Shown here one piece after another: positions 1 to 64,000 of a stretch of 64,000 nucleotides of DNA (positions are counted from its first letter, which is position 1; every line of letters starts with the position of its first letter). This DNA comes from Stenotrophomonas acidaminiphila. Lineage in GTDB: Bacteria; Pseudomonadota; Gammaproteobacteria; Xanthomonadales; Xanthomonadaceae. The notes beneath the pieces are model-generated. The model did not search any database and was not told the origin of the DNA. It saw nothing but the letters and a program-made list of their open reading frames with translations. Position numbers and translations under genes: made by a program. Location: positions 327,001 through 391,000 of the forward strand of contig CP019797.1 of assembly GCA_002951995.1 (NCBI GenBank). Reading direction: 5' to 3'.

Positions 1-873
1 ATTGAGCAGTGCGAACGCGATGGCGGCCTGTCCGGCGAGGATGCCTGGCGCTTCGTGGTCGAGGCACTGGAGACCTTCCGCTGGCACAACGAGGCCACCG
101 TGTCGCTGCAGACCTACCACGCCCTGCATGCCGCGCACCGGCTGGTGGCCGACGTGGTCAGCTTCCGTGGCCCGCACATCAACCACCTGACCCCGCGCAC
201 CCTCGACATCGACGCCGCGCAGGCGGCGATGCACGCGCGCGGCCTGGCCGCCAAGGCGGTGATCGAAGGCCCGCCGCGCCGCGCGTGCCCGATCCTGCTG
301 CGCCAGACCAGCTTCAAGGCGCTGGAAGAATTGGTGCACTTCCCCTCGGGCGAGGACAACGCCGCCGGCACCCATACCGCGCGTTTCGGCGAGATCGAGC
401 AGCGCGGCCTGGCGCTGACTCCCAAGGGCCGCGCGCTGTACGACGCGCTGCTGGCCCAGGCGCGCGACAACGGCGGCGCCGGCAGCACCGGTGGCGACTA
501 CATGCAGCGCCTGCAGGCGGCGTTCGCCGGCTTCCCCGACGACCACGCAACCCTGCGCCGCGAGGGCCTGGGCTACTACCGCTACGCGCTGACCGATGCC
601 GGCCGCGCGCTGCCGGCGGCCGAGCGCGCACTGCCGGCCGAGGTGCTGATCGAGCGCGGCCTGGCCGTCGCCGAACCCATCGTCTACGAAGACTTCCTGC
701 CGGTCAGCGCCGCGGGCATCTTCCAGTCCAACCTGGGCGGCGAGGAGCAGCGCGCCTATGCGGCGCGTGCCAACCGCGAAGCGTTCGAGCAGGCACTGGG
801 GGCGACGGTGGCCGACGAGTTCGCGATCTACGAGCGCCTGCAGGCGGAATCGCTGGCGCAGTTGGCGGCCTGA
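1..873 (+). CDS. DUF1338 / HglS-like 2-oxoadipate dioxygenase/decarboxylase (3' part)
   Basis: The frame is open from the first base of the window, so the start lies outside; about 290 residues are present of a family that is usually about 450 long. The protein resembles the DUF1338 family (YdcJ, HglS), non-haem Fe(II) enzymes, one member of which converts 2-oxoadipate to 2-hydroxyglutarate in lysine breakdown. Segments typical of the family are visible, such as GPHINHLTPRTLDID, the ILLRQTSFKALEE stretch and VYEDFLPVSAAGIFQSNL near the end. The gene is convergent with the RND operon and is separated from it by a hairpin. The family assignment is confident; the exact substrate is inferred from the family only. 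Confidence 0.85.
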   Translation: MEQCERDGGLSGEDAWRFVVEALETFRWHNEATVSLQTYHALHAAHRLVADVVSFRGPHINHLTPRTLDIDAAQAAMHARGLAAKAVIEGPPRRACPILLRQTSFKALEELVHFPSGEDNAAGTHTARFGEIEQRGLALTPKGRALYDALLAQARDNGGAGSTGGDYMQRLQAAFAGFPDDHATLRREGLGYYRYALTDAGRALPAAERALPAEVLIERGLAVAEPIVYEDFLPVSAAGIFQSNLGGEEQRAYAARANREAFEQALGATVADEFAIYERLQAESLAQLAA

Positions 874-1079
874 TCCGTGGCGATGGGGCCGGTACGACAC
901 GCCGGCTGCCGACGCGACTGTGCTTGCCCCATCTGCTGCCGGCCTCCATCCGCCGGCCATGTCGCTGCGGACGAAAACCCGCACGTATGAACCGCGTGCA
1001 GCCGTTGGCCGGGGTGACGGCTGCGTCGCCGCGATGGTGATCTCCGCGATGCCGCGCAGTGCCAGGCAGGGACGTTCCC

Positions 1080-1104
1080 GGCTACGTTCCAGCGGAACGT
1101 AGCC
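1080..1104. terminator. Perfect hairpin between convergent genes
   Basis: An 11-bp perfect inverted repeat, GGCTACGTTCC / GGAACGTAGCC, with a 3-base loop (AGC) lies between the DUF1338 gene and the end of the RND operon. There is no T tract on either strand, so it could be a bidirectional transcription barrier or a 3'-end stabiliser rather than a classic intrinsic terminator. Nothing else is seen in 874-1119. Confidence 0.5.
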
Positions 1105-1119
1105 CCGTGCCGGAGACGA

Positions 1120-4100
1120 TCAGGCCCGTGCGATCCGCCGCTGGCCCTTGCGCTCGCGGCGGCGTGCGCGCCAGCCGCGCCAGTGCTGCTGCAGGCAGGA
1201 GAAGATCACGTACAGCGCCGGGGTGCTGAGCAGGGTCAGGCTCTGCGAGATCAGCAGGCCGCCGATCATCGCGATGCCCAGCGGGCGGCGCAGTTCCGAG
1301 CCTTCGCCCAGGCCGATCGCCAGCGGCAGCGCCGCCAGGATCGCGACCATCGTGGTCATCATGATCGGGCGGAAGCGCACGATGCTGGCCTCGCGCACCG
1401 CTTCGGCCGGCGACCTGCCGTGTTCGCGCTGCGCCACCAGGGCGAAGTCGATCATCATGATCGCGTTCTTCTTGACGATGCCGATCAGCAGCACCAGGGC
1501 GATGGTCGAGATCACCGACAGGTCGGTATTGGTCACCCACAGCGCCAGCAGCGCGCCCATGCCGGCGGCCGGCAGGGTGGACAGGATCGTCACCGGGTGC
1601 ACCAGGTTCTCGTACAGCATGCCCAGCACGATGTAGACGGTGGCGATGGCGGCGATGATCAGCATCAGCATCGCCGCCGGGTCCAGCGCCTGGCGGAAGC
1701 CGCCGGGTTCGGCCTGGCGGATGTCGCCGGGCATGCGCAGGCCGTCGATGGCGGCCTTGACGATGGCGTCGCCCTCGCCACTGCTGACCCCGGGCGCCAG
1801 GTTGTAGCTCAGGTCCATCACCGTGTACTGGTTCTGGTGGGTCACCTGCGACGGCGCCAGCCCGGGTTCCTGGTGGGCGAAGGCGGTCAGCGGGATCATC
1901 TGCCCGCTGCTGGAGCGCACGTACACGTCGTCGATGGCCGCCGGGCTGCCGGTCTGTTCCGGCAGCGCGTTGACCACCACGCCGTACTGGTTGAGATCGG
2001 CGTAGATGGTGGAGATCTGGCGCTGGCCGAAGGCGCCGTACAGCGCGCCGTCGATCGCGCCAATGCTCACGCCCAGGCGCGAGGCCTTCTCGCGGTCGAT
2101 GACGATCTTCTGCATCAGCCCGCCCTTGTCCACGTCCGAGCCGACGTCGCGCAGCTTCGGGTTCTGCTTCAGCACCTCGACCAGCTTGGGCAGCCATTCG
2201 GCCAGTTGCGCGGCATCGTTGCCCTGCAGGGTGACGCGGTTCTGCGCGCCCTGGCCGCCACCGCCGCCACCGTCGGACGGCAGGTCCTGGATGGCGCGCA
2301 GGCGCACGTCCAGGTCCGGGAACTGCGCCGCCTTGGCGCTGAGCCGGGCCACCACCAGGCTGGTCGGCTCGCGCCGGCCCTCGGCCATGGTCCTGAGCTC
2401 GATGTTGAACTGCGCGCTGCTGCCCTGGCGGCTGGAGCCCAGCCGCGAGCCGACCATCTTCACCGCCGGGTCGGCCAGGAACATGTCGCTCAGGCGCCGC
2501 TGCCGCTGGCTCATCTCGGCGAACGACACCGTGGCGCTGGAGCTGGCGCGGCCCCAGATCAGGCCGGTGTCCTGCTCGGGGAAGTTGCCCTTGCCGACCG
2601 CGCCGGCCAGGTAGAACGTGGCCACGATCAGCAGCAGCGGGGTGAGCGCCAGCAGCAGCGCATGGCGCAGCGAGAAATCCAGCGCCACCGTGTACACCTT
2701 CAGCATGCCGCCGTGCACGCGGTCGAGCAGGCGGTGCATGCGCGATTCGCGCACGTGCGCCGCGTGCGGCTGCAGGAAGCGCGCGCACAGCGCCGGGGTC
2801 AGGGTCAGCGACACCAGCGCCGACACCATGATCGCCGCCACCAGGGTCAGGGTGAACTCGCGGAAGAACGCGCCGAGCATGCCCTGGGCGAAGATGATCG
2901 GCAGGAACACCGCCACCAGCGAGGCGGTGATGGAGACGATGGTGAAGCCGATCTCGCGCGCACCCGCCATCGCCGCCTGCAGGCGCGGCATGCCGGCGTC
3001 CAGGTGGCGCATGATGTTCTCGATCACCACGATGGCGTCGTCGACCACGAAACCAATGGCGATGACCAGCGCCAGCAGGGTCAGGTTGTTGAGGGTGAAA
3101 CCCAGCACCATCATCACCACCGCCGCGCCGGCCAGCGACAGCGGCACGGTGACCGCGGCGATCAGCGTCGGCGCCAGCCGGCGCAGGAACAGCGCCATGG
3201 TCAGCACCACCATCGCCAGGCTGATCATCAGGGTGATCTGCACCTCGGCCAGCGACGCGCGGATGGTCGGGGTGCGGTCGAAGTAGGGGGTGAGCGTGGT
3301 GCCGGCATCGAGATGGCTGGACAGCGCCGGCATTTCCGCCTTGACCCGGTCCACGGTCGCCACCAGGTTGGCGCCGCTGCGCAGGTACACGTACATCAGC
3401 ACGCCGCGCTTGCCGTTGAACCAGGCCGCCTGGAACGCGTCCTGCTGGCCGTCGTAGACGGTGGCGATGTCCTTCAGCCGCACCACCGCGCCGTCGTGGC
3501 TGGCGATGGCGATGTTGGCGAAATCGGCGGCCCTGCGTACCTGGTCGTTGAGGACGATGGCGGTCTGGCTGCGGCCGTCGTCGAGGAAGCCCAGCGGCGA
3601 GGCCACGTTGGCCGCGCGCATGGCGTTGCGCAGGTCGTCCGGGCTCAGCCCCAGCGCGTTCATCGCGCGCAGGTTGAGGTCCACGCGCACCGCCGGGGTC
3701 GAGGCGCCGGCGATGTCCACCTGCGATACCCCCGGCAACTGGCGCAGGCGCTGCGCCAGCAGCGAATCGGCCAGGTTGTAGAGCTGCGCGACCGACTGCG
3801 TGTCCGAGGTCAGCGACAGCGCGATCACCGGGTCGTCGTTGGGGTTGGCCTTCTGGTAGGTGGGCGTGTTGATGCCGGCCGGCAGGTCGGCCATGGCGGC
3901 GTTGATCGCCGCCTGCACGTCCTGCGCGGCGGCGTCGATGTCGCGGCTGGTGTCGAACATCAGGAACACCATGCTGCGCCCGTCGCTGCTGCTCGAGCGC
4001 ATGGTGCTGATGCCCGGCACCTGGCCGAGGTGGCGTTCCAGCGGCGCGGTGACGGTGGCGGCCATGGTGTCGGCGTCGGCGCCGATGTTGCTGGCCTGCA

Positions 4101-4239
4101 CGAAGATCACCGGGATCGACAGGTTCGGCAGCGCCGCCACGCCCAGCCGCAGGTAGCAGAGCAGGCCGGCGAAGAACAGGCCGATGGCCAGCAGGCTGAT
4201 GCCGATCGGGCGCTTGATGAAGGGCGCGGAGATGTTCAT
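1120..4239 (-). CDS. RND efflux pump, MdtC/MuxC-like inner-membrane subunit
   Basis: A 1039-residue proton-driven exporter of the HAE1 (AcrB/MdtC) family, the usual length for the family. The ATG chosen (MNISAPFIKRPIGIS) overlaps the stop of the upstream pump gene by ATGA; the open frame reaches further upstream but only with GC-shadow sequence. Twelve membrane segments in the AcrB pattern are expected; the proton-relay Asp pair is visible in GFVVDDAIVVIEN in TM4, as is the repeated C-terminal-half motif with KKNAIMMIDFAL. It is the last gene of an operon adaptor, pump 1, pump 2, and most likely forms a mixed trimer with pump 1 as in MdtBC. No outer-membrane channel is encoded nearby, so a TolC-like channel from elsewhere must be used. 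Substrates cannot be read from the sequence. Confidence 0.92.
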   Translation of the reverse strand: MNISAPFIKRPIGISLLAIGLFFAGLLCYLRLGVAALPNLSIPVIFVQASNIGADADTMAATVTAPLERHLGQVPGISTMRSSSSDGRSMVFLMFDTSRDIDAAAQDVQAAINAAMADLPAGINTPTYQKANPNDDPVIALSLTSDTQSVAQLYNLADSLLAQRLRQLPGVSQVDIAGASTPAVRVDLNLRAMNALGLSPDDLRNAMRAANVASPLGFLDDGRSQTAIVLNDQVRRAADFANIAIASHDGAVVRLKDIATVYDGQQDAFQAAWFNGKRGVLMYVYLRSGANLVATVDRVKAEMPALSSHLDAGTTLTPYFDRTPTIRASLAEVQITLMISLAMVVLTMALFLRRLAPTLIAAVTVPLSLAGAAVVMMVLGFTLNNLTLLALVIAIGFVVDDAIVVIENIMRHLDAGMPRLQAAMAGAREIGFTIVSITASLVAVFLPIIFAQGMLGAFFREFTLTLVAAIMVSALVSLTLTPALCARFLQPHAAHVRESRMHRLLDRVHGGMLKVYTVALDFSLRHALLLALTPLLLIVATFYLAGAVGKGNFPEQDTGLIWGRASSSATVSFAEMSQRQRRLSDMFLADPAVKMVGSRLGSSRQGSSAQFNIELRTMAEGRREPTSLVVARLSAKAAQFPDLDVRLRAIQDLPSDGGGGGGQGAQNRVTLQGNDAAQLAEWLPKLVEVLKQNPKLRDVGSDVDKGGLMQKIVIDREKASRLGVSIGAIDGALYGAFGQRQISTIYADLNQYGVVVNALPEQTGSPAAIDDVYVRSSSGQMIPLTAFAHQEPGLAPSQVTHQNQYTVMDLSYNLAPGVSSGEGDAIVKAAIDGLRMPGDIRQAEPGGFRQALDPAAMLMLIIAAIATVYIVLGMLYENLVHPVTILSTLPAAGMGALLALWVTNTDLSVISTIALVLLIGIVKKNAIMMIDFALVAQREHGRSPAEAVREASIVRFRPIMMTTMVAILAALPLAIGLGEGSELRRPLGIAMIGGLLISQSLTLLSTPALYVIFSCLQQHWRGWRARRRERKGQRRIARA

Positions 4240-7200
4240 GCCGTGCGCTTGCCGGCGGCCTGCAGGCGTGCGGCCGCGCGCTGCTCGCGGCGCCGCGCGG
4301 CCCACTCGGAGAACCGCTCGAAGTACAGGTAGATCACCGGCGTGGTGTACAGCGTGACCAGCTGCGACAGCAGCAGGCCACCGACGATGGCCACGCCCAG
4401 CGGGCGCCGCAGCTCCGAGCCGATGCCGGTGCCCAGCGCCAGCGGCAGCGCGCCGAGCATGGCCGCGGCGGTGGTCATCATGATCGGGCGGAAGCGCAGC
4501 AGGCAGGCGCGGCGGATCGCGTCAAAGGCATTCATGCCGGCGCGCTGCGCGTCCAGCGCGAAGTCGATCATCATGATCGCGTTCTTCTTGACGATGCCGA
4601 TCAGCAGCACGATGCCGACGATGCCGTCCACCGACAGGCTCATCCCGCACAGGTACAGCGCCAGCAGCGCGCCGACCCCGGCCGGCGGCAGGGTGGAGAT
4701 GATGGTCAGCGGATGGATCCAGCTCTCGTAGAGCACGCCGAGCACGATGTAGATCACCGCGATGGCGGCCAGCAGCAGCATCACCACGTCGGTCTGGCTG
4801 CTGGAGAACTCGGCCGCGGTGCCGACGAACTGCGCCTGCATCTGCGGCGGCAGCTGCAGCGCGGCCACGGCCTTGTTGATCGCCGTCACGCCCTCGGACA
4901 GCGAATAGCCCGGGGCCAGGTTGAACGAGATCGTCGCCGACGGCAGCTGCTGCTGGTGGCTGACGACCAGCGGCGCGGTGCCCGGGGTGGCGGTGGCGAT
5001 GGCCGACAGCGGGATGCTGCCGCCGGCGCCCAGCGCGATGCCGGTGTTGCTGTTGCCGATGCCGGTGGCGGTGGAGGAGTTGCTGGAGCTGACCTGGCCC
5101 AGGGTGGTGGCGTTGCTGCCGGTGAGCGCGCCGCTGCCGTTGCTGCCGATCGCCAGCTGGTTCATCAGCGCGTCGGCGGTGCGGAACTCCGGCGCCACCT
5201 CCAGCACCACGCGGTACTGGTTGAGCTGGGTGAAGATGGTGGAGATCTGGCGCTGGCCGTAGGCGTCGTACAGGGTGTCGTCGATGGTCTGCATCGGCAC
5301 GCCGTAGCGGCTGGCCTTGTCGCGATCCACTTCCACGTGCAGGGCGCGGCCGTGGTCGGCCAGGTTGTTGTCGACGTCGGCCAGCTCCGGCAGGCGGCGC
5401 AGCGCGTCGGTGACGCGCGCGGCCTGCTCGGCCAACTCCCGGCTGTCCATGTCCGACAGCGAGAACTGGTAGGCGGTGGCGGCCACGCGCGTGTCCAGGG
5501 TCACGTCCTGCACCGGCTTGAGGTACAGCGCGACGCCGGGGATGTGCGCGGCGGCGGCCTGCAGCCGCGGCAGGATCGTGTCCAGGCTGCCGCGCTCGCC
5601 GCGATCCTTGAGCACGATGTTCAGCTGGCCCTGGTTGAGCGTGGGGTTCATCGAGCCGGCGCCGATGTAGGCGGCCACGCCGGTCACCGCCGCGTCCTGG
5701 CGCAACGCCTCGGCCACCGCCTGGGTGCGCTGCTGCATCTGCTCGAAGGCCACGTTCTGGTCGGCGATCACCACGCCGGTGATCATGCCGGTGTCCTGGT
5801 CGGGCAGCAGGCCCTTGGGAATGGCGATGTACAGCAGCACGGTCAGCACCACCGAGCCCAGGGCGATGCCCAGGGTCATGCGCTGGTGGCGCAGCACCCA
5901 GTCCAGGCTGGATTCGTACAGGTGCACCAGCCGCGACCACGCCGTCACCTTGCCCTGCGCGGCGGCGCGCTCGTGGGCATCGTCGCCCTCGGGCAGGGCG
6001 TCCGGCTTGAGCAGGTAGGCGCACATCATCGGGGTGAGCGTCAGCGAGATCAGCATCGAGATCGCCACCGCGATCGACAGCACCCAGGCGAACTCGTGGA
6101 ACAGGCGGCCGGTGACGCCGGGCATCAGGATCAGCGGCAGGAACACCGCGATCAGCGACACGGTCAGCGACAGCACGGTGAAGCCGATCTCCCTGGCGCC
6201 GGTTTCGGCGGCATCCTGGCCGTCCTTGCCCTGCTCGATGTAGCGCACGATGTTCTCGATCATCACGATCGCGTCGTCGACCACGAAGCCGGTGGCCACG
6301 GTCAGCGCCATCAGCGACAGGTTGTCCAGCGACATGCCGGCGAACGCCATCACCCCGAAGGTGCCCAACAGCGACAGCGGCACCGCCACCGAGGGGATCA
6401 CCGTGGCCCACAGCCGGCGCAGGAACACGAAGATCACCGCCACCACCAGGCAGATGGTCAGGATGAGGGTGAACTGCACGTCGTGCACCGAGGCGCGGAT
6501 GGTGACGGTGCGGTCGGAAAACACGTCCAGCTTCACGTCCGCCGGCAACATGCCCTGCAGGCCGGGCAGGATCTGGCGGATGCTCTCCACGGTCTTGACG
6601 ATGTTGGCGCCGGGCTGGCGCCGCACTTCCAGCAGCACCGCCGGCTTGCCGTCGGCCCAGGCCGCGATCTGGTCGTTCTCCACCCCGTCGACCACGCTGG
6701 CCACGTCGCGCAGCCGCACCGGCGCGCCGTTGCGGTAGCGCACGATGATGTCGTTGTAGTCGGCCGCGTCGCTGAGCTGGTCGTTGGTGGACAGCGTGTA
6801 GCTCTGGGTCTTGCCGTTGAGCGAGCCCTTGGGCGCGTTGACGTTGGCCTGGGTCAGCGCGCTGCGCAGGTCTTCCAGGGTCATGCCCATGTTGGCCAGC
6901 TGCGCCGGGTTGGCCTGGATGCGCACGGCCGGGCGCACGTTGCCGGCGATCGACACCAGGCCGACGCCGTCCACCTGCGACAGGCGCTGCGCCAGCACCG
7001 AGTCGGCCAGGTCGTTGACCTCGCGCAGCGGGCGCGTGTCCGAGGCCAGCTTGAGGGTCAGGATCGGCGCGTCGGCCGGATTCACCCGGTTGTAGACCGG
7101 CTGGTACGGCAGCGAGCCGGGCAGGGTGGCCTGGCGGATCGCCGCCTGCACGTCCTGGGCGGCGGTGTCGATGTCGCGCTCCATCGAGAACTGCAGCACG

Positions 7201-7472
7201 ATCGTGGACAGGCCGGCCGAGGAGTCGGAGGTCATTAGGTCCAGGCCGGAGATCTGGCCCAGCTGCCGCTCCAGCGGCGTGGTCACCAGCGAGGCCATGG
7301 TCTGCGCGCTGGCGCCGGGGTACTGCGTGGTCACCACCAGGCTGGGCGCTTCGATCTCGGGCAGGGCCGAAACCGGCAGGCGCTGGTAGCCGAGGATGCC
7401 GAGCAGCATCAGCCCGACCATCAGCAGCGAGGTGGCGATGGGGCGGCGGATGAAGAGAGTCGAGAAGCCCAC
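4236..7472 (-). CDS. RND efflux pump, MdtB/MuxB-like inner-membrane subunit
   Basis: A 1078-residue HAE1-family pump, slightly long for an MdtB (about 1040). I chose the GTG start (GFSTLFIRRPIATSL) because AGGA lies 7 bases upstream; the next upstream candidates lack homology. The TM4 proton-relay Asp pair is present in GFVVDDAIVMIEN. Between residues of the second periplasmic loop there is a Ser/Gly/Asn/Thr-rich insertion (window positions about 5015-5155, about 45 residues, including GSNGSGALTGSN and SSNSSTATGIGNSN) right before the conserved SIPLSAIA segment; the neighbouring MdtC-like pump has only a short link here. The gene follows the adaptor by 158 bases and overlaps the next pump by 4 bases. 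Confidence 0.92.
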   Translation of the reverse strand: MGFSTLFIRRPIATSLLMVGLMLLGILGYQRLPVSALPEIEAPSLVVTTQYPGASAQTMASLVTTPLERQLGQISGLDLMTSDSSAGLSTIVLQFSMERDIDTAAQDVQAAIRQATLPGSLPYQPVYNRVNPADAPILTLKLASDTRPLREVNDLADSVLAQRLSQVDGVGLVSIAGNVRPAVRIQANPAQLANMGMTLEDLRSALTQANVNAPKGSLNGKTQSYTLSTNDQLSDAADYNDIIVRYRNGAPVRLRDVASVVDGVENDQIAAWADGKPAVLLEVRRQPGANIVKTVESIRQILPGLQGMLPADVKLDVFSDRTVTIRASVHDVQFTLILTICLVVAVIFVFLRRLWATVIPSVAVPLSLLGTFGVMAFAGMSLDNLSLMALTVATGFVVDDAIVMIENIVRYIEQGKDGQDAAETGAREIGFTVLSLTVSLIAVFLPLILMPGVTGRLFHEFAWVLSIAVAISMLISLTLTPMMCAYLLKPDALPEGDDAHERAAAQGKVTAWSRLVHLYESSLDWVLRHQRMTLGIALGSVVLTVLLYIAIPKGLLPDQDTGMITGVVIADQNVAFEQMQQRTQAVAEALRQDAAVTGVAAYIGAGSMNPTLNQGQLNIVLKDRGERGSLDTILPRLQAAAAHIPGVALYLKPVQDVTLDTRVAATAYQFSLSDMDSRELAEQAARVTDALRRLPELADVDNNLADHGRALHVEVDRDKASRYGVPMQTIDDTLYDAYGQRQISTIFTQLNQYRVVLEVAPEFRTADALMNQLAIGSNGSGALTGSNATTLGQVSSSNSSTATGIGNSNTGIALGAGGSIPLSAIATATPGTAPLVVSHQQQLPSATISFNLAPGYSLSEGVTAINKAVAALQLPPQMQAQFVGTAAEFSSSQTDVVMLLLAAIAVIYIVLGVLYESWIHPLTIISTLPPAGVGALLALYLCGMSLSVDGIVGIVLLIGIVKKNAIMMIDFALDAQRAGMNAFDAIRRACLLRFRPIMMTTAAAMLGALPLALGTGIGSELRRPLGVAIVGGLLLSQLVTLYTTPVIYLYFERFSEWAARRREQRAAARLQAAGKRTA

Positions 7473-7630
7473 GGTCGATTCCTGTGGTGAGAGTGTGCGC
7501 GGCGCGGGGCGGTCAGTGCCTGCCCCAGCTCCGGCCGCGCGCGTCGCGTGCACCGCACCGGGTGTTCACGCGTGCATAGGGAGCCGGTGCCCGCGCGGCG
7601 CCGTCGCGCGCGGCAGGCAGCGGCCGCGCC

Positions 7631-8884
7631 TCAGCGCGGGCCACGACCGCCCCGGCCGCCGCCGCCGCCACGCTTCTCGCTGGCGGCCTTGAGCTGCGCC
7701 TCGGTCGGTGCCGGCGGCGCCTGCCCCGGCTGCAGCGGATTGACCGCGACGCCTTCCTTGAGCCGGAACTGGCCTTCGGTCACCACCTTGTCGCCCGGCT
7801 GCAGGCCCTTGCTGATGACCACGTGGCTGTCGTCGACCTGGCCGCCCTGCACCACCTCTCGCAGGGTGACGGTGTTGTCCGGCTTGATCAGGTAGACGAA
7901 GTCGCCGGTGCTGCTGCGCTGCACCGCTTCGGCTGGCACCACCACCGCGTCGGGCAGCTCGTCGAGCTTCATGCGCACGTTGACGAACTGGCCCGGCCAC
8001 AGCGCCTGGTCGGCGTTGGGGAACTCGGCGCGCAGGCGGAAGGTGCCGCTGCTGGCGCTGATCTGGTTGTCCACCACCTGCAGCCTGCCGTCGGCGTTGA
8101 CCACGCTGCCGCCGGCGCGGTCCAGCGTCGCGGCTTCCAGCGGTCCCTTGCCCTGCGCCGCGCGCACCGCCTCCAACTGCTGCTCGGGCAGGTTGAACAG
8201 CACGTAGATCGGCTGCAGCTGGGTCAGGGTGACGATCGCCGTACCGGCGCTGACCACGTTGCCGGGGTCGACCGCGCGGATGCCGGCCACGCCGTCGATC
8301 GGCGAGACGATGCGGGTGTAGCCCAGCTGCACCCTGCTCTGGTTGGCGCTGGCCTGGGCCGCCGCCACCGCGGCCTGGTACTGCGCGACCTGGTTGCGCA
8401 GGGTAGTCAGGTCGGTCTGCGCCACGTACTGGCGGTAGGCCTCGGAATTGGAGCGTTCGTAGTTGGACTGGGCGGTCGCCAGCAGGGCCTGGTTCTGGCG
8501 CTGGCTGGCGATGGCCTGGTCGTACTGGGCCTGGAAGGTGCGCGGGTCGATCCGGGCGAGCAGGTCGCCCTTCTTCACCGTCTGCCCTTCCTTGAAGTCC
8601 ACGCTCAGCAGCTCGCCCCCCACCTGCGGGCTGACCGTGACCGTGTTGTAGGCGGCCACCGTGCCCTGCGCGGTGACATACACCGGCACGTTCCTGCGTT
8701 CGGCCGCCACCGCGGTGACCGGCACCGGATCGCGTGCCTTGTCGCCGCCGCCCCGGCCTCCCGGGCCGCCTGCGGTTGGTGCCGCGCCCCCGGCCTGCCT
8801 GCCGCCCCCCATCATCCGGTAGCCGATTCCCGCCACCAGCAGGACGGCGATGACGAGCAGCACGATCTTCCAGAAACGCGACAT
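7631..8884 (-). CDS. RND periplasmic adaptor (membrane fusion protein), MdtA-like
   Basis: A 417-residue adaptor that would link the two RND pumps to an outer-membrane channel. The ATG (MSRFWKIVLLV) is preceded by GGGAG at a good distance. The N-terminus is a single membrane anchor (about residues 5-22), followed by a Gly/Pro-rich stretch, then the lipoyl half (VYVTAQGTVAAYNTVTV, EGQTVKKGDLLARIDPR), an alpha-hairpin with Gln/Ala-rich heptads, the second lipoyl half (SRVQLGYTRIVSPIDGVAG), beta-barrel and membrane-proximal domains. The C-terminus ends in an unusual Gly/Arg tail (GGGGGRGGRGPR). It is the first gene of the three-gene efflux operon. No linked regulator is visible; the gene upstream is divergent. 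Confidence 0.92.
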   Translation of the reverse strand: MSRFWKIVLLVIAVLLVAGIGYRMMGGGRQAGGAAPTAGGPGGRGGGDKARDPVPVTAVAAERRNVPVYVTAQGTVAAYNTVTVSPQVGGELLSVDFKEGQTVKKGDLLARIDPRTFQAQYDQAIASQRQNQALLATAQSNYERSNSEAYRQYVAQTDLTTLRNQVAQYQAAVAAAQASANQSRVQLGYTRIVSPIDGVAGIRAVDPGNVVSAGTAIVTLTQLQPIYVLFNLPEQQLEAVRAAQGKGPLEAATLDRAGGSVVNADGRLQVVDNQISASSGTFRLRAEFPNADQALWPGQFVNVRMKLDELPDAVVVPAEAVQRSSTGDFVYLIKPDNTVTLREVVQGGQVDDSHVVISKGLQPGDKVVTEGQFRLKEGVAVNPLQPGQAPPAPTEAQLKAASEKRGGGGGRGGRGPR

Positions 8885-9093
8885 GCAAAAACTCCCGGGG
8901 AACCGATGGGCGAAGGGGCGGGCACAACGGCGCAGAGCATAACGCCGGGCCATGACAGCGGCTGCATGACCGATGGGCCACGCGCTCTGACCGGCAAGGG
9001 GGGTGAACGGTTCCGCGCGGCATCGGTTGACACTCGTCGCCCCGGTTCGTTTGCCCTACATTCACCTCTCGATTGCCGACGAGGAATGCCTGG

Positions 9094-10410
9094 ATGATCC
9101 GCAAGACCGTTGTGTTGACCGCGCTGGCGTGCGCCTTGGCCCCTGCGGCCGCGCTGGCCGGTGATGCCCAGCGCCCCGAGGTCGCGGCCGCCGCCGCGCG
9201 CCTGCAGCACCAGGTGGTGGAGTGGCGCCGCGACTTCCACCAGCATCCGGAGCTGTCCAACCGCGAAGCGCGCACCGCCGCCAAGGTCGCCGAACGCCTG
9301 CGCGCGATGGGCCTGCAGCCGAAGACCGGGGTGGCCGTGCACGGCGTGGTCGCGGTCATCAAGGGCGGCCTGCCGGGCCCCAAGATCGCCCTGCGCGCGG
9401 ACATGGACGCACTGCCGGTGACCGAGCAGACCGGGCTGCCGTTCGCGTCCACCGCCACCGCCGAGTACCGCGGCGAGAAGGTCGGGGTGATGCACGCCTG
9501 CGGCCACGACGCCCACACCGCCACCCTGCTCGGCGTGGCCGACGCGCTGGTAGCGATGCGCGACACGCTGCCCGGCGAAGTGATGCTGATCTTCCAGCCG
9601 GCCGAGGAGGGCGCGCCGCCGCCGGAGCAGGGCGGTGCCGAGCTGATGCTCAAGGAAGGGCTGTTCAAGGACTTCAAGCCGGAGGCGGTGTTCGGCCTGC
9701 ATGTGTTCTCCAGCGTCCAGGCCGGGCAGATCGCCGTGCGTGGCGGCCCGCTGATGGCCGCGTCGGACCGCTTCGCCATCACCGTCAACGGCCGCCAGAC
9801 CCACGGCTCGGCGCCGTGGAACGGCATCGACCCGATCGTCGCCGCCTCCGACCTGATCGGCACCGCGCAGACCATCGTCAGCCGCCGCGCCAACCTGTCC
9901 AAACAGCCGGCGGTGCTGACCTTCGGCGCGATCAAGGGCGGCATCCGCTACAACATCATCCCCGACGCGGTGGAGATGGTCGGCACCATCCGCACCTTCG
10001 ACCCGGACATGCGCCGACAGATCTTCGCCGACCTGCGCAGCGTCGCCGAGCACACCGCGGCCGCGCACGGCGCCAGCGCCACCACCGACATCTACGAGAA
10101 GGACGGCAACCCGGCCACGGTCAACGATCCGGCGTTGACCGCGCGCATGCTGCCCAGCCTGCAGGCCGTGGTCGGCAAGGACAATGTCTACGAGCCGCCG
10201 TTGCAGATGGGCTCGGAGGACTTCTCGCTGTACGCGCAGCAGGTGCCGGCGATGTTCTTCTTCGTCGGCTCGACCGGGCAGGGCATCGATCCGGCCACCG
10301 CGCCCAGCAACCACTCGCCGAAGTTCCTGCTCGACGAGACGGCGCTGGACGTCGGCCTGCGCGCGCTGCTGCAGGTGTCGCTGGACTACCTGCACGGCGC
10401 CCGGGGCTGA
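9094..10410 (+). CDS. Exported M20-family amidohydrolase (HipO/IAA-amino-acid hydrolase type)
   Basis: A 438-residue zinc-dependent amidohydrolase of peptidase family M20D, which cleaves N-acylated amino acids or aromatic amino-acid conjugates. The start [13 protein letters not shown] has GAGGA 8 bases upstream and opens a signal peptide (cleavage likely after ALA-G near residue 22), so the enzyme should act in the periplasm. Metal-binding motifs are clear: [10 protein letters not shown] (about residues 99-108) and [15 protein letters not shown] (about 133-147), with QPAEEG further on and the C-terminal metal-site region NHSPKF. It stands alone, divergent from the efflux operon. Substrate is unknown. 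Confidence 0.9.
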
Positions 10411-10607
10411 GCCGCGGCGGTTACCGGCAACGGCGGGCGGCCGCACAGCCGCCGCCCGCCTGGCCGTGGCGCCGGGCCAGGGCCCGGTGGCGCGCGCGCC
10501 TGCGTGCCCCGGGGAAGGCGGCTGCGGCCCGGCCCTCCCGGCCAGCACCCGGCGGCGCTGGCACCGGCGTCGATGCTTGGTGCAGGCAGGGCTCACCCGG
10601 CACCCCC

Positions 10608-10620
10608 TACAATCCGCGCA
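10608..10620 (+). promoter_or_regulatory. -10 element giving a probably leaderless queF transcript
   Basis: TACAAT at 10608-10613 is followed after 6 bases by the queF ATG, so transcription would start at or next to the start codon and no ribosome binding site is visible. No convincing -35 box is seen. The same arrangement recurs at ftsE, priA and the dehydrogenase gene at 54784. The 209 bases upstream (10411-10607) hold no gene that I can support. Confidence 0.45.
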
Positions 10621-11432
10621 TGAATACCCCCCACGATTCCAGCCTCGGCCGCGAGGTCGCCTATCCCTCGCAGTACGACCCGGGCCTGCTGTTCCCGATC
10701 CCGCGCGCCACCGCCCGCGCCGCGATCGGCCTGGATGCCACCTTGCCGTTCGTCGGCCAGGACCGCTGGCATGTCTATGAGCTGGGCTGGCTGGACAGGC
10801 GCGGCAAGCCGTGCGTGGCGACCGCGACCCTGTGGGTGCCGGCGGCCTCGCCGCACCTGGTCGAATCCAAATCGCTCAAGCTCTACCTGAACTCCCTCAA
10901 CGCGGCGCGCTTCGACAGCGCCGACGAGGTGCGTGCGCGCATCGCCGCCGACCTGTCCGCCTGCGCCGGGGCCGCGGTCACGGTCGAGTTCGGGCTGCCG
11001 CCGGTGGCCGACGCCGAAGGCCACAGCATCGATGGCCTGGACCTGGACATCGACCACTATGGTCCGCCGCAGGCCGGCTTCCTGCATGCCGATACCGGCG
11101 AGGCCGTCGCCGAGACACTGGTCTCGGCACTGCTCAAGTCCAATTGCCCGGTCACCGGCCAGCCCGACTGGGCCAGCATCAGCATCCGCTACGCGGGCCC
11201 GCGGATCGACCGCGGCGGCCTGCTGCGCTACCTGGTCAGCTACCGCGACCACGCCGAGTTCCACGAGCAGTGCGTGGAGCGGATCTTCCTCGACCTGATG
11301 CACCACTGCGGCTGCCATTCGCTGGACGTGGAGGCGCGCTACACGCGCCGCGGCGGGCTGGACATCAACCCGCGCCGGTCGACCCCGGACCTAGCCGCCG
11401 GCCACCGGCCGTTGCGCGACCCGCGCCAGTAG
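10620..11432 (+). CDS. queF: NADPH-dependent 7-cyano-7-deazaguanine reductase QueF (long type)
   Basis: A 270-residue enzyme of the two-domain (E. coli YqcD-like) QueF type, which reduces the nitrile of preQ0 to the aminomethyl group of preQ1 in queuosine synthesis for tRNA. Features include the QueF motif [11 protein letters not shown] (about residues 84-94) and the C-terminal half with the catalytic cysteine in [13 protein letters not shown] (about residue 176), followed by [23 protein letters not shown]. Length is close to the usual 275-282. No other queuosine gene is next to it. The start was chosen by the N-terminal homology ([15 protein letters not shown]) and the -10 element just upstream. 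Confidence 0.95.
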
Positions 11433-11534
11433 GCCGGGCCGCCCGCACCGGGTACACGCCGGCTTTACGCCGGCGCGATGGTTCCTTAACGCGGCCGGTG
11501 CAATGGTGGCACCCAGCCGAGGAGGAACGACCCG

Positions 11535-12011
11535 ATGAGCAATGACAAGAAGGCCGATTTTTCGGACGTGACGTCCACGGTGGACAGCACCGCCACCGTC
11601 GCGCCGAAGGCTGATTTTTCCGATGTGACCGCGCGGGTGGATTCCACCGCGCAGATCGCCGGCGGGCAGCAGTACACCGTGCAGAAGGGCGACAGCCTGT
11701 CGCGCATCGCCAAGCACCTGCTGGGTGATGCCAATGCCTGGAGGCAGATCTTCGAGGCCAACCGCGACGTGCTTTCCGACCCCGACAAGATCTTTCCCGG
11801 GCAGACCCTGACGATTCCCCGCGCCAGGGTTGAGGCCGCCAGGCCCGGTGCCTTTTCCTCCCATTCCGGAGCATCCCATGAAGAAGACTTCACTCAGCAG
11901 TGTCCTGATGATCACCCTGGCCGGCACCCTGGCCGTGGCCGGCTGCAAGAAGCAGGAAGAGACCGCGCCGCCGCCGATGGAAAGCACCCCGGCGCCGGCG
12001 CCGATGAGTGA
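11535..12011 (+). CDS. Small LysM-domain protein with duplicated N-terminal motif; 3' end probably frameshifted
   Basis: The start has GAGGAACGACCCG just upstream. Two copies of a segment KADFSDVT..VDSTA (residues about 6-20 and 25-39) precede one LysM domain (QQYTVQKGDSLSRIAKHLLG to IFPGQTLTIP, about 45-95), a peptidoglycan-binding fold. No signal peptide is seen, as in other stress-related cytoplasmic or small LysM proteins. The open frame runs 134 bases into the following lipoprotein gene as an unrelated tail. If the CCCC run at 11817-11820 had one more C, the protein would end as TLTIPPRQG with a stop at 11831-11833, before the next gene; I think this is the true end (about 99 residues). 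Confidence 0.75.
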   Translation: MSNDKKADFSDVTSTVDSTATVAPKADFSDVTARVDSTAQIAGGQQYTVQKGDSLSRIAKHLLGDANAWRQIFEANRDVLSDPDKIFPGQTLTIPRARVEAARPGAFSSHSGASHEEDFTQQCPDDHPGRHPGRGRLQEAGRDRAAADGKHPGAGADE

Positions 12012-12366
12012 ACCGGCACCGCCGCCGGCGGCCGCACCGGCGGTCAGTGTCACCTCGGTCACCGTCGGCACCACCGCGGCGGCGGACAAGTCGGTGGCGC
12101 CGGTGGCCATGGTCGGCGGCAAGGACAAGATCATCGTGTCGGTGAAGACCGACGGCGCCGCGACCAACGCCACCCTCGGCGTGAAGCTCACCTACCAGGA
12201 CGGGCAGGTGGCCGGCGAGCAGACCGCAACGCTCACCGCCACCGGTGCCGAGACCACCAACGTCGAATTCAGCAAGGCAAGCGCATGGCCCGCCGGCAAG
12301 TACCGCGCGGACGTGACCCTGGACGGCCAGCCGGCCGGCACCACCCAGGAGTTCGAAGTGAAGTAG
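11878..12366 (+). CDS. Predicted lipoprotein of unknown function
   Basis: A 162-residue protein whose start (MKKTSLSSVLMI) follows GGAG by 6 bases. It has a type II signal sequence with the lipobox LAVAGC at residues about 18-23, then KKQEE, a Pro/Ala-rich linker and a beta-rich domain (DKIIVSVKTDGAATNATLGV, KYRADVTLDGQPAGTTQEFEV) that reads like an immunoglobulin-like fold binding or sensing in the periplasm. No family is recognised with confidence. It follows the LysM gene and is followed by a strong terminator, so the two may form one transcript. Confidence 0.8.
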   Translation: MKKTSLSSVLMITLAGTLAVAGCKKQEETAPPPMESTPAPAPMSEPAPPPAAAPAVSVTSVTVGTTAAADKSVAPVAMVGGKDKIIVSVKTDGAATNATLGVKLTYQDGQVAGEQTATLTATGAETTNVEFSKASAWPAGKYRADVTLDGQPAGTTQEFEVK

Positions 12367-14892
<2,526 letters not shown>

Positions 14893-14918
14893 TCGCAGCC
14901 GCCACGGCCGTTTGAGCC

Positions 14919-14949
14919 GAAGCCCGCATCGCCGCGCGATGCGGGCTTC
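14919..14949 (+). terminator. Long hairpin between icd and aceK
   Basis: A 13-bp perfect stem (GAAGCCCGCATCG / CGATGCGGGCTTC) with a 5-base loop begins 27 bases after the icd stop; it is followed by GTGCTTC without a real T tract. It may terminate or attenuate icd transcription before aceK, which starts 151 bases further on. Confidence 0.65.
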
Positions 14950-15100
14950 GTGCTTCATGGTGCCGCGCATCCCCGCAACGTGGCGGGCGGCCGCGCGCTG
15001 GCGGCCGGGCACCCCTGTTGCCTGCGCGGCGGTGGCCGGGACACGCGCGCTGGCGCGGTGCGGTAGGGTGGTGGCCGGCGCCCCCCACTCTCCACTGCCG

Positions 15101-16819
15101 ATGCCTGCCACCGAATCCGCCCACGCCATCGCCCGCTGCATCCGCGACGGCTTCGAGGACTACCACGCCCGCTTCGCTGCCATCACCCGGCGCGCGCGCG
15201 GGCGCTTCGAGCAGCGCGACTGGGCGGCGGCGCGCCAGGACGCGGTCGAGCGCATCGCGCTCTACGACCTGTGCGTCGGCGAGTGCATGGCGCGCCTGCA
15301 GGCGATCGCGGGCAGCCGGCCCGGCCGCGATGCGTGGGCCCGGGTACGCACGGCCTTCGCCGCGCTGGTGGAAGGGCAGATCGACGGCGAGCTGTACAAG
15401 ACCTTCTACAACACCCTGACCCGGCGCCTGTTCGCCACCCGCGGGGTGGACGATGCCATCGAGTTCATGGCACTGGAGATCGAGCCGTCCGATGCCATCA
15501 CCCATCCGGTGGCGCGCCATGTCTATACCGTTTCCGAGGCGCGCCCGGCCGAGGCCTTCGAGCGCGTGCTGGCCGACTACCGTTTCGACGTGCCCTACCG
15601 GCACCGCCTGCGCTGCGCCGCGGCCATCGCCGTGCGCCTGCAGGACGACCTGGCGCACTGGGGGCCGAACCCGGTGCGCGCCATCGAGCTGCTCGATACC
15701 GTGTTCTACCGCGAGCGCCGCGCCTACCTGGTGGGGCGCGTGTTCGGCGAGCACCGCTTCTCGCCCTGCGTGATCGCGCTGGTCAACGACGGCGACGACG
15801 GCCTGCGCGCGGAGGCGGTGCTGAGCCGGCGCCGCGACGTGGCCCACCTGTTCGGCGTGTCGCGCAGCTATTTCCAGGCCGACCTGCCCACCGTCGCCGA
15901 TGCGGTGGTATTCCTGCGCAGCCTGCTGCCCGGCAAGCCGGTGGACGAGATCTACACCGTGCTGGGCCGCGCCAAGCAGGGCAAGACCGAGCGCTACCGC
16001 ACCTTCTTCCGCCATTTCCAGCAGCATCCGGACGAGCGCCTGGTACCGGCGGAGGGCACCCCGGGCATGGTGATGGCGGTGTTCACCCTGCCCAGCTACC
16101 CGCTGGTGTTCAAGCTGATCCGCGACCGCTTCGCCTGGCCCAAGACGGTCAGCCGCCAGGACGTGGAGGACCGTTACGCGCTGGTGTTCAACCTGGACCG
16201 CATCGGCCGGCTGCTGGATGCGCAGCCGTACCGCCACCTACGCTTTCCGCTGGCGCGCTTCGCCCCGGCGCTGCGCCAGGAGCTGCTGGAGAGCTGCGCG
16301 CGCAGCGTGCGGGTCGAAGGCGATGACCTGGTGATATCGCTGTGCTACGTGCAGCGGCGGTTCCGCCCGCTCAACCTGTACCTGCGCGAACAGACTCCCC
16401 AGGCCGCACGCGCGGCGGCGCTCGACTATGCGCAGGCCATCACCGACATGGCGCGCAACGACATCTTCCCCGGCGACATGCTGCTGAAGAACTTCGGCGT
16501 CTCGCGCCACGGCCGCGTGGTGTTCTACGACTACGACGAGCTGTGCCGGGTCGGTGACTGCACGTTCCGCGAGTGGCCACAGCCGCGCGATGCCGCCGAA
16601 GCCCTGGCCGCCGAGCCGTGGTTCCACGTCGCGCCCAACGACGTGTTCCCCGAGCGCTTCCCGTTGTTCATGGGCCTGCCGCGGCCGCTGATGGAGGCGG
16701 TGCGCGAGGCGCACGGGGAGCTGTTCGATCCGCGCTGGTGGCGCGGCCTGCAGGCCGCCTTCGCCCGCGGCGAGTTTCCCGATACCCCGCCCTACCCACG
16801 CGCACTGCGGCTGGCGTGA
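15101..16819 (+). CDS. aceK: Isocitrate dehydrogenase kinase/phosphatase AceK
   Basis: A 572-residue bifunctional enzyme (E. coli AceK 578), which phosphorylates and dephosphorylates isocitrate dehydrogenase to divide carbon between the TCA cycle and the glyoxylate shunt. The ATP-binding region ([18 protein letters not shown], then VFKLIRDRF with the ATP lysine near residue 335) and the protein-kinase-like catalytic part ([26 protein letters not shown] with the metal/catalytic Asp near 476-478) are intact. The start [14 protein letters not shown] was chosen from homology; no good ribosome binding site is visible. No glyoxylate-shunt genes (aceA, aceB) are adjacent; the only neighbour is monomeric icd. 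Confidence 0.95.
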
Positions 16820-16877
16820 ACATCGCCGCCGGAAGCGCTACAGTCGCGTTTTGGACATGGAGTGCAGGGAGAGCGTC

Positions 16878-17747
16878 ATGCTGACGTCGTTGCGTCGCGG
16901 GGCAGTGCTGGCCGCGTTGCTGTTGGTGGCCGTTGCCGCGTCGGCCGCCGGGCCCGGGGCCGTGCGCAAGCAGGCCGAGATGGCCATGCAGCTGTCCGGG
17001 CAGATCGACATCGCGCCCGATGGCAGCGTGGAAGCGGTGCGGCTGGACCAGCAGGATCGGCTGAGCGCGGAGCTGTCACGTTTCGTGCGCAGCTCGGTGA
17101 TGGGCTGGACCTTCGTGCCGGTGGTCCGCGACGGCAAGCCGGTCGCCGCGCGTTCGCCGTTGATGCTGCGCCTGGTCGGCAAGAGGCTGGAAGACGGCGG
17201 CACCGAGGTGGCCATCCGCAGCGCCACTTTCCAGGCCTACGATCCGCAAAGCAGGAGCGCGGTCACCGCCTTGAAGATGACGCCGCCAAGCTACCCGCGT
17301 TCGATGTACGAGGTGGGGGCGCAGGGCAATGTCTACCTGGTCGTCAGGGTCGGGCGCGATGGCCGGGTCGAGGATGCATACGTGGAACAGGTCAACATGA
17401 CCGTGGTGGCCAGCGAAGGCCAGATGCGCCGGTTCCGCCAGGTGCTGGGCGGCAATGCGCTGGCCGCGGCGCGCAAGTGGGAGTTCCGCGTACCGGTTGA
17501 AGGCGAGGACGTGGATGCGCCGCACTGGAATGTGCGCGTGCCGGTGCGCTATGCGGTGGTCGACCAGGGCCGATCGATGCCAGATGAGTACGGCACGTGG
17601 CAGGCCTACATCCCCGGACCGCGCGAGCGCGCGCCGTGGATCAGCGACGAGGACTGGGAGAACGGCTCGGACGCACTGGCTGATGGTGGCGTCTACATGG
17701 CCGGCCGCGGTGGCGGACCGAAGCTGCTGACGCCGCTGGAAGGCTGA
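16878..17747 (+). CDS. Exported TonB-C-terminal-domain-like protein
   Basis: A 289-residue protein with an AGGGAGAG ribosome binding site, a signal peptide (MLTSLRRGAVLAALLLVAVAASA) and two segments that resemble TonB C-terminal repeats: an N-terminal one (SGQIDIAPDGSVEAVRLD ... GWTFVPV) and a clearer one (PPSYPRSMYEVGAQGNVYLV, RDGRVEDAYVE ... AARKWEFRVP, about residues 140-215). TonB-C domains contact TonB boxes of outer-membrane receptors, but this protein lacks the N-terminal membrane anchor with a Pro-rich spacer, so it is a periplasmic relative and not a working TonB. It is followed by a terminator shared with rho. Function unknown. Confidence 0.75.
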   Translation: MLTSLRRGAVLAALLLVAVAASAAGPGAVRKQAEMAMQLSGQIDIAPDGSVEAVRLDQQDRLSAELSRFVRSSVMGWTFVPVVRDGKPVAARSPLMLRLVGKRLEDGGTEVAIRSATFQAYDPQSRSAVTALKMTPPSYPRSMYEVGAQGNVYLVVRVGRDGRVEDAYVEQVNMTVVASEGQMRRFRQVLGGNALAAARKWEFRVPVEGEDVDAPHWNVRVPVRYAVVDQGRSMPDEYGTWQAYIPGPRERAPWISDEDWENGSDALADGGVYMAGRGGGPKLLTPLEG

Positions 17748-17767
17748 GCGCGCCGGCTGCATCCGCC

Positions 17768-17800
17768 ACGAAAAAGCCCCGCGTTCGCGGGCTTTTTCGT
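17768..17800. terminator. Bidirectional intrinsic terminator
   Basis: CGAAAAAGCCC and GGGCTTTTTCG flank a short GC core with a TTCG loop, giving an A-tract on one side and a T-tract on the other. It ends both the TonB-C-like gene on the plus strand and rho on the minus strand. Confidence 0.92.
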
Positions 17801-17821
17801 TACAGCCGATCCGGCGGGGGA

Positions 17822-19551
17822 TCAGCGCTTCATCGAACCGAAGAACTCGTCGTTGGACTTGGTGTTCTTCATCTTGTCCAGCAGGAATTCCATCGCCGCG
17901 ATTTCGTCCATCGGGTGCAGCAGCTTGCGCAGGATCCAGATCTTCTGCAGCAGCTCCGGCTCGATCAGCAGGTCTTCGCGGCGGGTGCCGGAACGGTTGA
18001 TGTCGATGGCCGGGTACACGCGCTTCTCGGTGATGCGGCGGTTCAGGTGCACTTCGCTGTTGCCGGTGCCCTTGAACTCCTCGTAGATCACCTCGTCCAT
18101 CTTCGAGCCGGTTTCCACCAGCGCGGTGGCGATGATGGTCAGCGAGCCGCCCTCCTCGACGTTGCGCGCGGCGCCGAAGAAGCGCTTCGGGCGGTGCAGG
18201 GCGTTGGCGTCGACGCCGCCGGTCAGCACCTTGCCGGAGCTGGGCACGACGTTGTTGTAGGCGCGGGCCAGGCGGGTGATCGAGTCCAGCAGGATCACCA
18301 CGTCCTTCTTGTGCTCGACCAGGCGCTTGGCGCGCTCGATCACCATTTCGGCCACCTGCACGTGGCGTGCGGCCGGCTCGTCGAAGGTCGAGGAGACCAC
18401 TTCGCCGCGCACCGTGCGCTGCATTTCGGTCACTTCTTCCGGGCGCTCGTCCACCAGCAGCACGATCAGGTGCACTTCCGGGTGGTTGGTGGTGATGGCC
18501 GTGGCGATCTGCTGCATCATCATCGTCTTGCCCGCCTTTGGCGGGGAGACGATCAGCGCGCGCTGGCCCTTGCCCTGCGGCGCCATCAGGTCGAGGATGC
18601 GGCCGGTGATGTCCTCGGAAGAGCCGTTGCCGCGTTCCAGGGTGAAGCGCTTGCGCGGGAACAGCGGGGTCAGGTTCTCGAACAGCACCTTGTTCTTCGA
18701 CGCTTCGATCGGCTCGCCGTTGATGGTGTCGACGATGTTCAGCGCGAAGTAGCGCTCGCCATCCTTCGGGAAGCGGATGCGGCCGGCGATGTGGTCGCCG
18801 GTGCGCAGGTTGAAGCGGCGGATCTGGCTGGGCGAGATGTAGGTGTCGTCCGGGCCGGCCAGGTAGCTGGCCTCGGCGGCGCGCAGGAAGCCGAAGCCGT
18901 CGGGCAGGATTTCCAGCACGCCATCGGCGGCCACGCCCTCGCCATGGCGGGTCAGCACCTTGAGCAGGGCGAAGATCACGTCCTGCTTGCGGGCACGGGC
19001 CACGCCGTCGGTGATCTGCAGCTGCTCGGCGATTTCCAGCAGCTTGTGCGCCGGCATCTTCTTCAGATCGCTCAGCGAATAGACCGGGAAGCCTTCCGGC
19101 ACCGAAGGGTGCGGGCGCGGTACGAAGGTCTCGTTGCCGTTGTCGCCGGGCAGGCCGTCGTCGCGGAAGCGGTCGCGGTTGCGCTCACGGCGGTTGCGGA
19201 AGCGGTCGCGGCGATTGCCCTGGCCCTGACCCTGGCCTTGCTGGTTCTGCGGGTTCTGCTGGCCGTGGCGCTGGGCGTTGTTGTTGCCGTCGCCGCCGCG
19301 CGCCTCGCCACCCTCCTGGCCGGCGGACGGGGTGCCGGCCGGCGCGGGCGCCGGGGCGTCGTTGCCGGGGCCCGGGGTCGCAGGAGCGGGGGAACTGTCG
19401 CCGGCCGGCAGCGGCAGGGCGGACTGGGCCGGGGGGAAGCGGGGCTGCTGCTGTCGGCGGCCTCGGCGGCCTTGGCGACACGCGGCTTGCGCACGCGCTT
19501 CTCGACGGGCGCGTCGGCGCTCCCGGTTTCGGAAGGAGTGTTCTCGGACAA
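17822..19551 (-). CDS. rho: Transcription termination factor Rho with Q/N-rich N-terminal insertion; frameshifted in this sequence
   Basis: The hexameric RNA helicase that ends transcription at C-rich untranslated RNA. The RNA-binding part ([23 protein letters not shown]), Walker A ([15 protein letters not shown]), Walker B ([17 protein letters not shown]) and the Q/R-loop regions are intact, and the end is typical ([10 protein letters not shown]). The probable start is a TTG at 19549-19551 with GAGAGGA upstream ([19 protein letters not shown]). That frame is left at a run of six G (19431-19436; C on the coding strand): one more base would join it to the long frame as [11 protein letters not shown] disordered insertion of roughly 130 residues rich in Pro/Ala and then Gln/Asn/Arg/Gly (about 19130-19430) lies before the conserved domain. 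It is downstream of trxA, the usual order. Confidence 0.93.
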
Positions 19552-19742
19552 GTGCTTGATTCCTCTCGCTGACGTGCGAGCGCCTGACAGGGCGGCGAAC
19601 TGGTTGGGAATGATCCGGACGAGAACCCGGCCGGAGGGTGCGGCAGGCGAACGCTGCCGGATGCGGCGACACTAACACCGCCGCGCACGGCGGTGCAAGG
19701 TGGCGGGAAACGCCCGTTGGGCCGCGGTAAGGGCGGCCCGGA

Positions 19743-19763
19743 GCCGGCGGCCAGGCCGCCGGC
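19743..19763 (-). terminator. GC-rich hairpin after trxA
   Basis: A 9-bp perfect inverted repeat (GCCGGCGGC / GCCGCCGGC, 3-base loop) starts 10 bases past the trxA stop. There is no T tract, so it may only partly separate trxA from rho, and the 190 bases after it would be the rho leader. Confidence 0.45.
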
Positions 19764-19772
19764 GGGGAGGGG

Positions 19773-20102
19773 TCAGGCCAGCGCCTTGTCGATCATCTGG
19801 CTCAGCTGGCCCTTGCCGACGGCGCCGATCTGGGTGGCCTGGATCTGGCCATCCTTGAACAGCAGCAGCATCGGGATGGAGCGCACGTGGTACTTGACCG
19901 CGGTGGCGCGGTTGTCGTCGACGTTGAGCTTGGCGATCTTCAGCTTGCCGTCGTAGGCGTCGGCCAGTTCGTCCAGCACCGGCGAGATCATCTTGCACGG
20001 GCCGCACCATTCGGCCCAGAAGTCCACCAGCACCGGGGTGTCGGACTGCAGCACGGCGGCGTCGAAATCGGCATCGCCGACGTGTAGAACCTTATCGCTC
20101 AC
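19773..20102 (-). CDS. trxA: Thioredoxin 1
   Basis: A 109-residue thioredoxin, the usual length, with the redox motif [10 protein letters not shown] (about residues 28-37), the cis-Pro segment [11 protein letters not shown] and the conserved Asp/Lys pair around LVDFWAE and KIAKLNVDD. It reduces protein disulfides in the cytoplasm using electrons from thioredoxin reductase. The GTG start ([11 protein letters not shown]) is supported by AGGAG 8 bases upstream. It is divergent from rhlB across 197 bases and upstream of rho on the same strand, an arrangement conserved in many gammaproteobacteria. Confidence 0.96.
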
Positions 20103-20299
20103 TTGAGGAGTCTCCTGGGGCAATGCGACGGCCCATGCCGGGTTGGCTGCCGCATTGCGCTAAACTGGGGCATTGCGCGGACCCAAAGGCTTGGCCTTGC
20201 GTCGCGCGACCCGGCGCAGGGGCCGCAGTGTGCGACGGTGCCCGATACGATGCAAGCCGCCCGGCCAACCTGGCCGGCTGGCACTACCAAGACCAAATA

Positions 20300-21979
20300 A
20301 TGAGCGACAAACCGCTGACTGATGTGACTTTTTCCTCCTTCGAGCTGCAACCGGCGCTGTTGGCCGGACTCGAGGGAGCCGGATTCACCCGCTGCACCCC
20401 GATCCAGGCATTGACCCTGCCGGTGGCCCTGCCGGGCGGCGACGTCGCCGGCCAGGCGCAGACCGGCACCGGCAAGACGCTGGCCTTCCTGGTGGCGGTC
20501 ATCAACCGGCTGCTGAGCCGGCCGGCGCTGGCCGACCGCAAGCCGGAGGACCCGCGCGCGCTGATCCTGGCGCCGACCCGCGAGCTGGCCATCCAGATCC
20601 ACAAGGACGCGATGAAGTTCGCCTCCGATTCGGGCCTGCGCTTCGCCCTGGTCTATGGCGGTGTCGACTACGACAAGCAGCGCGAGCTGCTGCAGAAGGG
20701 CGTGGACGTGATCATCGCCACCCCGGGCCGCCTGATCGACTACGTCAAGCAGCACAAGGTGGTCTCGCTGCATGCCTGCGAGATCTGCGTGCTGGACGAA
20801 GCCGACCGCATGTTCGACCTGGGCTTCATCAAGGACATCCGCTTCCTGCTGCGGCGCATGCCCGAGCGCACCACCCGCCAGACCCTGCTGTTCTCGGCCA
20901 CCCTCAGCCATCGCGTGCTGGAGCTGGCCTACGAGCACATGAACGAGCCGCAGAAGCTGGTGGTGGAAACCGACAACATCACCGCTGACCGTGTGCGCCA
21001 GCGCATCTACTTCCCCTCCGACGAGGAGAAGCTGCCGCTGCTGCTGGGCCTGCTCTCGCGCAGCGAGGGCGCGCGCACCATGGTGTTCGTCAACACCAAG
21101 GTGTTCGTCGAGCGCGTCGCCCGCGCGCTGGAGAAGGCCGGTTACCGCGTCGGCGTGCTGTCCGGCGACGTGCCGCAGAAGAAGCGCGAGAGCCTGCTCA
21201 ACCGCTTCCAGAAGGGCCAGCTGGAAATCCTGGTCGCCACCGACGTGGCCGCGCGCGGCCTGCACATCGACGGCATCAAGTACGTCTACAACTACGACCT
21301 GCCGTTCGATGCCGAGGACTACGTGCACCGCATCGGTCGCACCGCGCGGCTGGGCGAGGAGGGCGACGCGATCAGCTTTGCCTGCGAACGCTATGCGATG
21401 AGCCTGCCGGACATCGAAGCCTACATCGAGCAGAAGATTCCCTCCGAGCCGGTCACCAAGGAGCTGTTGACCCCGCTGCCGCGCCCGCAACGCGCGGCAC
21501 CAGCCGAGGGCGAAGAGAACGAAAGCGTGGGCGCGATCTTCCGCGAGGCGCGCGAAGCCCGTGCTGCCGAGGAAGAGCGCCGCGGTGGTGGCCGCAGCGG
21601 TGGGCGTTCCGGCGCCGGCCGTGGCGAGCGCCGCGATGGCGATCGCAAGCCGCGTGGCCCGCGCAAGCCGCGCGTCGAGGGCGAGCAGGGAGCGGCCGCG
21701 GCCGAACCCGCCGCCGCTCCGCGCCCGCCCCGCCCGCCGCGTGCCGAAGGCGCGCCGGAGGCCGCGGTGGAAGGCGAGCGCGCGCCGCGCAAGCGTCGCC
21801 GTCGTCGCCACGGGCGTCCGGTCGAGGGCGCCGAAGCCGCCGTCGCCGCGCCCGCGGTTGCGGCCGGCAACGGCCCGGTGCAGGTGCCGGCCACGCCGAT
21901 GCGCGCGTCCGGCAATGACAGCGACTCGTTCCTGACCCGCCTGGGGCGCAAGATCCGGCGGATGCTGTCGGGCGATTGA
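20300..21979 (+). CDS. rhlB: DEAD-box RNA helicase RhlB
   Basis: A 559-residue ATP-dependent RNA helicase, a likely partner of RNase E in mRNA turnover. Motifs run in order: Q motif ([15 protein letters not shown]), motif I AQTGTGKT (about residues 51-58), [30 protein letters not shown] and [10 protein letters not shown]. The core ends near residue 390 and is followed by a long low-complexity tail of about 170 residues rich in Arg, Ala, Pro and Glu (for example [19 protein letters not shown]), longer than the short basic tail of E. coli RhlB (421 residues) and ending in a short conserved [19 protein letters not shown]. The ATG was chosen by homology. Confidence 0.94.
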
Positions 21980-21989
21980 TCGAGCGCGC

Positions 21990-22012
21990 CGGCGCCTGGC
22001 CGGCGCCGTTGT
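21990..22012 (+). terminator. GC-rich hairpin after rhlB
   Basis: CGGCGCC / GGCGCCG with a 5-base loop is followed by GTTGTCGTT. It is a weak terminator candidate 10 bases past the rhlB stop. Confidence 0.5.
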
Positions 22013-22063
22013 CGTTCCGCGCCCGCGCCCGGCAGCGCGATGCACGCCGCGCTCCGGCTCCGG

Positions 22064-22076
22064 CATAATCGCCGCA
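22064..22076 (+). promoter_or_regulatory. -10 element of a probably leaderless ftsEX transcript
   Basis: CATAAT at 22064-22069 lies 6 bases before the ftsE ATG; a weak -35 (TGCACG, 22041-22046) is at the ideal 17-base distance. No ribosome binding site is visible. Confidence 0.45.
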
Positions 22077-22762
22077 TGAGCGTCCTGCGTTTCGACAATG
22101 TCAGCAAGCACTACGCGGGCGGCCACCAGGCGCTGGTGGACGTCAGCTTCGAGGTGGCGGCCGGCGAGATGCTGTTCGTCACCGGCCATTCCGGTGCCGG
22201 CAAGAGCACCTTGCTGAAGCTGATCCATCTCAGCGAGCGCCCGACCCGTGGCGCCGTGCTGTTCGGCGAGCGCAACCTGCTCAAGGTGCGCGGCGGCAAG
22301 GTGGCGCTGCACCGTCGTGAAGTCGGCGCGGTGCACCAGGACCACCGCCTGCTGATCGACCGCAGCGTCGGCGAGAACGTGGCATTGCCGCTGATCCTGC
22401 GTGGCGACCGTCGCGCCGACACCGGCAAGCGGGTGCGCTCGGTGCTCGAGCGCATGGGCCTGGGCCATCGCGAGAAGGCGCTGCCCACGCAGCTGTCGGC
22501 CGGCGAACAGCAGCGCGTGGGCATCGCCCGCGCGATCGTCGCCGAACCCAGGCTGCTGGTGGCCGACGAGCCGACCGGCAACCTCGACCCGACCCTGGCC
22601 GCGGAGATCATGGCCCTGTTCGCCGAACTGCCCGGGCGCGGCACCAGCGTGCTGGTGGTCAGCCACGACCTGCCGCTGCTCAAGCGCATGCGCAAGCGCG
22701 TGCTGATCCTGGACCACGGTCGCCTGGTGGACGACATCTCGCCGCAGGACCTGGCCGAATGA
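22076..22762 (+). CDS. ftsE: Cell-division ATPase FtsE
   Basis: A 228-residue ABC-type ATPase that works with FtsX at the division site to control septal peptidoglycan hydrolysis. Walker A GHSGAGKST (about residues 38-46), signature LSAGEQQR (about 139-146), Walker B LLVADEPTGNLDP and the switch His in VSHDLPLL are intact. The ATG chosen matches the family N-terminus (SVLRFDNVSKHYAGG). It overlaps ftsX by ATGA, implying coupled translation. Confidence 0.96.
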   Translation: MSVLRFDNVSKHYAGGHQALVDVSFEVAAGEMLFVTGHSGAGKSTLLKLIHLSERPTRGAVLFGERNLLKVRGGKVALHRREVGAVHQDHRLLIDRSVGENVALPLILRGDRRADTGKRVRSVLERMGLGHREKALPTQLSAGEQQRVGIARAIVAEPRLLVADEPTGNLDPTLAAEIMALFAELPGRGTSVLVVSHDLPLLKRMRKRVLILDHGRLVDDISPQDLAE

Positions 22763-23736
22763 GCAGCAATCCGGACAACAAGGACGCCGCGGGCAAGGCC
22801 GCCGCGCATGCCACGCCCGCGCCGTCGCGGCTGCGCGTGTGGTTCGCCCACCACCTGCACAGCGTGGTCTTCAGCCTCGGTCGCGCGCTGCGCAAGCCAT
22901 GGGCGACGGTGCTGACCGTGGCGGTGATGGCGCTGGCCCTGGCGCTGCCGCTGGGGCTGTCGATCGCGCTGGACAACCTGAAGCTGTTCGCCGGCAGCGT
23001 GCAGCAGTCGCGCGACATCAATCTGTTCCTCAAGCCGGAAGTCGACGGCGCCACCGCGCAGGACGTGGCCGCGGGCCTGCGCTCGCGTGCCGACGTGGCC
23101 GGCGTGGTGCTGCGTACGCCGGACGAAGGCCTGGCCGAACTGCGCCAGAGCGCGGGGCTGGGCGAGGCGATCGACGCACTCGGCGAGAACCCGCTGCCGA
23201 CACTGCTGATCGTCACTCCGGCCGGGGACCAGGACATGGCCCTGGCCAGCGCGCTGCAGGCGCTGCCGCAGGCCGACCTGGTCCAGCACGACGCACTGTG
23301 GCGCCAGCGCCTGGACGCCTGGCTCGGCTTCGGCACGCGTCTGGTGCAGGTGCTGTCGCTGCTGCTGGGGCTGGGCGCGGTGCTGGTGGTCGGCAATACC
23401 GTGCGCCTGGACATCCAGGCGCGGCGCGAGGAAATCGGCGTGCTGCAGCTGCTGGGCGCCAGCGACGGCTTCATCCGTCGCCCCTTCGTCTACCTGGGCG
23501 CCTGGTACGGCCTGGGCGCGGGCGCATTGGCGCTGGCGCTGGTGGGTGCCTGCGGCCTGGCCCTGCGCCCGCCGCTGGCCGCGCTGACCGGCAGTTATGG
23601 CAGTACCTTCACCCTGCATGGGCTCGATGCCCTGCATTCGGGGCTGGTGCTGCTGGGGACGGTGATCCTGGGGTGGCTGGGGGCGTGGCTGGTGACCGGG
23701 CACTTCCTCAGGCAGACTCGCCCGACCGATACCTGA
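22759..23736 (+). CDS. ftsX: Cell-division membrane protein FtsX
   Basis: A 325-residue protein with the FtsX layout: cytoplasmic N-terminus, first membrane segment at about residues 52-72 (WATVLTVAVMALALALPLG), a periplasmic domain that would contact a murein-hydrolase activator, then three further membrane segments (about 200-220, 255-280 and 295-315) around the ARREEIGVLQLLGAS permease motif. It partners FtsE, with which it overlaps by 4 bases. Confidence 0.95.
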   Translation: MSSNPDNKDAAGKAAAHATPAPSRLRVWFAHHLHSVVFSLGRALRKPWATVLTVAVMALALALPLGLSIALDNLKLFAGSVQQSRDINLFLKPEVDGATAQDVAAGLRSRADVAGVVLRTPDEGLAELRQSAGLGEAIDALGENPLPTLLIVTPAGDQDMALASALQALPQADLVQHDALWRQRLDAWLGFGTRLVQVLSLLLGLGAVLVVGNTVRLDIQARREEIGVLQLLGASDGFIRRPFVYLGAWYGLGAGALALALVGACGLALRPPLAALTGSYGSTFTLHGLDALHSGLVLLGTVILGWLGAWLVTGHFLRQTRPTDT

Positions 23737-23743
23737 CACGCGC

Positions 23744-24586
23744 ATGTCCACGCACGAACTCAAGCATCTGATCAGCGACGCCCCGCGGGTGATGGTGGTC
23801 GATGGCTCAAAACTGGTGCGCAAGCTGATCTCCGATGTGCTGCAGCGCGAGCTGCCGGACGTGGAGGTGGTGGGCTGCGCCGGCATCGAGGAAGCGCGCG
23901 CGGCGCTGGCGACCGGCCCGGTGCACCTGGTCACTACCTCGCTGGCCTTGCCCGACGGCGATGGCCTGGCGCTGGCGCGCAGCGTGCGCGAGGCGGCCGG
24001 GCAGGCCTACGTGCCGGTGATCGTGGTATCCGGCGATGCGCAGCGCCACCTGGAGCAGCGCCGCTTCAACGAGTTCGTCACCGACTATTTCGACAAGGCG
24101 CTGGGCCACGAGGCGCTGGCGACCTTCATCCGCGGCTACGTGCAGCCCGAGCCGGTGCCCGGCGCGACCGTGCTGTATGTCGAGGACAGCCGGGTGGTGG
24201 CCGAAGCCACCAAGCGCATGCTCGAGCGTCACGACCTGCACGTGGTGCACGTGCTCACCGCCGAGGATGCGTTTTCGCTGCTGACCGCCGAGTCGCTTGG
24301 GCGCACCACCCGGCGCATCGACCTGGTGCTCACCGACGTCACCCTCAAGGGCGAGCTCAACGGCCGCGACGTGGTCGAGCGCGTGCGCATCGACTTCGGT
24401 TACGGCAAGCGCCGCCTGCCGGTGCTGGTGATGACCGGCGACAGCAACCCGCACAACCAGTCCGCGCTGCTGCAGGCCGGTGCCAACGACCTGGTGCAGA
24501 AGCCGATCGAGGAGCGCCTGCTGGTGACCAAGGTGCTGTTCCAGCTGCGCCTGACCCGGCTGGCGCAACCGGCCGTGGCGCTGTGA
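23744..24586 (+). CDS. Response regulator with two receiver domains, the first lacking its phospho-acceptor
   Basis: A 280-residue protein made of two receiver domains and no output domain. The second (about residues 142-270) looks functional: acidic pocket in VLYVEDSR, acceptor Asp in DLVLTDVTL, Thr in VLVMTGDS and Lys in NDLVQKP. In the first (about 14-130) the usual acidic pair is reduced to VMVVDGSK, and the acceptor position reads [13 protein letters not shown], with Ser where Asp is expected; Lys in TDYFDKAL is kept. It starts 7 bases after ftsX and its stop overlaps the GTG start of ung. No histidine kinase is adjacent. A phosphorelay or protein-interaction role is plausible but not shown. 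Confidence 0.85.
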
Positions 24587-25315
24587 GCGCAGCGCCGAAC
24601 ATCCAGCTCGAGCCGGGCTGGAAGGCGCGTATCGGCGACTGGCTGCTGCGCCCTGACATGCGCGAACTGGCGGCCTTCCTGCGCCAGCGCAAGGCCGCCG
24701 GGGCGCGGGTGTTCCCGCCGGGGCCGCAGATATTCGCCGCGTTCGACGCGACCCCGTTCGAGCAGGTGAAGGTGGTGGTGCTCGGCCAGGACCCGTACCA
24801 CGGCGCCGGCCAGGCCCATGGCCTGTGCTTTTCGGTGATGCCGGGGTGCCGGTGCCGCCGTCGCTGCTGAACATCTACAAGGAGCTGGAAGGCGACGCCA
24901 GCGTCGCGCCGCCGTTCCAGCGCCCGGACCACGGCTGCCTGCTGCCGTGGACGCGGCAGGGGGTGTTGCTGCTCAACGCCGTGCTGACGGTCGAGGAAGG
25001 CCGCGCCGGCGCCCACCAGGGCAAGGGCTGGGAGGGCTTCACCGACCACGTGGTCGATATCCTCAACCGCGAGCGCGAAGGCCTGGTGTTCCTGCTCTGG
25101 GGCAGCTACGCGCAGGCCAAGGGCAAGGTCATCGACACCCGCCGCCACCGCGTGCTGAAGGCGCCGCATCCTTCGCCGCTGTCGGCCCACCGCGGCTTCC
25201 TCGGCTGCCGCCATTTCTCCCAGGCCAACGAGTACCTGGTCCGCCGCGGACAGCGGCCGATCGACTGGCGCCTGCCCCCCGCGCGGCGCTGGACGCCCAG
25301 CTCGCCGGTGGCTGA
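24583..25315 (+). pseudogene. ung: Uracil-DNA glycosylase, split by two single-base gaps in G/C runs
   Basis: Three reading frames together give a full family-1 uracil-DNA glycosylase (about 244 residues), which removes uracil from DNA. Frame 1 (GTG start overlapping the previous stop) holds [18 protein letters not shown] and the catalytic [17 protein letters not shown] (Asp about residue 69). It breaks at GGGG (24843-24846): one more G gives [19 protein letters not shown]. Frame 2 holds [21 protein letters not shown] and the active-site [11 protein letters not shown]. It breaks at CCCCCC (25275-25280): one more C gives [17 protein letters not shown] and a stop at 25313-25315; without it the frame runs on to 25400 as unrelated residues. 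Both look like sequencing gaps. Confidence 0.88.
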
Positions 25316-25439
25316 ACGCTCCCTGCGCTGTCATGTGGCGGTGACCCGCTTCCTGCTACGCTGGGCTGATTCCCGGTTGATCCATACCGGGAGGTTCTGA
25401 GGTGCTTCGGCGGCTGTTTTTCGACAAAAATAGAACGCT

Positions 25440-25467
25440 GGAACTTTTTCTGTACCGGGCAGTCCAA
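25440..25467 (+). promoter_or_regulatory. Sigma-E (RpoE) type promoter of rpoH
   Basis: GGAACTT (25440-25446), a 15-base spacer and GTCCAA (25462-25467) match the extracytoplasmic-function sigma-E promoter pattern (GGAACTT N15-16 GTCNNA). The expected start of transcription, about 25474, is 20 bases before the rpoH ATG. A TAAGAT at 25480-25485 could be a second, sigma-70 -10 element but has no good -35. Confidence 0.8.
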
Positions 25468-25493
25468 TAGTTCGACTGCTAAGATGAGGTCCT

Positions 25494-26369
<876 letters not shown>

Positions 26370-26396
26370 TCGCCACGCCGCCAGGCGGGCATGCGA

Positions 26397-26423
26397 AAGG
26401 CCCGGGGAAACCCGGGCTTTTTC
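26397..26423 (+). terminator. Intrinsic terminator of rpoH
   Basis: GCCCGGG / CCCGGGC with a GAAA loop is followed by five T residues, 31 bases past the rpoH stop. Confidence 0.92.
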
Positions 26424-26548
26424 GTTGCCGCTGGCCGCTACCGGCGCGGGCATGCCGGCACCGTCTTGCCAAACCGCGACCGCCGACGGCCTGCGTGGCG
26501 TCGGCGCGGTGTAGATTGCGCGGACGCAATCCACGAACGGAGACGACG

Positions 26549-27028
26549 ATGAAGGGAACCTGCCTGTGCGGCGCGGTCGAAGTGGTGGCCAACGATGCGG
26601 CGCAGATCGGCCTGTGCCACTGCAGCATGTGCCGGCGCTGGACCGGCGGGCCGTTCTTCGCCGTGCATTGTGACGACACGGTGCAGTTCAGCGGCGCCGC
26701 GCTGACGACCTTCCGCTCCTCGGAGTGGGCCGAGCGCGCGTTCTGCGGCACCTGCGGCAGCACCCTCTACTACCGGTTGGTGCCCGACGGTGCGTACTAC
26801 GTCTCGGCCGGCCTGTTCCAGGAGCAGGCCTTCGAACTGGCCAGCCAGATCTTCATCGACGAGAAGCCGCCGTTCTATGCGCTGGCCAACCAGACGCCGA
26901 CGCTGACCGGCCAGCAGGTGTTCGAGCAGTTCGCCGGCGGCAACGGGGGTAGTCCCGCTGCGCTCAGTCCGCCGGCGGCCGCGTGGTTGGATCGGTACCG
27001 GCGCCGGTATCGGCGTCGCCGAAGATGA
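26549..27028 (+). CDS. GFA-family (glutathione-dependent formaldehyde-activating enzyme-like) zinc protein
   Basis: A small protein with the GFA (CENP-V/Gfa) fold and its paired zinc ligands: GTCLCGAVEV, CHCSMCRRWTGG and CGTCGSTLYY. The start has CGGAGACGACG upstream. True glutathione-dependent activity on formaldehyde is doubtful for most members, so the role is unknown. The open frame runs to 27028 and overlaps the convergent ndh gene by 65 bases with an Arg-rich tail. One more G in the run at 26945-26949 would give FAGGNGG and a TAG at 26950-26952, which fits the family length (about 134 residues) and ends 11 bases before ndh; I favour that end. Confidence 0.85.
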   Translation: MKGTCLCGAVEVVANDAAQIGLCHCSMCRRWTGGPFFAVHCDDTVQFSGAALTTFRSSEWAERAFCGTCGSTLYYRLVPDGAYYVSAGLFQEQAFELASQIFIDEKPPFYALANQTPTLTGQQVFEQFAGGNGGSPAALSPPAAAWLDRYRRRYRRRRR

Positions 27029-28264
27029 TGCGCGCGCCGCGCTGGTAGCTCCAGTACGCCACCGCCCAGTTGAGCAACACCACCAGCCGGTTGCGGAAGC
27101 CGATCAGGAAGAACACGTGCGCGGCCAGCCAGAACCACCAGGCGAGCAGTCCGGAGAGCTTGAGCCGGCCCATGTGCACGATCGCGGCCATGCGCCCGAT
27201 GGTGGCCAGGTTGCCCTGGTCGCGGTAGCGGAACGGGGGCGGTGCCCCACGCTGCTGCAGCCGCGCGTGGATGGCGGCGGCCACGTACTTGCCCATCTGC
27301 TTGGCGGCCGGCGCCACGCCCGGTACCGGCCGACCATCGACCTGGGCCAGCGCGGCCAGGTCGCCGGCGACGAAGATCTCCGGGTGGCCGGGCACGGTGA
27401 GATCGGGTTGCACCAGTACCCGGCCGGCGCGGTCCAGCGGCGTGTCCAGCGTCCGCGCCAGCGGCGAGGCGGCGACACCCGCGGCCCAGACCACGGTACG
27501 GGCGGGGATGAAGTCCTGGCCCAGGCGGAAGCCCCGTGCGTCGATCGCGGTCACCGGCGTACCGGTATGCACGTCGACCCCGAGCCGTTCCAGTTGCCGG
27601 CGCGCCTTCAACGACAGCACTTCCGGGAAGCTGGACAGCACCCGCGGCCCGGCCTCGACCAGGCGCACTTTCGCCGACGCCGGATCGATATGGCGGAATT
27701 CGTTGCGCAGGGTGTGGCGCGCGATCTCGGCCAAGGTGCCGGCCAGCTCGACGCCGGTGGGGCCGCCGCCGACGATGGCGAAACTCAGCCATGCCGCCTT
27801 CTTTGCCGGATCCGGCTCGGCCTCGGCCTTCTCGAAGGCCAGCAGCAGCCGCCGCCGCAGCGCCAGCGCGTCGTCCAGCGTCTTCAACCCGGGCGCGTCG
27901 GGCGCCCATTGGTCGTTGCCGAAATAGGCGTGGGTGGCGCCACTGGCCACCAGCAGCAGGTCGTAGTCGAGTGTGCCGCCGTCGCGCAGCCGCACCAGGC
28001 GGTGCTGCTTGTCGATCGCCTCCACTTCGCCCAGCCGTACTTCGACGTTGCGCTGGCGGCCGAGGATGTGCCGCAGTGGCGCGGCGATGTCCGGGGCCGA
28101 CAGGCCGGCGGTCGCCACCTGGTACAGCAGCGGCTGGAACAGGTGATGGTTGCGGCGGTCGACCAGGGTGATGCGCAGTTTCGCGGTGGCCAGGGCGCGT
28201 GTGGCCCAGAGGCCGGCGAAGCCGCCGCCGATGATCAGCAGCCGGGGAGGGCGGTCGTGGGCAT
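26964..28264 (-). CDS. ndh: Type II NADH:quinone oxidoreductase; start apparently frameshifted
   Basis: A non-proton-pumping NADH dehydrogenase that passes electrons to quinone at the inner membrane. The FAD motif (LLIIGGGFAGLWATRAL), the NADH motif (FAIVGGGPTGVELAGTL) and the C-terminal FAD site (IFVAGDLAAL, VAPAAKQMGKYVA) are intact, and the end has the membrane-attaching hydrophobic helices (LLAWWFWLAAHVFFLIGFR). The only ATG with a ribosome binding site (GGAG, 6 bases upstream; A at 28264) is out of frame; one more base in the GGGG run at 28244-28247 makes it read MPTTALPRLLIIGGG. Otherwise the nearest in-frame start is far upstream with no homology. Confidence 0.9.
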
Positions 28265-28395
28265 GCGTTACTCCGGTGGGGGCCGGGCGCGGCCGGCTGG
28301 AGAGCGTGACAACCGGCTTCCATCTTCGCACGAGGTGCGCGCGCGCATGTCGATGGTCGATACTGGGGCCAATCGACCGCCATGGAGACAACGCC

Positions 28396-29172
28396 GTGTC
28401 CGATCCGGAGAAGCGCATCGCCCTGCTGATCGACGCCGACAACGCGCCCGCGGCGAAGATCGACGAAGTACTGTCCGAGGTGGCGCGCTTCGGCGTGGCC
28501 AACGTGCGCCGCGCCTATGGCAACTGGAAGAGCCCGCGGCTGAAGGGCTGGGAGTCGGTGCTGCACGAGTACGCGATCCGGCCGATCCAGCAGTTCGCCT
28601 ATTCCAAGGGCAAGAACGCCTCGGACATGGCGATGGTGATCGATGCGATGGACCTGCTCTACGCGCGCAACCTGGATGGCTTCGCCATCGTCTCCAGCGA
28701 TGCCGATTTCACCCCGCTGGTGATGCGGCTGCTGACCGACGGGGTCAAGGTATATGGCTTCGGCGAGAAGAAGACGCCCGATCCGTTCGTCAACGCCTGC
28801 TCGCAGTTCACCTACCTCGAGGCGCTGGGGCAGCCGCACCCCAGTACCCCGGAAGTGGGCCCGGACGCGGCCGAGGAGGCGCGCCCGCGCAAGAGCGGCG
28901 CGGAGCTGCGCGGCGACACGCGGCTGGTGAAGATGCTGCGCCGCGCGGTGACCGCGGCCGAGGGCGAGGATGGCTGGGCGCACCTGGGGCCGGTGGGCAG
29001 CCAGATCGGCAACCAGGCCTCGTTCGATCCGCGCAACTACGGGTACGGCAAGCTCTCCGACCTGCTCGCGGCGATCGGCCTGTTCGAGCTGAAGAAGGAC
29101 GGCAAGTCGTCCTACGTGCGCGCGCTGCCGCGCAAGGCCGCGCCCAAGGCCGGCAAGCCGGGCGCGGGCTGA
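28396..29172 (+). CDS. NYN-domain (DUF88) protein with C-terminal LOTUS/OST-HTH domain
   Basis: A 258-residue protein. The N-terminal NYN domain, a PIN-like nuclease fold, shows its acidic residues in ALLIDADNAP (about 10-19), the Asp of NASDMAMVIDAMDLL and SSDADFTPLV (about 101-110). The C-terminal part (about 170-245) resembles the LOTUS/OST-HTH RNA-binding domain (GWAHLGPVGSQIGNQ, GYGKLSDLLAAIGLFEL). The GTG start is preceded by GGAGA. Bacterial members are thought to cleave or bind RNA, but no target is known. It is divergent from ndh and transcribed towards the glutathione transferase gene 79 bases downstream. Confidence 0.85.
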   Translation: MSDPEKRIALLIDADNAPAAKIDEVLSEVARFGVANVRRAYGNWKSPRLKGWESVLHEYAIRPIQQFAYSKGKNASDMAMVIDAMDLLYARNLDGFAIVSSDADFTPLVMRLLTDGVKVYGFGEKKTPDPFVNACSQFTYLEALGQPHPSTPEVGPDAAEEARPRKSGAELRGDTRLVKMLRRAVTAAEGEDGWAHLGPVGSQIGNQASFDPRNYGYGKLSDLLAAIGLFELKKDGKSSYVRALPRKAAPKAGKPGAG

Positions 29173-29251
29173 TGGCGCACCGCTGCGGACGCCATCATGA
29201 CGTGGGCTGGCGTATCGTGCGCGCCTGGCATCGGCCATGACGGGAACCGCA

Positions 29252-29872
29252 ATGCTGAAGATCTGGGGACGCCACAATTCCAGCAATGTGCGCAAGGTGC
29301 TGTGGTGCGCCGAGGAGATCGGCCTGCCGTATGAATCGATCGAGGTCGGCGGCGCCTTCGGCGGCACGCAGACGCCGGAGTACCGGCAGATGAATCCCAA
29401 CGGGCTGGTACCGGTGATCGAGGACCATGGCCTGCCGGTGTGGGAATCCAACGCCATCGTCCGCTACCTGTCGGCGCGCTACGCGCTGGGTACGCTGTAC
29501 CCCGAGGATCCGGCGCGGCGCGCGCAGAGCGAGAAGTGGATGGACTGGACCATCTCCAGCTTCGCCGTGGCTTTCCGCGATCTGTTCTGGGGCGTGGTGC
29601 GCACCGCACCGGCCAACCGCGACGCGGCGCGCATCGACGCCGCGCTGGTGCGTTGTGGGGAGCTGCTGGCGCTGGCCGACGCCGAGCTGTCGCGGCAACC
29701 GTGGCTGTCCGGGGAGACGTTTGCGATGGGCGACATCCCGCTCGGCGCGTTCGCGTATGCCTGGTTCGAGATGCCGGTGCAGCGCCCGGAGCTGCCGCAC
29801 CTGGCCGGCTGGTACGCGCGCCTGCAGCAGCGTCCGGCCTATCGCAAGGGCGTGATGACGCCGCTGACCTGA
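29252..29872 (+). CDS. Glutathione S-transferase family protein
   Basis: A 206-residue protein with the thioredoxin-like N-terminal domain of glutathione transferases (MLKIWGRHNSSNVRKVLWC; glutathione-binding NPNGLVPVIED and WESNAIVRYLS) and the helical C-terminal domain (AMGDIPLGAFAYAWFEM). GGGAA lies close to the chosen ATG; a start 15 bases upstream is possible. It probably conjugates or reduces small electrophiles; substrate unknown. Confidence 0.9.
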   Translation: MLKIWGRHNSSNVRKVLWCAEEIGLPYESIEVGGAFGGTQTPEYRQMNPNGLVPVIEDHGLPVWESNAIVRYLSARYALGTLYPEDPARRAQSEKWMDWTISSFAVAFRDLFWGVVRTAPANRDAARIDAALVRCGELLALADAELSRQPWLSGETFAMGDIPLGAFAYAWFEMPVQRPELPHLAGWYARLQQRPAYRKGVMTPLT

Positions 29873-29913
29873 GAACTGCCGGAATACCGCAGACGCGCGG
29901 CAGGCCCCGCATC

Positions 29914-29996
29914 CACGCAGGGAGTCCGCCGGTGCGGGCATTGCCCCGCACGGGGCGTTTCCGGTGAAACCCATGCGGGGCGAGCCCCGCATCTAC
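29914..29996 (-). repeat. REP-like palindromes with GTAG head (Stenotrophomonas type)
   Basis: On the minus strand, GTAG is followed by ATGCGGGGC, a short loop and GCCCCGCAT (29973-29996). Next to it lies an imperfect palindrome (GTGCGGGC / GCCCCGCAC, 29932-29951), then a degenerate half-element, GTGGATGCGGGGC (29914-29926). A GTAG tetranucleotide leading a palindrome is the mark of the SMAG/REP elements of Stenotrophomonas maltophilia. They occupy the 193-base gap between the convergent glutathione transferase and receptor genes. Confidence 0.65.
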
Positions 29997-30065
29997 AAGC
30001 GCTGCAAACAGCGACAGCCGCCTGTACCAGCGCGGCTGTCGTCGTCGGTGCCCGGAAGGCAGGGA

Positions 30066-33000
30066 TCAGAACTTCCAGGTCAGGCCGAGATACAGCTGGC
30101 GACCACTGTAGCCATTGGAGTAGAAGCGGGCCTTGGTGTCATTGCCCAGGTGCGCGCGCTGCTCGGACTTGGTGGCGTTCAGTACGGAGGCGGTCAGGGT
30201 CAGATCCTCGCGGATGTTGAAAGCCGTGTTGAGGTCCAACTGATCGTACGGCTCGGTATAGATATTGAAGCCGTTGCTCAGGTCGCCAACCACCTCGCCG
30301 CGACGGTTGTACGAGGCGCGTGCCAGGAAGCGGGCATTCTCGTAGAACACGGTGAAGTTGGCCTGGTTCCTGGCGCTGCCGACCAGCGGCGAGGCGCCGA
30401 TGCTTTCGCCGTTGATCTCGACCGAGGCCATGTTGGTGTCGTTATAGGTGTAGTTGGCCTGGAAACCCAGGCCGAAGTCGAAGGTGTACTGGCCATACAG
30501 CTCCACACCCTGCGACACCGCGTCACGACCATTGGCATCGGTCTTGTAGTTCTGCACTGTGACCATCTGCCCGCCGACATTCATCTGCATGTCGCGTTCG
30601 ACGCCGATGGTGAAGTTCTTCACGTCCTTGCGGAACAGACCGATGCCGGCCACCGCGCCGGGCTTGAAGTACCACTCCAGGCTCAGGTCGTACTGGGTGG
30701 CCTCGAACGGATCCAGGCCCTTGTTGCTGCCTGAACCGTACCAGCCGGGGTTGACCGCGCCGCCGGCAACGACACGGTCGTTGCTGTATTCCTGGCTGTA
30801 GAAGCTCAGGCCACCCGGATAGGCGATGCTGGTGTAACGCGGGCGGGCGATGACCTTGGATGCCGCACCACGCAGCACCAGGCTGTCAGTGATGTCCCAG
30901 GCGATGTTGAAGCTTGGCAGGATGTCGGTATAGGTCTTGTCCAGCGCCGCAAGCTCGTAGGTCTTTTCGCGGGCCATGGCGTCGGGCAGGCGCACGAAGC
31001 CGCTTTCGCAGCCATAGCCGGTGTTCGAGCCCAGCAGCGCCGCGGCGGCGGGATCCGTACAGGCCATGGGATTGCCGGCGGCGTTGTCGGCGAAGTAGTC
31101 GATGAAGCGCTCGACCGAATCGCTCGATTCCGCATGCTGCCTGGTGCGTGCCACGCGCACGCCGATGTTGCCGCGCAGGCGCTCGGTGCGGAAGTTGGCC
31201 TGGAAGTAGCCGGAGTAGACCTTCTCGCCGACGTTGTAGACGAAATCGTCCTCACGGCGGTTCTGTGCCGGGCCGTAGGTGCTGTTGAGGTAATCGATGT
31301 AGGCCGGGTAGTTGATGCCCGGGAACAGGTTGGCGTTGAAGCCACCGGCGATGTTGCCCAGCGGTTGCGACAGGAAGAAGCCCGGCTGCGCGATGCCCGC
31401 GGTGGAATCACAGCCTGCCTGGTAGCGCTTGCTGTAATCGCCTGGGTCGGCGCCCTGGCACACCCAGTAGGTATTGCCGGTGTTGCGGTGCACGTCGGTG
31501 TCGTTGTACTTGGCGCCGAACTGGATCGAGTCCAGCACGCCGGCTTCGAACAGCTTGGTGAAATCGGCCTGGAAGTGGTTCTGCTCGATGCTGGTCTGCA
31601 TCCACGACGAGTCGGTCGAGCCCGTGTCGATCTCGGCGACACCGGCCATCAGCTTCTGCTGCAGATCGGGCGAGAAGGTCGCGGTCGGCGTTCCGGTGAG
31701 ATCCCACGCGCTGTACAGATTGCCGGCTTCCCAACTGTTGCCGACTTTGCGGCGGGGCTTGGCTGACATGCGGAAGCTCATCGACGGGCCGCCCTCGGAC
31801 CAGGTGCGGCCGCCGGCGAAGCTGGCCTTCCACAGCGGGCTGATATCCCAGTCCACGCTCAGGTCGGCAGTCTGCGACAAGGCCTTCTCGCGGCTGTAGG
31901 TGCCGGTCAGCTGCGGAGTGGGGATGGTGCAGTCATCCGGACCCCAGCCACCGCCTGGCAGGCCCGCGGCGGCGGCCTCGCCCTCGCTGCAGATGTAGGT
32001 CTTGCCGGCGAGCTTTTCGTACTCGGCGCCAGTGACGATGGTGCCGCTCGGGTCCATGGTGAAGCCGTTGAGCAGGCGGCCGCCTTCCCAGTTGCCGTCA
32101 CCGGCCACGCGCGCCAGGTTCCATTCCGGAATCTTGAGCATGTTCTGGGTGTAGTTGCCCTGCAGCTCGAAGCGGAAGTAGTTCGCGGTCATGGTGACGT
32201 TGTCGACCGGCTTGAACTGCAAGGTCAGCTGGCCACCGGTGCGTTCGCGCTTCTCGTCCTTCACCGCGAAGTTGACCGAGGTCGGCATCGAGAAACCGGA
32301 GTAGTGGTGGCCGTTCTGGTCATAGATGCCGGAGCGGCCCCAGAACTGCGACACACCCTTCATCGGGTTGCCATGCGCGTCGACAGGCGGGTTGCGGGTG
32401 GTGCCTGCCTCGTTCCAGACATAGTCATGGCTGATGTTGCCGTTGGCATCGAGGCGATCGCTGTACCACTGCCAGTCCTCGGTGGTGACATCCATGCTGC
32501 GGTTGGTGCGGTTCTGCCTGGTGGCACCGACCAGCAACCCGAAGCGCTCGTCCTTGCTGTGCCAGGAGTACAGCGCCGAGGCCTGCGGGTCGACACCGCT
32601 GCTGGTGTCCGAAGAGGTGCCCTCGATGCTGGCGAAGCCGGTGTTGGATTCCATGTCCAGCGGGCGACGGGTACGCAGGATCACCGTGCCGCCGATGCCG
32701 CCTTCGTCCAGGCGTGCCTCCGGCGTCTTGTACAGCTCGGCGGCCGACAGCATGTTGGATGGCAGAAGGGTGTAGTTGAACGAGCGCGAGGCTTCGTTGT
32801 TGGTTTCCGAGCTGGCGACGTAGTTGCCGTTCAGTTGCGTCAGGGTCAGGTCGGCGGCCAGTCCGCGCACGCTGACGTTCTTACCCTCGCCGCCGCTGCG
32901 GGTGATGATCACGCCCGGCACGCGCTGCAGCGCGTCGGCCACGTTCTTGTCGGGGAACTTGCCGACGTCCTCGGCGGTGATGACTTCGACCACCGCGTTG

Positions 33001-33200
33001 GCGTCGCGCTTCTGCTGCAGGCTCTTCTCGATGGCATAGCGGTAACCGGTGACGGTGACCGCATCCAGCGTGGTGGCATCCGGGGCCGGCGTGGCTGCCT
33101 GCTGGGCAATGGCGCTCACCGGCAGCGCCGCGGCGGCCAATGCGATGGCGATGGCACCGGACAGCGAACTGCGGGCGTGCATGCGTGATGTCTGTTTCAT
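30066..33200 (-). CDS. TonB-dependent outer-membrane receptor, probable mannoside transporter
   Basis: A 1044-residue receptor with a signal peptide (MHARSSLSGAIAIALAAAALPVSAIAQ region), a TonB-box-like DAVTVTGY near residue 47, a plug domain (ITAEDVGKFPDKNVADALQ, RVPGVIITR, NVSVRGLAADLTLTQLNG) and a large beta-barrel ending in the outer-membrane signature LYLGLTWKF. Proteins with this plug belong to the carbohydrate-specific TonB receptors of Xanthomonadaceae. It has no extra N-terminal signalling domain. It is divergent from the mannosidase operon, and two copies of the TTNNATCGATNNAA palindrome lie 50 and 171 bases upstream, which is the reason for linking it to mannosides. The Shine-Dalgarno region is a purine run, AGAGGGAGAGAG. 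Confidence 0.92.
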   Translation of the reverse strand: MKQTSRMHARSSLSGAIAIALAAAALPVSAIAQQAATPAPDATTLDAVTVTGYRYAIEKSLQQKRDANAVVEVITAEDVGKFPDKNVADALQRVPGVIITRSGGEGKNVSVRGLAADLTLTQLNGNYVASSETNNEASRSFNYTLLPSNMLSAAELYKTPEARLDEGGIGGTVILRTRRPLDMESNTGFASIEGTSSDTSSGVDPQASALYSWHSKDERFGLLVGATRQNRTNRSMDVTTEDWQWYSDRLDANGNISHDYVWNEAGTTRNPPVDAHGNPMKGVSQFWGRSGIYDQNGHHYSGFSMPTSVNFAVKDEKRERTGGQLTLQFKPVDNVTMTANYFRFELQGNYTQNMLKIPEWNLARVAGDGNWEGGRLLNGFTMDPSGTIVTGAEYEKLAGKTYICSEGEAAAAGLPGGGWGPDDCTIPTPQLTGTYSREKALSQTADLSVDWDISPLWKASFAGGRTWSEGGPSMSFRMSAKPRRKVGNSWEAGNLYSAWDLTGTPTATFSPDLQQKLMAGVAEIDTGSTDSSWMQTSIEQNHFQADFTKLFEAGVLDSIQFGAKYNDTDVHRNTGNTYWVCQGADPGDYSKRYQAGCDSTAGIAQPGFFLSQPLGNIAGGFNANLFPGINYPAYIDYLNSTYGPAQNRREDDFVYNVGEKVYSGYFQANFRTERLRGNIGVRVARTRQHAESSDSVERFIDYFADNAAGNPMACTDPAAAALLGSNTGYGCESGFVRLPDAMAREKTYELAALDKTYTDILPSFNIAWDITDSLVLRGAASKVIARPRYTSIAYPGGLSFYSQEYSNDRVVAGGAVNPGWYGSGSNKGLDPFEATQYDLSLEWYFKPGAVAGIGLFRKDVKNFTIGVERDMQMNVGGQMVTVQNYKTDANGRDAVSQGVELYGQYTFDFGLGFQANYTYNDTNMASVEINGESIGASPLVGSARNQANFTVFYENARFLARASYNRRGEVVGDLSNGFNIYTEPYDQLDLNTAFNIREDLTLTASVLNATKSEQRAHLGNDTKARFYSNGYSGRQLYLGLTWKF

Positions 33201-33250
33201 TCCACTCTCTCCCTCTCCTGGATTTGGATCCGCTTCTGGTACGAAAGGAC

Positions 33251-33264
33251 TTGAATCGATCTAA
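33251..33264. promoter_or_regulatory. Predicted LacI-family operator 1
   Basis: TTGAATCGATCTAA fits the palindrome TTNNATCGATNNAA with the CG centre typical of LacI-family sites. It lies 50 bases upstream of the receptor start codon. Confidence 0.7.
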
Positions 33265-33371
33265 TTTCTGAAGCCACGCATCCCCGGCGCGCCGGGGGCG
33301 TTTCGTGCATGGATCGAGTGACGGACCCGGTCCGTTTTCCCTTGTCGCAGGCAATTGCCAGTCGATCTCTA

Positions 33372-33387
33372 TTTGGATCGATCTAAA
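33372..33387. promoter_or_regulatory. Predicted LacI-family operator 2
   Basis: TTTGGATCGATCTAAA contains TTGGATCGATCTAA, the best palindrome of the set. It lies 171 bases upstream of the receptor gene, close to an AT-rich stretch that could hold its promoter. Confidence 0.7.
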
Positions 33388-33638
33388 CAAATGACGCGGG
33401 TTTTTTAGCACAGCGCCCTCCCCGCTGCATGTTGCTGCGCAATAAGACGCGGCGGGTCCGCGGGCTGGCGGCCCCCTGCCACGGGGGCGCCTGCCCGCAT
33501 CTGGCGCCGCCGGCCGTGAACGGGCTAGGGGGAGACGTTCAGGGCGCGCCCGACGTCGCCGCCGGGGCCGGGCAGGTGACCTGCGGGGGCGGCGATGGTG
33601 CGCCGCAGAATGCGGTCCGGCAAAGGGCCGTGGTTTAC

Positions 33639-33653
33639 TTGAATCGATCTAAA
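33639..33653. promoter_or_regulatory. Predicted LacI-family operator 3
   Basis: TTGAATCGATCTAAA repeats operator 1 exactly and lies about 290 bases upstream of the GH92 gene, so it probably controls the plus-strand mannosidase operon. The remainder of the 742-base gap 33201-33942 holds no gene that I can support. Confidence 0.7.
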
Positions 33654-33851
33654 TTCAACGCAGGTCCCGTTTGGACCGATGGAAGATCCCGCGAATGCCG
33701 GCTGTGGGCTGTTTCCGCAGCGCTGCACCCGCGGGTCGCAGGGGAGAACGCCATGACCGGATCGAATCACCCGTTGGCCCTGGCCGCGCCGTCACTCCCG
33801 GCAGGGCGGGCCGCGCGTCGCCCTGCCGCTTTCTGATCCCGGCTCCTCTCC

Positions 33852-33908
33852 CCATCCCGCTCGGGATGGCCGGGTATCACCGGTCCGGCTTCGGCCGGAC
33901 CCCCTTTT
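33852..33908 (+). terminator. Two tandem hairpins in the leader of the mannosidase operon
   Basis: CCATCCCG / CGGGATGG (33852-33869) is followed by GGTCCGGC / GCCGGACC (33882-33901) and then CCCTTTT. The second looks like an intrinsic terminator only 34 bases before the GH92 start codon and downstream of operator 3, so it may act as an attenuator or end a short leader transcript. Confidence 0.45.
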
Positions 33909-33942
33909 CCACCCACCGACATCGACCCTGAGGAACCACCGC

Positions 33943-36393
33943 ATGCGCCGATCGCCGTCCACCGCCCCCCGCAAGGGTTCCGCCGCCGGGCTCGCCTGCC
34001 TGCTGGCCCTGGCCTGGGTTCCGTCGCTGGCGGCCGCGCCGCCCGCGCTGGAGCGCGAGGTCAACACCTTCATCGGCAGCAAGGACGACGGCAACACCTT
34101 CCCCGGTGCGTCGGCACCGTTCGGCCTGATCCAGGTCAGCCCGATCGGCAGCCATTACGCCGGCTGGCGCTACGACGACGAGAAGATCCGCGGATTCGGC
34201 CATTCCTTCCTGTCCGGTGCCGGCTGCTGGGAGCAGGGCGGGCAGGTATCGGTGCTGCCGGTCACCGGCAGCATCGGCCCCGGCGGCGATTTCGACACCA
34301 CCGACGCCAAGGCCTTCGACCACAAGCGCTACGCATCGGCCTACAGCCATGCCGGCGAAGTGGGGCAGGCCGGCTACTACCGGGTGCGCCTGACCGACTA
34401 CGGCGGCATCGACGTGGAAGCCACCGCGCGCACCCGCGCCGCGAGCGAGCGCTATACCTTCGCCACCGGCGCCGAGGGCCATGTGCTGGTCAACGTGGGC
34501 CAGGCCAACGAGCGCCATTCGGTGATCGGCAGCGTCATCGACGTGGTCGGCGACCGCGCCGTGGAAGGCAAGCTGGTGACCCGCAGTTTCTGCGGTGGCC
34601 ACCAGTACACCACCTGGTTCCGTATCGAGTTCGACCGCCCGTTCAAGGCGCACGGCACCTGGGGCGAACAGGGCGGCCTGCCCGGCGCACGCCACAGCAT
34701 GGAGGGCGAGCTCAAGCCCAATGGTGCGTGGCTGAGCTTCGATCTGGCCGACGGCCGTGTCGTCACCGCGACCAGCGCGATCTCGCACGTCGATGCCGAC
34801 GGTGCGCGCACCAACCTGCGTGCCGATGGCATGCAGGACGGCCGCCTGCTCGGCTTCGAGCGCATGCGCGCGCTGTCGCAGCAGGGCTGGCGCGAACAGC
34901 TGGATGCGGTGCGCGTGCAGGGCGGCAGCCGCGATGACCGCACGGTGCTCTACACCGCGCTGTACCACGCGCTGCTGCAGCCGATGACCGGCAGCGACGC
35001 CGATGGCCGCTACCGCGGTTACGACGACGCGATCCACCGCGCCGATGGCTGGACCTACTACGAGTACTTCTCGCTGTGGGATACCTACCGCGCGCAGAAC
35101 CAGTGGCTGGCGCTGACCCGGCCCGACGTGGCCCGCGACATCGGCCGCACCCTGCTGGCGATCGACGCCCAGGGCGGCTGGCTGCCGCGTTGGGGTTACG
35201 CCAGCTTCGAGACCAACGTCATGACCGGCGACCCGGTCACGCCGTTCCTGGTGGACCTGTGGCGCTTCGGCGCGCTGGCGGGCCGCGAAGCCGAGGCCTG
35301 GGCGGCGCTGCGCCGCAATGCCTTCGGCATGCCGCCGCTGAACTCACGCGCGGCCGGCCGCTCCGGCAACGCCCGCTACCTGCGCGACGGCTTCGTCGCC
35401 TATGACCGCGCGTTCCCGTCCAAGGGCATGGACGTGGACCCGCACCACGGCGGTTCGGCCACGCTGGAGTACGCGCTGGCCGACTGCGCGTTGTCGCAGA
35501 TGGCCGATGGCCTGGGCCATGCCGACGACGCGGCGGCGCTGCGCGAGCGCGGCCGCAACTGGCACAAGGTATGGGACCCGCAGGTGCGCGATGCGGAGAC
35601 CGGCTTCAGCGGCTTCCCGCGCCCGCGCGACGAGAACGGCGCGTGGTACACGCCGGCCGATGGCCACTACAGCCCGCGCTCGCAGCATGGCTTCCATGAG
35701 GGCACCGCCTGGCAGTACCAGTGGCTGGTGCAGCAGGACGTGCCGGGGCTGGTGGCGGCGATGCACGGCCGCGAACAGGCCGGGCGCCGCCTGGATGCGT
35801 TCTTCGCCTACGACGCGCTGGTGCAGGCGCCGCTGACCGCCGCACGCAAGGAATGGGTGGTCGGCCCGTACAGCTACTACAACCAGTACCGCTACAACCC
35901 GAACAACGAACCGGACCTGCATGCGCCGTGGATGTACACGCTGATCGGCCAGCCGTGGAAGACCGCCACCGTGGTGCGCGCCGCGCAGCAGCTGTTCACC
36001 AACGCGCCCAACGGCGTCACCGGCAACGACGACCTGGGCACGATGTCGGCGTGGTACCTGTTCAGTGCGCTGGGCCTGTACCCGGCGGTGCCGGGCAGCG
36101 GCCAGTTCCTGCTGCACGCGCCGCGCTTTTCCAGCGCCGAGATCGCGCTGGGCAACGGCCACACCCTGCGCCTGCAGGCACCGGGCGCCGACGGCCGCAG
36201 CCTGCAGTACATCCAGGCCGTGCAGGTGGATGGCAGGCCGCAGCATGCGGTGTGGCTGGACTGGGCGCGGCTGCGCGCGGGCGGCACGATCCGCTACACG
36301 CTGGCCGCGCAGGCGCCGGAGCAGGGCTGGGGCACGGACGTGGCGGACCTGCCGGTGTCCTGGTGCGCCACCCCGGGCAGCGCCATGCGATGA
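33943..36393 (+). CDS. GH92 alpha-mannosidase (exported)
   Basis: An 816-residue exo-alpha-mannosidase of glycoside hydrolase family 92, calcium-dependent inverting enzymes that trim alpha-linked mannose from high-mannose N-glycans and mannans. A signal peptide (LACLLALAWVPSLAAAPP) predicts a periplasmic enzyme. The family signatures are present in order: VNTFIGSKDDGNTFPGAS, FGLIQVSPIG, HSFLSGAGC, the DTYRAQNQWLALTRP region, GGSATLEYALADC, NNEPDLHAPWMYTLIGQPW and the catalytic-acid/base region GNDDLGTMSAWYLFSALG. GAGGAACC precedes the ATG. It heads the plus-strand genes, divergent from the receptor. Family membership is certain; linkage preference is not. Confidence 0.95.
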   Translation: MRRSPSTAPRKGSAAGLACLLALAWVPSLAAAPPALEREVNTFIGSKDDGNTFPGASAPFGLIQVSPIGSHYAGWRYDDEKIRGFGHSFLSGAGCWEQGGQVSVLPVTGSIGPGGDFDTTDAKAFDHKRYASAYSHAGEVGQAGYYRVRLTDYGGIDVEATARTRAASERYTFATGAEGHVLVNVGQANERHSVIGSVIDVVGDRAVEGKLVTRSFCGGHQYTTWFRIEFDRPFKAHGTWGEQGGLPGARHSMEGELKPNGAWLSFDLADGRVVTATSAISHVDADGARTNLRADGMQDGRLLGFERMRALSQQGWREQLDAVRVQGGSRDDRTVLYTALYHALLQPMTGSDADGRYRGYDDAIHRADGWTYYEYFSLWDTYRAQNQWLALTRPDVARDIGRTLLAIDAQGGWLPRWGYASFETNVMTGDPVTPFLVDLWRFGALAGREAEAWAALRRNAFGMPPLNSRAAGRSGNARYLRDGFVAYDRAFPSKGMDVDPHHGGSATLEYALADCALSQMADGLGHADDAAALRERGRNWHKVWDPQVRDAETGFSGFPRPRDENGAWYTPADGHYSPRSQHGFHEGTAWQYQWLVQQDVPGLVAAMHGREQAGRRLDAFFAYDALVQAPLTAARKEWVVGPYSYYNQYRYNPNNEPDLHAPWMYTLIGQPWKTATVVRAAQQLFTNAPNGVTGNDDLGTMSAWYLFSALGLYPAVPGSGQFLLHAPRFSSAEIALGNGHTLRLQAPGADGRSLQYIQAVQVDGRPQHAVWLDWARLRAGGTIRYTLAAQAPEQGWGTDVADLPVSWCATPGSAMR

Positions 36394-36520
36394 GCCGGCG
36401 CCCTGCGGACGAGGCGGCGACGACCCGGGCGATGTGCCGGGCCACGGGGACTGATCCCGGTTCCCACTTCGTCATTGGCCGCTTTTAAGCTGTGACGTTC
36501 ATGCCCACCTGCGAGCGACG

Positions 36521-37582
36521 ATGAGCAACGACACCTCCACCGCCGGAAAATCCACGCGCCGGACCGGCAAGCGCGCGGTCACCGTGACCGACATCGCCCA
36601 GGCCGTGGGCGTGTCGCGCGCGACCGTGTCGCTGGTGCTGCGTGGCAGCCCGCTGGTCAACGTCGATACCCGCGCCCGGGTCGAGGCCGAACTGCGCCGC
36701 CAACGCTACGTGTACAACCGCACCGCGGCCAACCTGCGGCGGCGCACCTCGTCGTCGATCGCGCTGGTGATCAACGACCTGTCCAACCCGTTCTTCGCCG
36801 AGTTCGCATCCGGCGTGGACGAGGCCCTGGGCGGCAAGGGCTACGTGACCCTGCTCGGCAGCACGGGCGAGTCGCCGGAGCGGCAGCAGGCGGTGCTGAG
36901 CACGCTGATGGAGCACACCCCGACCGGCTTCATCCTGTCGCCGGCCGAAGGCAGCGACGCGGCGCAGCTGCGGCAGGTGCTCGGCAGCCACGCCAACGTG
37001 CTGTTGTTCAACCGCGAACTGCCCGGCGCCGACTGGGATTTCCTGACCATGGACAACCAGCAGGGCGCCTACCTGGCCACCCGCCACCTGATCGAGCGCG
37101 GGCATCGCGACATCGCCTTCTTCGGCGGGCACGCCGCGTCCAGCTCCTGCCACCAGCGCCGCGCCGGCTACCAGCAGGCATTGGCCGAGGCCGGCCTGCA
37201 GGCACGCCCGCAATGGATGATCGAGTCGGCGCCCAACCGCCTGGAAGCGGCCGCGCGCACCGGCGAGCTGTTCGCCGACGGCCAGCGCCCCAGTGCCGCG
37301 GTCTGCTACAACGACACCGTCGCACTGGGCCTGATGCTGGGCCTGACCTCGCGCGGCATCCGCCCCGGCGGTGATTTCGCCGTCACCGGCTTCGACGACA
37401 TTTCCGAGGCCGCGGTGGCGGTGCCGCCGCTGACCACGCTGACCGCCGACCCGCGCGAGCGTGGGCGCCAGGCCGCCGCGCTGCTGCTGCAGCGGCTGGA
37501 CGACCCGGATGCGCCGCCGATGCGCACGGTCGCGCCGGTGCAGCTGCGCATCCGCGAAAGCAGTGCCGCGCGCCCCATCTGA
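36521..37582 (+). CDS. LacI-family transcriptional regulator of the mannoside locus
   Basis: A 353-residue repressor-type protein: an N-terminal helix-turn-helix with hinge (VTVTDIAQAVGVSRATVSLV, about residues 22-41, LRGSPLVNV ... RNRTAANLRRR) and a periplasmic-binding-protein-like sugar domain (IALVINDLSNPFFAEFASGV, FTGFDDISEAAVAVPPLTTL type end). It probably binds the TTNNATCGATNNAA sites in this locus and is released by mannose or a mannose-derived metabolite; both points are inference from position. It lies 127 bases after GH92 and 31 bases before the symporter gene. Confidence 0.92.
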   Translation: MSNDTSTAGKSTRRTGKRAVTVTDIAQAVGVSRATVSLVLRGSPLVNVDTRARVEAELRRQRYVYNRTAANLRRRTSSSIALVINDLSNPFFAEFASGVDEALGGKGYVTLLGSTGESPERQQAVLSTLMEHTPTGFILSPAEGSDAAQLRQVLGSHANVLLFNRELPGADWDFLTMDNQQGAYLATRHLIERGHRDIAFFGGHAASSSCHQRRAGYQQALAEAGLQARPQWMIESAPNRLEAAARTGELFADGQRPSAAVCYNDTVALGLMLGLTSRGIRPGGDFAVTGFDDISEAAVAVPPLTTLTADPRERGRQAAALLLQRLDDPDAPPMRTVAPVQLRIRESSAARPI

Positions 37583-37613
37583 TTCCTTCCGACCCCGCAC
37601 CCCGAGGCGCGCC

Positions 37614-38921
37614 ATGCCGATACCGTCCACGCCCCTGTCAACGCCCACGACGTCCACCCCGGTGGTCACGCCCCGGGTCGCGCTGGCGGTAGCCACCACG
37701 CTGTTCTTCATGTGGGGCTTCCTGACCAGCCTCAATGACGTGCTGATCCCGCACCTGAAGGCGGTGTTCGAGCTGAACTACACGCGGGCGATGCTGGTGC
37801 AGTTCACGTTCTTCGGCGCGTACTTCCTGATGTCGCTGCCCGCTGGCCGGCTGGTCGCGCACCTGGGCTACAAGAAAGGCATCATCGCCGGCCTGCTGAT
37901 CGCCGCCATCGGCGCGCTCGGCTTCTGGCCGTCGGCGGCGCTGCGCACCTACGAAGCGTTCCTGGCCTCGCTGTTCGTGCTGGCCACCGGCATCACCGTG
38001 CTGCAGGTGGCGGCCAACCCGTACGTGGCGCTGCTGGGGCCGGAACAGACCGCCTCCAGCCGGCTGACCCTGGCGCAGGCGTTGAATTCGCTGGGTACCA
38101 CCCTGGCGCCCTTGTTCGGCGGCCTGCTGATCCTGAGCACGACGGTCAAGAGCAGCGAGCAGATCGACGCGCTGCCGGCGGCCGAGCAGATCGCCTACCG
38201 CGCCGCCGAAGCGCAGTCGGTGCAGGGGCCCTACGTCGGCCTGGCCATCGCGCTGGCGCTGCTGGCGGTGTTCGTCTGCCTGTTCCGCCTGCCCAGCCTG
38301 ACCGAGGCCACCGAGAAGGCCGACAGCGGCCACCACACCCTGCTCGATGCGCTGCGGCACCCGCACGTGCTGTTCGGGGTGCTGGCGATCTTCTTCTATG
38401 TCGGCGCCGAAGTGTCCATCGGCAGCCTGATGGTGAACTATCTGGCGTTGCCGGAGATCGGCGGCATGAGCGAGCAGCGCGCCACCCACTACGTGTCCGC
38501 GTACTGGGGCTGCGCCATGGTCGGGCGGTTCGCCGGTTCGTGGTTGCTGGTGCAGTACCCGCCGCGGCGCCTGCTGGCCGTGTTCGCCCTGGCCAACGTG
38601 GTGCTGCTGGGCGTGATCCTGGCCGCCAGCGGCGAGGTCGCGGTGTACGGCATCGTCGCCACCGGGCTGTTCAACTCGATCATGTTCCCGACCATCTTCT
38701 CGCTGGCCATCGAGCGCCTGGGGCCGCTGACCAACAAGGCCTCGAGCCTGCTGATCATGGCCATCGTCGGCGGCGCGGTGATTCCCCTGCTGCAGGGCGT
38801 GCTGGCCGACCGCATCGGCCTGCACCTGAGTTTCGTGCTGCCGGTGGCGTGTTACCTCTACATCATTTTCTACGGCCTGGTCGGTTCGCGACCGCGGGCC
38901 GCCAGCGGCCAGGGAGGCTGA
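37614..38921 (+). CDS. FucP-family sugar/H+ symporter (probable mannose importer)
   Basis: A 435-residue major facilitator protein of the fucose/glucose/galactose:H+ symporter family with about 12 membrane segments. Typical stretches are FFMWGFLTSLNDVLIPHLK in the first segment, AYFLMSLPAGRLVAHLGYK, and VLQVAANPYVALLGPE in the middle. Placed between the LacI gene and a fructokinase gene, it most likely brings free mannose released by the periplasmic mannosidases into the cytoplasm; the sugar is inferred from context. The ATG follows CCGAGGCG; the next gene starts 6 bases after its stop. Confidence 0.93.
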   Translation: MPIPSTPLSTPTTSTPVVTPRVALAVATTLFFMWGFLTSLNDVLIPHLKAVFELNYTRAMLVQFTFFGAYFLMSLPAGRLVAHLGYKKGIIAGLLIAAIGALGFWPSAALRTYEAFLASLFVLATGITVLQVAANPYVALLGPEQTASSRLTLAQALNSLGTTLAPLFGGLLILSTTVKSSEQIDALPAAEQIAYRAAEAQSVQGPYVGLAIALALLAVFVCLFRLPSLTEATEKADSGHHTLLDALRHPHVLFGVLAIFFYVGAEVSIGSLMVNYLALPEIGGMSEQRATHYVSAYWGCAMVGRFAGSWLLVQYPPRRLLAVFALANVVLLGVILAASGEVAVYGIVATGLFNSIMFPTIFSLAIERLGPLTNKASSLLIMAIVGGAVIPLLQGVLADRIGLHLSFVLPVACYLYIIFYGLVGSRPRAASGQGG

Positions 38922-38927
38922 GGCCAG

Positions 38928-39923
38928 ATGGGCAAGATTGTTTGTTTCGGTGAAATTTTGATCGATCTACTGGCGCAGCCGCCGGCCACGCCGGAGACCC
39001 CGCGCGCGTTCCTGCAGTATGCCGGCGGGGCGCCGGCCAACGTCGCGGTGGCGGCGGCGCGGCTGGGCGCACGCAGTTATTTCGCCGGCATGCTCGGCCG
39101 CGACATGTTCGGCGACTTCCTTGCCGAGAGCCTGGCCGAGGCCGGCGTGCTCACCGACTGCATCGTACGCACCGATGCGGCCAAGACCGCGCTGGCGTTC
39201 GTCGCGCTGGACGCGGACGGCGAACGCAGCTTCAGCTTCTACCGGCCGCCGGCCGCGGACCTGCTGTTCCGTGCCGGGCATTTCCACCCGGCCTGCTTCG
39301 ACGGCACCGGCTGCTTCCACGTCTGTTCCAACAGCCTGACCGAGCCGGATATCGCCGCGGCCACCTTCACCGGCATGGACCGCGCGCGCGCCGCCGGCGC
39401 GGTGGTCAGCCTCGACCTCAACCTGCGTCCGGCGCTGTGGCCCGCCGCGGTCGACCCGACGCCGTGGCTGTGGCAGGCGCTGGAGCGCGCCGACCTGGTC
39501 AAGCTTTCGCGCGAGGAACTGGACTACCTGGCGGCCCCGTTCGGCGAGGACGGCGAGGCGCGGGTACTGCGGCGCCTGCTCGGCGCGCAGGCGCGCTGGG
39601 TGATCGTCACCGATGGCGCCGCGCCACTGCGCTGGTTGACCCGCGAGGCCCAGGGCCAGGTGCCCAGCTTTCGCGTGCCCGTCGTGGACACCACCGCGGC
39701 CGGCGACGCCTTCGTCGGCGGCGTGCTGTACGGCCTGGCCGAACGCGGCGGTACCGGCGCCGCATTCGACGCGTTCTGCCACGACCACGATGCCATCACC
39801 GCCACCCTGCGTTTCGCCGCGGCGGTGGGCGCGCTGGCGGTCACCCGCAAGGGCGCCTTCGCCGCCATGCCCGAACTCGAAGAAGTGCAGCAGCTGCTGC
39901 AGCAACAGGACGCCATCGCATGA
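38928..39923 (+). CDS. PfkB-family fructokinase
   Basis: A 331-residue carbohydrate kinase of the ribokinase/PfkB family. The substrate-binding N-terminus ([34 protein letters not shown]) and the C-terminal ATP/catalytic motif VVDTTAAGDAFVGGVLYGL (catalytic Asp in AAGDAF) are intact. In this locus it would convert fructose made by the mannose isomerase into fructose-6-phosphate. GGGAGGCTGAGG gives a strong ribosome binding site. A copy of the locus palindrome lies inside its first codons, and its stop overlaps the isomerase start (ATGA). Confidence 0.92.
   Translation: MGKIVCFGEILIDLLAQPPATPETPRAFLQYAGGAPANVAVAAARLGARSYFAGMLGRDMFGDFLAESLAEAGVLTDCIVRTDAAKTALAFVALDADGERSFSFYRPPAADLLFRAGHFHPACFDGTGCFHVCSNSLTEPDIAAATFTGMDRARAAGAVVSLDLNLRPALWPAAVDPTPWLWQALERADLVKLSREELDYLAAPFGEDGEARVLRRLLGAQARWVIVTDGAAPLRWLTREAQGQVPSFRVPVVDTTAAGDAFVGGVLYGLAERGGTGAAFDAFCHDHDAITATLRFAAAVGALAVTRKGAFAAMPELEEVQQLLQQQDAIA
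38957..38970. promoter_or_regulatory. Predicted LacI-family operator 4, inside the fructokinase gene
   Basis: TTTGATCGATCTAC keeps all but the last base of TTNNATCGATNNAA and lies at codons 10-15, in a locally AT-rich patch of an otherwise GC-rich gene. It could act as a roadblock or auxiliary site. Confidence 0.4.
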
Positions 39924-41197
39924 ACACTCCCGCTCCCGATTTCCGTTCCCCGGCCTTCCTGCGCGCGCACATCGCCGACACCATGGCGTTCTACCACCCG
40001 CGCTGCATCGACCCGGCCGGCGGCTTCTTCCACTACTTCAAGGACGATGGCAGCGTTTACGACGCCCGCCACCGCCACCTGGTCAGCAGCACCCGCTTCG
40101 TCTTCAACTACGCCATGGCCTACCGCGAGTTCGGCAACCCCGAGTACCTGGCCGCGGTGAAGCACGGCGTGGATTACCTGCGCAACGTGCACCGCAATCC
40201 GGCCACCGGCGGCTACGCCTGGACCCTGCGCGACGGCACGGTCGAGGACGACATGAACCACTGCTACGGCGTGGCCTTCGTGCTGCTGGCCTACAGCTGC
40301 GCGCTCAAGGCCGGCATCGAGCAGGGCCGGCAGTGGATGGACGAAACCTGGCAGCTGCTGGAAACGCACTTCTGGGAGCCGCGGCACGGCCTGTACCGCG
40401 ACGAGGCCGACGCGCACTGGAACTTCACCGGCTACCGCGGCCAGAACGCCAACATGCACATGTGCGAGGCGATGCTGGCCGCCTTCGAGGCCAGCGGCGA
40501 GCGCCGCTACCTGGAGCGCGCGCTGCAGCTGGCCGACAACATGACCCGCCGCCAGGCGGCCAAGGCCGGCGGGCTGGTGTGGGAGCACTACGACGCCGAC
40601 TGGAACGTCGACTGGCACTACAACCTCGACAACCCGAAGCACCTGTTCCGCCCCTGGGGCTTCCAGCCCGGCCACCAGACCGAGTGGGCCAAGCTGCTGA
40701 TGATCCTGGACCGCCACGTCGAGGCCGACTGGCTGCTGCCGACCGCGCGCCACCTGTTCGACAGCGCCGTCACCCGTTCGTGGGACGCCACGCGTGGCGG
40801 CCTGTACTACGGCTTCGCACCGGCCGGGCTGCAGCAGGCGCTGAACGAAGCGCAAGCATCGGCGCGTCCGGCCGTGGATGCCGGGGCTGCTGCGGAGGGA
40901 CCGGCGGATATCTGTGATGACGACAAGTACTTCTGGGTGCAGGCCGAATCGCTGGCCGCCGCCGCGCTGCTCGCCCGGCGCACCGGTGACGACGCGTACT
41001 GGCAGTGGTACGGGAAGCTGTGGGCGTATTCGTGGGAGCACTTCGTCGACCACACCCATGGCGCCTGGTTCCGCATCCTCGACGCCGACAACCGCAAGTA
41101 CGACGACGAGAAGAGCCCGGCCGGCAAGACCGATTACCACACCATGGGCGCCTGCCACGAAGTGTTGAATGTGGTGCGCGAGGGCATGCCGGGCTGA
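39920..41197 (+). CDS. AGE-family mannose isomerase (N-acylglucosamine 2-epimerase superfamily)
   Basis: A 425-residue alpha/alpha-barrel protein of the N-acylglucosamine 2-epimerase superfamily. Conserved parts include GGFFHYFKDDGS, HLVSSTRFVFNYA, YRGQNANMHMCEAMLAAFEA, WGFQPGHQTEWAKLL and the C-terminal DYHTMGACHEVL, with the His residues used in isomerisation. In this superfamily mannose isomerases interconvert mannose and fructose; the neighbouring fructokinase makes that the best reading. Together the two provide a route from mannose to fructose-6-phosphate that needs neither mannokinase nor mannose-6-phosphate isomerase. It overlaps the kinase gene by 4 bases. Confidence 0.9.
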   Translation: MNTPAPDFRSPAFLRAHIADTMAFYHPRCIDPAGGFFHYFKDDGSVYDARHRHLVSSTRFVFNYAMAYREFGNPEYLAAVKHGVDYLRNVHRNPATGGYAWTLRDGTVEDDMNHCYGVAFVLLAYSCALKAGIEQGRQWMDETWQLLETHFWEPRHGLYRDEADAHWNFTGYRGQNANMHMCEAMLAAFEASGERRYLERALQLADNMTRRQAAKAGGLVWEHYDADWNVDWHYNLDNPKHLFRPWGFQPGHQTEWAKLLMILDRHVEADWLLPTARHLFDSAVTRSWDATRGGLYYGFAPAGLQQALNEAQASARPAVDAGAAAEGPADICDDDKYFWVQAESLAAAALLARRTGDDAYWQWYGKLWAYSWEHFVDHTHGAWFRILDADNRKYDDEKSPAGKTDYHTMGACHEVLNVVREGMPG

Positions 41198-41237
41198 GGC
41201 CCGGCGACATCCGCGACGGCGACGACGGGAGGCAGGC

Positions 41238-43952
41238 ATGCGCCAGGCGACATTCGGTTTTGGATCGATGCAAGTCCAGTTGGCAAGGATCTGGCGCGTG
41301 CTGCTGCCGTGCCTGCTGTGTGCCTTCGCCGGCATCGCCGCGGCCGCGCCGCTGCAGGCGCAGTGGAGCTTCCGCCTGTTGCCGGGCGATGCGCAGCTGC
41401 CGGCGCACCCCGGGCTCGATACCTGGCGCCCGGCGCAGGTGCCGGGCAGCGTGCATGACGACCTGCAGACGGCCGGCGTGATCGGCGATCCCTACGTGGG
41501 CGCGGCCGAGGCCGGGCTGCAGTGGATCGGCCTGGCCGACTGGGAATACCGCGCGCGTTTCGACGTCGACGCGGCCACGCTGGCGCGCCGCCATGCCGAA
41601 CTGCGCTTCGACGGCCTGGACACCTTCGCCGAGGTCAGCCTCAACGGCCAGCCGCTGCTGAAGGCCGACAACGCGCACCGCACCTGGCGCGCGCGCGTCG
41701 ACGGGCGCCTGCGCGCGCAGGACAACGAGCTGCGCGTCGTGTTCCGCTCGCCGATCCGCACCCTGCTGCCGCGGGTGCAGGCGATGCCGCACAAGATCGC
41801 CGGCAACTATCCCTCGCCCTATGGCGACGAGCCCAAGGACGCCATGGTCGGCAACTTCGCGCGCAAGCCGGCCTACCACTTCGGCTGGGACTGGGGCCCG
41901 CGCTACGTCACCGCCGGCGTATGGCGGCCAGTGCACCTGGACAGCTGGGACCAGCACCGCATCACCGACCTGGCCGTGCGCACCGACGCGCTGGATGACC
42001 AGCGCGCGCGCCTGGGTGTGCTGCTGCAGGTGGAGCGGGGCGCCACGACCGGCAAGGCCAGCGTCGCAGTGGATGTGCTCGACCCCGACGGGCGCCGCGT
42101 CGCCAGCCTCGAACGCGAAGTCACCCTGCATCCCGGCCAGAACACGGTGCAACTGCCGCTGGAGATCGCGCAGCCGCGGCGCTGGTGGCCGGTGGGCTAT
42201 GGCGCACAGGACCGCTACACCGTGCAGGCGCGCATCGATGGCGGTGGCGATCCGGCGCGCGAAGCGCTGCGGCGCACCGGCCTGCGCACGGTGGAACTGC
42301 GCCGCGAGGCGGACGCCGATGGCGGCCAGGGCTTCGCCTTCGTCATCAACGGTGTGCCGGTGTTCGCCAAGGGCGCCAACGTCATTCCGTTCGAATCGTT
42401 CCCGGCGCGGGTCACCCGCGAGCGTCTGCGCCGCGACCTGCAGGCCGCGCGCGACGCCAACATGAACATGCTGCGCAACTGGGGTGGCGGCTACTACGAG
42501 AGCGACGACTTCTTCGACATCACCGACGAACTGGGGCTGCTGGTGTGGCAGGACTTCATGTTCGGTGGCGGCATGCAGCCCGGCTACGACCCGGGGTTCC
42601 GCACCAACGTGGTGGCCGAGGCGCGCGACAACATCCGCCGCCTGCGCCACCACCCGAGCATCGTGCTGTGGTGCGGCAACAACGAAGAGGAAACCGCGTG
42701 GAAGGACTGGGGGCACGGCAAGGCGCTGGCCGCCGCCGACCCCGGGTTCGCGGCCAAGGTGTGGCAGGGCTACGTGGACCTGTTCGGCAACGACCTGCGC
42801 CAGGTGGTGGCCGAGGAGGCGCTGGGCGTGCCCTACTGGTCCAGCTCCCCGGGCAACGACCTGGACGCCAAGGCCAACGACTCCCGGCGCGGCGACAAGC
42901 ACTACTGGGATGTGTGGGGCGGCCCGGCGCTGCCGACGACCGCCTACCTGCGCGAGACGCCGCGCTTCATGTCCGAGTACGGCCTGCAGGCGTGGCCGCA
43001 GCTGTCCACGGTGGACGCATTTGCCACGCCCGACGAGCAGCGCATCGACGGGCCGGTGATCCTTGCCCACCAGAAGTTCATGGCCGGCCAGGGCAACGAA
43101 CGCCTGCTGCACTACATCGAGCGCGAGTACGGCACGCCGGCCTCGTTCGCCGATTTCATCTACCTCAGCCAGGTGATGCAGGCCGAGGGCATTGAACTGG
43201 CGGCGCTGCACCACCGCGCCTCGCGGCCGTACACGATGGGCTCGCTGTACTGGCAGCTCAACGACGTGTGGCCGGGCGCGTCATGGTCGAGCCTGGATTA
43301 CTTCGGCCACTGGAAGGCGCTGCATTACCACGCGCGCCGCTTCTTCGCCGAGGTGGCCGTGGCGGCGCTGCGCGACGAGGACGGCGTCACCCGCTTCCGC
43401 CTGCTCAACGATGGCCGCCAGCCGCTCACCGCGCAGTGGCGCGTGCGGGTCATGGACGTGGCCGGTGGCGAGTTCGCGCGCCAGCAGGAAACCATCACCC
43501 TGGCGCCGATGGCCGCGACCGCGGTGGCCGATCTGGTCGATGCCGACCTGCTCAAGGGCCACGACCCGGCACGCAGCGTGGCGGCGTTCGAGCTGCTGCG
43601 CGACGGCGAGGTGGTCGCGCGGCGGCTGGTGCATTTCGTGCCGGCCAGGGAACAGGCGCTGGCCGCCGGCCAGCTGCGCGCCGAGCTGGTTGCCGACGGC
43701 GGCGACTATCGCCTGCGACTGCACGCCGATGGCCTGGTGCGCGCGGTGTGGGTCGATTTCGGCGACACCGGCGCCCGCGTGGACGACAACGCCTTCGACC
43801 TGCTGCCGGGCGAAACCCGCGAGCTGCGCGTGGACGCCGACGCCCGTCTCGACGCACTGCGCGCCGCGCTGCGCGTGCGCACCCTGGGCGACACCCTGCA
43901 CGCCGCTTCCACTTCCCCGCACGACCCCGCTTCCACCCCGAGGACCCGATGA
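41238..43952 (+). CDS. GH2 beta-mannosidase (exported)
   Basis: A 904-residue family 2 glycoside hydrolase of the beta-mannosidase type, which would remove the core beta-linked mannose left after alpha-mannosidase action. The start at 41238 follows GGGAGGCAGG; a second in-frame ATG at 41268 would give a more typical signal peptide (QLARIWRVLLPCLLCAFAGI). Domains: sugar-binding (LDTWRPAQVPGSVHDDLQ, WIGLADWEYRARFDVD), Ig-like, then the TIM barrel with acid/base region VLWCGNNEEETAW and nucleophile region RFMSEYGLQAWPQLST, and GSLYWQLNDVWPGASWSSLD. Its stop overlaps the GH47 start. Confidence 0.94.
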   Translation: MRQATFGFGSMQVQLARIWRVLLPCLLCAFAGIAAAAPLQAQWSFRLLPGDAQLPAHPGLDTWRPAQVPGSVHDDLQTAGVIGDPYVGAAEAGLQWIGLADWEYRARFDVDAATLARRHAELRFDGLDTFAEVSLNGQPLLKADNAHRTWRARVDGRLRAQDNELRVVFRSPIRTLLPRVQAMPHKIAGNYPSPYGDEPKDAMVGNFARKPAYHFGWDWGPRYVTAGVWRPVHLDSWDQHRITDLAVRTDALDDQRARLGVLLQVERGATTGKASVAVDVLDPDGRRVASLEREVTLHPGQNTVQLPLEIAQPRRWWPVGYGAQDRYTVQARIDGGGDPAREALRRTGLRTVELRREADADGGQGFAFVINGVPVFAKGANVIPFESFPARVTRERLRRDLQAARDANMNMLRNWGGGYYESDDFFDITDELGLLVWQDFMFGGGMQPGYDPGFRTNVVAEARDNIRRLRHHPSIVLWCGNNEEETAWKDWGHGKALAAADPGFAAKVWQGYVDLFGNDLRQVVAEEALGVPYWSSSPGNDLDAKANDSRRGDKHYWDVWGGPALPTTAYLRETPRFMSEYGLQAWPQLSTVDAFATPDEQRIDGPVILAHQKFMAGQGNERLLHYIEREYGTPASFADFIYLSQVMQAEGIELAALHHRASRPYTMGSLYWQLNDVWPGASWSSLDYFGHWKALHYHARRFFAEVAVAALRDEDGVTRFRLLNDGRQPLTAQWRVRVMDVAGGEFARQQETITLAPMAATAVADLVDADLLKGHDPARSVAAFELLRDGEVVARRLVHFVPAREQALAAGQLRAELVADGGDYRLRLHADGLVRAVWVDFGDTGARVDDNAFDLLPGETRELRVDADARLDALRAALRVRTLGDTLHAASTSPHDPASTPRTR
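41260..41273. promoter_or_regulatory. Predicted LacI-family operator 5, at the GH2 gene start
   Basis: TTGGATCGATGCAA is a full match to TTNNATCGATNNAA, 22 bases into the GH2 gene as annotated here, or across the alternative start codon at 41268. Confidence 0.4.
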
Positions 43953-45381
43953 TGAACCGAGCCCTGCGCAACGCCCCCCTGGCCGCCGCCCTGCTGCTGG
44001 CGCTGTCCGCCTGCAGCCCGTCGCCGCCCGCCGCCGCGCCGGCCGATGCGGCGACCACCGCCACCCCGGCCGCCACCGCCGACGTGCCGGCGGTCGACGC
44101 CGCCGAGGCCGCACGCATGGCCGAGCAGGTGCGCGAGGCCACCCGCCATGCCTGGCAGGGCTACATGCAGTACGCCAGGGGCCACGACGACCTGAAGCCG
44201 ATCAGCGCGCAGCCGCGCGACTGGTACCCGGCGCCGCTGCTGATGTCGCCGGTCGACGCGCTGGACACGCTGCTGCTGCTGGGCCTGGACAAGGAGGCCA
44301 ACGAGGCGCGCGAACTGATCGTCGGCCAGCTGTCGTTCGACCAGGACATCGAAGTGCAGAACTTCGAGGTCACCATCCGCCTGCTCGGTGGCCTGCTGTC
44401 GGCCTACCAGATGACCAACGACGCGCGCCTGCTCAAGCTCGCCGACGACCTCGGCACGCGGCTGTCGCCGGTGTTCGACAGCCCCACCGGCCTGCCGTAC
44501 ACCCACGTCAACCTGCGCACCGGCAAGACCCGCGGCACGATCAGCAACCCGGCCGAAACCGGCACCCTGCTGCTGGAGTTCGGCACCCTGGCCAGGCTCA
44601 CCGGCAAGCAGGCGTACTACGACAAGGCCAAGCGCGCGCTGGTGGAAACCTACAAGCGCCGCTCGAAGATCGGCCTGGTCGGGCTGAACATCAATGTCGA
44701 GACCGGTGAGTGGACCAACAAGGACGCCTCGATCGCCGGCGGCATCGACTCCTACTACGAGTACCTGCTCAAGTGCTGGAAGCTGTTCGGCGATGAGGAC
44801 TGCAAGCGCATGTGGGAGGACAGCATCGGCCCGCTCAACCGGTACCTGGCCGACGAGGTGCGCGACGGCGAGCTGTGGTACGGCCACGCCGACATGGACA
44901 GCGGCGCGCGTACGTCCACCACCTATGGCGCGCTGGATGCGTTCATGCCGGGGCTGCTGGCGCTGGGGGCGACCTGGAACGCGCCAGGCGCCTGCAGGAG
45001 TCCAACCTGAAGATGTGGCGGCTGCATGGCATCGAGCCGGAATCGCTGGACTACGCGGCGATGCAGGTGCGCTCGCCGGGTTACGCGCTGCGTCCGGAAA
45101 TCGTCGAGTCGGCCTACTACCTGCACCATTACACCGGCGACGCGCGCTACCGCGGCATGGGCAAGGAGTTCTTCGAGGACTTCGTGAAATACACCCGCAC
45201 CGAACACGGCTTCTCGGCGCTGAAGGATGTGCGCAGCAAGGAGAAGGACGACTCGATGGAGAGCTTCCTGTTCGCCGAGACCTTCAAGTACTACTACCTG
45301 CTGTTCGCCCCCGCCGAGACCCTGGACTTCGACGGCGTGGTGTTCAACACCGAAGCGCATCCGCTGCGCCGCACCTGGTGA
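43949..45381 (+). pseudogene. GH47 alpha-mannosidase lipoprotein, frameshifted in a G run
   Basis: Two frames together give an about 477-residue family 47 (class I) alpha-mannosidase, calcium-dependent enzymes best known from the eukaryotic ER and Golgi where they cleave alpha-1,2-mannose. The N-terminus has a lipobox (LLLALSACSPS, Cys about residue 19). Family segments: PVDALDTLLLLGLDKEA, QNFEVTIRLLGGLLSAY, GGIDSYYEYLLKCWKL, then after the break RPEIVESAYYLHHYTGD, ESFLFAETFKYYYLLF and the calcium-binding FNTEAHPLRR. The first frame breaks at GGGGG (44965-44969); one more G gives LLALGGDLERARRLQESNL. It is the last gene of the mannoside operon, overlapping GH2 by ATGA. Confidence 0.9.
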
Positions 45382-45394
45382 GCGCACGCCGGCC

Positions 45395-45416
45395 CCCTCT
45401 CCCCGCGGGGAGAGGG
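45395..45416. terminator. Perfect 22-base palindrome ending the mannoside operon
   Basis: CCCTCTCCCC GC GGGGAGAGGG lies 13 bases past the GH47 stop. It has no T tract; similar CCCTCTCC palindromes occur as dispersed 3'-end elements in this group, so it may be a repeat serving as terminator. Confidence 0.6.
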
Positions 45417-45523
45417 CGGCTGCGGTTGCGTCGCTTTAAACCTTTCTGCACCTGTCCGCCATCCAACCTCCAATCGCGCACCTGTCGGTGCGCATTGGCC
45501 ATCCCCGACCCTGGAGACATTGG

Positions 45524-46633
45524 ATGTCGACCACGCTCTGCCGGCTGTTGCTGCTGGCGCTACTTGCCCTGCTGGCCGGCGCGCCGGCCACCGCCGCTTC
45601 CCTGGCCGATGCCAATGCCGCCGCCCGCGACTTCGTCCGCGCGACCATGAAGGCGCGGGGCATCCCGGGCCTGCAGGTCGCGGTGGTCCGCGATGGTCGC
45701 GTGGTGTTCTCCGAAAGCCACGGCCTGGCCAATGTTGAGAACCGCGTGCCGGTCGAACCCACGACCCTGTTCCCGATCAACTCCGCGACCAAGGCCTTCA
45801 CCGGCGTGGCGGTGATGCAGCTGGAGCAGGCCGGGCGCGTCGACCTGGAGGCGCCGATCTCGACCTACCTGGCGGACCTGCCGCCGGCGTGGCGTGGGAT
45901 CCGCGTGCGCCAGCTGCTCGCGCATACCTCCGGGTTGCCGGACATCGTCGACGCGCAGGGGCTGGTCGGCACCGGCGCGGAGCCGGACGCGTGGCAGGCG
46001 GTGGCGGCGATGCCGCTGCAGGCCGCGCCGGGCGAGCGCTTCGCCTACAACCAGACCAACTACGGGCTGCTGGCGCGGATCGTCGAAGCGCAGGGCGCGA
46101 TGCCGTACGCGGCGTTCGTCGCTGAACACCAGTTCGCGCCGCTGCGGATGCGCCGTTCGCGCTTCGGCGACAGCTACGACCTGGTCGCCGGTGCGGCCAC
46201 CGTGTACAGCTTCCTGCCGCGCCGGAGCGATGCGCCGGGCATGCCCGCGCGGCTGTCGCACTGGTTCTACGACGTGCCGCACGGGCTGTGGGCGGGCGGC
46301 GGGATCCAGACCACCGCCAACGAACTGGCGCAGTGGCTGGTGGGGCTGATGCAGGGGCGGCTGCTCGATGCGGGTGTGCGCGAGCGCATGTGGGCGCCGG
46401 AGCGGTTGAACAATGGCGGCCTGGGCGACTGGGCCGCCGGCTGGCCGGTGGCCGGCGCCGCCCCGCATCGCGAAGTGACCAGCATGGGCGGCGCCCGCGC
46501 GGCCTTCCGCATCTATCCCGACGAGGGCCTGGCGGTGGTCGTGCTGACCAACCTGGTCGGTGCCGACCCGCAGGATTTCATCGCCGGGATCGCCGGGTTC
46601 TATCGCACGGTGCCGGCCGCCGCGGCGCGCTGA
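45524..46633 (+). CDS. Exported serine hydrolase of the beta-lactamase / AmpC-like family
   Basis: A 369-residue protein with a ribosome binding site (GGAG, 9 bases upstream), a signal peptide (LCRLLLLALLALLAGAPATAA) and the fold of class C beta-lactamases and D-peptidases. The catalytic SxxK is INSATKAFTG (about residues 84-93) and the YxN motif is FAYNQTNYG (about 173-181); HTSGLPDIVDA precedes it. A clear KTG is not seen; its place may be taken by SMGGARAAFRIY near the end. It may be a peptidase or esterase rather than a lactamase. It starts 142 bases after the mannoside operon and is probably a separate unit. Confidence 0.82.
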   Translation: MSTTLCRLLLLALLALLAGAPATAASLADANAAARDFVRATMKARGIPGLQVAVVRDGRVVFSESHGLANVENRVPVEPTTLFPINSATKAFTGVAVMQLEQAGRVDLEAPISTYLADLPPAWRGIRVRQLLAHTSGLPDIVDAQGLVGTGAEPDAWQAVAAMPLQAAPGERFAYNQTNYGLLARIVEAQGAMPYAAFVAEHQFAPLRMRRSRFGDSYDLVAGAATVYSFLPRRSDAPGMPARLSHWFYDVPHGLWAGGGIQTTANELAQWLVGLMQGRLLDAGVRERMWAPERLNNGGLGDWAAGWPVAGAAPHREVTSMGGARAAFRIYPDEGLAVVVLTNLVGADPQDFIAGIAGFYRTVPAAAAR

Positions 46634-46646
46634 CCCGGTATCGCAT

Positions 46647-46665
46647 GCCCGGCGCGCGGCCGGGC
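46647..46665. terminator. GC hairpin between convergent genes
   Basis: GCCCGGC / GCCGGGC with a 5-base loop fills the 39-base gap between the serine hydrolase gene and the end of priA. No T tract is present. Confidence 0.4.
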
Positions 46666-46672
46666 GCCGCCG

Positions 46673-48868
46673 TCAATACAGGTCCATCGGGTCCACGTCC
46701 AGCGACCAGCGCACGCGCCGTGCCTGCGGCAGCGGGTAGACCTGCGGCATCAGCGTGTCGAGCAGGCCGTGCAGCGCACGCCGCTGCGTGGCCGACAGCA
46801 GCAGCTGGGTACGCTGGAAACCGGCGCGGCGCGGCATCGGCGCCGGCATCGGGCCGTAGCATTCGACCGGGCTGGCGTCGGGAACGGCCTGTTTCACCGT
46901 GGCCAGGAACGCATTGGCATGCTCCACCTGCCTGGCCTCGGCGCGGATCAGCGCCAGATGCGCGAACGGCGGGAAGCCGGCGGCTTCGCGCTGCGCCAGT
47001 TCGGCATCGGCGAAGGCGTGGTAGCCGCCGTTGACCAGCGTGTGCAGCAACGCGTTGTCCGGGTGGTGGGTCTGCAGCCAGACCTCGCCGGGGCGGTCGG
47101 CGCGGCCGGCGCGGCCGGCGACCTGGATCAACTGCTGGGCCAGCTTCTCGCTGGCGCGGAAGTCGGCCGAGAACAGGCCTTCGTCGATCCCCACCACCAC
47201 CACCAGGGTCAGCCGCGGCAGGTCGTGGCCCTTGGCCAGGATCTGGGTGCCGACCAGGATGCCGGGTTGCGCGCCGAGGGTGGCCAGGGTCTGTTCCAGC
47301 GCGTCGCGGCGGGCGGTGGTGCCGCGGTCGATGCGCAGCACCGGGAAATCCGGGAACAGCTGCAGCAGCCGCTCCTCCAGCCGCTCGGTGCCGATGCCCT
47401 GCGGCTGCAGCGCCAGGCTGGCGCAGTCCGGGCAGGCCAGCGGCACCGGCGCGCGCGCGCCGCAATGGTGGCACTGCAGGCGGCGCCCGGCGCCATGCAC
47501 GGTCATCGGGGTGGTGTGCAACGGCGTGCTGCAGCGGCTGCACGGCGCGGTCCAGCCGCAGTCGTGGCACAACAGCACCGGCGCGTAACCCCGCCGGTTC
47601 TTGAACACCAGTACCTGGTTGCCGGCACGCAGGTGCTGGTCGATGCCGGCCAGCACTTCCGGCGAGAGGCCGTCCTGCAGTGGCCGCTTGCGCACGTCGA
47701 ACACCCGCACCGCCGGCGGTCGCGCGTCGCCGGCGCGCTGCTGCAGGCGCAGGTGGGTGTAGCGGCCGGCACGCGCGTTGTGCAGCGATTCCAGCGACGG
47801 CGTGGCGCTGCCCAGCACCACCGGCACGTCCAGCGCCTTGCCGCGCACCAGGGCGAAGTCGCGGGCGTGGTAGCGGATGCCGTCCTGCTGCTTGTAGCTG
47901 CCGTCGTGTTCCTCGTCGACGATCAGCAGCCCGGCCTGCGGCAGCGGCGTGAACACCGCCGAGCGGGTGCCGACGATCACCCGCGCCTGGCCGCGCGCGG
48001 CCGCCGCCCACACCCGTGCGCGCTCGTTGTCGTTCAGTCCCGAATGCAGCGCGTGCACGGCGATGCCCAGGCGGCCGCGGAAGCGCGCCAGCATCTGCGG
48101 GGTCAGGCCGATCTCCGGTACCAGCACCAGCGCCTGCCGGCCCTGCGCCAGGCAGCGGGCGATGGCCTGCAGGTAGACCTCGGTCTTGCCGCTGCCGGTG
48201 ACCCCGTCCAGCAGGAAGGGCTGGAAGCCGTCGGCCGCGGTGATCGCCGCGATCGCCGTGTGCTGCTGCGGGTTGGGGTCCAGCCCCGGCAGCGGCTGCG
48301 CAACCGCCGGTGCCGCCGCCAGCGCCACGCGCTGCGCGAAGCCGCGCTTGAGCAGGGCGCGCCCGGCCTCGCGCCAGCCGTCCATGCGCGCGGCCAGCGC
48401 ATCCTCGGCCAGGGGACCGTCGCCGAGCAGCTCGGCCAGGCGTCGCGGCCGGCTGCCCGCGCGCAGCCGCGACAGGCCCTCGCGACCGGCCGCGGTCAGT
48501 TCCCAGCCCCAGTCCTGGGTATCGGGCAGCGGTTCGCCGCGCCGCAGGGGCGCCGGCAGCGCGGTGGCGACCACCTCGCCGAGCGGCGCATGTGCATAGC
48601 GCGCCAGCCAGCGCAGCGAGGCATACAGTTCACCGCCGAGCAGCGGCGGGCCATCCAGCCATTGCAGCGCCTCGCGCAGGGTCGCCGGGTCCTGCACCGT
48701 GCCGATGCCCTCGACCATGCCGACCAGCTCGCGGTTGCCGAACGGCACCTTGATCCGGCGCCCGGCATCGCCGGCGTCCGGCGCCGGACTGCCGGGCGGG
48801 GGCAGGTAATCGAAGGTCTGCGGCAACGGAACCGGCAGCGCGATGCGCAGGGTGGGGCAGGTGGGCAT
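46673..48868 (-). CDS. priA: Primosomal replication restart helicase PriA
   Basis: A 731-residue helicase that reloads the replisome at stalled forks (E. coli PriA 732). The N-terminal 3'-DNA-binding domain (LRIALPVPLPQTFDYLPPP), Walker A GVTGSGKTEVYLQ (about residues 214-226), DEEH box LIVDEEHDGSYKQQ (about 312-325), the zinc domain with eight cysteines (LLCHDCGWTAPCSRCSTPL and CHHCGARAPVPLACPDC, about 430-475) and helicase motifs V-VI (GTQILAKGHD, QVAGRAGRADRPG) are complete. The end VDVDPMDLY-like (SLDVDPMDLY) is typical. Confidence 0.97.
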   Translation of the reverse strand: MPTCPTLRIALPVPLPQTFDYLPPPGSPAPDAGDAGRRIKVPFGNRELVGMVEGIGTVQDPATLREALQWLDGPPLLGGELYASLRWLARYAHAPLGEVVATALPAPLRRGEPLPDTQDWGWELTAAGREGLSRLRAGSRPRRLAELLGDGPLAEDALAARMDGWREAGRALLKRGFAQRVALAAAPAVAQPLPGLDPNPQQHTAIAAITAADGFQPFLLDGVTGSGKTEVYLQAIARCLAQGRQALVLVPEIGLTPQMLARFRGRLGIAVHALHSGLNDNERARVWAAAARGQARVIVGTRSAVFTPLPQAGLLIVDEEHDGSYKQQDGIRYHARDFALVRGKALDVPVVLGSATPSLESLHNARAGRYTHLRLQQRAGDARPPAVRVFDVRKRPLQDGLSPEVLAGIDQHLRAGNQVLVFKNRRGYAPVLLCHDCGWTAPCSRCSTPLHTTPMTVHGAGRRLQCHHCGARAPVPLACPDCASLALQPQGIGTERLEERLLQLFPDFPVLRIDRGTTARRDALEQTLATLGAQPGILVGTQILAKGHDLPRLTLVVVVGIDEGLFSADFRASEKLAQQLIQVAGRAGRADRPGEVWLQTHHPDNALLHTLVNGGYHAFADAELAQREAAGFPPFAHLALIRAEARQVEHANAFLATVKQAVPDASPVECYGPMPAPMPRRAGFQRTQLLLSATQRRALHGLLDTLMPQVYPLPQARRVRWSLDVDPMDLY

Positions 48869-48881
48869 GGGCGGCAGTGTA
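48868..48881 (-). promoter_or_regulatory. -10 element of a probably leaderless priA transcript
   Basis: On the minus strand TACACT (48876-48881) is 7 bases before the priA ATG, so the transcript would begin at the start codon; no ribosome binding site is seen. Confidence 0.4.
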
Positions 48882-49029
48882 GGGCGGTGGCCGGTGCCCG
48901 GCACACCCCCGCGCCCGCTGCCCGCGGGCCGCCCGCGCCTGCGCCTGCGCCGGCGGGCGCGCTACTTGCGTGCGCTTGTGCAGCGCCAGAAGCATAAACA
49001 CCGCGTAAACGCAGGCCCCGATTGGAGAT

Positions 49030-49250
49030 TTGGGCTTATCCACACAACTTGTGGATAACTCTGTGCATCAGCGTTGTGCTCCACGCGTCCAAGGCGGTGG
49101 TTGAAGCCTTTCAGTCAACTTGGTCAAAAAATAGCCACGCCATCAATATATTTAAAATCAACAACTTGGCCGTGAAACAAAAGCGAAATGTGGGCGCGCT
49201 GGCGCAATCGCGGGCATCCGGGGCCGGACTATTGACGCTGTGCACAAGTT
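49030..49250. other. AT-rich intergenic region with DnaA boxes and an IHF consensus site
   Basis: The 493 bases between priA and the next gene (48869-49361) carry no supportable gene. They contain two perfect DnaA boxes in opposite orientation, TTATCCACA (49036-49044) and TGTGGATAA (49050-49058), a near match TGTGCATCA (49062-49070), a further TGTGCACAA (49239-49247), an AT-rich patch (about 49126-49165, with AATATATTTAAAA) and an exact IHF consensus AATCAACAACTTG (49156-49168). This composition is foreign to the GC-rich surroundings and looks like a DnaA-binding control or origin-like site. No dnaA, dnaN or rpmH is nearby. Confidence 0.6.
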
Positions 49251-49361
49251 GCGGCATGGGCCGCCCGCAACGGCGTGAAGAGCGCGTGGAGGCCGCCGCC
49301 GGCGGCATCTGCAGGGCGGGATCGGCTGGGTATCATTCCCGCCGATGAAGGAGTCCACCTG

Positions 49362-50372
49362 ATGGCTGCACCCGCCTCCCCCGCACCGGCCGCAGCCAGC
49401 GCCCTGTCCGCTTTCCTGAAAGGTGTCGAACGCCGCGCGCTGGTCGTCGCCAGCCTGCAGGGCGGCGACGAGGCCGCCGCCGCCCAGGCCGTGGCGGCCG
49501 CCATGCGTGGCTTTGCCGGCCCCGCCGCGGACCTGCCCATGGCCGACTGGCCGGCGCGCTTCTGGGCGTTGCTGTGCGGCAGCCCGCAACTGCGGGCACC
49601 GTCCCAGGGCGGGCGCTGGCCGCCCGCGCTGCTGCACCTGCAGCGGCTGGCGCCCGACCCGCGGCTGGCACTCTTGCTGCGTGTGGGTGGTGGCCTGGAC
49701 GAAGACGCCGCGGCCGCCGTGCTGGGGCTCACGCCCGAGGCATACCGGCGCGCGCTGGCCGCTGCCTGCCCCCTGGATGCGCAGGGCCATCCGGATGCGC
49801 TGGCCTGGCGCGGGCTGGCCGAGCAGGTGCAGGCACGGGTCCGCGAGCTGCCGGCCGGGCAGGTACAACAGCTGGAACAACTGCGCGGGATGACGGCGGC
49901 CGCCGCCGCGCCGGCGCCGCGGCCGGCACCCGCGCCCCGGGTCGAGGCCGATGGACGCAGGGTGCGCGCGCCGCGCCGTACCCGGGCGCGCTGGAGCCGG
50001 CGGACCTGGCTGTTGCTGTGCCTGCCGTTGCTGCTGCTGGCGCTGGTCCTGGCCTGGGGGTGGACCCGCCATGGCCCGGCGTTGCCGGGTGCGGCGGCGC
50101 CGGCCGCCGAGGGCGCGGTGGCGGACAACGGTCCGGTGCAGGTGGAAGCGCTGCCGGACGACGGCGCCCCCGCCGGGCCGGCGGCCGCCGACAGCCATGC
50201 CGCCGACGATGCCGCGATGCTCGCCGATCCGGAGCTGGCGCTGGCGCGGGACGCCGACTTCCATGCCTGGTACGCCGCCGGCGGCCCGCTGCCGGTGGAC
50301 GAATCGCAGGCGCAGCCCGGCCGCGCCGAACCTGCCGGCGGTGCACTGGAGACGGTCGATGCCGAGGATTGA
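49362..50372 (+). CDS. Sigma-factor-like protein with one membrane segment
   Basis: A 336-residue protein with AAGGAG 8 bases before the ATG and a TATCAT element about 26 bases further upstream. The N-terminal half resembles a sigma-70-type helical protein, with a region-4-like helix-turn-helix at about residues 105-140 (DEDAAAAVLGLTPEAYRRAL). This is followed by a Pro/Arg-rich linker, a single membrane segment at about 216-234 (TWLLLCLPLLLLALVLAWGW) and an Ala/Asp-rich periplasmic tail. The sigma resemblance is weak, and the link to a membrane helix suggests a degenerate or regulatory relative. Its end overlaps the DUF3106 gene by 14 bases, so the two probably act together. Confidence 0.7.
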   Translation: MAAPASPAPAAASALSAFLKGVERRALVVASLQGGDEAAAAQAVAAAMRGFAGPAADLPMADWPARFWALLCGSPQLRAPSQGGRWPPALLHLQRLAPDPRLALLLRVGGGLDEDAAAAVLGLTPEAYRRALAAACPLDAQGHPDALAWRGLAEQVQARVRELPAGQVQQLEQLRGMTAAAAAPAPRPAPAPRVEADGRRVRAPRRTRARWSRRTWLLLCLPLLLLALVLAWGWTRHGPALPGAAAPAAEGAVADNGPVQVEALPDDGAPAGPAAADSHAADDAAMLADPELALARDADFHAWYAAGGPLPVDESQAQPGRAEPAGGALETVDAED

Positions 50373-50922
50373 GGGGCTGCTAGTGGTAGTGCTGGCGCTG
50401 TTGCCGGCCGCGTCGTCGTTGGCGGCGCCGGTGGTGCCTGTCCTGCCGGCGGGCAGTACCACGCCCGCGCCCGATCCGGCGGTGGGCTGGCAGGCACTGG
50501 CCCCGGCCCAGCAGCGCGAGCTGCGCGCACGATATGCGGCGTGGCGCGCGCTGCCCGAATCCGAGCGCCAGCGGGTGCGCCGGGCCGCGGCCGAGGTGGC
50601 GGCATTGCCCGCGTCCGAGCGCGCGGCCGTGCGCAACCGCTTCCTCGGCCTGGACCGCCTGCACCGCGATGGCTGGCGGCTGGGCCCGCAGCTGGGCGCG
50701 CACTACCCGAAGCTGCAGCCGTTGCTGGGCTACCTGCCCGGACACCAGCGCGAACCGATGCTGGCGCTGCTGCGCCAGCTTGACGCCACGCAGCTGGCGC
50801 AGCTGGGTGTGCTGGCGCTGCGCACGCCGCCGCAGGAGCGCGATGCGCTGCGCGAGCGCCTGCTGGCGCTGCCGGCGGCGCAGCGCGGCGACTGGCTGCG
50901 GCAGCGCACCGAATCGCGCTGA
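50359..50922 (+). CDS. DUF3106 exported protein
   Basis: A 187-residue protein with a signal peptide (MPRIEGLLVVVLALLPAASSLA) and the DUF3106 pattern of repeated WxxL-type segments: WQALAPAQQRELRARYAAWR, LPESERQRVRRAAAEVAALP and LRTPPQERDALRERLLALP, which read as a coiled or helical repeat. Genes of this family commonly follow a sigma-like gene, as here, and may serve as a periplasmic partner or anti-sigma element; that role is unproven. It overlaps the gene before it by 14 bases. Confidence 0.8.
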   Translation: MPRIEGLLVVVLALLPAASSLAAPVVPVLPAGSTTPAPDPAVGWQALAPAQQRELRARYAAWRALPESERQRVRRAAAEVAALPASERAAVRNRFLGLDRLHRDGWRLGPQLGAHYPKLQPLLGYLPGHQREPMLALLRQLDATQLAQLGVLALRTPPQERDALRERLLALPAAQRGDWLRQRTESR

Positions 50923-50992
50923 GACGCGCACGCCGGCCAGGGCGAAAGTGTCGCCAAGGTCGCGCCTTTCACCCGGCTTCATCCATAGCCAT

Positions 50993-50998
50993 TACAAT
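50993..50998 (+). promoter_or_regulatory. -10 element of the MATE exporter gene
   Basis: TACAAT overlaps an in-frame ATG at 50997, which therefore cannot be within the transcript that this element would give (start about 51005). This supports the later ATG at 51063 as the start of translation. Confidence 0.45.
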
Positions 50999-51062
50999 GC
51001 GTCCCCTCCGCGACCCGGCAACAGCGCGTCCCGCGCCGGCCGCAGTCCGCGCCATTTCCCGC

Positions 51063-52424
51063 ATGTCCACCACCGCCACGCCGCGCTTCCGCCAGGAAGT
51101 GCGCGCCACCGGGTTGCTCGCCCTGCCGCTGGTCCTGGGCCATGTTTCGACCGGCCTGATCGCCTTCGTCGACAACACCATCGCCGGCCACCACGGTACC
51201 GATACCTTCGCCGCGGTCAGCATCGGCACCGCATTGCTGTGGCTGCCGATGCTGGTGCCGATCGGCACCCTGATCTCGCTGACCGCCTCGGTGTCGCAGC
51301 TGCACGGCGCTGGCCGCGAGCGCGACATCGGCCCGCTGTTCCGCCAGGCGCTGTGGCTGGGCGTGGGCCTGAGCGCGCTGATGTTCGCTTTCCTCAGCGT
51401 GGTGCCGGCGTTCCTGCCCGCGTTCGGCATCGCCCCGGAGATCGTTCCCGGCGCCACCGGCTTCCTGCACGCGATCCGCTGGGGCGTGCCGGCGCTGACG
51501 CTCTATTTCTGCATGCGTTACCTGAGCGAGGGCATGCACTGGACGCTGCCGACCATGCTGCTCGGGTTCGGCGGGCTGCTGGTGCTGGGGCCGCTGGGCT
51601 ATGCGCTGTGCAATGGCCGCTTCGGCTTTCCCGAAATGGGTGCCGAAGGCCTGGGTATCGCCTCGTCGGTGACGATGTGGCTGCAGGCGCTGTGTTTCGC
51701 CGGCTACCTGTGGAAGACCCGGCGTTTCGCCCACCTGCGGCTGTTCGGCCATTTCGAGCCGCCGCGCTGGCGCGCGATCTGGGACCTGCTGCGTACCGGC
51801 CTGCCGATCGGCATCACCGTGCTCATGGAAGGCGGCCTGTTCATCATCACCGCGCTGCTGATCGGTCGTATCGGCGCGGTCGAGGCCAGCGCCCACCAGA
51901 TCGCCATCAACGTCGCCCAGCTGTGTTTCATGATCCCGATGGGCGTGGCCGAGGCCACCACCGTGCGCGTCGGCCATGCGGTGGGCAGCAACGATCCGCT
52001 GGGCGTGCGCCGCGCCACCTGGGCCGGCTACGCGATCGTGCTGGTCACGCAGCTGCTGTCGATCACCGTGCTGCTGCTGGGCCACGACGCGGTGGTACGC
52101 CTGTACACCGACGACCTGGCGGTGGCCGCGCTGGCCTCCACCCTGCTGCTGTACGCGGCGGCCTTCCAGTTCCCCGATGGCATCCAGGTGCTGTCGGCCG
52201 GCGCGCTGCGCGGGCTCAAGGACACGCGCGTGCCGATGTTCATCGCCATGTTTGCGTACTGGGGCCTGGGCATGCCGCTCGGCGCCGGCCTCGGCCTGGG
52301 CCTGGGCTGGGGACCGCAGGGCATGTGGATCGGCCTGATCATGGGCCTGACCGCCGCCGCGGTGCTGATGGGCTGGCGCCTGCGGATCAGCAGCCAGCGC
52401 CTGTTCCTCCAGCCGGCCCCCTGA
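51063..52424 (+). CDS. MATE-family multidrug/cation antiporter
   Basis: A 453-residue exporter with about 12 membrane segments in two homologous halves, of the NorM-like MATE family, which expels cationic drugs or toxins in exchange for Na+ or H+. Typical segments are LGHVSTGLIAFVDNTIAGHH in the first helix pair, LTASVSQLHGAGRERDIGPL, and in the second half ASAHQIAINVAQLCFMIPMG with TTVRVGHAVGSND. The start at 51063 is preferred over 50997 on promoter position and homology (TTATPRFRQEVRATGLLALP). It is a single gene; substrate unknown. Confidence 0.93.
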   Translation: MSTTATPRFRQEVRATGLLALPLVLGHVSTGLIAFVDNTIAGHHGTDTFAAVSIGTALLWLPMLVPIGTLISLTASVSQLHGAGRERDIGPLFRQALWLGVGLSALMFAFLSVVPAFLPAFGIAPEIVPGATGFLHAIRWGVPALTLYFCMRYLSEGMHWTLPTMLLGFGGLLVLGPLGYALCNGRFGFPEMGAEGLGIASSVTMWLQALCFAGYLWKTRRFAHLRLFGHFEPPRWRAIWDLLRTGLPIGITVLMEGGLFIITALLIGRIGAVEASAHQIAINVAQLCFMIPMGVAEATTVRVGHAVGSNDPLGVRRATWAGYAIVLVTQLLSITVLLLGHDAVVRLYTDDLAVAALASTLLLYAAAFQFPDGIQVLSAGALRGLKDTRVPMFIAMFAYWGLGMPLGAGLGLGLGWGPQGMWIGLIMGLTAAAVLMGWRLRISSQRLFLQPAP

Positions 52425-52493
52425 CTTGAAGCCCATGCCGGGTCCGCCGGTTATGGGTATCCTGCTTTGCAACAAGCCCCTTCCGGAGCGTCC

Positions 52494-54400
52494 ATGAATC
52501 CCCACCGCTGCCTCGCCGCAACCCCATCGCCCGCTTTTTCGTCGGGCTGTGGGACGTGATGAACTTCACCCGGCGGCTGATCCTCAACCTCGTGTTCTTC
52601 GGCCTGCTGTTCCTGGTGCTGATCGTGATGATGGTGGCGATGGGCAAGGGCGCATCGTCGGCCAAGATCCTGCAGGACCGCACCACCCTGGTGATCGCCC
52701 CGGAAGGCCGGCTGGTCGAGCAGTACAGCACCGATCCGGTGAGCCGCGCGCTGGCCAAGGCGGCGGGCGACAACAACGCCGAGGAGATCCAGCTGCGCGA
52801 TCTGATCCGCGCCATCGAGGCCGCGCGCGACGACAAGAAGATCGAACGCGTGGTGCTGGAGCTGGACAAGCTGCAGCCCTCCGGCTTCGCCTCGATGCGC
52901 GAAGTGGCCGCCGCGCTGCAGGAACTGCGCGCCTCCGGCAAGCAGCTGGTGGCCTTCAGCGAGAACATGAACCAGTCGCAGTACCTGTTGGCCGCGCAGG
53001 CCGACGAGGTCTACCTGGACCCGATGGGCAGCCTGCTGCTCGAGGGGCTGGGCCGCTACCGCCAGTACTTCCGCAGCGGCCTGCAGGACAAGCTGGGCGT
53101 GGACGTGCACCTGTTCAAGGTGGGTGAGTACAAGTCGGCCGCCGAGCCCTACGTGCTCGATGCCGCTTCGCCGCAGGCCAAGGAAGCCGACCTGTTCTGG
53201 ATGAACGACGTGTGGCAGCGCTACCTGGGCGACATCGCCAAGGCGCGCAAGCTCGACGCCGCGCAGCTGGCCGCCGGCATCGACACCCTGCCCGAGGGCA
53301 TCGCCGCGGCCGGTGGCGACCTGGCGCGCTTCGCCCTGCAGCAGAAGCTGGTGGACGGGCTCAAGACCCGCGAGGAAGTGGAAACGCTGCTCACCCAGCG
53401 TGGCGTGGCCGACAGCGACGCCGAGGGCGGCTTCCGCCAGATCGCGCTGGGCGACTACCTGACCCAGGTCGATGCGCGCCGCTCGCCGATCGATCACCGT
53501 CCGCAGGTGGCGGTGGTGGTGGCCGAGGGCGAGATCGCCGGCGGCGACCTGCCGGCCGGCCGCGTTGGCGGCGTCTCCACCTCGGCGCTGCTGCGCGCCG
53601 CGCGCGACGACGACGACGTCAAGGCGGTGGTGCTGCGCGTGGATTCCCCGGGCGGCGAAGTCTTCGCCTCCGAGCAGATCCGCCGCGAGGTCGAGGCGCT
53701 CAAGGCCGCCGGCAAGCCGGTGGTGGTGTCGATGGGCGACCTGGCCGCGTCCGGTGGCTACTGGATCAGCATGAACGCCGACCGCATCTACGCCGACGAA
53801 TCGACCATCACCGGTTCGATCGGCATCTTCGGCATGATTCCCAACTTCGCGCGCAGCCTGGACAAGATCGGCGTGCATACCGATGGCGTGGGTACCACCC
53901 GTTTCGCCGGCGCGTTCGACGTCACCCGGCCGATGGATCCGGCGGTGGGCCGCGTGGTGCAGTCGGTCATCGACAAGGGCTACGCCGACTTCACCGGCAA
54001 GGTGGCGCAGGCGCGCGACCGCGACGTGGATGCCATCGACGAGGTCGCGCGTGGCCGCGTGTGGAGTGGTGCGCAGGCCAAGGAACGCGGGCTGGTGGAC
54101 GCGTTCGGTGGCCTCAAGGCCGCGATCGCCGATGCCGCCGGGCGCGCCAAGCTCGGCGAGCCGGACAAGTACCGGGTGAACTACATCGAGAAGGCGGCCA
54201 CGCCGTTCGCGCAGTTCATGACCGGCTTCGCCGGCAGCCGCGCCGGCGCCTGGATGCTGTCCGATTCCAGCCTGGCGCGGTTGATGCTGGCGCGCACCCT
54301 GCCGGAAATGGACGCGCAGCTGCGCTTCGTCGAAGATGCGGTGAAGGACCGCAACGGCGCGCCGGTCAAGGCGCTGGCCTACTGCTTCTGCGGTCTGTAA
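52494..54400 (+). CDS. sppA: Signal peptide peptidase SppA (protease IV, 67K type); start frameshifted
   Basis: An about 635-residue membrane serine protease that degrades cleaved signal peptides. The long frame begins at the membrane anchor (MNFTRRLILNLVFFGLLFLV). The natural start is most likely the ATG at 52494, preceded by CCGGAGCG: reading with one more C in the CCCC run at 52500-52503 gives MNPPPLPRRNPIARFFVGLW, the usual cytoplasmic start, in frame with the rest. The two-domain layout is complete, with the catalytic Lys region FKVGEYKSAAEPYV in the first half and the nucleophile Ser in GDLAASGGYWISM in the second, and VLRVDSPGGEVFASE. A terminator follows. Confidence 0.92.
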
Positions 54401-54422
54401 GCGCCGCCACCGCATGACCTGG

Positions 54423-54451
54423 CAACGCCGCCCCCGGGCGGCGTTGTCGTT
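54423..54451 (+). terminator. Intrinsic terminator of sppA
   Basis: CAACGCCGCC / GGCGGCGTTG with a CCCG loop, followed by TCGTTTC, lies 22 bases past the sppA stop. Confidence 0.75.
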
Positions 54452-54474
54452 TCAGCCGTGTGGTGCGCGCGTGG

Positions 54475-54693
54475 CTACGGCGCGCGGCCGACCGGCCGTG
54501 CATGCATCCGTGCCCCGGCGGCCGCGACCGTATCGGCAACGGTGCCGCCGGCCGGCGTCCGCGCGGGCAGGCCAGCGCGGTGCGGCGCCGCGGCCTGGGG
54601 ATCGGGCCGGCGCTCGGTCTCCGGCGGCTGCGGCCTGCCGCAACCGGCCAGCAGGGCCAGGGCCATCGGCAGCAGGCAATGACGGATGTCCAT
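54475..54693 (-). CDS. Small predicted lipoprotein
   Basis: A 72-residue protein that starts with a type II signal sequence ([20 protein letters not shown]; lipobox LAGC, Cys at residue 17), followed by a short Pro/Ala/Arg-rich tail without recognisable domain. AGGAG lies 8 bases upstream of the ATG, which is the main reason for calling it real. It sits alone on the minus strand between sppA and the divergent dehydrogenase gene. Function unknown. Confidence 0.6.
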
Positions 54694-54771
54694 CGGCGTG
54701 CTCCTGTGCGGGCAGGCGTCCATCGTGACACACCGCCACGGCCGCAACCTGACCCGCGGCCGGCACGGCGG

Positions 54772-54777
54772 TATCCT
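54772..54777 (+). promoter_or_regulatory. -10 element of the dehydrogenase gene, probably leaderless
   Basis: TATCCT is followed after 6 bases by the ATG at 54784, and no ribosome binding site is visible, the same arrangement as at queF, ftsE and priA. Confidence 0.35.
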
Positions 54778-54783
54778 TCACCC

Positions 54784-55557
54784 ATGAACACGAACCGCTG
54801 GCGGCTGGACGGACAGACCGCACTGATCACCGGCGCCAGCGCCGGCATCGGCCTGGCCATCGCGCGCGAACTGCTCGGTTTCGGCGCCGACCTGTTGCTG
54901 GTGGCGCGCGATGCCGACGCGCTGGCGCAGGCGCGCGACGACCTGGCCGACGAATTCCCCGGCCGCGCCATCCACGGCCTGTCGGCCGACGTCGCCGACG
55001 ACGAGGACCGCCAGGCGATCCTCGACTGGGTCGAAGACCATGGCGGGCTGAACCTGCTGGTCAACAACGCCGGCGGCAACATCACCAAGCCGGCCAACGA
55101 CTACAGCGAGGACGAGTGGCGCGGGATTTTCGAGACCAACCTGTTCTCGGCGTTCGAGCTGTCGCGCTATGCCTACCCGCTGCTCACCCGCCACGCCGCG
55201 TCGGCCATCGTCAACGTCGGCAGCGTGTCCGGCATCACCCACGTGCGCAGTGGCGTGGTCTACGGCATGACCAAGGCGGCGCTGCAGCAGATGACCCGCA
55301 ACCTCGCCTGCGAATGGGCCGAGGACGGCATCCGGGTGAACTCGGTGGCGCCGTGGTATATCCGCACCCGGCGCACCTCCGGGCCGCTGTCCGACGCCGA
55401 TTACTACGACGAAGTGATCGCGCGCACGCCGATGCGCCGCATCGGCGAGCCGGAGGAAGTGGCCGCGGCGGTCGGCTTCCTGTGCCTGCCGGCGTCGAGC
55501 TATGTCACCGGCGAGTGCATCGCGGTCGACGGCGGCTTCCTGCGCTACGGGTTCTGA
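54784..55557 (+). CDS. Short-chain dehydrogenase/reductase (tropinone-reductase-like)
   Basis: A 257-residue NAD(P)-dependent oxidoreductase of the classical SDR family. The cofactor motif [11 protein letters not shown] (about residues 16-26), LVNNAGGN, catalytic Ser in [11 protein letters not shown], and YGMTKAAL (Tyr about 160, Lys about 164) are intact, as is the [16 protein letters not shown] stretch typical of tropinone-reductase-like proteins. An Arg after the first strand ([11 protein letters not shown]) hints at NADP preference. Substrate unknown; no pathway neighbours. Confidence 0.92.
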
Positions 55558-55572
55558 GCCGCGCCGGCGGCG

Positions 55573-56247
55573 TCAATGGCCGCCACAATCGCGGTCCAGC
55601 CGTGCCTCGATGCCGCGCTGTTCGCGGGTGAGGGCCTGGCGTTCGCTCTGCAGCGCGCTGTTGTAGCGGCGCACCAGTTCCCAGCGACGGTCGCGCAGGC
55701 GCGCGCACACTTCCTGTTGTGGCAGCGGGTGACAGACATCGCGGACCCAGGTGCCGCTGGCGATGACGGCGCCGCCGGGGTGGGGGTGGCCGTGGCCGGG
55801 CCGTCCGCCCGCGACCATGCCGCCACCGGAAGCCGGTGGCGCGGTGTCGATGCGCCCGGGCGGGTGGTAGCCGCCGACCCACAGCGGCACCCAGCGCGGC
55901 GTGCCGAGACCGTCTTCGCTGGTGTAGCGCCCGCCATCCGGCGCGATGCACTCGTACAGGGGCTGCGGCGGCTGCACGGTGACGATGCGCACTTCGCGCT
56001 CCGGTGGCGGTGGCGCGGGCGCAGTGGCGGGCGCCAGCGCCGGCCGCGGCGGTGGATCCTGGGGGCGCTGCATGTCCAGCACCTGCTGCCGATGCGTACC
56101 GGCACACGGGGCGTCCTGCAGCGTGACCGCGCCATTGGCAGCCACGCAGCGGTAAATGCGCACGCTGTCGGCCGGCGGTGGCTCGGCGGCCATCGCCATG
56201 GCGGGCAGCAGGCCCAGGAACCCGGGCAGGAGCAGGCGGACGCGCAT
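55573..56247 (-). CDS. DUF4124 exported protein
   Basis: A 224-residue protein with a signal peptide (MRVRLLLPGFLGLLPAMAMA) and a DUF4124-like first domain (VRIYRCVAANGAVTLQDAPC), then a Pro-rich linker and a second copy-like segment (PLYECIAPDGGRYTSEDGL) followed by a Cys-containing C-terminal part (VRDVCHPLPQQEVCARLRDR, LDRDCGG). A start 18 bases upstream is also possible. DUF4124 proteins are common in Xanthomonadaceae, and their role is unknown. It is convergent with the dehydrogenase gene and 96 bases downstream of tsaC. Confidence 0.8.
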   Translation of the reverse strand: MRVRLLLPGFLGLLPAMAMAAEPPPADSVRIYRCVAANGAVTLQDAPCAGTHRQQVLDMQRPQDPPPRPALAPATAPAPPPPEREVRIVTVQPPQPLYECIAPDGGRYTSEDGLGTPRWVPLWVGGYHPPGRIDTAPPASGGGMVAGGRPGHGHPHPGGAVIASGTWVRDVCHPLPQQEVCARLRDRRWELVRRYNSALQSERQALTREQRGIEARLDRDCGGH

Positions 56248-56343
56248 GCGGCCATGGTGCCGCATCTGGCGGACCGCGGGTAGGCGGGGTTTCCGGCCGT
56301 GGTGGTGGGCACCTGCCGCCCCCGGGACCCCGCGCCGGGTGGC

Positions 56344-56904
56344 TTACTCGCGCAGCACCTGGCCGGTGGCGGCGACGCGGATGCGGGTAGGCTGCGCCAG
56401 CCCGCCGGTGGCGCCATCAAGCAGCCCGTCGAGCTGCGCCAGCAGGGCCGGGTCGAGCTGGTCGCGGGCGCGTGCCGGCGGCTGCCCGGCGAGGTTGGCG
56501 CTGGTCGAGACCAGCGGGCCGCCCCAGGCCTGGCACAGGGCGCGTACCTGCGGATGCGCGCTGACCCGCACCGCGATGCCGGTGTGTTCGCCGGTGATCC
56601 AGCGTGGGGCGAGCGGCCCGGCCGGCACGATCCAGGTATGGGCCCCGGGCCAGCTGTCCAGCACCGCCTGGCGGCGGTCCTCGACCAGCGCGTCCAGCCG
56701 CACCCAGCCTTGCAGCTGCGTCACGTCGGCGGCGACCAGGATCATGCCCTTCTGGACCGGCCGCTGCTTGAGCGCCAGCAGTTTCATCACCGCCGTTTCG
56801 TTGGCCGGGTCGCAGCCCAGGCCCCAGACCGCTTCGGTCGGATAGGCGATGACGCTTCCGGCGCGCAGCGCCGGGACCACGTTCTGCAGATCGAATTCAA
56901 TCAT
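56344..56904 (-). CDS. tsaC: Threonylcarbamoyl-AMP synthase TsaC (YrdC)
   Basis: A 186-residue single-domain enzyme that makes threonylcarbamoyl-AMP for the t6A modification of ANN-decoding tRNAs. The family signature is present at the start (AGSVIAYPTEAVWGLGCDP) with the KQRPVQKGMILVAA loop, and the second signature VSTSANLAGQPPA near residue 130. It is 130 bases downstream of topA on the same strand, the gene order found in many gammaproteobacteria. Confidence 0.96.
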   Translation of the reverse strand: MIEFDLQNVVPALRAGSVIAYPTEAVWGLGCDPANETAVMKLLALKQRPVQKGMILVAADVTQLQGWVRLDALVEDRRQAVLDSWPGAHTWIVPAGPLAPRWITGEHTGIAVRVSAHPQVRALCQAWGGPLVSTSANLAGQPPARARDQLDPALLAQLDGLLDGATGGLAQPTRIRVAATGQVLRE

Positions 56905-57034
56905 CGGGGTACCGTTGGCTACCGCGGCGGTGGCCGCGGGAACGCAGGGAGGCCAGACGCACCAGACCGCCCGTGGGCGGCCTGGTACAGGTACGCGATT
57001 ATCCCCCTGCCGGGGCGGCAGGGCGAGACGGCGC

Positions 57035-59554
57035 TCAGAACGGCGGCGCGTCGTCGGCCGCCGGTTTGCCCGCGGCCTTCACCACGGCTTTCTTGACGGC
57101 CTTCTTCGCCGTGCTCTTGGTGGCCGTGGCCTTCTTGGCCGCCGCCTTCCTGGCCGGTGCCTTCTTGGCGGCCGGCGTCTTCGGCGCGGCGTCCTTCTTC
57201 ACCGTGGTCTTCTTGACGGCGGCCTTCTTGGCCGCGGCCTTCTTTGCGCCGAAGCCCTTGCGCGCCGGCTTGCCGGTCTCGGCCATCAGCTGCTGGACCT
57301 CGGCCAGGGTCAGCGAGGCCGGCTCGCGGTCCTTGGGGATCTTGCCATTGAGGGTGCCGTCGCTGATGTAGGGCCCGAAACGGCCGTTGAGCACCTGGAT
57401 GTCCGAACCCTCGAACTCCTTGATGATGCGGTTGCGGGCGATCTCTTCCTTTTCCTCGATCAGGAACAGCGCGCGCGCCAGGTCGATCTTGTACGGATCG
57501 TCCTCCTTCTTCAGCGAGGCATAGGTGCTGCCGCGCTTGGCGAACGGGCCGAAGCGGCCGATGCCCACGCTCACTTCCTCGCCATTGGCGTCGGCGCCGA
57601 GCCTGCGCGGCATGTCGAACAGCTTCAGCGCGTCCTCCAGCGAGATGGAGTAGATGCTCTGGCCGGGCTGCAGCGAGGCGAACTTCGGCTTCTCCTCGTC
57701 ATCCACGGTGCCGATTTGCACCATCGGCCCGAAGCGGCCGATGCGCGCGCTCACTTCCTTGCCGCTGCCCGGGTCGGTGCCGAGCACGCGCGCGCTGCCC
57801 GCGTCGGTGCGGTCCAGCGATTCACTCTTGTCGCTGACCAGCTCCTTGAACGGGCCCCAGAAGCGCTCCATCAGCGGCACCCATTCCTCCTCGCCGCGCG
57901 ACACCGCGTCCAGCTCGTCCTCGAGCCGGGCGGTGAAGTCGTAGTCGACGTAGCGGGTGAAGTGGCTGGACAGGAACTTGCTGACCGCGCGGCCGACGTC
58001 GGTGGGCTTGAAGCTGCGGCCTTCCATCTCGGTGTACTTGCGGAACAGCAGGGTCTGGATGATCGAGGCGTAGGTCGAGGGGCGGCCGATGCCGTATTCC
58101 TCCAGCGCCTTGACCAGCGCCGCTTCGGTGAAGCGCGGCGGCGGCTGCGTGAAATGCTGTTCGGCGCCGATGCGTTCCAGCGGCACGTTGTCGCCGGGTT
58201 TCATCGCCGGCAGCTTGCGGCCTTCGTCCTCGTCCTCGGCATTCCTGCTGTCCTTGCCTTCCTCGTAGACGGCCAGGAAGCCGGGCACCACCACGGTGGT
58301 GCCGCTGGCGCGGAACACGTGTTCGCTGCCGGCGGACAGGTCGACGCTGACCGTGTTGAGCGTGGCCGGGATCATCTGGCAGGCCACGGCGCGCTTCCAG
58401 ATCAGCTCGTACAGCCGGCGCTCGTCGTCGGTCAGGAACCTGGCCACCTGCGCCGGTGTGCGCAGCGCCGAGGTCGGGCGCACCGCTTCGTGCGCTTCCT
58501 GGGCGTTCTTGCTCTTGGTGGTGTAGGTGTTGGGCTTGTCCGGCAGCGAGGCGGTGCCGTAGTCGCGGGCGATCACGTCGCGGATCTCGACCAGCGCGTC
58601 CTGCGACAGGTTCACCGAGTCGGTACGCATGTAGGAGATCAGGCCGACGGTGCCTTCCTCGCCGATCGCCACGCCTTCGTACAGCTTCTGCGCCACCTGC
58701 ATGGTCTTGCGCGTGGTGAAGCCGAGCTTGCGCGAGGCTTCCTGCTGCAGGGTGGAGGTGGTGAACGGCGGCGCCGGGCGACGCTTGCGCTCCTTGCTGG
58801 CGACGTCGGTGACGTGCAGGCGGCCCTGCGCGGCCTGCTGGATGCGCAGGCGCGCGGCCTCGGCGGTGTCGCCGTCGGTGATGGTGAACTGCTCGAACTT
58901 CTGCCCGTCCAGCTTTATCAGCTTGGCCGAGAAATGCTGGGTCGGATGCGCGCAGTCGGCCTGGATCGACCAGTACTCGCGGGCCTTGAACGCCTCGATC
59001 TCCTCTTCGCGCTCGACGATCATGCGCAGCGCCGGGCTCTGCACGCGGCCGGCGGACAGGCCGCGCTGCACCTTGCGCCACAGCACCGGGGAGAGGTTGA
59101 AGCCGACCAGGTAGTCCAGCGCGCGCCGCGCCTGCTGGGCGTCGACCAGGTTGTCGGCGATGGCGCGCGGCTGCGCCATCGCCTCCTTGATCGCGCGCGG
59201 GGTGATCTCGGTGAAGACCACGCGCTGCATCGACTTGTCCTTCAGCAGCCCGCGTTCCTTCAGGATCTCGGCGATGTGCCAGCTGATGGCCTCGCCCTCG
59301 CGGTCCGGGTCGGTCGCCAGGAAGATGTCGTCGGCGCCCTTGGCGGCCTTGGCGATGGCCTCGACGTGCTTCTCGTTCTTCTCGATCAGGTCGTAGCGCA
59401 TCGCGAAGCCGTGGTCCGGATCGACCGCGCCTTCCTTTGGGACCAGGTCGCGCACGTGCCCATACGAGGCCAGGACGGTGAAGTCCTTGCCGAGGTATTT
59501 GTTGATCGTCTTGGCCTTGGCGGGCGATTCGACGATGAGCAGGTGCTTGGGCAT
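57035..59554 (-). CDS. topA: DNA topoisomerase I with lysine/alanine-rich tail
   Basis: An 839-residue type IA topoisomerase that relaxes negative supercoils. The Toprim domain (LLIVESPAKAKTINKYLG, FLATDPDREGEAISWH), the active-site Tyr in GLISYMRTDSVNLS (about residue 304) and the strand-gate regions are complete. Instead of zinc fingers the C-terminus has three cysteine-free topoisomerase C-terminal repeats (SARIGRFGPMVQIG, VGIGRFGPFAKRGSTYASL, LNGRFGPYISDGTLNG) and then an about 65-residue tail of Lys/Ala/Thr (AAKKAAVKKTTVKKDA type), like histone-H1-type tails, which probably grips DNA or RNA polymerase. The start MPKHLLIVESPAKA was chosen by homology. Confidence 0.96.
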   Translation of the reverse strand: MPKHLLIVESPAKAKTINKYLGKDFTVLASYGHVRDLVPKEGAVDPDHGFAMRYDLIEKNEKHVEAIAKAAKGADDIFLATDPDREGEAISWHIAEILKERGLLKDKSMQRVVFTEITPRAIKEAMAQPRAIADNLVDAQQARRALDYLVGFNLSPVLWRKVQRGLSAGRVQSPALRMIVEREEEIEAFKAREYWSIQADCAHPTQHFSAKLIKLDGQKFEQFTITDGDTAEAARLRIQQAAQGRLHVTDVASKERKRRPAPPFTTSTLQQEASRKLGFTTRKTMQVAQKLYEGVAIGEEGTVGLISYMRTDSVNLSQDALVEIRDVIARDYGTASLPDKPNTYTTKSKNAQEAHEAVRPTSALRTPAQVARFLTDDERRLYELIWKRAVACQMIPATLNTVSVDLSAGSEHVFRASGTTVVVPGFLAVYEEGKDSRNAEDEDEGRKLPAMKPGDNVPLERIGAEQHFTQPPPRFTEAALVKALEEYGIGRPSTYASIIQTLLFRKYTEMEGRSFKPTDVGRAVSKFLSSHFTRYVDYDFTARLEDELDAVSRGEEEWVPLMERFWGPFKELVSDKSESLDRTDAGSARVLGTDPGSGKEVSARIGRFGPMVQIGTVDDEEKPKFASLQPGQSIYSISLEDALKLFDMPRRLGADANGEEVSVGIGRFGPFAKRGSTYASLKKEDDPYKIDLARALFLIEEKEEIARNRIIKEFEGSDIQVLNGRFGPYISDGTLNGKIPKDREPASLTLAEVQQLMAETGKPARKGFGAKKAAAKKAAVKKTTVKKDAAPKTPAAKKAPARKAAAKKATATKSTAKKAVKKAVVKAAGKPAADDAPPF

Positions 59555-59654
59555 GTCAGTGGGTTCTTGCGGGGAGGGCGGGGCCCGGTGGGGGGCGCTA
59601 GGGTGGCGCAAACGCGCCCGATAGTGAAGCCGCGGGGCCGATGCGGAGATGCGC

Positions 59655-59679
59655 AACGCCCGGGCAGGGCCCGGGCGTT
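59655..59679 (-). terminator. Hairpin after the RDD protein gene
   Basis: An 11-bp perfect stem (AACGCCCGGGC / GCCCGGGCGTT, 3-base loop) lies 61 bases past the end of the RDD gene and 100 bases before topA. It lacks a T tract. Confidence 0.5.
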
Positions 59680-59740
59680 CAGCTTTCCTTGTCCAGAGAA
59701 ATCACGGAGAGGCCGCCGTTGTCAAGCGGCGGCATGTGAC

Positions 59741-60661
59741 TCAGCTGAAGTTGGAGGCGGCGATGCCGATGATCGCCAGCAGCGCGACGATGCCCACCAG
59801 CACCATCACGCCGAACAGCGACAGGATCACGATGGTCACCGTGCCCAGCCCGCGCTGCTGCCACTCCGGGTGGTCGGTGAAGGCCCATTTGTCCACCACC
59901 AGGGTGTCGCAGATCATGTCGTGCAGGCTCTGCTTGCGCTCGGTGAAGGCGGCCATCAGGTAGCCGATGCACAGAATCAGGCCGCTGAGCATGGCCGCGA
60001 AGTAGCGGCCGATGCCGCGGGCGATGGTGATCCGCTCGCCGTTGCTGCGCACCACCTTGATGCCCACCGCCATCTTGCCCAGGGTGGCCTTGCCGGACGA
60101 GGCATGGAAGACCGCGTAGTAGGCGGCGGCCAGGCCGATGGAGACCAGGTTGGTCAGCAGCTGGATCGCGATGAAACCCGCGCCCATGGCGTCGCTGCCG
60201 CCGCCGATGCCGGCCATGCCGATGCCCAGCACCATGCCGATGCCCATCGCGATCACGCCGCCGACGATGCCCACGACCAGGCTGTCGATGAAATAGGCCG
60301 CCACGCGCTTCCAGAAGCCGGCGTAGACGATCTCGCCGCCGCCGACCACCGTTTCGCCGGTGGCGGCGCTGGTGGGCGCGGCATAGGGCGACTGCGCCGC
60401 CGCACTGGCCTTGGCGACGGCGCTGCCGTCCTCGATCGCCTGGTAATCCGCGCGCAGGTCGATGCCGGTACCGGCGGCCGCCGGCACCAGCAGCTGCAGC
60501 TCCTCGGCCATCGCCGAGAGCGGCTGCCACTGCGACATGCCTTCGCGCCAGACCAGGCTGCCCAGGTCCAGCTCGTTCCTGCGGAACTTGTCGCGCAGCA
60601 CGTCGGCTTCGACCGGCCCATGCCGCTCGCGCTGCGCATCGGCGTAATACCACTGACTCAT
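59741..60661 (-). CDS. GYF_2 (DUF4339) - RDD membrane protein
   Basis: A 306-residue protein. The N-terminal GYF_2/DUF4339 domain (SQWYYADAQRERHGPVEADV ... WREGMSQWQPLSAMAEEL, residues about 3-55) is a putative peptide-binding domain on the cytoplasmic side. It is followed by an RDD domain with several membrane segments (GFWKRVAAYFIDSLVVGIVG from about residue 112, then GKATLGKMAVGIKVV with the conserved Arg/Asp pattern) and a final membrane helix. GGGGAAT precedes the ATG. Partner and role are unknown; it lies 33 bases after a second GYF_2 gene. Confidence 0.88.
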   Translation of the reverse strand: MSQWYYADAQRERHGPVEADVLRDKFRRNELDLGSLVWREGMSQWQPLSAMAEELQLLVPAAAGTGIDLRADYQAIEDGSAVAKASAAAQSPYAAPTSAATGETVVGGGEIVYAGFWKRVAAYFIDSLVVGIVGGVIAMGIGMVLGIGMAGIGGGSDAMGAGFIAIQLLTNLVSIGLAAAYYAVFHASSGKATLGKMAVGIKVVRSNGERITIARGIGRYFAAMLSGLILCIGYLMAAFTERKQSLHDMICDTLVVDKWAFTDHPEWQQRGLGTVTIVILSLFGVMVLVGIVALLAIIGIAASNFS

Positions 60662-60694
60662 CAATATTCCCCTGTGAAGTGTGTGCGTCCCGGC

Positions 60695-61393
60695 TCAGCC
60701 GCGGCACTGGGCTGGCAGATGTTGGTCCGCCACGTCGGACCGGCATGTCCAGGTGGCGGTCTGCGTATCGTAGTCGAGCCAGAGGTGCTTGCCGTCAAGC
60801 GCCTGCCTGCCGGGCACCTGGAAACGCGCCTCCACGCCGCAGTGGCCGTTCTCGAAACGGCCGATGCGCGCGCTTGCGACATCGCCGGCGGCGTAGCTTT
60901 CCGGGCTGTGGAAGCCACTGTCGCCGTTGACCGGGCAGTGGCCGCTGGCGCTGGCGAACCGCGCCACGTCCTGGGTGAGTGGCTGCAGCTGCGCCCACGC
61001 CGCGGTCACCTTCGCGCGGGTCAGGTAGCTGTTGTAGGTGGGTATGGCGATGGCGGCCAGAATGCCGCCGATCGCCAGCAGCGCGACGCCCGCAACCGCG
61101 GCGATGATGCCGGCCACGGCGCACCCGGACAGTCCGGGCCGTGGCGGCGCCGGAGCGACGATAGGTGCCTGTTGCACCGGCGGTGGTAGCGGCGGCGCGG
61201 AGGATTGGCCCGCGGGCATGTCCAGGCCGAGCTCGGCGGCGAAGTCGGCCAGTGGCCGCCAGTCGCTGGCGCCCTCGCGCCAGACCAGGGTGTCGCCGGC
61301 GATGCGGTTGGAGCGGAACAGCTCGACGATGCTCGCTGCGGGCAGGGGGCCGCGGCGTTCGCGGTTGCCCTCGGCATAGAACCACTGGCTCAC
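60695..61393 (-). CDS. GYF_2 (DUF4339) domain joined to a type IV pilin-like domain
   Basis: A 232-residue protein with a GTG start 4 bases after AAGGAGTCCCC. Residues about 1-55 form a GYF_2 domain (SQWFYAEGNRERRGPLP ... WREGASDWRPLADFAAEL) very like that of the next gene. After a Pro-rich linker comes a hydrophobic helix whose end (GGILAAIAIPTYNSYLTRAK) is almost identical in style to the N-terminal helix of type IV pilins, then TAAWAQLQPLTQDVARFASAS and a small Cys-containing globular part as in minor pilins. No prepilin peptidase site is present, because the helix is internal. Function unknown. Confidence 0.82.
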   Translation of the reverse strand: MSQWFYAEGNRERRGPLPAASIVELFRSNRIAGDTLVWREGASDWRPLADFAAELGLDMPAGQSSAPPLPPPVQQAPIVAPAPPRPGLSGCAVAGIIAAVAGVALLAIGGILAAIAIPTYNSYLTRAKVTAAWAQLQPLTQDVARFASASGHCPVNGDSGFHSPESYAAGDVASARIGRFENGHCGVEARFQVPGRQALDGKHLWLDYDTQTATWTCRSDVADQHLPAQCRG

Positions 61394-61563
61394 GGGGACT
61401 CCTTGTGGCTGTCCAGGGTGGGGCGCGTCGTGGCGCGCAGGGATGTCCTTTCCGCTACCCGCGCCTGCACCGGCGGGCCCGGCGTGCCGCCAGGAGTCGG
61501 GCGGCGGGGTCGCCAGCGCCGCGCGGGCGCTCACGGTGGCGTGATGCGCCACGCCGTCGATCC

Positions 61564-62037
61564 TCAGTGCAGCGGCTCGGGCTCGTCGACGAACATCTGC
61601 GTTTCCATCCACGCATAGGCGGCTTCCGCGCCCGGCTGGTTGAACAGCACCATCAGCACCACCCACTTGAGGTCGTCCAGGTCCAGTTCGTCCTGGTCCA
61701 GCGCCATCGCCCGGTCCAGCACCAGTTCGCGCTGGTCGGCATCGAGGATGCCGTGCTGTTCCAGGAACAGCAGGAACCCGCGGCTCTCCACGTCCAGCTT
61801 GTCCAGCTCCGGGCCATGGAAGATGCGTACCGGCCCGTCCACCCGCGCCTGGCCCACGGCCGGGCGCTGCTCGGCCAGGGCATCGAGCCAGTCGAAGGCC
61901 TTGCTGATCTCGGTGGGGCTGAAACCGGCCTGGATCAGGCCGTTCTGCAGGGAGTCGCGGTCTCGGATGAGATCGGCGTCCTCGCTGAAATAGTGTTCGA
62001 ACAGATACAGCAGGACGTCCAGGATGCTCTCTTTCAT
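61564..62037 (-). CDS. smg: Smg protein (DUF494)
   Basis: A 157-residue protein matching the Smg family throughout ([72 protein letters not shown]). Its function is not known, but it is regularly found between dprA and topA, as here. An alternative in-frame ATG lies 18 bases upstream; the chosen one has GAGG close before it. Confidence 0.93.
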
Positions 62038-62080
62038 TGCCTCGGCCTGCGCCATGCGGCGCTGTGGAGGTGAAGGAACC

Positions 62081-63232
62081 TCAGGTGCGGGTGTAGCAGC
62101 CGTATGCGGACGACACCTTCCCTTCCAGTTCCATGACCAGCAGCATGGATGACAGCCTGCTGGCCGTCAATCCAGTGCGCCTGATCAACGAATCCATACC
62201 GGTTGGGTCGTAACCCAGCGCATTCCACAAGCACTGGTAGTCCGGATCCGGTGGGGTGGGGGCCGGGCAAGGGCTGCCCGGGGCCTCAGGGATGGGGGTC
62301 AGTAACCGGTTTTGCAAGGCGCCCGCCAGTTCGCCGGCCAGATTGGCCACGCCTTCCACAATGTCCGCCGGTTGTGTCACCAGGATTGCACCGTCGCGTA
62401 TCAGGCGATGGCAGCCGCACGCCATGGCGTTGCCGATCGATCCGGGCACCGCGAACACTTCACGACCGGCTTCGGCCGCCAGCCGCGCGGTGATCAGCGC
62501 GCCGGAGCGCGCGGCGGCTTCGACCACCACCGTGCCCAGGCACAGCGCGGCGAGCAGCCGGTTGCGGGCGGGAAACTGGCCGTTGCGCGGTGGCGTGCCG
62601 GGCGGGTACTCGCTGACCACCGCGCCGGTCGCGGCGACCTGCTCCTGGAGCGGGGCATGGCGGCGTGGGTACGCCAGGTCCGGGCCGGTGCCGATCACCG
62701 CGAACGTGGCACCGCCGGCATCCAGCGCGGCACGGTGGGCGGCGGCGTCGATGCCGGCGGCCAGGCCGCTGCCGATCGCCAGCCCGCCCGCCGACAGTTC
62801 GCGCGCGAACGCGTAGGCGTTGTCGCAGCCCCCTGCGCTGGGATTGCGGCTGCCGACGATGGCGATGGCCGGCTGCCACAGGCAGGCCGGGTCGCCATCG
62901 ACGAACAGGGCCAGCGGGGGATTCGGGCAACGCCGCAGCAGGGGCGGGTAGTCCTCATCGCCCCAGCCGAGCAGGTGGTGGCGCGGATGCTCCAGCCAGC
63001 GACGTGCCTGCGCCATGCGCGCCGGTGCCGGCGCGACCAGCGCCTGCGCCTGCTGCCGGTCCAGGCCGACGGCCTGCCACGCGGGGCGCCCGGCAGCCAG
63101 CGCGTGGCGTGCGCTGCCGCAGTGGTCGAGCAGATCACGCAGCGGCCGGGCGCTGCCGCCGGCCAGCACCAGCGCCAGCAGCGCCTGGGCTTCGTCTGCG
63201 CACGCGCCGGCAGGGTCGGGAAAGGCGGGCAT
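62081..63232 (-). CDS. dprA: DNA-processing protein DprA (Smf)
   Basis: A 383-residue protein that binds incoming single-stranded DNA and loads RecA during natural transformation. It has an N-terminal SAM-like part, the Rossmann-type DprA core ([97 protein letters not shown]) and a C-terminal winged-helix domain ([20 protein letters not shown]). It lies between the LysM gene and smg on the same strand, the usual order. Confidence 0.95.
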
Positions 63233-63249
63233 GCGCGGATGCTGGCCCG

Positions 63250-63281
63250 GAAACGACGACGGCGCCCTCGGGCGCCGTCGT
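63250..63281 (-). terminator. Hairpin between the LysM gene and dprA
   Basis: A 12-bp perfect stem (ACGACGGCGCCC / GGGCGCCGTCGT, 2-base loop) lies in the 77-base gap and, on the minus strand, is followed by CGTTTCC. It could end LysM-gene transcription or lower readthrough into dprA. Confidence 0.65.
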
Positions 63282-63309
63282 GCTGCTGCATCGGATTACG
63301 CCGCGCCGC

Positions 63310-64000
63310 CTACTGCGCGTCCGGATGCTTGAGCTCGTAACCCACGCGCGCCGGCTTGGTGCCTTCCATCACCAGCGCATAGCTGACCCGGTCGAAGGTG
63401 CGGAACACCATGGCGTGCGCCGCATACTCGGCCGGCAGCGACACGCGGCCAGCACCGGGCTTGAGCCCGTCGTCGGTGCGCGACGTGGCCATGCCGGTCA
63501 CGCGGTCGGTGACATGGCGGCCGCTGCGCCAGACCGAGAACACGGTGCCGTTGTCGATGCCGTCGCGGGCGCCGCCGGAAATGGCGATGACGTCGCGCGG
63601 ACCGCCCGAGGTGAGGGCGTCGGCCACGGCCAGGACGCGCAGGTGGCCGTCCGCGACCGCCGCGCTGGGGGCGTGCGGCACGAACTGCAGGTCGTAGGGG
63701 CTGGCCTGCACCGGGACCAGGCGGTCGCCGGCGCGCACTTCGCGGCCGCTGGCCTGCAGCAGCAGGGTGCTGGTCTCGTGCTCGCCGTTGCCGACGCGGG
63801 TGACCGTGCCGGTGGCGACCTGGGCCAGCTCGTAGCCCAGCAGTTCGTGGCGGTCGCTGCTGGCCACGTAGCTCCGCCACAGGTCGCCGGTGAACGGGGT
63901 CACGTTGCCGCGCTCGTCCAGGTCGTCGCTGGGCTTGGGCTGGCCGTACCGCACCGTGGGCCGCAGCACGGCATAGCGCTGGCCGGCCTGTGCGCCCTGC
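63310..64000 (-). CDS. LysM peptidoglycan-binding protein gene upstream of dprA (C-terminal part)
   Basis: The frame is open to the window edge, so the N-terminus and the LysM domain itself are outside. The 229 visible residues match the long C-terminal part of the LysM-domain proteins found next to dprA in Xanthomonadaceae (RHELLGYELAQVATGTVTRV, GREVRAGDRLVPV, AISGGARDGIDNGTVFSVWR, MVFRTFDRVSYALVMEGTKP). It is probably periplasmic; function unknown. The LysM assignment rests on gene order and on the resemblance of this C-terminal part. Confidence 0.7.
   Translation of the reverse strand, partial: QGAQAGQRYAVLRPTVRYGQPKPSDDLDERGNVTPFTGDLWRSYVASSDRHELLGYELAQVATGTVTRVGNGEHETSTLLLQASGREVRAGDRLVPVQASPYDLQFVPHAPSAAVADGHLRVLAVADALTSGGPRDVIAISGGARDGIDNGTVFSVWRSGRHVTDRVTGMATSRTDDGLKPGAGRVSLPAEYAAHAMVFRTFDRVSYALVMEGTKPARVGYELKHPDAQ

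Follow-up and report, generated by a model that had tools for sequence, protein, structure and literature searches.

The window analysed here, a 64,000-nucleotide (64 kb) stretch at positions 327001-391000 of the complete 3.66 Mb chromosome of Stenotrophomonas acidaminiphila, includes a gap between priA and a divergently transcribed gene in which four DnaA boxes are found together with predicted binding sites for Fis and IHF (Table 1). The gene dnaA is at genome position 1, approximately 376 kb from this site. As in the DARS elements, which reactivate DnaA, the boxes are intergenic and their core is flanked by a conserved region, which here reaches to 49249; the element as a whole, which includes the core and box IV, has a length of about 250 bp. 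The divergent gene, with its sub-threshold sigma-region-4-like match, is followed by a DUF3106 gene (window 49362-50922). A scan of the gap identified one terminator-like site at 49001-49014, compared with 0.5 expected. An RNA gene was considered and rejected, the two Rfam matches obtained for 48800-49500 both falling far under their gathering scores.

Table 1. Genes, DnaA boxes and predicted protein-binding sites at the priA locus, in window coordinates.
Feature	Position	Strand	Basis or remark
priA, primosomal helicase	46673..48871	-	Pfam PriA_3primeBD, DEAD, Helicase_C, PriA_C; start codon faced by box I
Whole conserved DARS-like element	48999..49249	+	nhmmer model from 25 copies not adjoining priA, E 1.7e-21
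DnaA box I, TTATCCACA	49036..49044	+	exact
DnaA box II	49050..49058	-	exact reverse complement of TTATCCACA; head-to-head with box I, 5 bp gap
DnaA box III, TGATGCACA	49062..49070	-	1 mismatch to TTATNCACA; tandem with box II, 3 bp gap
Fis-consensus site, GGTCAAAAAATAGCC	49122..49136	.	exact to GnnYAnnnnnTRnnC; predicted from sequence
AT-rich stretch beside IHF site	49142..49159	.	inside lowest-GC 60-bp window of the 64 kb (49108-49167)
IHF-consensus site, AATCAACAACTTG	49156..49168	+	exact to WATCAANNNNTTR; predicted from sequence
Distal DnaA box IV, TTGTGCACA	49239..49247	-	1 mismatch to TTATNCACA
Divergent neighbour gene, outside element	49362..50372	+	weak sigma-region-4-like match PF08281, 21.8 bits vs cut-off 25.7

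DnaA boxes and neighbouring sites in the gap

The initial annotation of this DNA described two inverted DnaA boxes 5 bases apart with near matches at 49062 and 49239, and all four are present: the inverted boxes are both exact, and the two near matches, TGATGCACA and TTGTGCACA, are both on the minus strand with a single mismatch each to TTATNCACA. It did not recognise that the 49062 box completes a DARS-type triple, and it missed the Fis-consensus site. The core at 49036-49070 reads TTATCCACA-N5-TGTGGATAA-N3-TGTGCATCA, three DnaA boxes oriented and spaced as in the core of E. coli DARS1, with box I opposed to boxes II and III and the spacing that is found in both DARS1 and DARS2. Boxes I and II are the only TTATCCACA sites in the window at up to one mismatch, and their number alone represents no excess (the mean for the shuffled window is 2.26). 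The excess is in their close pairing, since the genome holds 15 exact boxes and any two of 15 uniformly random positions would start within 14 bp of each other with P = 0.0008. At up to three mismatches, the 35-base three-box pattern has a single occurrence in the 3.66 Mb genome, although a more degenerate second copy may be present.

The consensus strings used for Fis and IHF are those printed in an extract of PMC4245941, with C allowed besides T at the first position of the IHF string. The exact IHF consensus reported earlier was confirmed as AATCAACAACTTG, and is one of two in the 64 kb window, compared with 0.12 expected; the only other is at window 19549-19561. The AT-rich stretch, described as unlike the rest of the window, was also borne out, as the GC content of the segment 49108-49167, 0.317, is the minimum for 60-bp windows across the 64 kb. 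This patch is also where the Fis- and IHF-consensus sites lie, and we take the stretch at 49142-49159 to be the AT-rich arm of the IHF site.

The combination of DnaA boxes with an IHF site and an AT-rich stretch is also seen in oriC, and the relic of an origin had been offered as an alternative. That the site is a secondary or relic oriC-like origin is very improbable, in view of its distance from dnaA and of the two exact boxes at 1444-1487, just after dnaA and before the presumed dnaN (recognised by eye). These two boxes are 35 bp apart in the other relative orientation, and the region following dnaA gives no full-length match to the element profiles described below, which score it at E 0.024 or worse. 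The AT-rich patch is the location of the Fis and IHF sites, and windowed GC skew, for which an inflection had been suggested as a check, has no clear switch at the site. We note that close to the genome end, about 155 bp before dnaA (L003:5708-5740), the near boxes TCATCCACA (+), TCATCCACA (-) and TTGTTCACA (-) follow one another in 12-base steps, perhaps for dnaA autoregulation.

Conservation of the core and its flanking arm

The earlier proposal was made to depend on the boxes being conserved in relatives, and they are: the core is present at up to two mismatches in 114 of the 119 sampled genomes of the window's family, Xanthomonadaceae, and the reversed control pattern in none of the 119. 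In all 114 core-bearing genomes a core is situated 5' of the PriA match, at a distance of 7-394 bp (median 139), and box I points towards priA in each (strands judged by eye); split PriA matches were merged by hand for these distances, and one listed core was used per genome, or three in some. Four of the five core-less genomes (G005, G007, G024 and G104) have no PriA match reaching the N-terminus, and the fifth, G114, has a nearly full-length PriA match with the core absent at up to two mismatches. The element lies 3.6-15.6% of the chromosome away from dnaA in 17 single-contig family genomes (11 of them with rounded lengths), a narrow range that could be explained by conserved gene order. In one family genome the region upstream of priA contains a series of three DARS-like cores (G115:C13:48425-49193), and three genomes of a single genus (G022, G067 and G094) have extra DARS-like cores on contigs without priA, possibly second DARS copies.

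We also fetched 80 PriA loci from named genomes, 76 of them with enough upstream sequence, and the pair of boxes is present with the identical 14-base offset and no more than one mismatch per box in 63 of these 76, a count from which loci L014-L043, not turned to the priA strand, are excluded. Pseudomonas and Photobacterium are among the 13 loci lacking the pair, and the genomes of these two have DARS-like cores elsewhere. By identity, the nearest PriA proteins to that of the window come from Stenotrophomonas. A locus titled Bacillus subtilis (L064, JAHREJ010000035.1) encodes a PriA 76% identical to that of the window and groups with Stenotrophomonas, probably through contamination or mislabelling.

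The exact pair is found in 152 of 369 genomes in a class-wide search, with no instance of the reversed control among the matches listed, and we picked 40 places by hand among those matches. Six of the 40 lack the third box and are perhaps not DARS; these were retained in the register test described below and excluded from the profiles. The association with priA in the family raises the question of whether the site is instead a priA promoter region controlled by DnaA, IHF and Fis, which would couple restart capacity to the state of DnaA while leaving DnaA itself unaffected. The near-invariant linkage to priA, with box I facing the gene, is also what a priA regulator would be expected to display, and 11 of the 40 class-wide copies likewise face priA, with box I towards the gene. 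The other 29, however, have no PriA match within the stretch examined (usually 3 kb on either side), and the open frames nearest to them are mostly unrelated to one another. A profile built from 25 copies not adjoining priA nonetheless recovers the window element at its full length (Table 1) and, with a threshold of E 1e-3, finds 68 of 83 loci (L044-L126). That a profile derived from copies away from priA finds the element beside priA is the strongest argument for an action on DnaA and not on an adjacent gene. The Fis and IHF sites and box IV are moreover on the side away from priA, and a scan for one promoter type found no sigma-70-like promoter at 48850-49380. We therefore regard control of priA alone as an unlikely account of the site.

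Of 17 genomes of fetched loci that were searched at up to three mismatches, 16 have a core, and core-bearing genera include Pseudomonas, Marinimicrobium, Granulosicoccus, Thiogranum, Rhodanobacter and Dokdonella; one core of Photobacterium aquae adjoins uvrB, as in E. coli. The 1.5 kb flanks of the 30 loci from this 17-genome search contain no match to the DnaA or presumed DnaN of the window genome, and these loci are thus not obvious origins. One genome has two cores (G136:C1:1260686 and 2508945), one adjoining priA about 8% of the chromosome from dnaA and the other at about 34%, close to the relative position of DARS1.

Alignment of the priA-upstream gaps reveals conserved blocks outside the core as well, and we examined these in 81 elements, of which 29 have no priA nearby. 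The set combines the 40 class-wide places with 41 priA-upstream elements, mostly but not exclusively from the window's family. These 41 were obtained by applying an ungapped filter at 75% identity to 64 elements, namely that of the window and 63 from the 80 fetched loci; the 17 other loci were left out, four having insufficient upstream sequence and 13 lacking the pair. All elements were oriented so as to give the better fit to box III, which slightly favours finding a third box, and TGTG is present at the box III offset in all 41 priA-upstream and 34 of the 40 class-wide elements. Counting from the base after box II, the sites fall in register at +63 for Fis, +97 to +100 for IHF and +179 to +183 for box IV, the register windows having been picked from peaks in the same 81 elements. 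An exact Fis match (7-base window) is in register in 32 of the 81, compared with 0.5% of control windows; at up to one mismatch, IHF is in register in 59 (0.8% of control windows) and box IV in 71 (0.6%). These counts should not be read as p-values, since related sequences are not independent, and in 16 further loci from named genomes that played no part in the choice of registers and so serve as an independent check, Fis, IHF and box IV were each found in five. The Fis reading is weaker than those of IHF and box IV, as just 32 elements have the exact site. Nor is the arm universal, because Photobacterium and E. coli DARS1 lack good matches in register: none of the three sites has a good match in four Photobacterium elements, and three Pseudomonas elements have a near Fis match (one to two mismatches) with no good IHF or box IV. 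Single DnaA boxes are common enough by chance in 64 kb, but the equal spacing in 63 of 76 loci, the presence of the core in 114 of 119 genomes and the register tests together leave the probability of a chance cluster negligible.

Comparison with E. coli DARS1, DARS2 and datA

The E. coli MG1655 stretches holding DARS1 and DARS2 were fetched, and their boxes assigned here from map position and equal spacing. On this assignment the DARS1 core, in the bioD-uvrB intergenic region, is TTATCCACT-N5-TGTGGATAA-N3-TGTGTATTA, and the equally spaced triple of DARS2, between rppH and mutH, is TTATCCCAG-N5-TGTGGATAA-N3-GGTGTAAGA; boxes I, II and III are at offsets of 14 and 12 in both, identical to those in the window. 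Consistent with this, an extract of PMC5742627 describes a three-box core shared by DARS1 and DARS2, with equal spacing and with box I opposite to boxes II and III.

The sequence relationship to DARS1 extends beyond the boxes. The profile from copies not adjoining priA finds the DARS1 core at E 1.3e-5, and a priA-upstream profile aligns 89 bp comprising the core and its box III-side flank (L125:3108-3196) at E 7.2e-8. The best in-register matches of DARS1 to the Fis, IHF and box IV sites have two mismatches each, that for IHF being a string at +98. DARS1 may thus be an eroded relative, although a match with two mismatches is weak evidence when taken alone. DARS1 differs in location, adjoining uvrB about 34% of the chromosome from dnaA whereas the window element adjoins priA, and in extent: the DARS1 subtype is about 100 bp and active without IHF or Fis, while the window element has a DARS1-like flank, is longer, and includes sites for both proteins.

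DARS2, about 20% of the chromosome from dnaA in the fetched coordinates, resembles the window element in having IHF and Fis sites within a few hundred base pairs of its core, as the window has both consensus sites near its own. The arrangement is different, however, as is the mutH/rppH location. By our reading, about 195 bp separate the DARS2 core from its known IHF sites, which lie towards box I, and the essential Fis sites are farther out still (core - IBS1-2 - FBS2-3); in the window the arm lies beyond box III and has the order core - Fis - IHF - box IV. Against the profiles, the DARS2 core scores weakly: its best match, at E 0.012, is on the strand opposite to that assigned, and on the assigned strand E is no better than 0.61. 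DARS2 (L124) also carries, at +96 and towards box III, an IHF-like string with one mismatch, in the IHF register of the window and apart from the known IBS1-2; the texts consulted report no function for this string.

A further possibility is a datA-like site, in which an IHF bend between the core and box IV would stimulate DnaA ATP hydrolysis, or which would simply titrate DnaA. E. coli datA also has IHF between groups of DnaA boxes (PMC5742627, in extract), and the 3.6-15.6% distance from dnaA in the 17 single-contig genomes is comparable with about 11% for datA. The internal spacing is nevertheless different: datA has no DARS-type triple of a 5-bp head-to-head pair followed by a 3-bp tandem box, its boxes at L202:4907 and 4919 being 3 bp apart and another lying 56 bp past IHF, and the minimal datA layout (boxes 7-2-IHF-3) is not seen in the window element. 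The E values of datA against the three profiles range from 0.0065 to 0.023, and we consider a datA-like function quite improbable.

A probable DARS-type reading, its proposed mechanism and its spread

As judged from its sequence and conservation, the site is probably a DnaA-reactivating element of the DARS type that has a regulatory arm of its own, responsive to IHF and Fis. It would be a variant DARS layout in a new location, with a possible added role in priA control. The initial annotation had favoured a DnaA-control element of the datA or DARS kind over the main oriC; the family-wide core and its DARS anatomy support that preference and narrow it specifically to the DARS type. The genome encodes the relevant proteins: Hda and IHF alpha are above their cut-offs (curated in the case of Hda), a Fis homologue has 49% identity over residues 23-97, and DnaA shares 54% identity with its E. 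coli counterpart and, as read off the alignment, keeps the equivalents of Asp269, Arg281, Arg285, Leu290 and Arg334, residues whose roles are described in the extracted text of PMC5742627.

By analogy with the E. coli biochemistry, ADP-DnaA would bind head-to-head on boxes I and II, together with box III, in a complex whose arm may be shaped by IHF and Fis, and ADP would be released. DnaA would then leave as apo-DnaA and rebind ATP, so that more ATP-DnaA would be available by the time oriC next initiates. More speculatively, box IV, past the IHF bend, might be folded back to the core or serve as a sensor of DnaA-ATP; box V of DARS2 is described as a sensor in part of PMC8682772. A local effect on priA transcription may accompany these events.

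A more ambitious proposal, which we put forward as possible rather than probable, is that the ancestral DARS was a single rigid 250-bp scaffold for IHF, Fis and DnaA, often beside priA and near the origin. DARS1 would then be an eroded descendant that has lost IHF, Fis and box IV, and the complete apparatus, in which box IV is an integral DnaA sensor, would persist in Xanthomonadaceae-type bacteria and many other lineages. The copy in the window would possibly be the only DARS of its genome, and possibly tie DnaA reactivation to priA expression.

In the texts consulted, DARS elements are described for E. coli and its relatives as far as Vibrio and Shewanella: extracts of PMC8682772 give DARS2-like sequences in Shigella, Erwinia, Yersinia, Photorhabdus, Rahnella, V. 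cholerae and Shewanella, those of PMC6090056 give DARS-like sites in V. cholerae at uvrB and mutH, and PMC5742627, also in extract, places DARS in E. coli-proximal beta- or gamma-proteobacteria. Pseudomonas is not named in the extracts of PMC4585315 and PMC12371093, nor Xanthomonas in that of PMC12371093, and within the open-licence literature, judged from search listings, we found no report of this element for Xanthomonas, Stenotrophomonas, Pseudomonas, Vibrio or priA. The distribution described here suggests that DARS-based timing of chromosome replication extends well past the close relatives of E. coli. If the element is a DARS, its recognition in 114 of 119 family genomes and in many genomes of the class would point to a broad layer of replication timing. 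The elements can moreover be aligned with one another, forming a natural series from which the parts that matter can be read, and they give reason to look for a vestigial IHF site in E. coli DARS1.

The spread may be wider still. The pattern is present at up to one mismatch in 139 of 398 genomes in a phylum-wide search (counted by hand), of which 87 are of the same class or closer and 52 are labelled 'same phylum' only, the latter being concentrated in a few families; the occurrence in these 52 suggests that the element may predate the class or reach outside it. The outside-class cores belong to families such as f207, f211 and f215, while no core is seen in a number of other complete 'same phylum' families.
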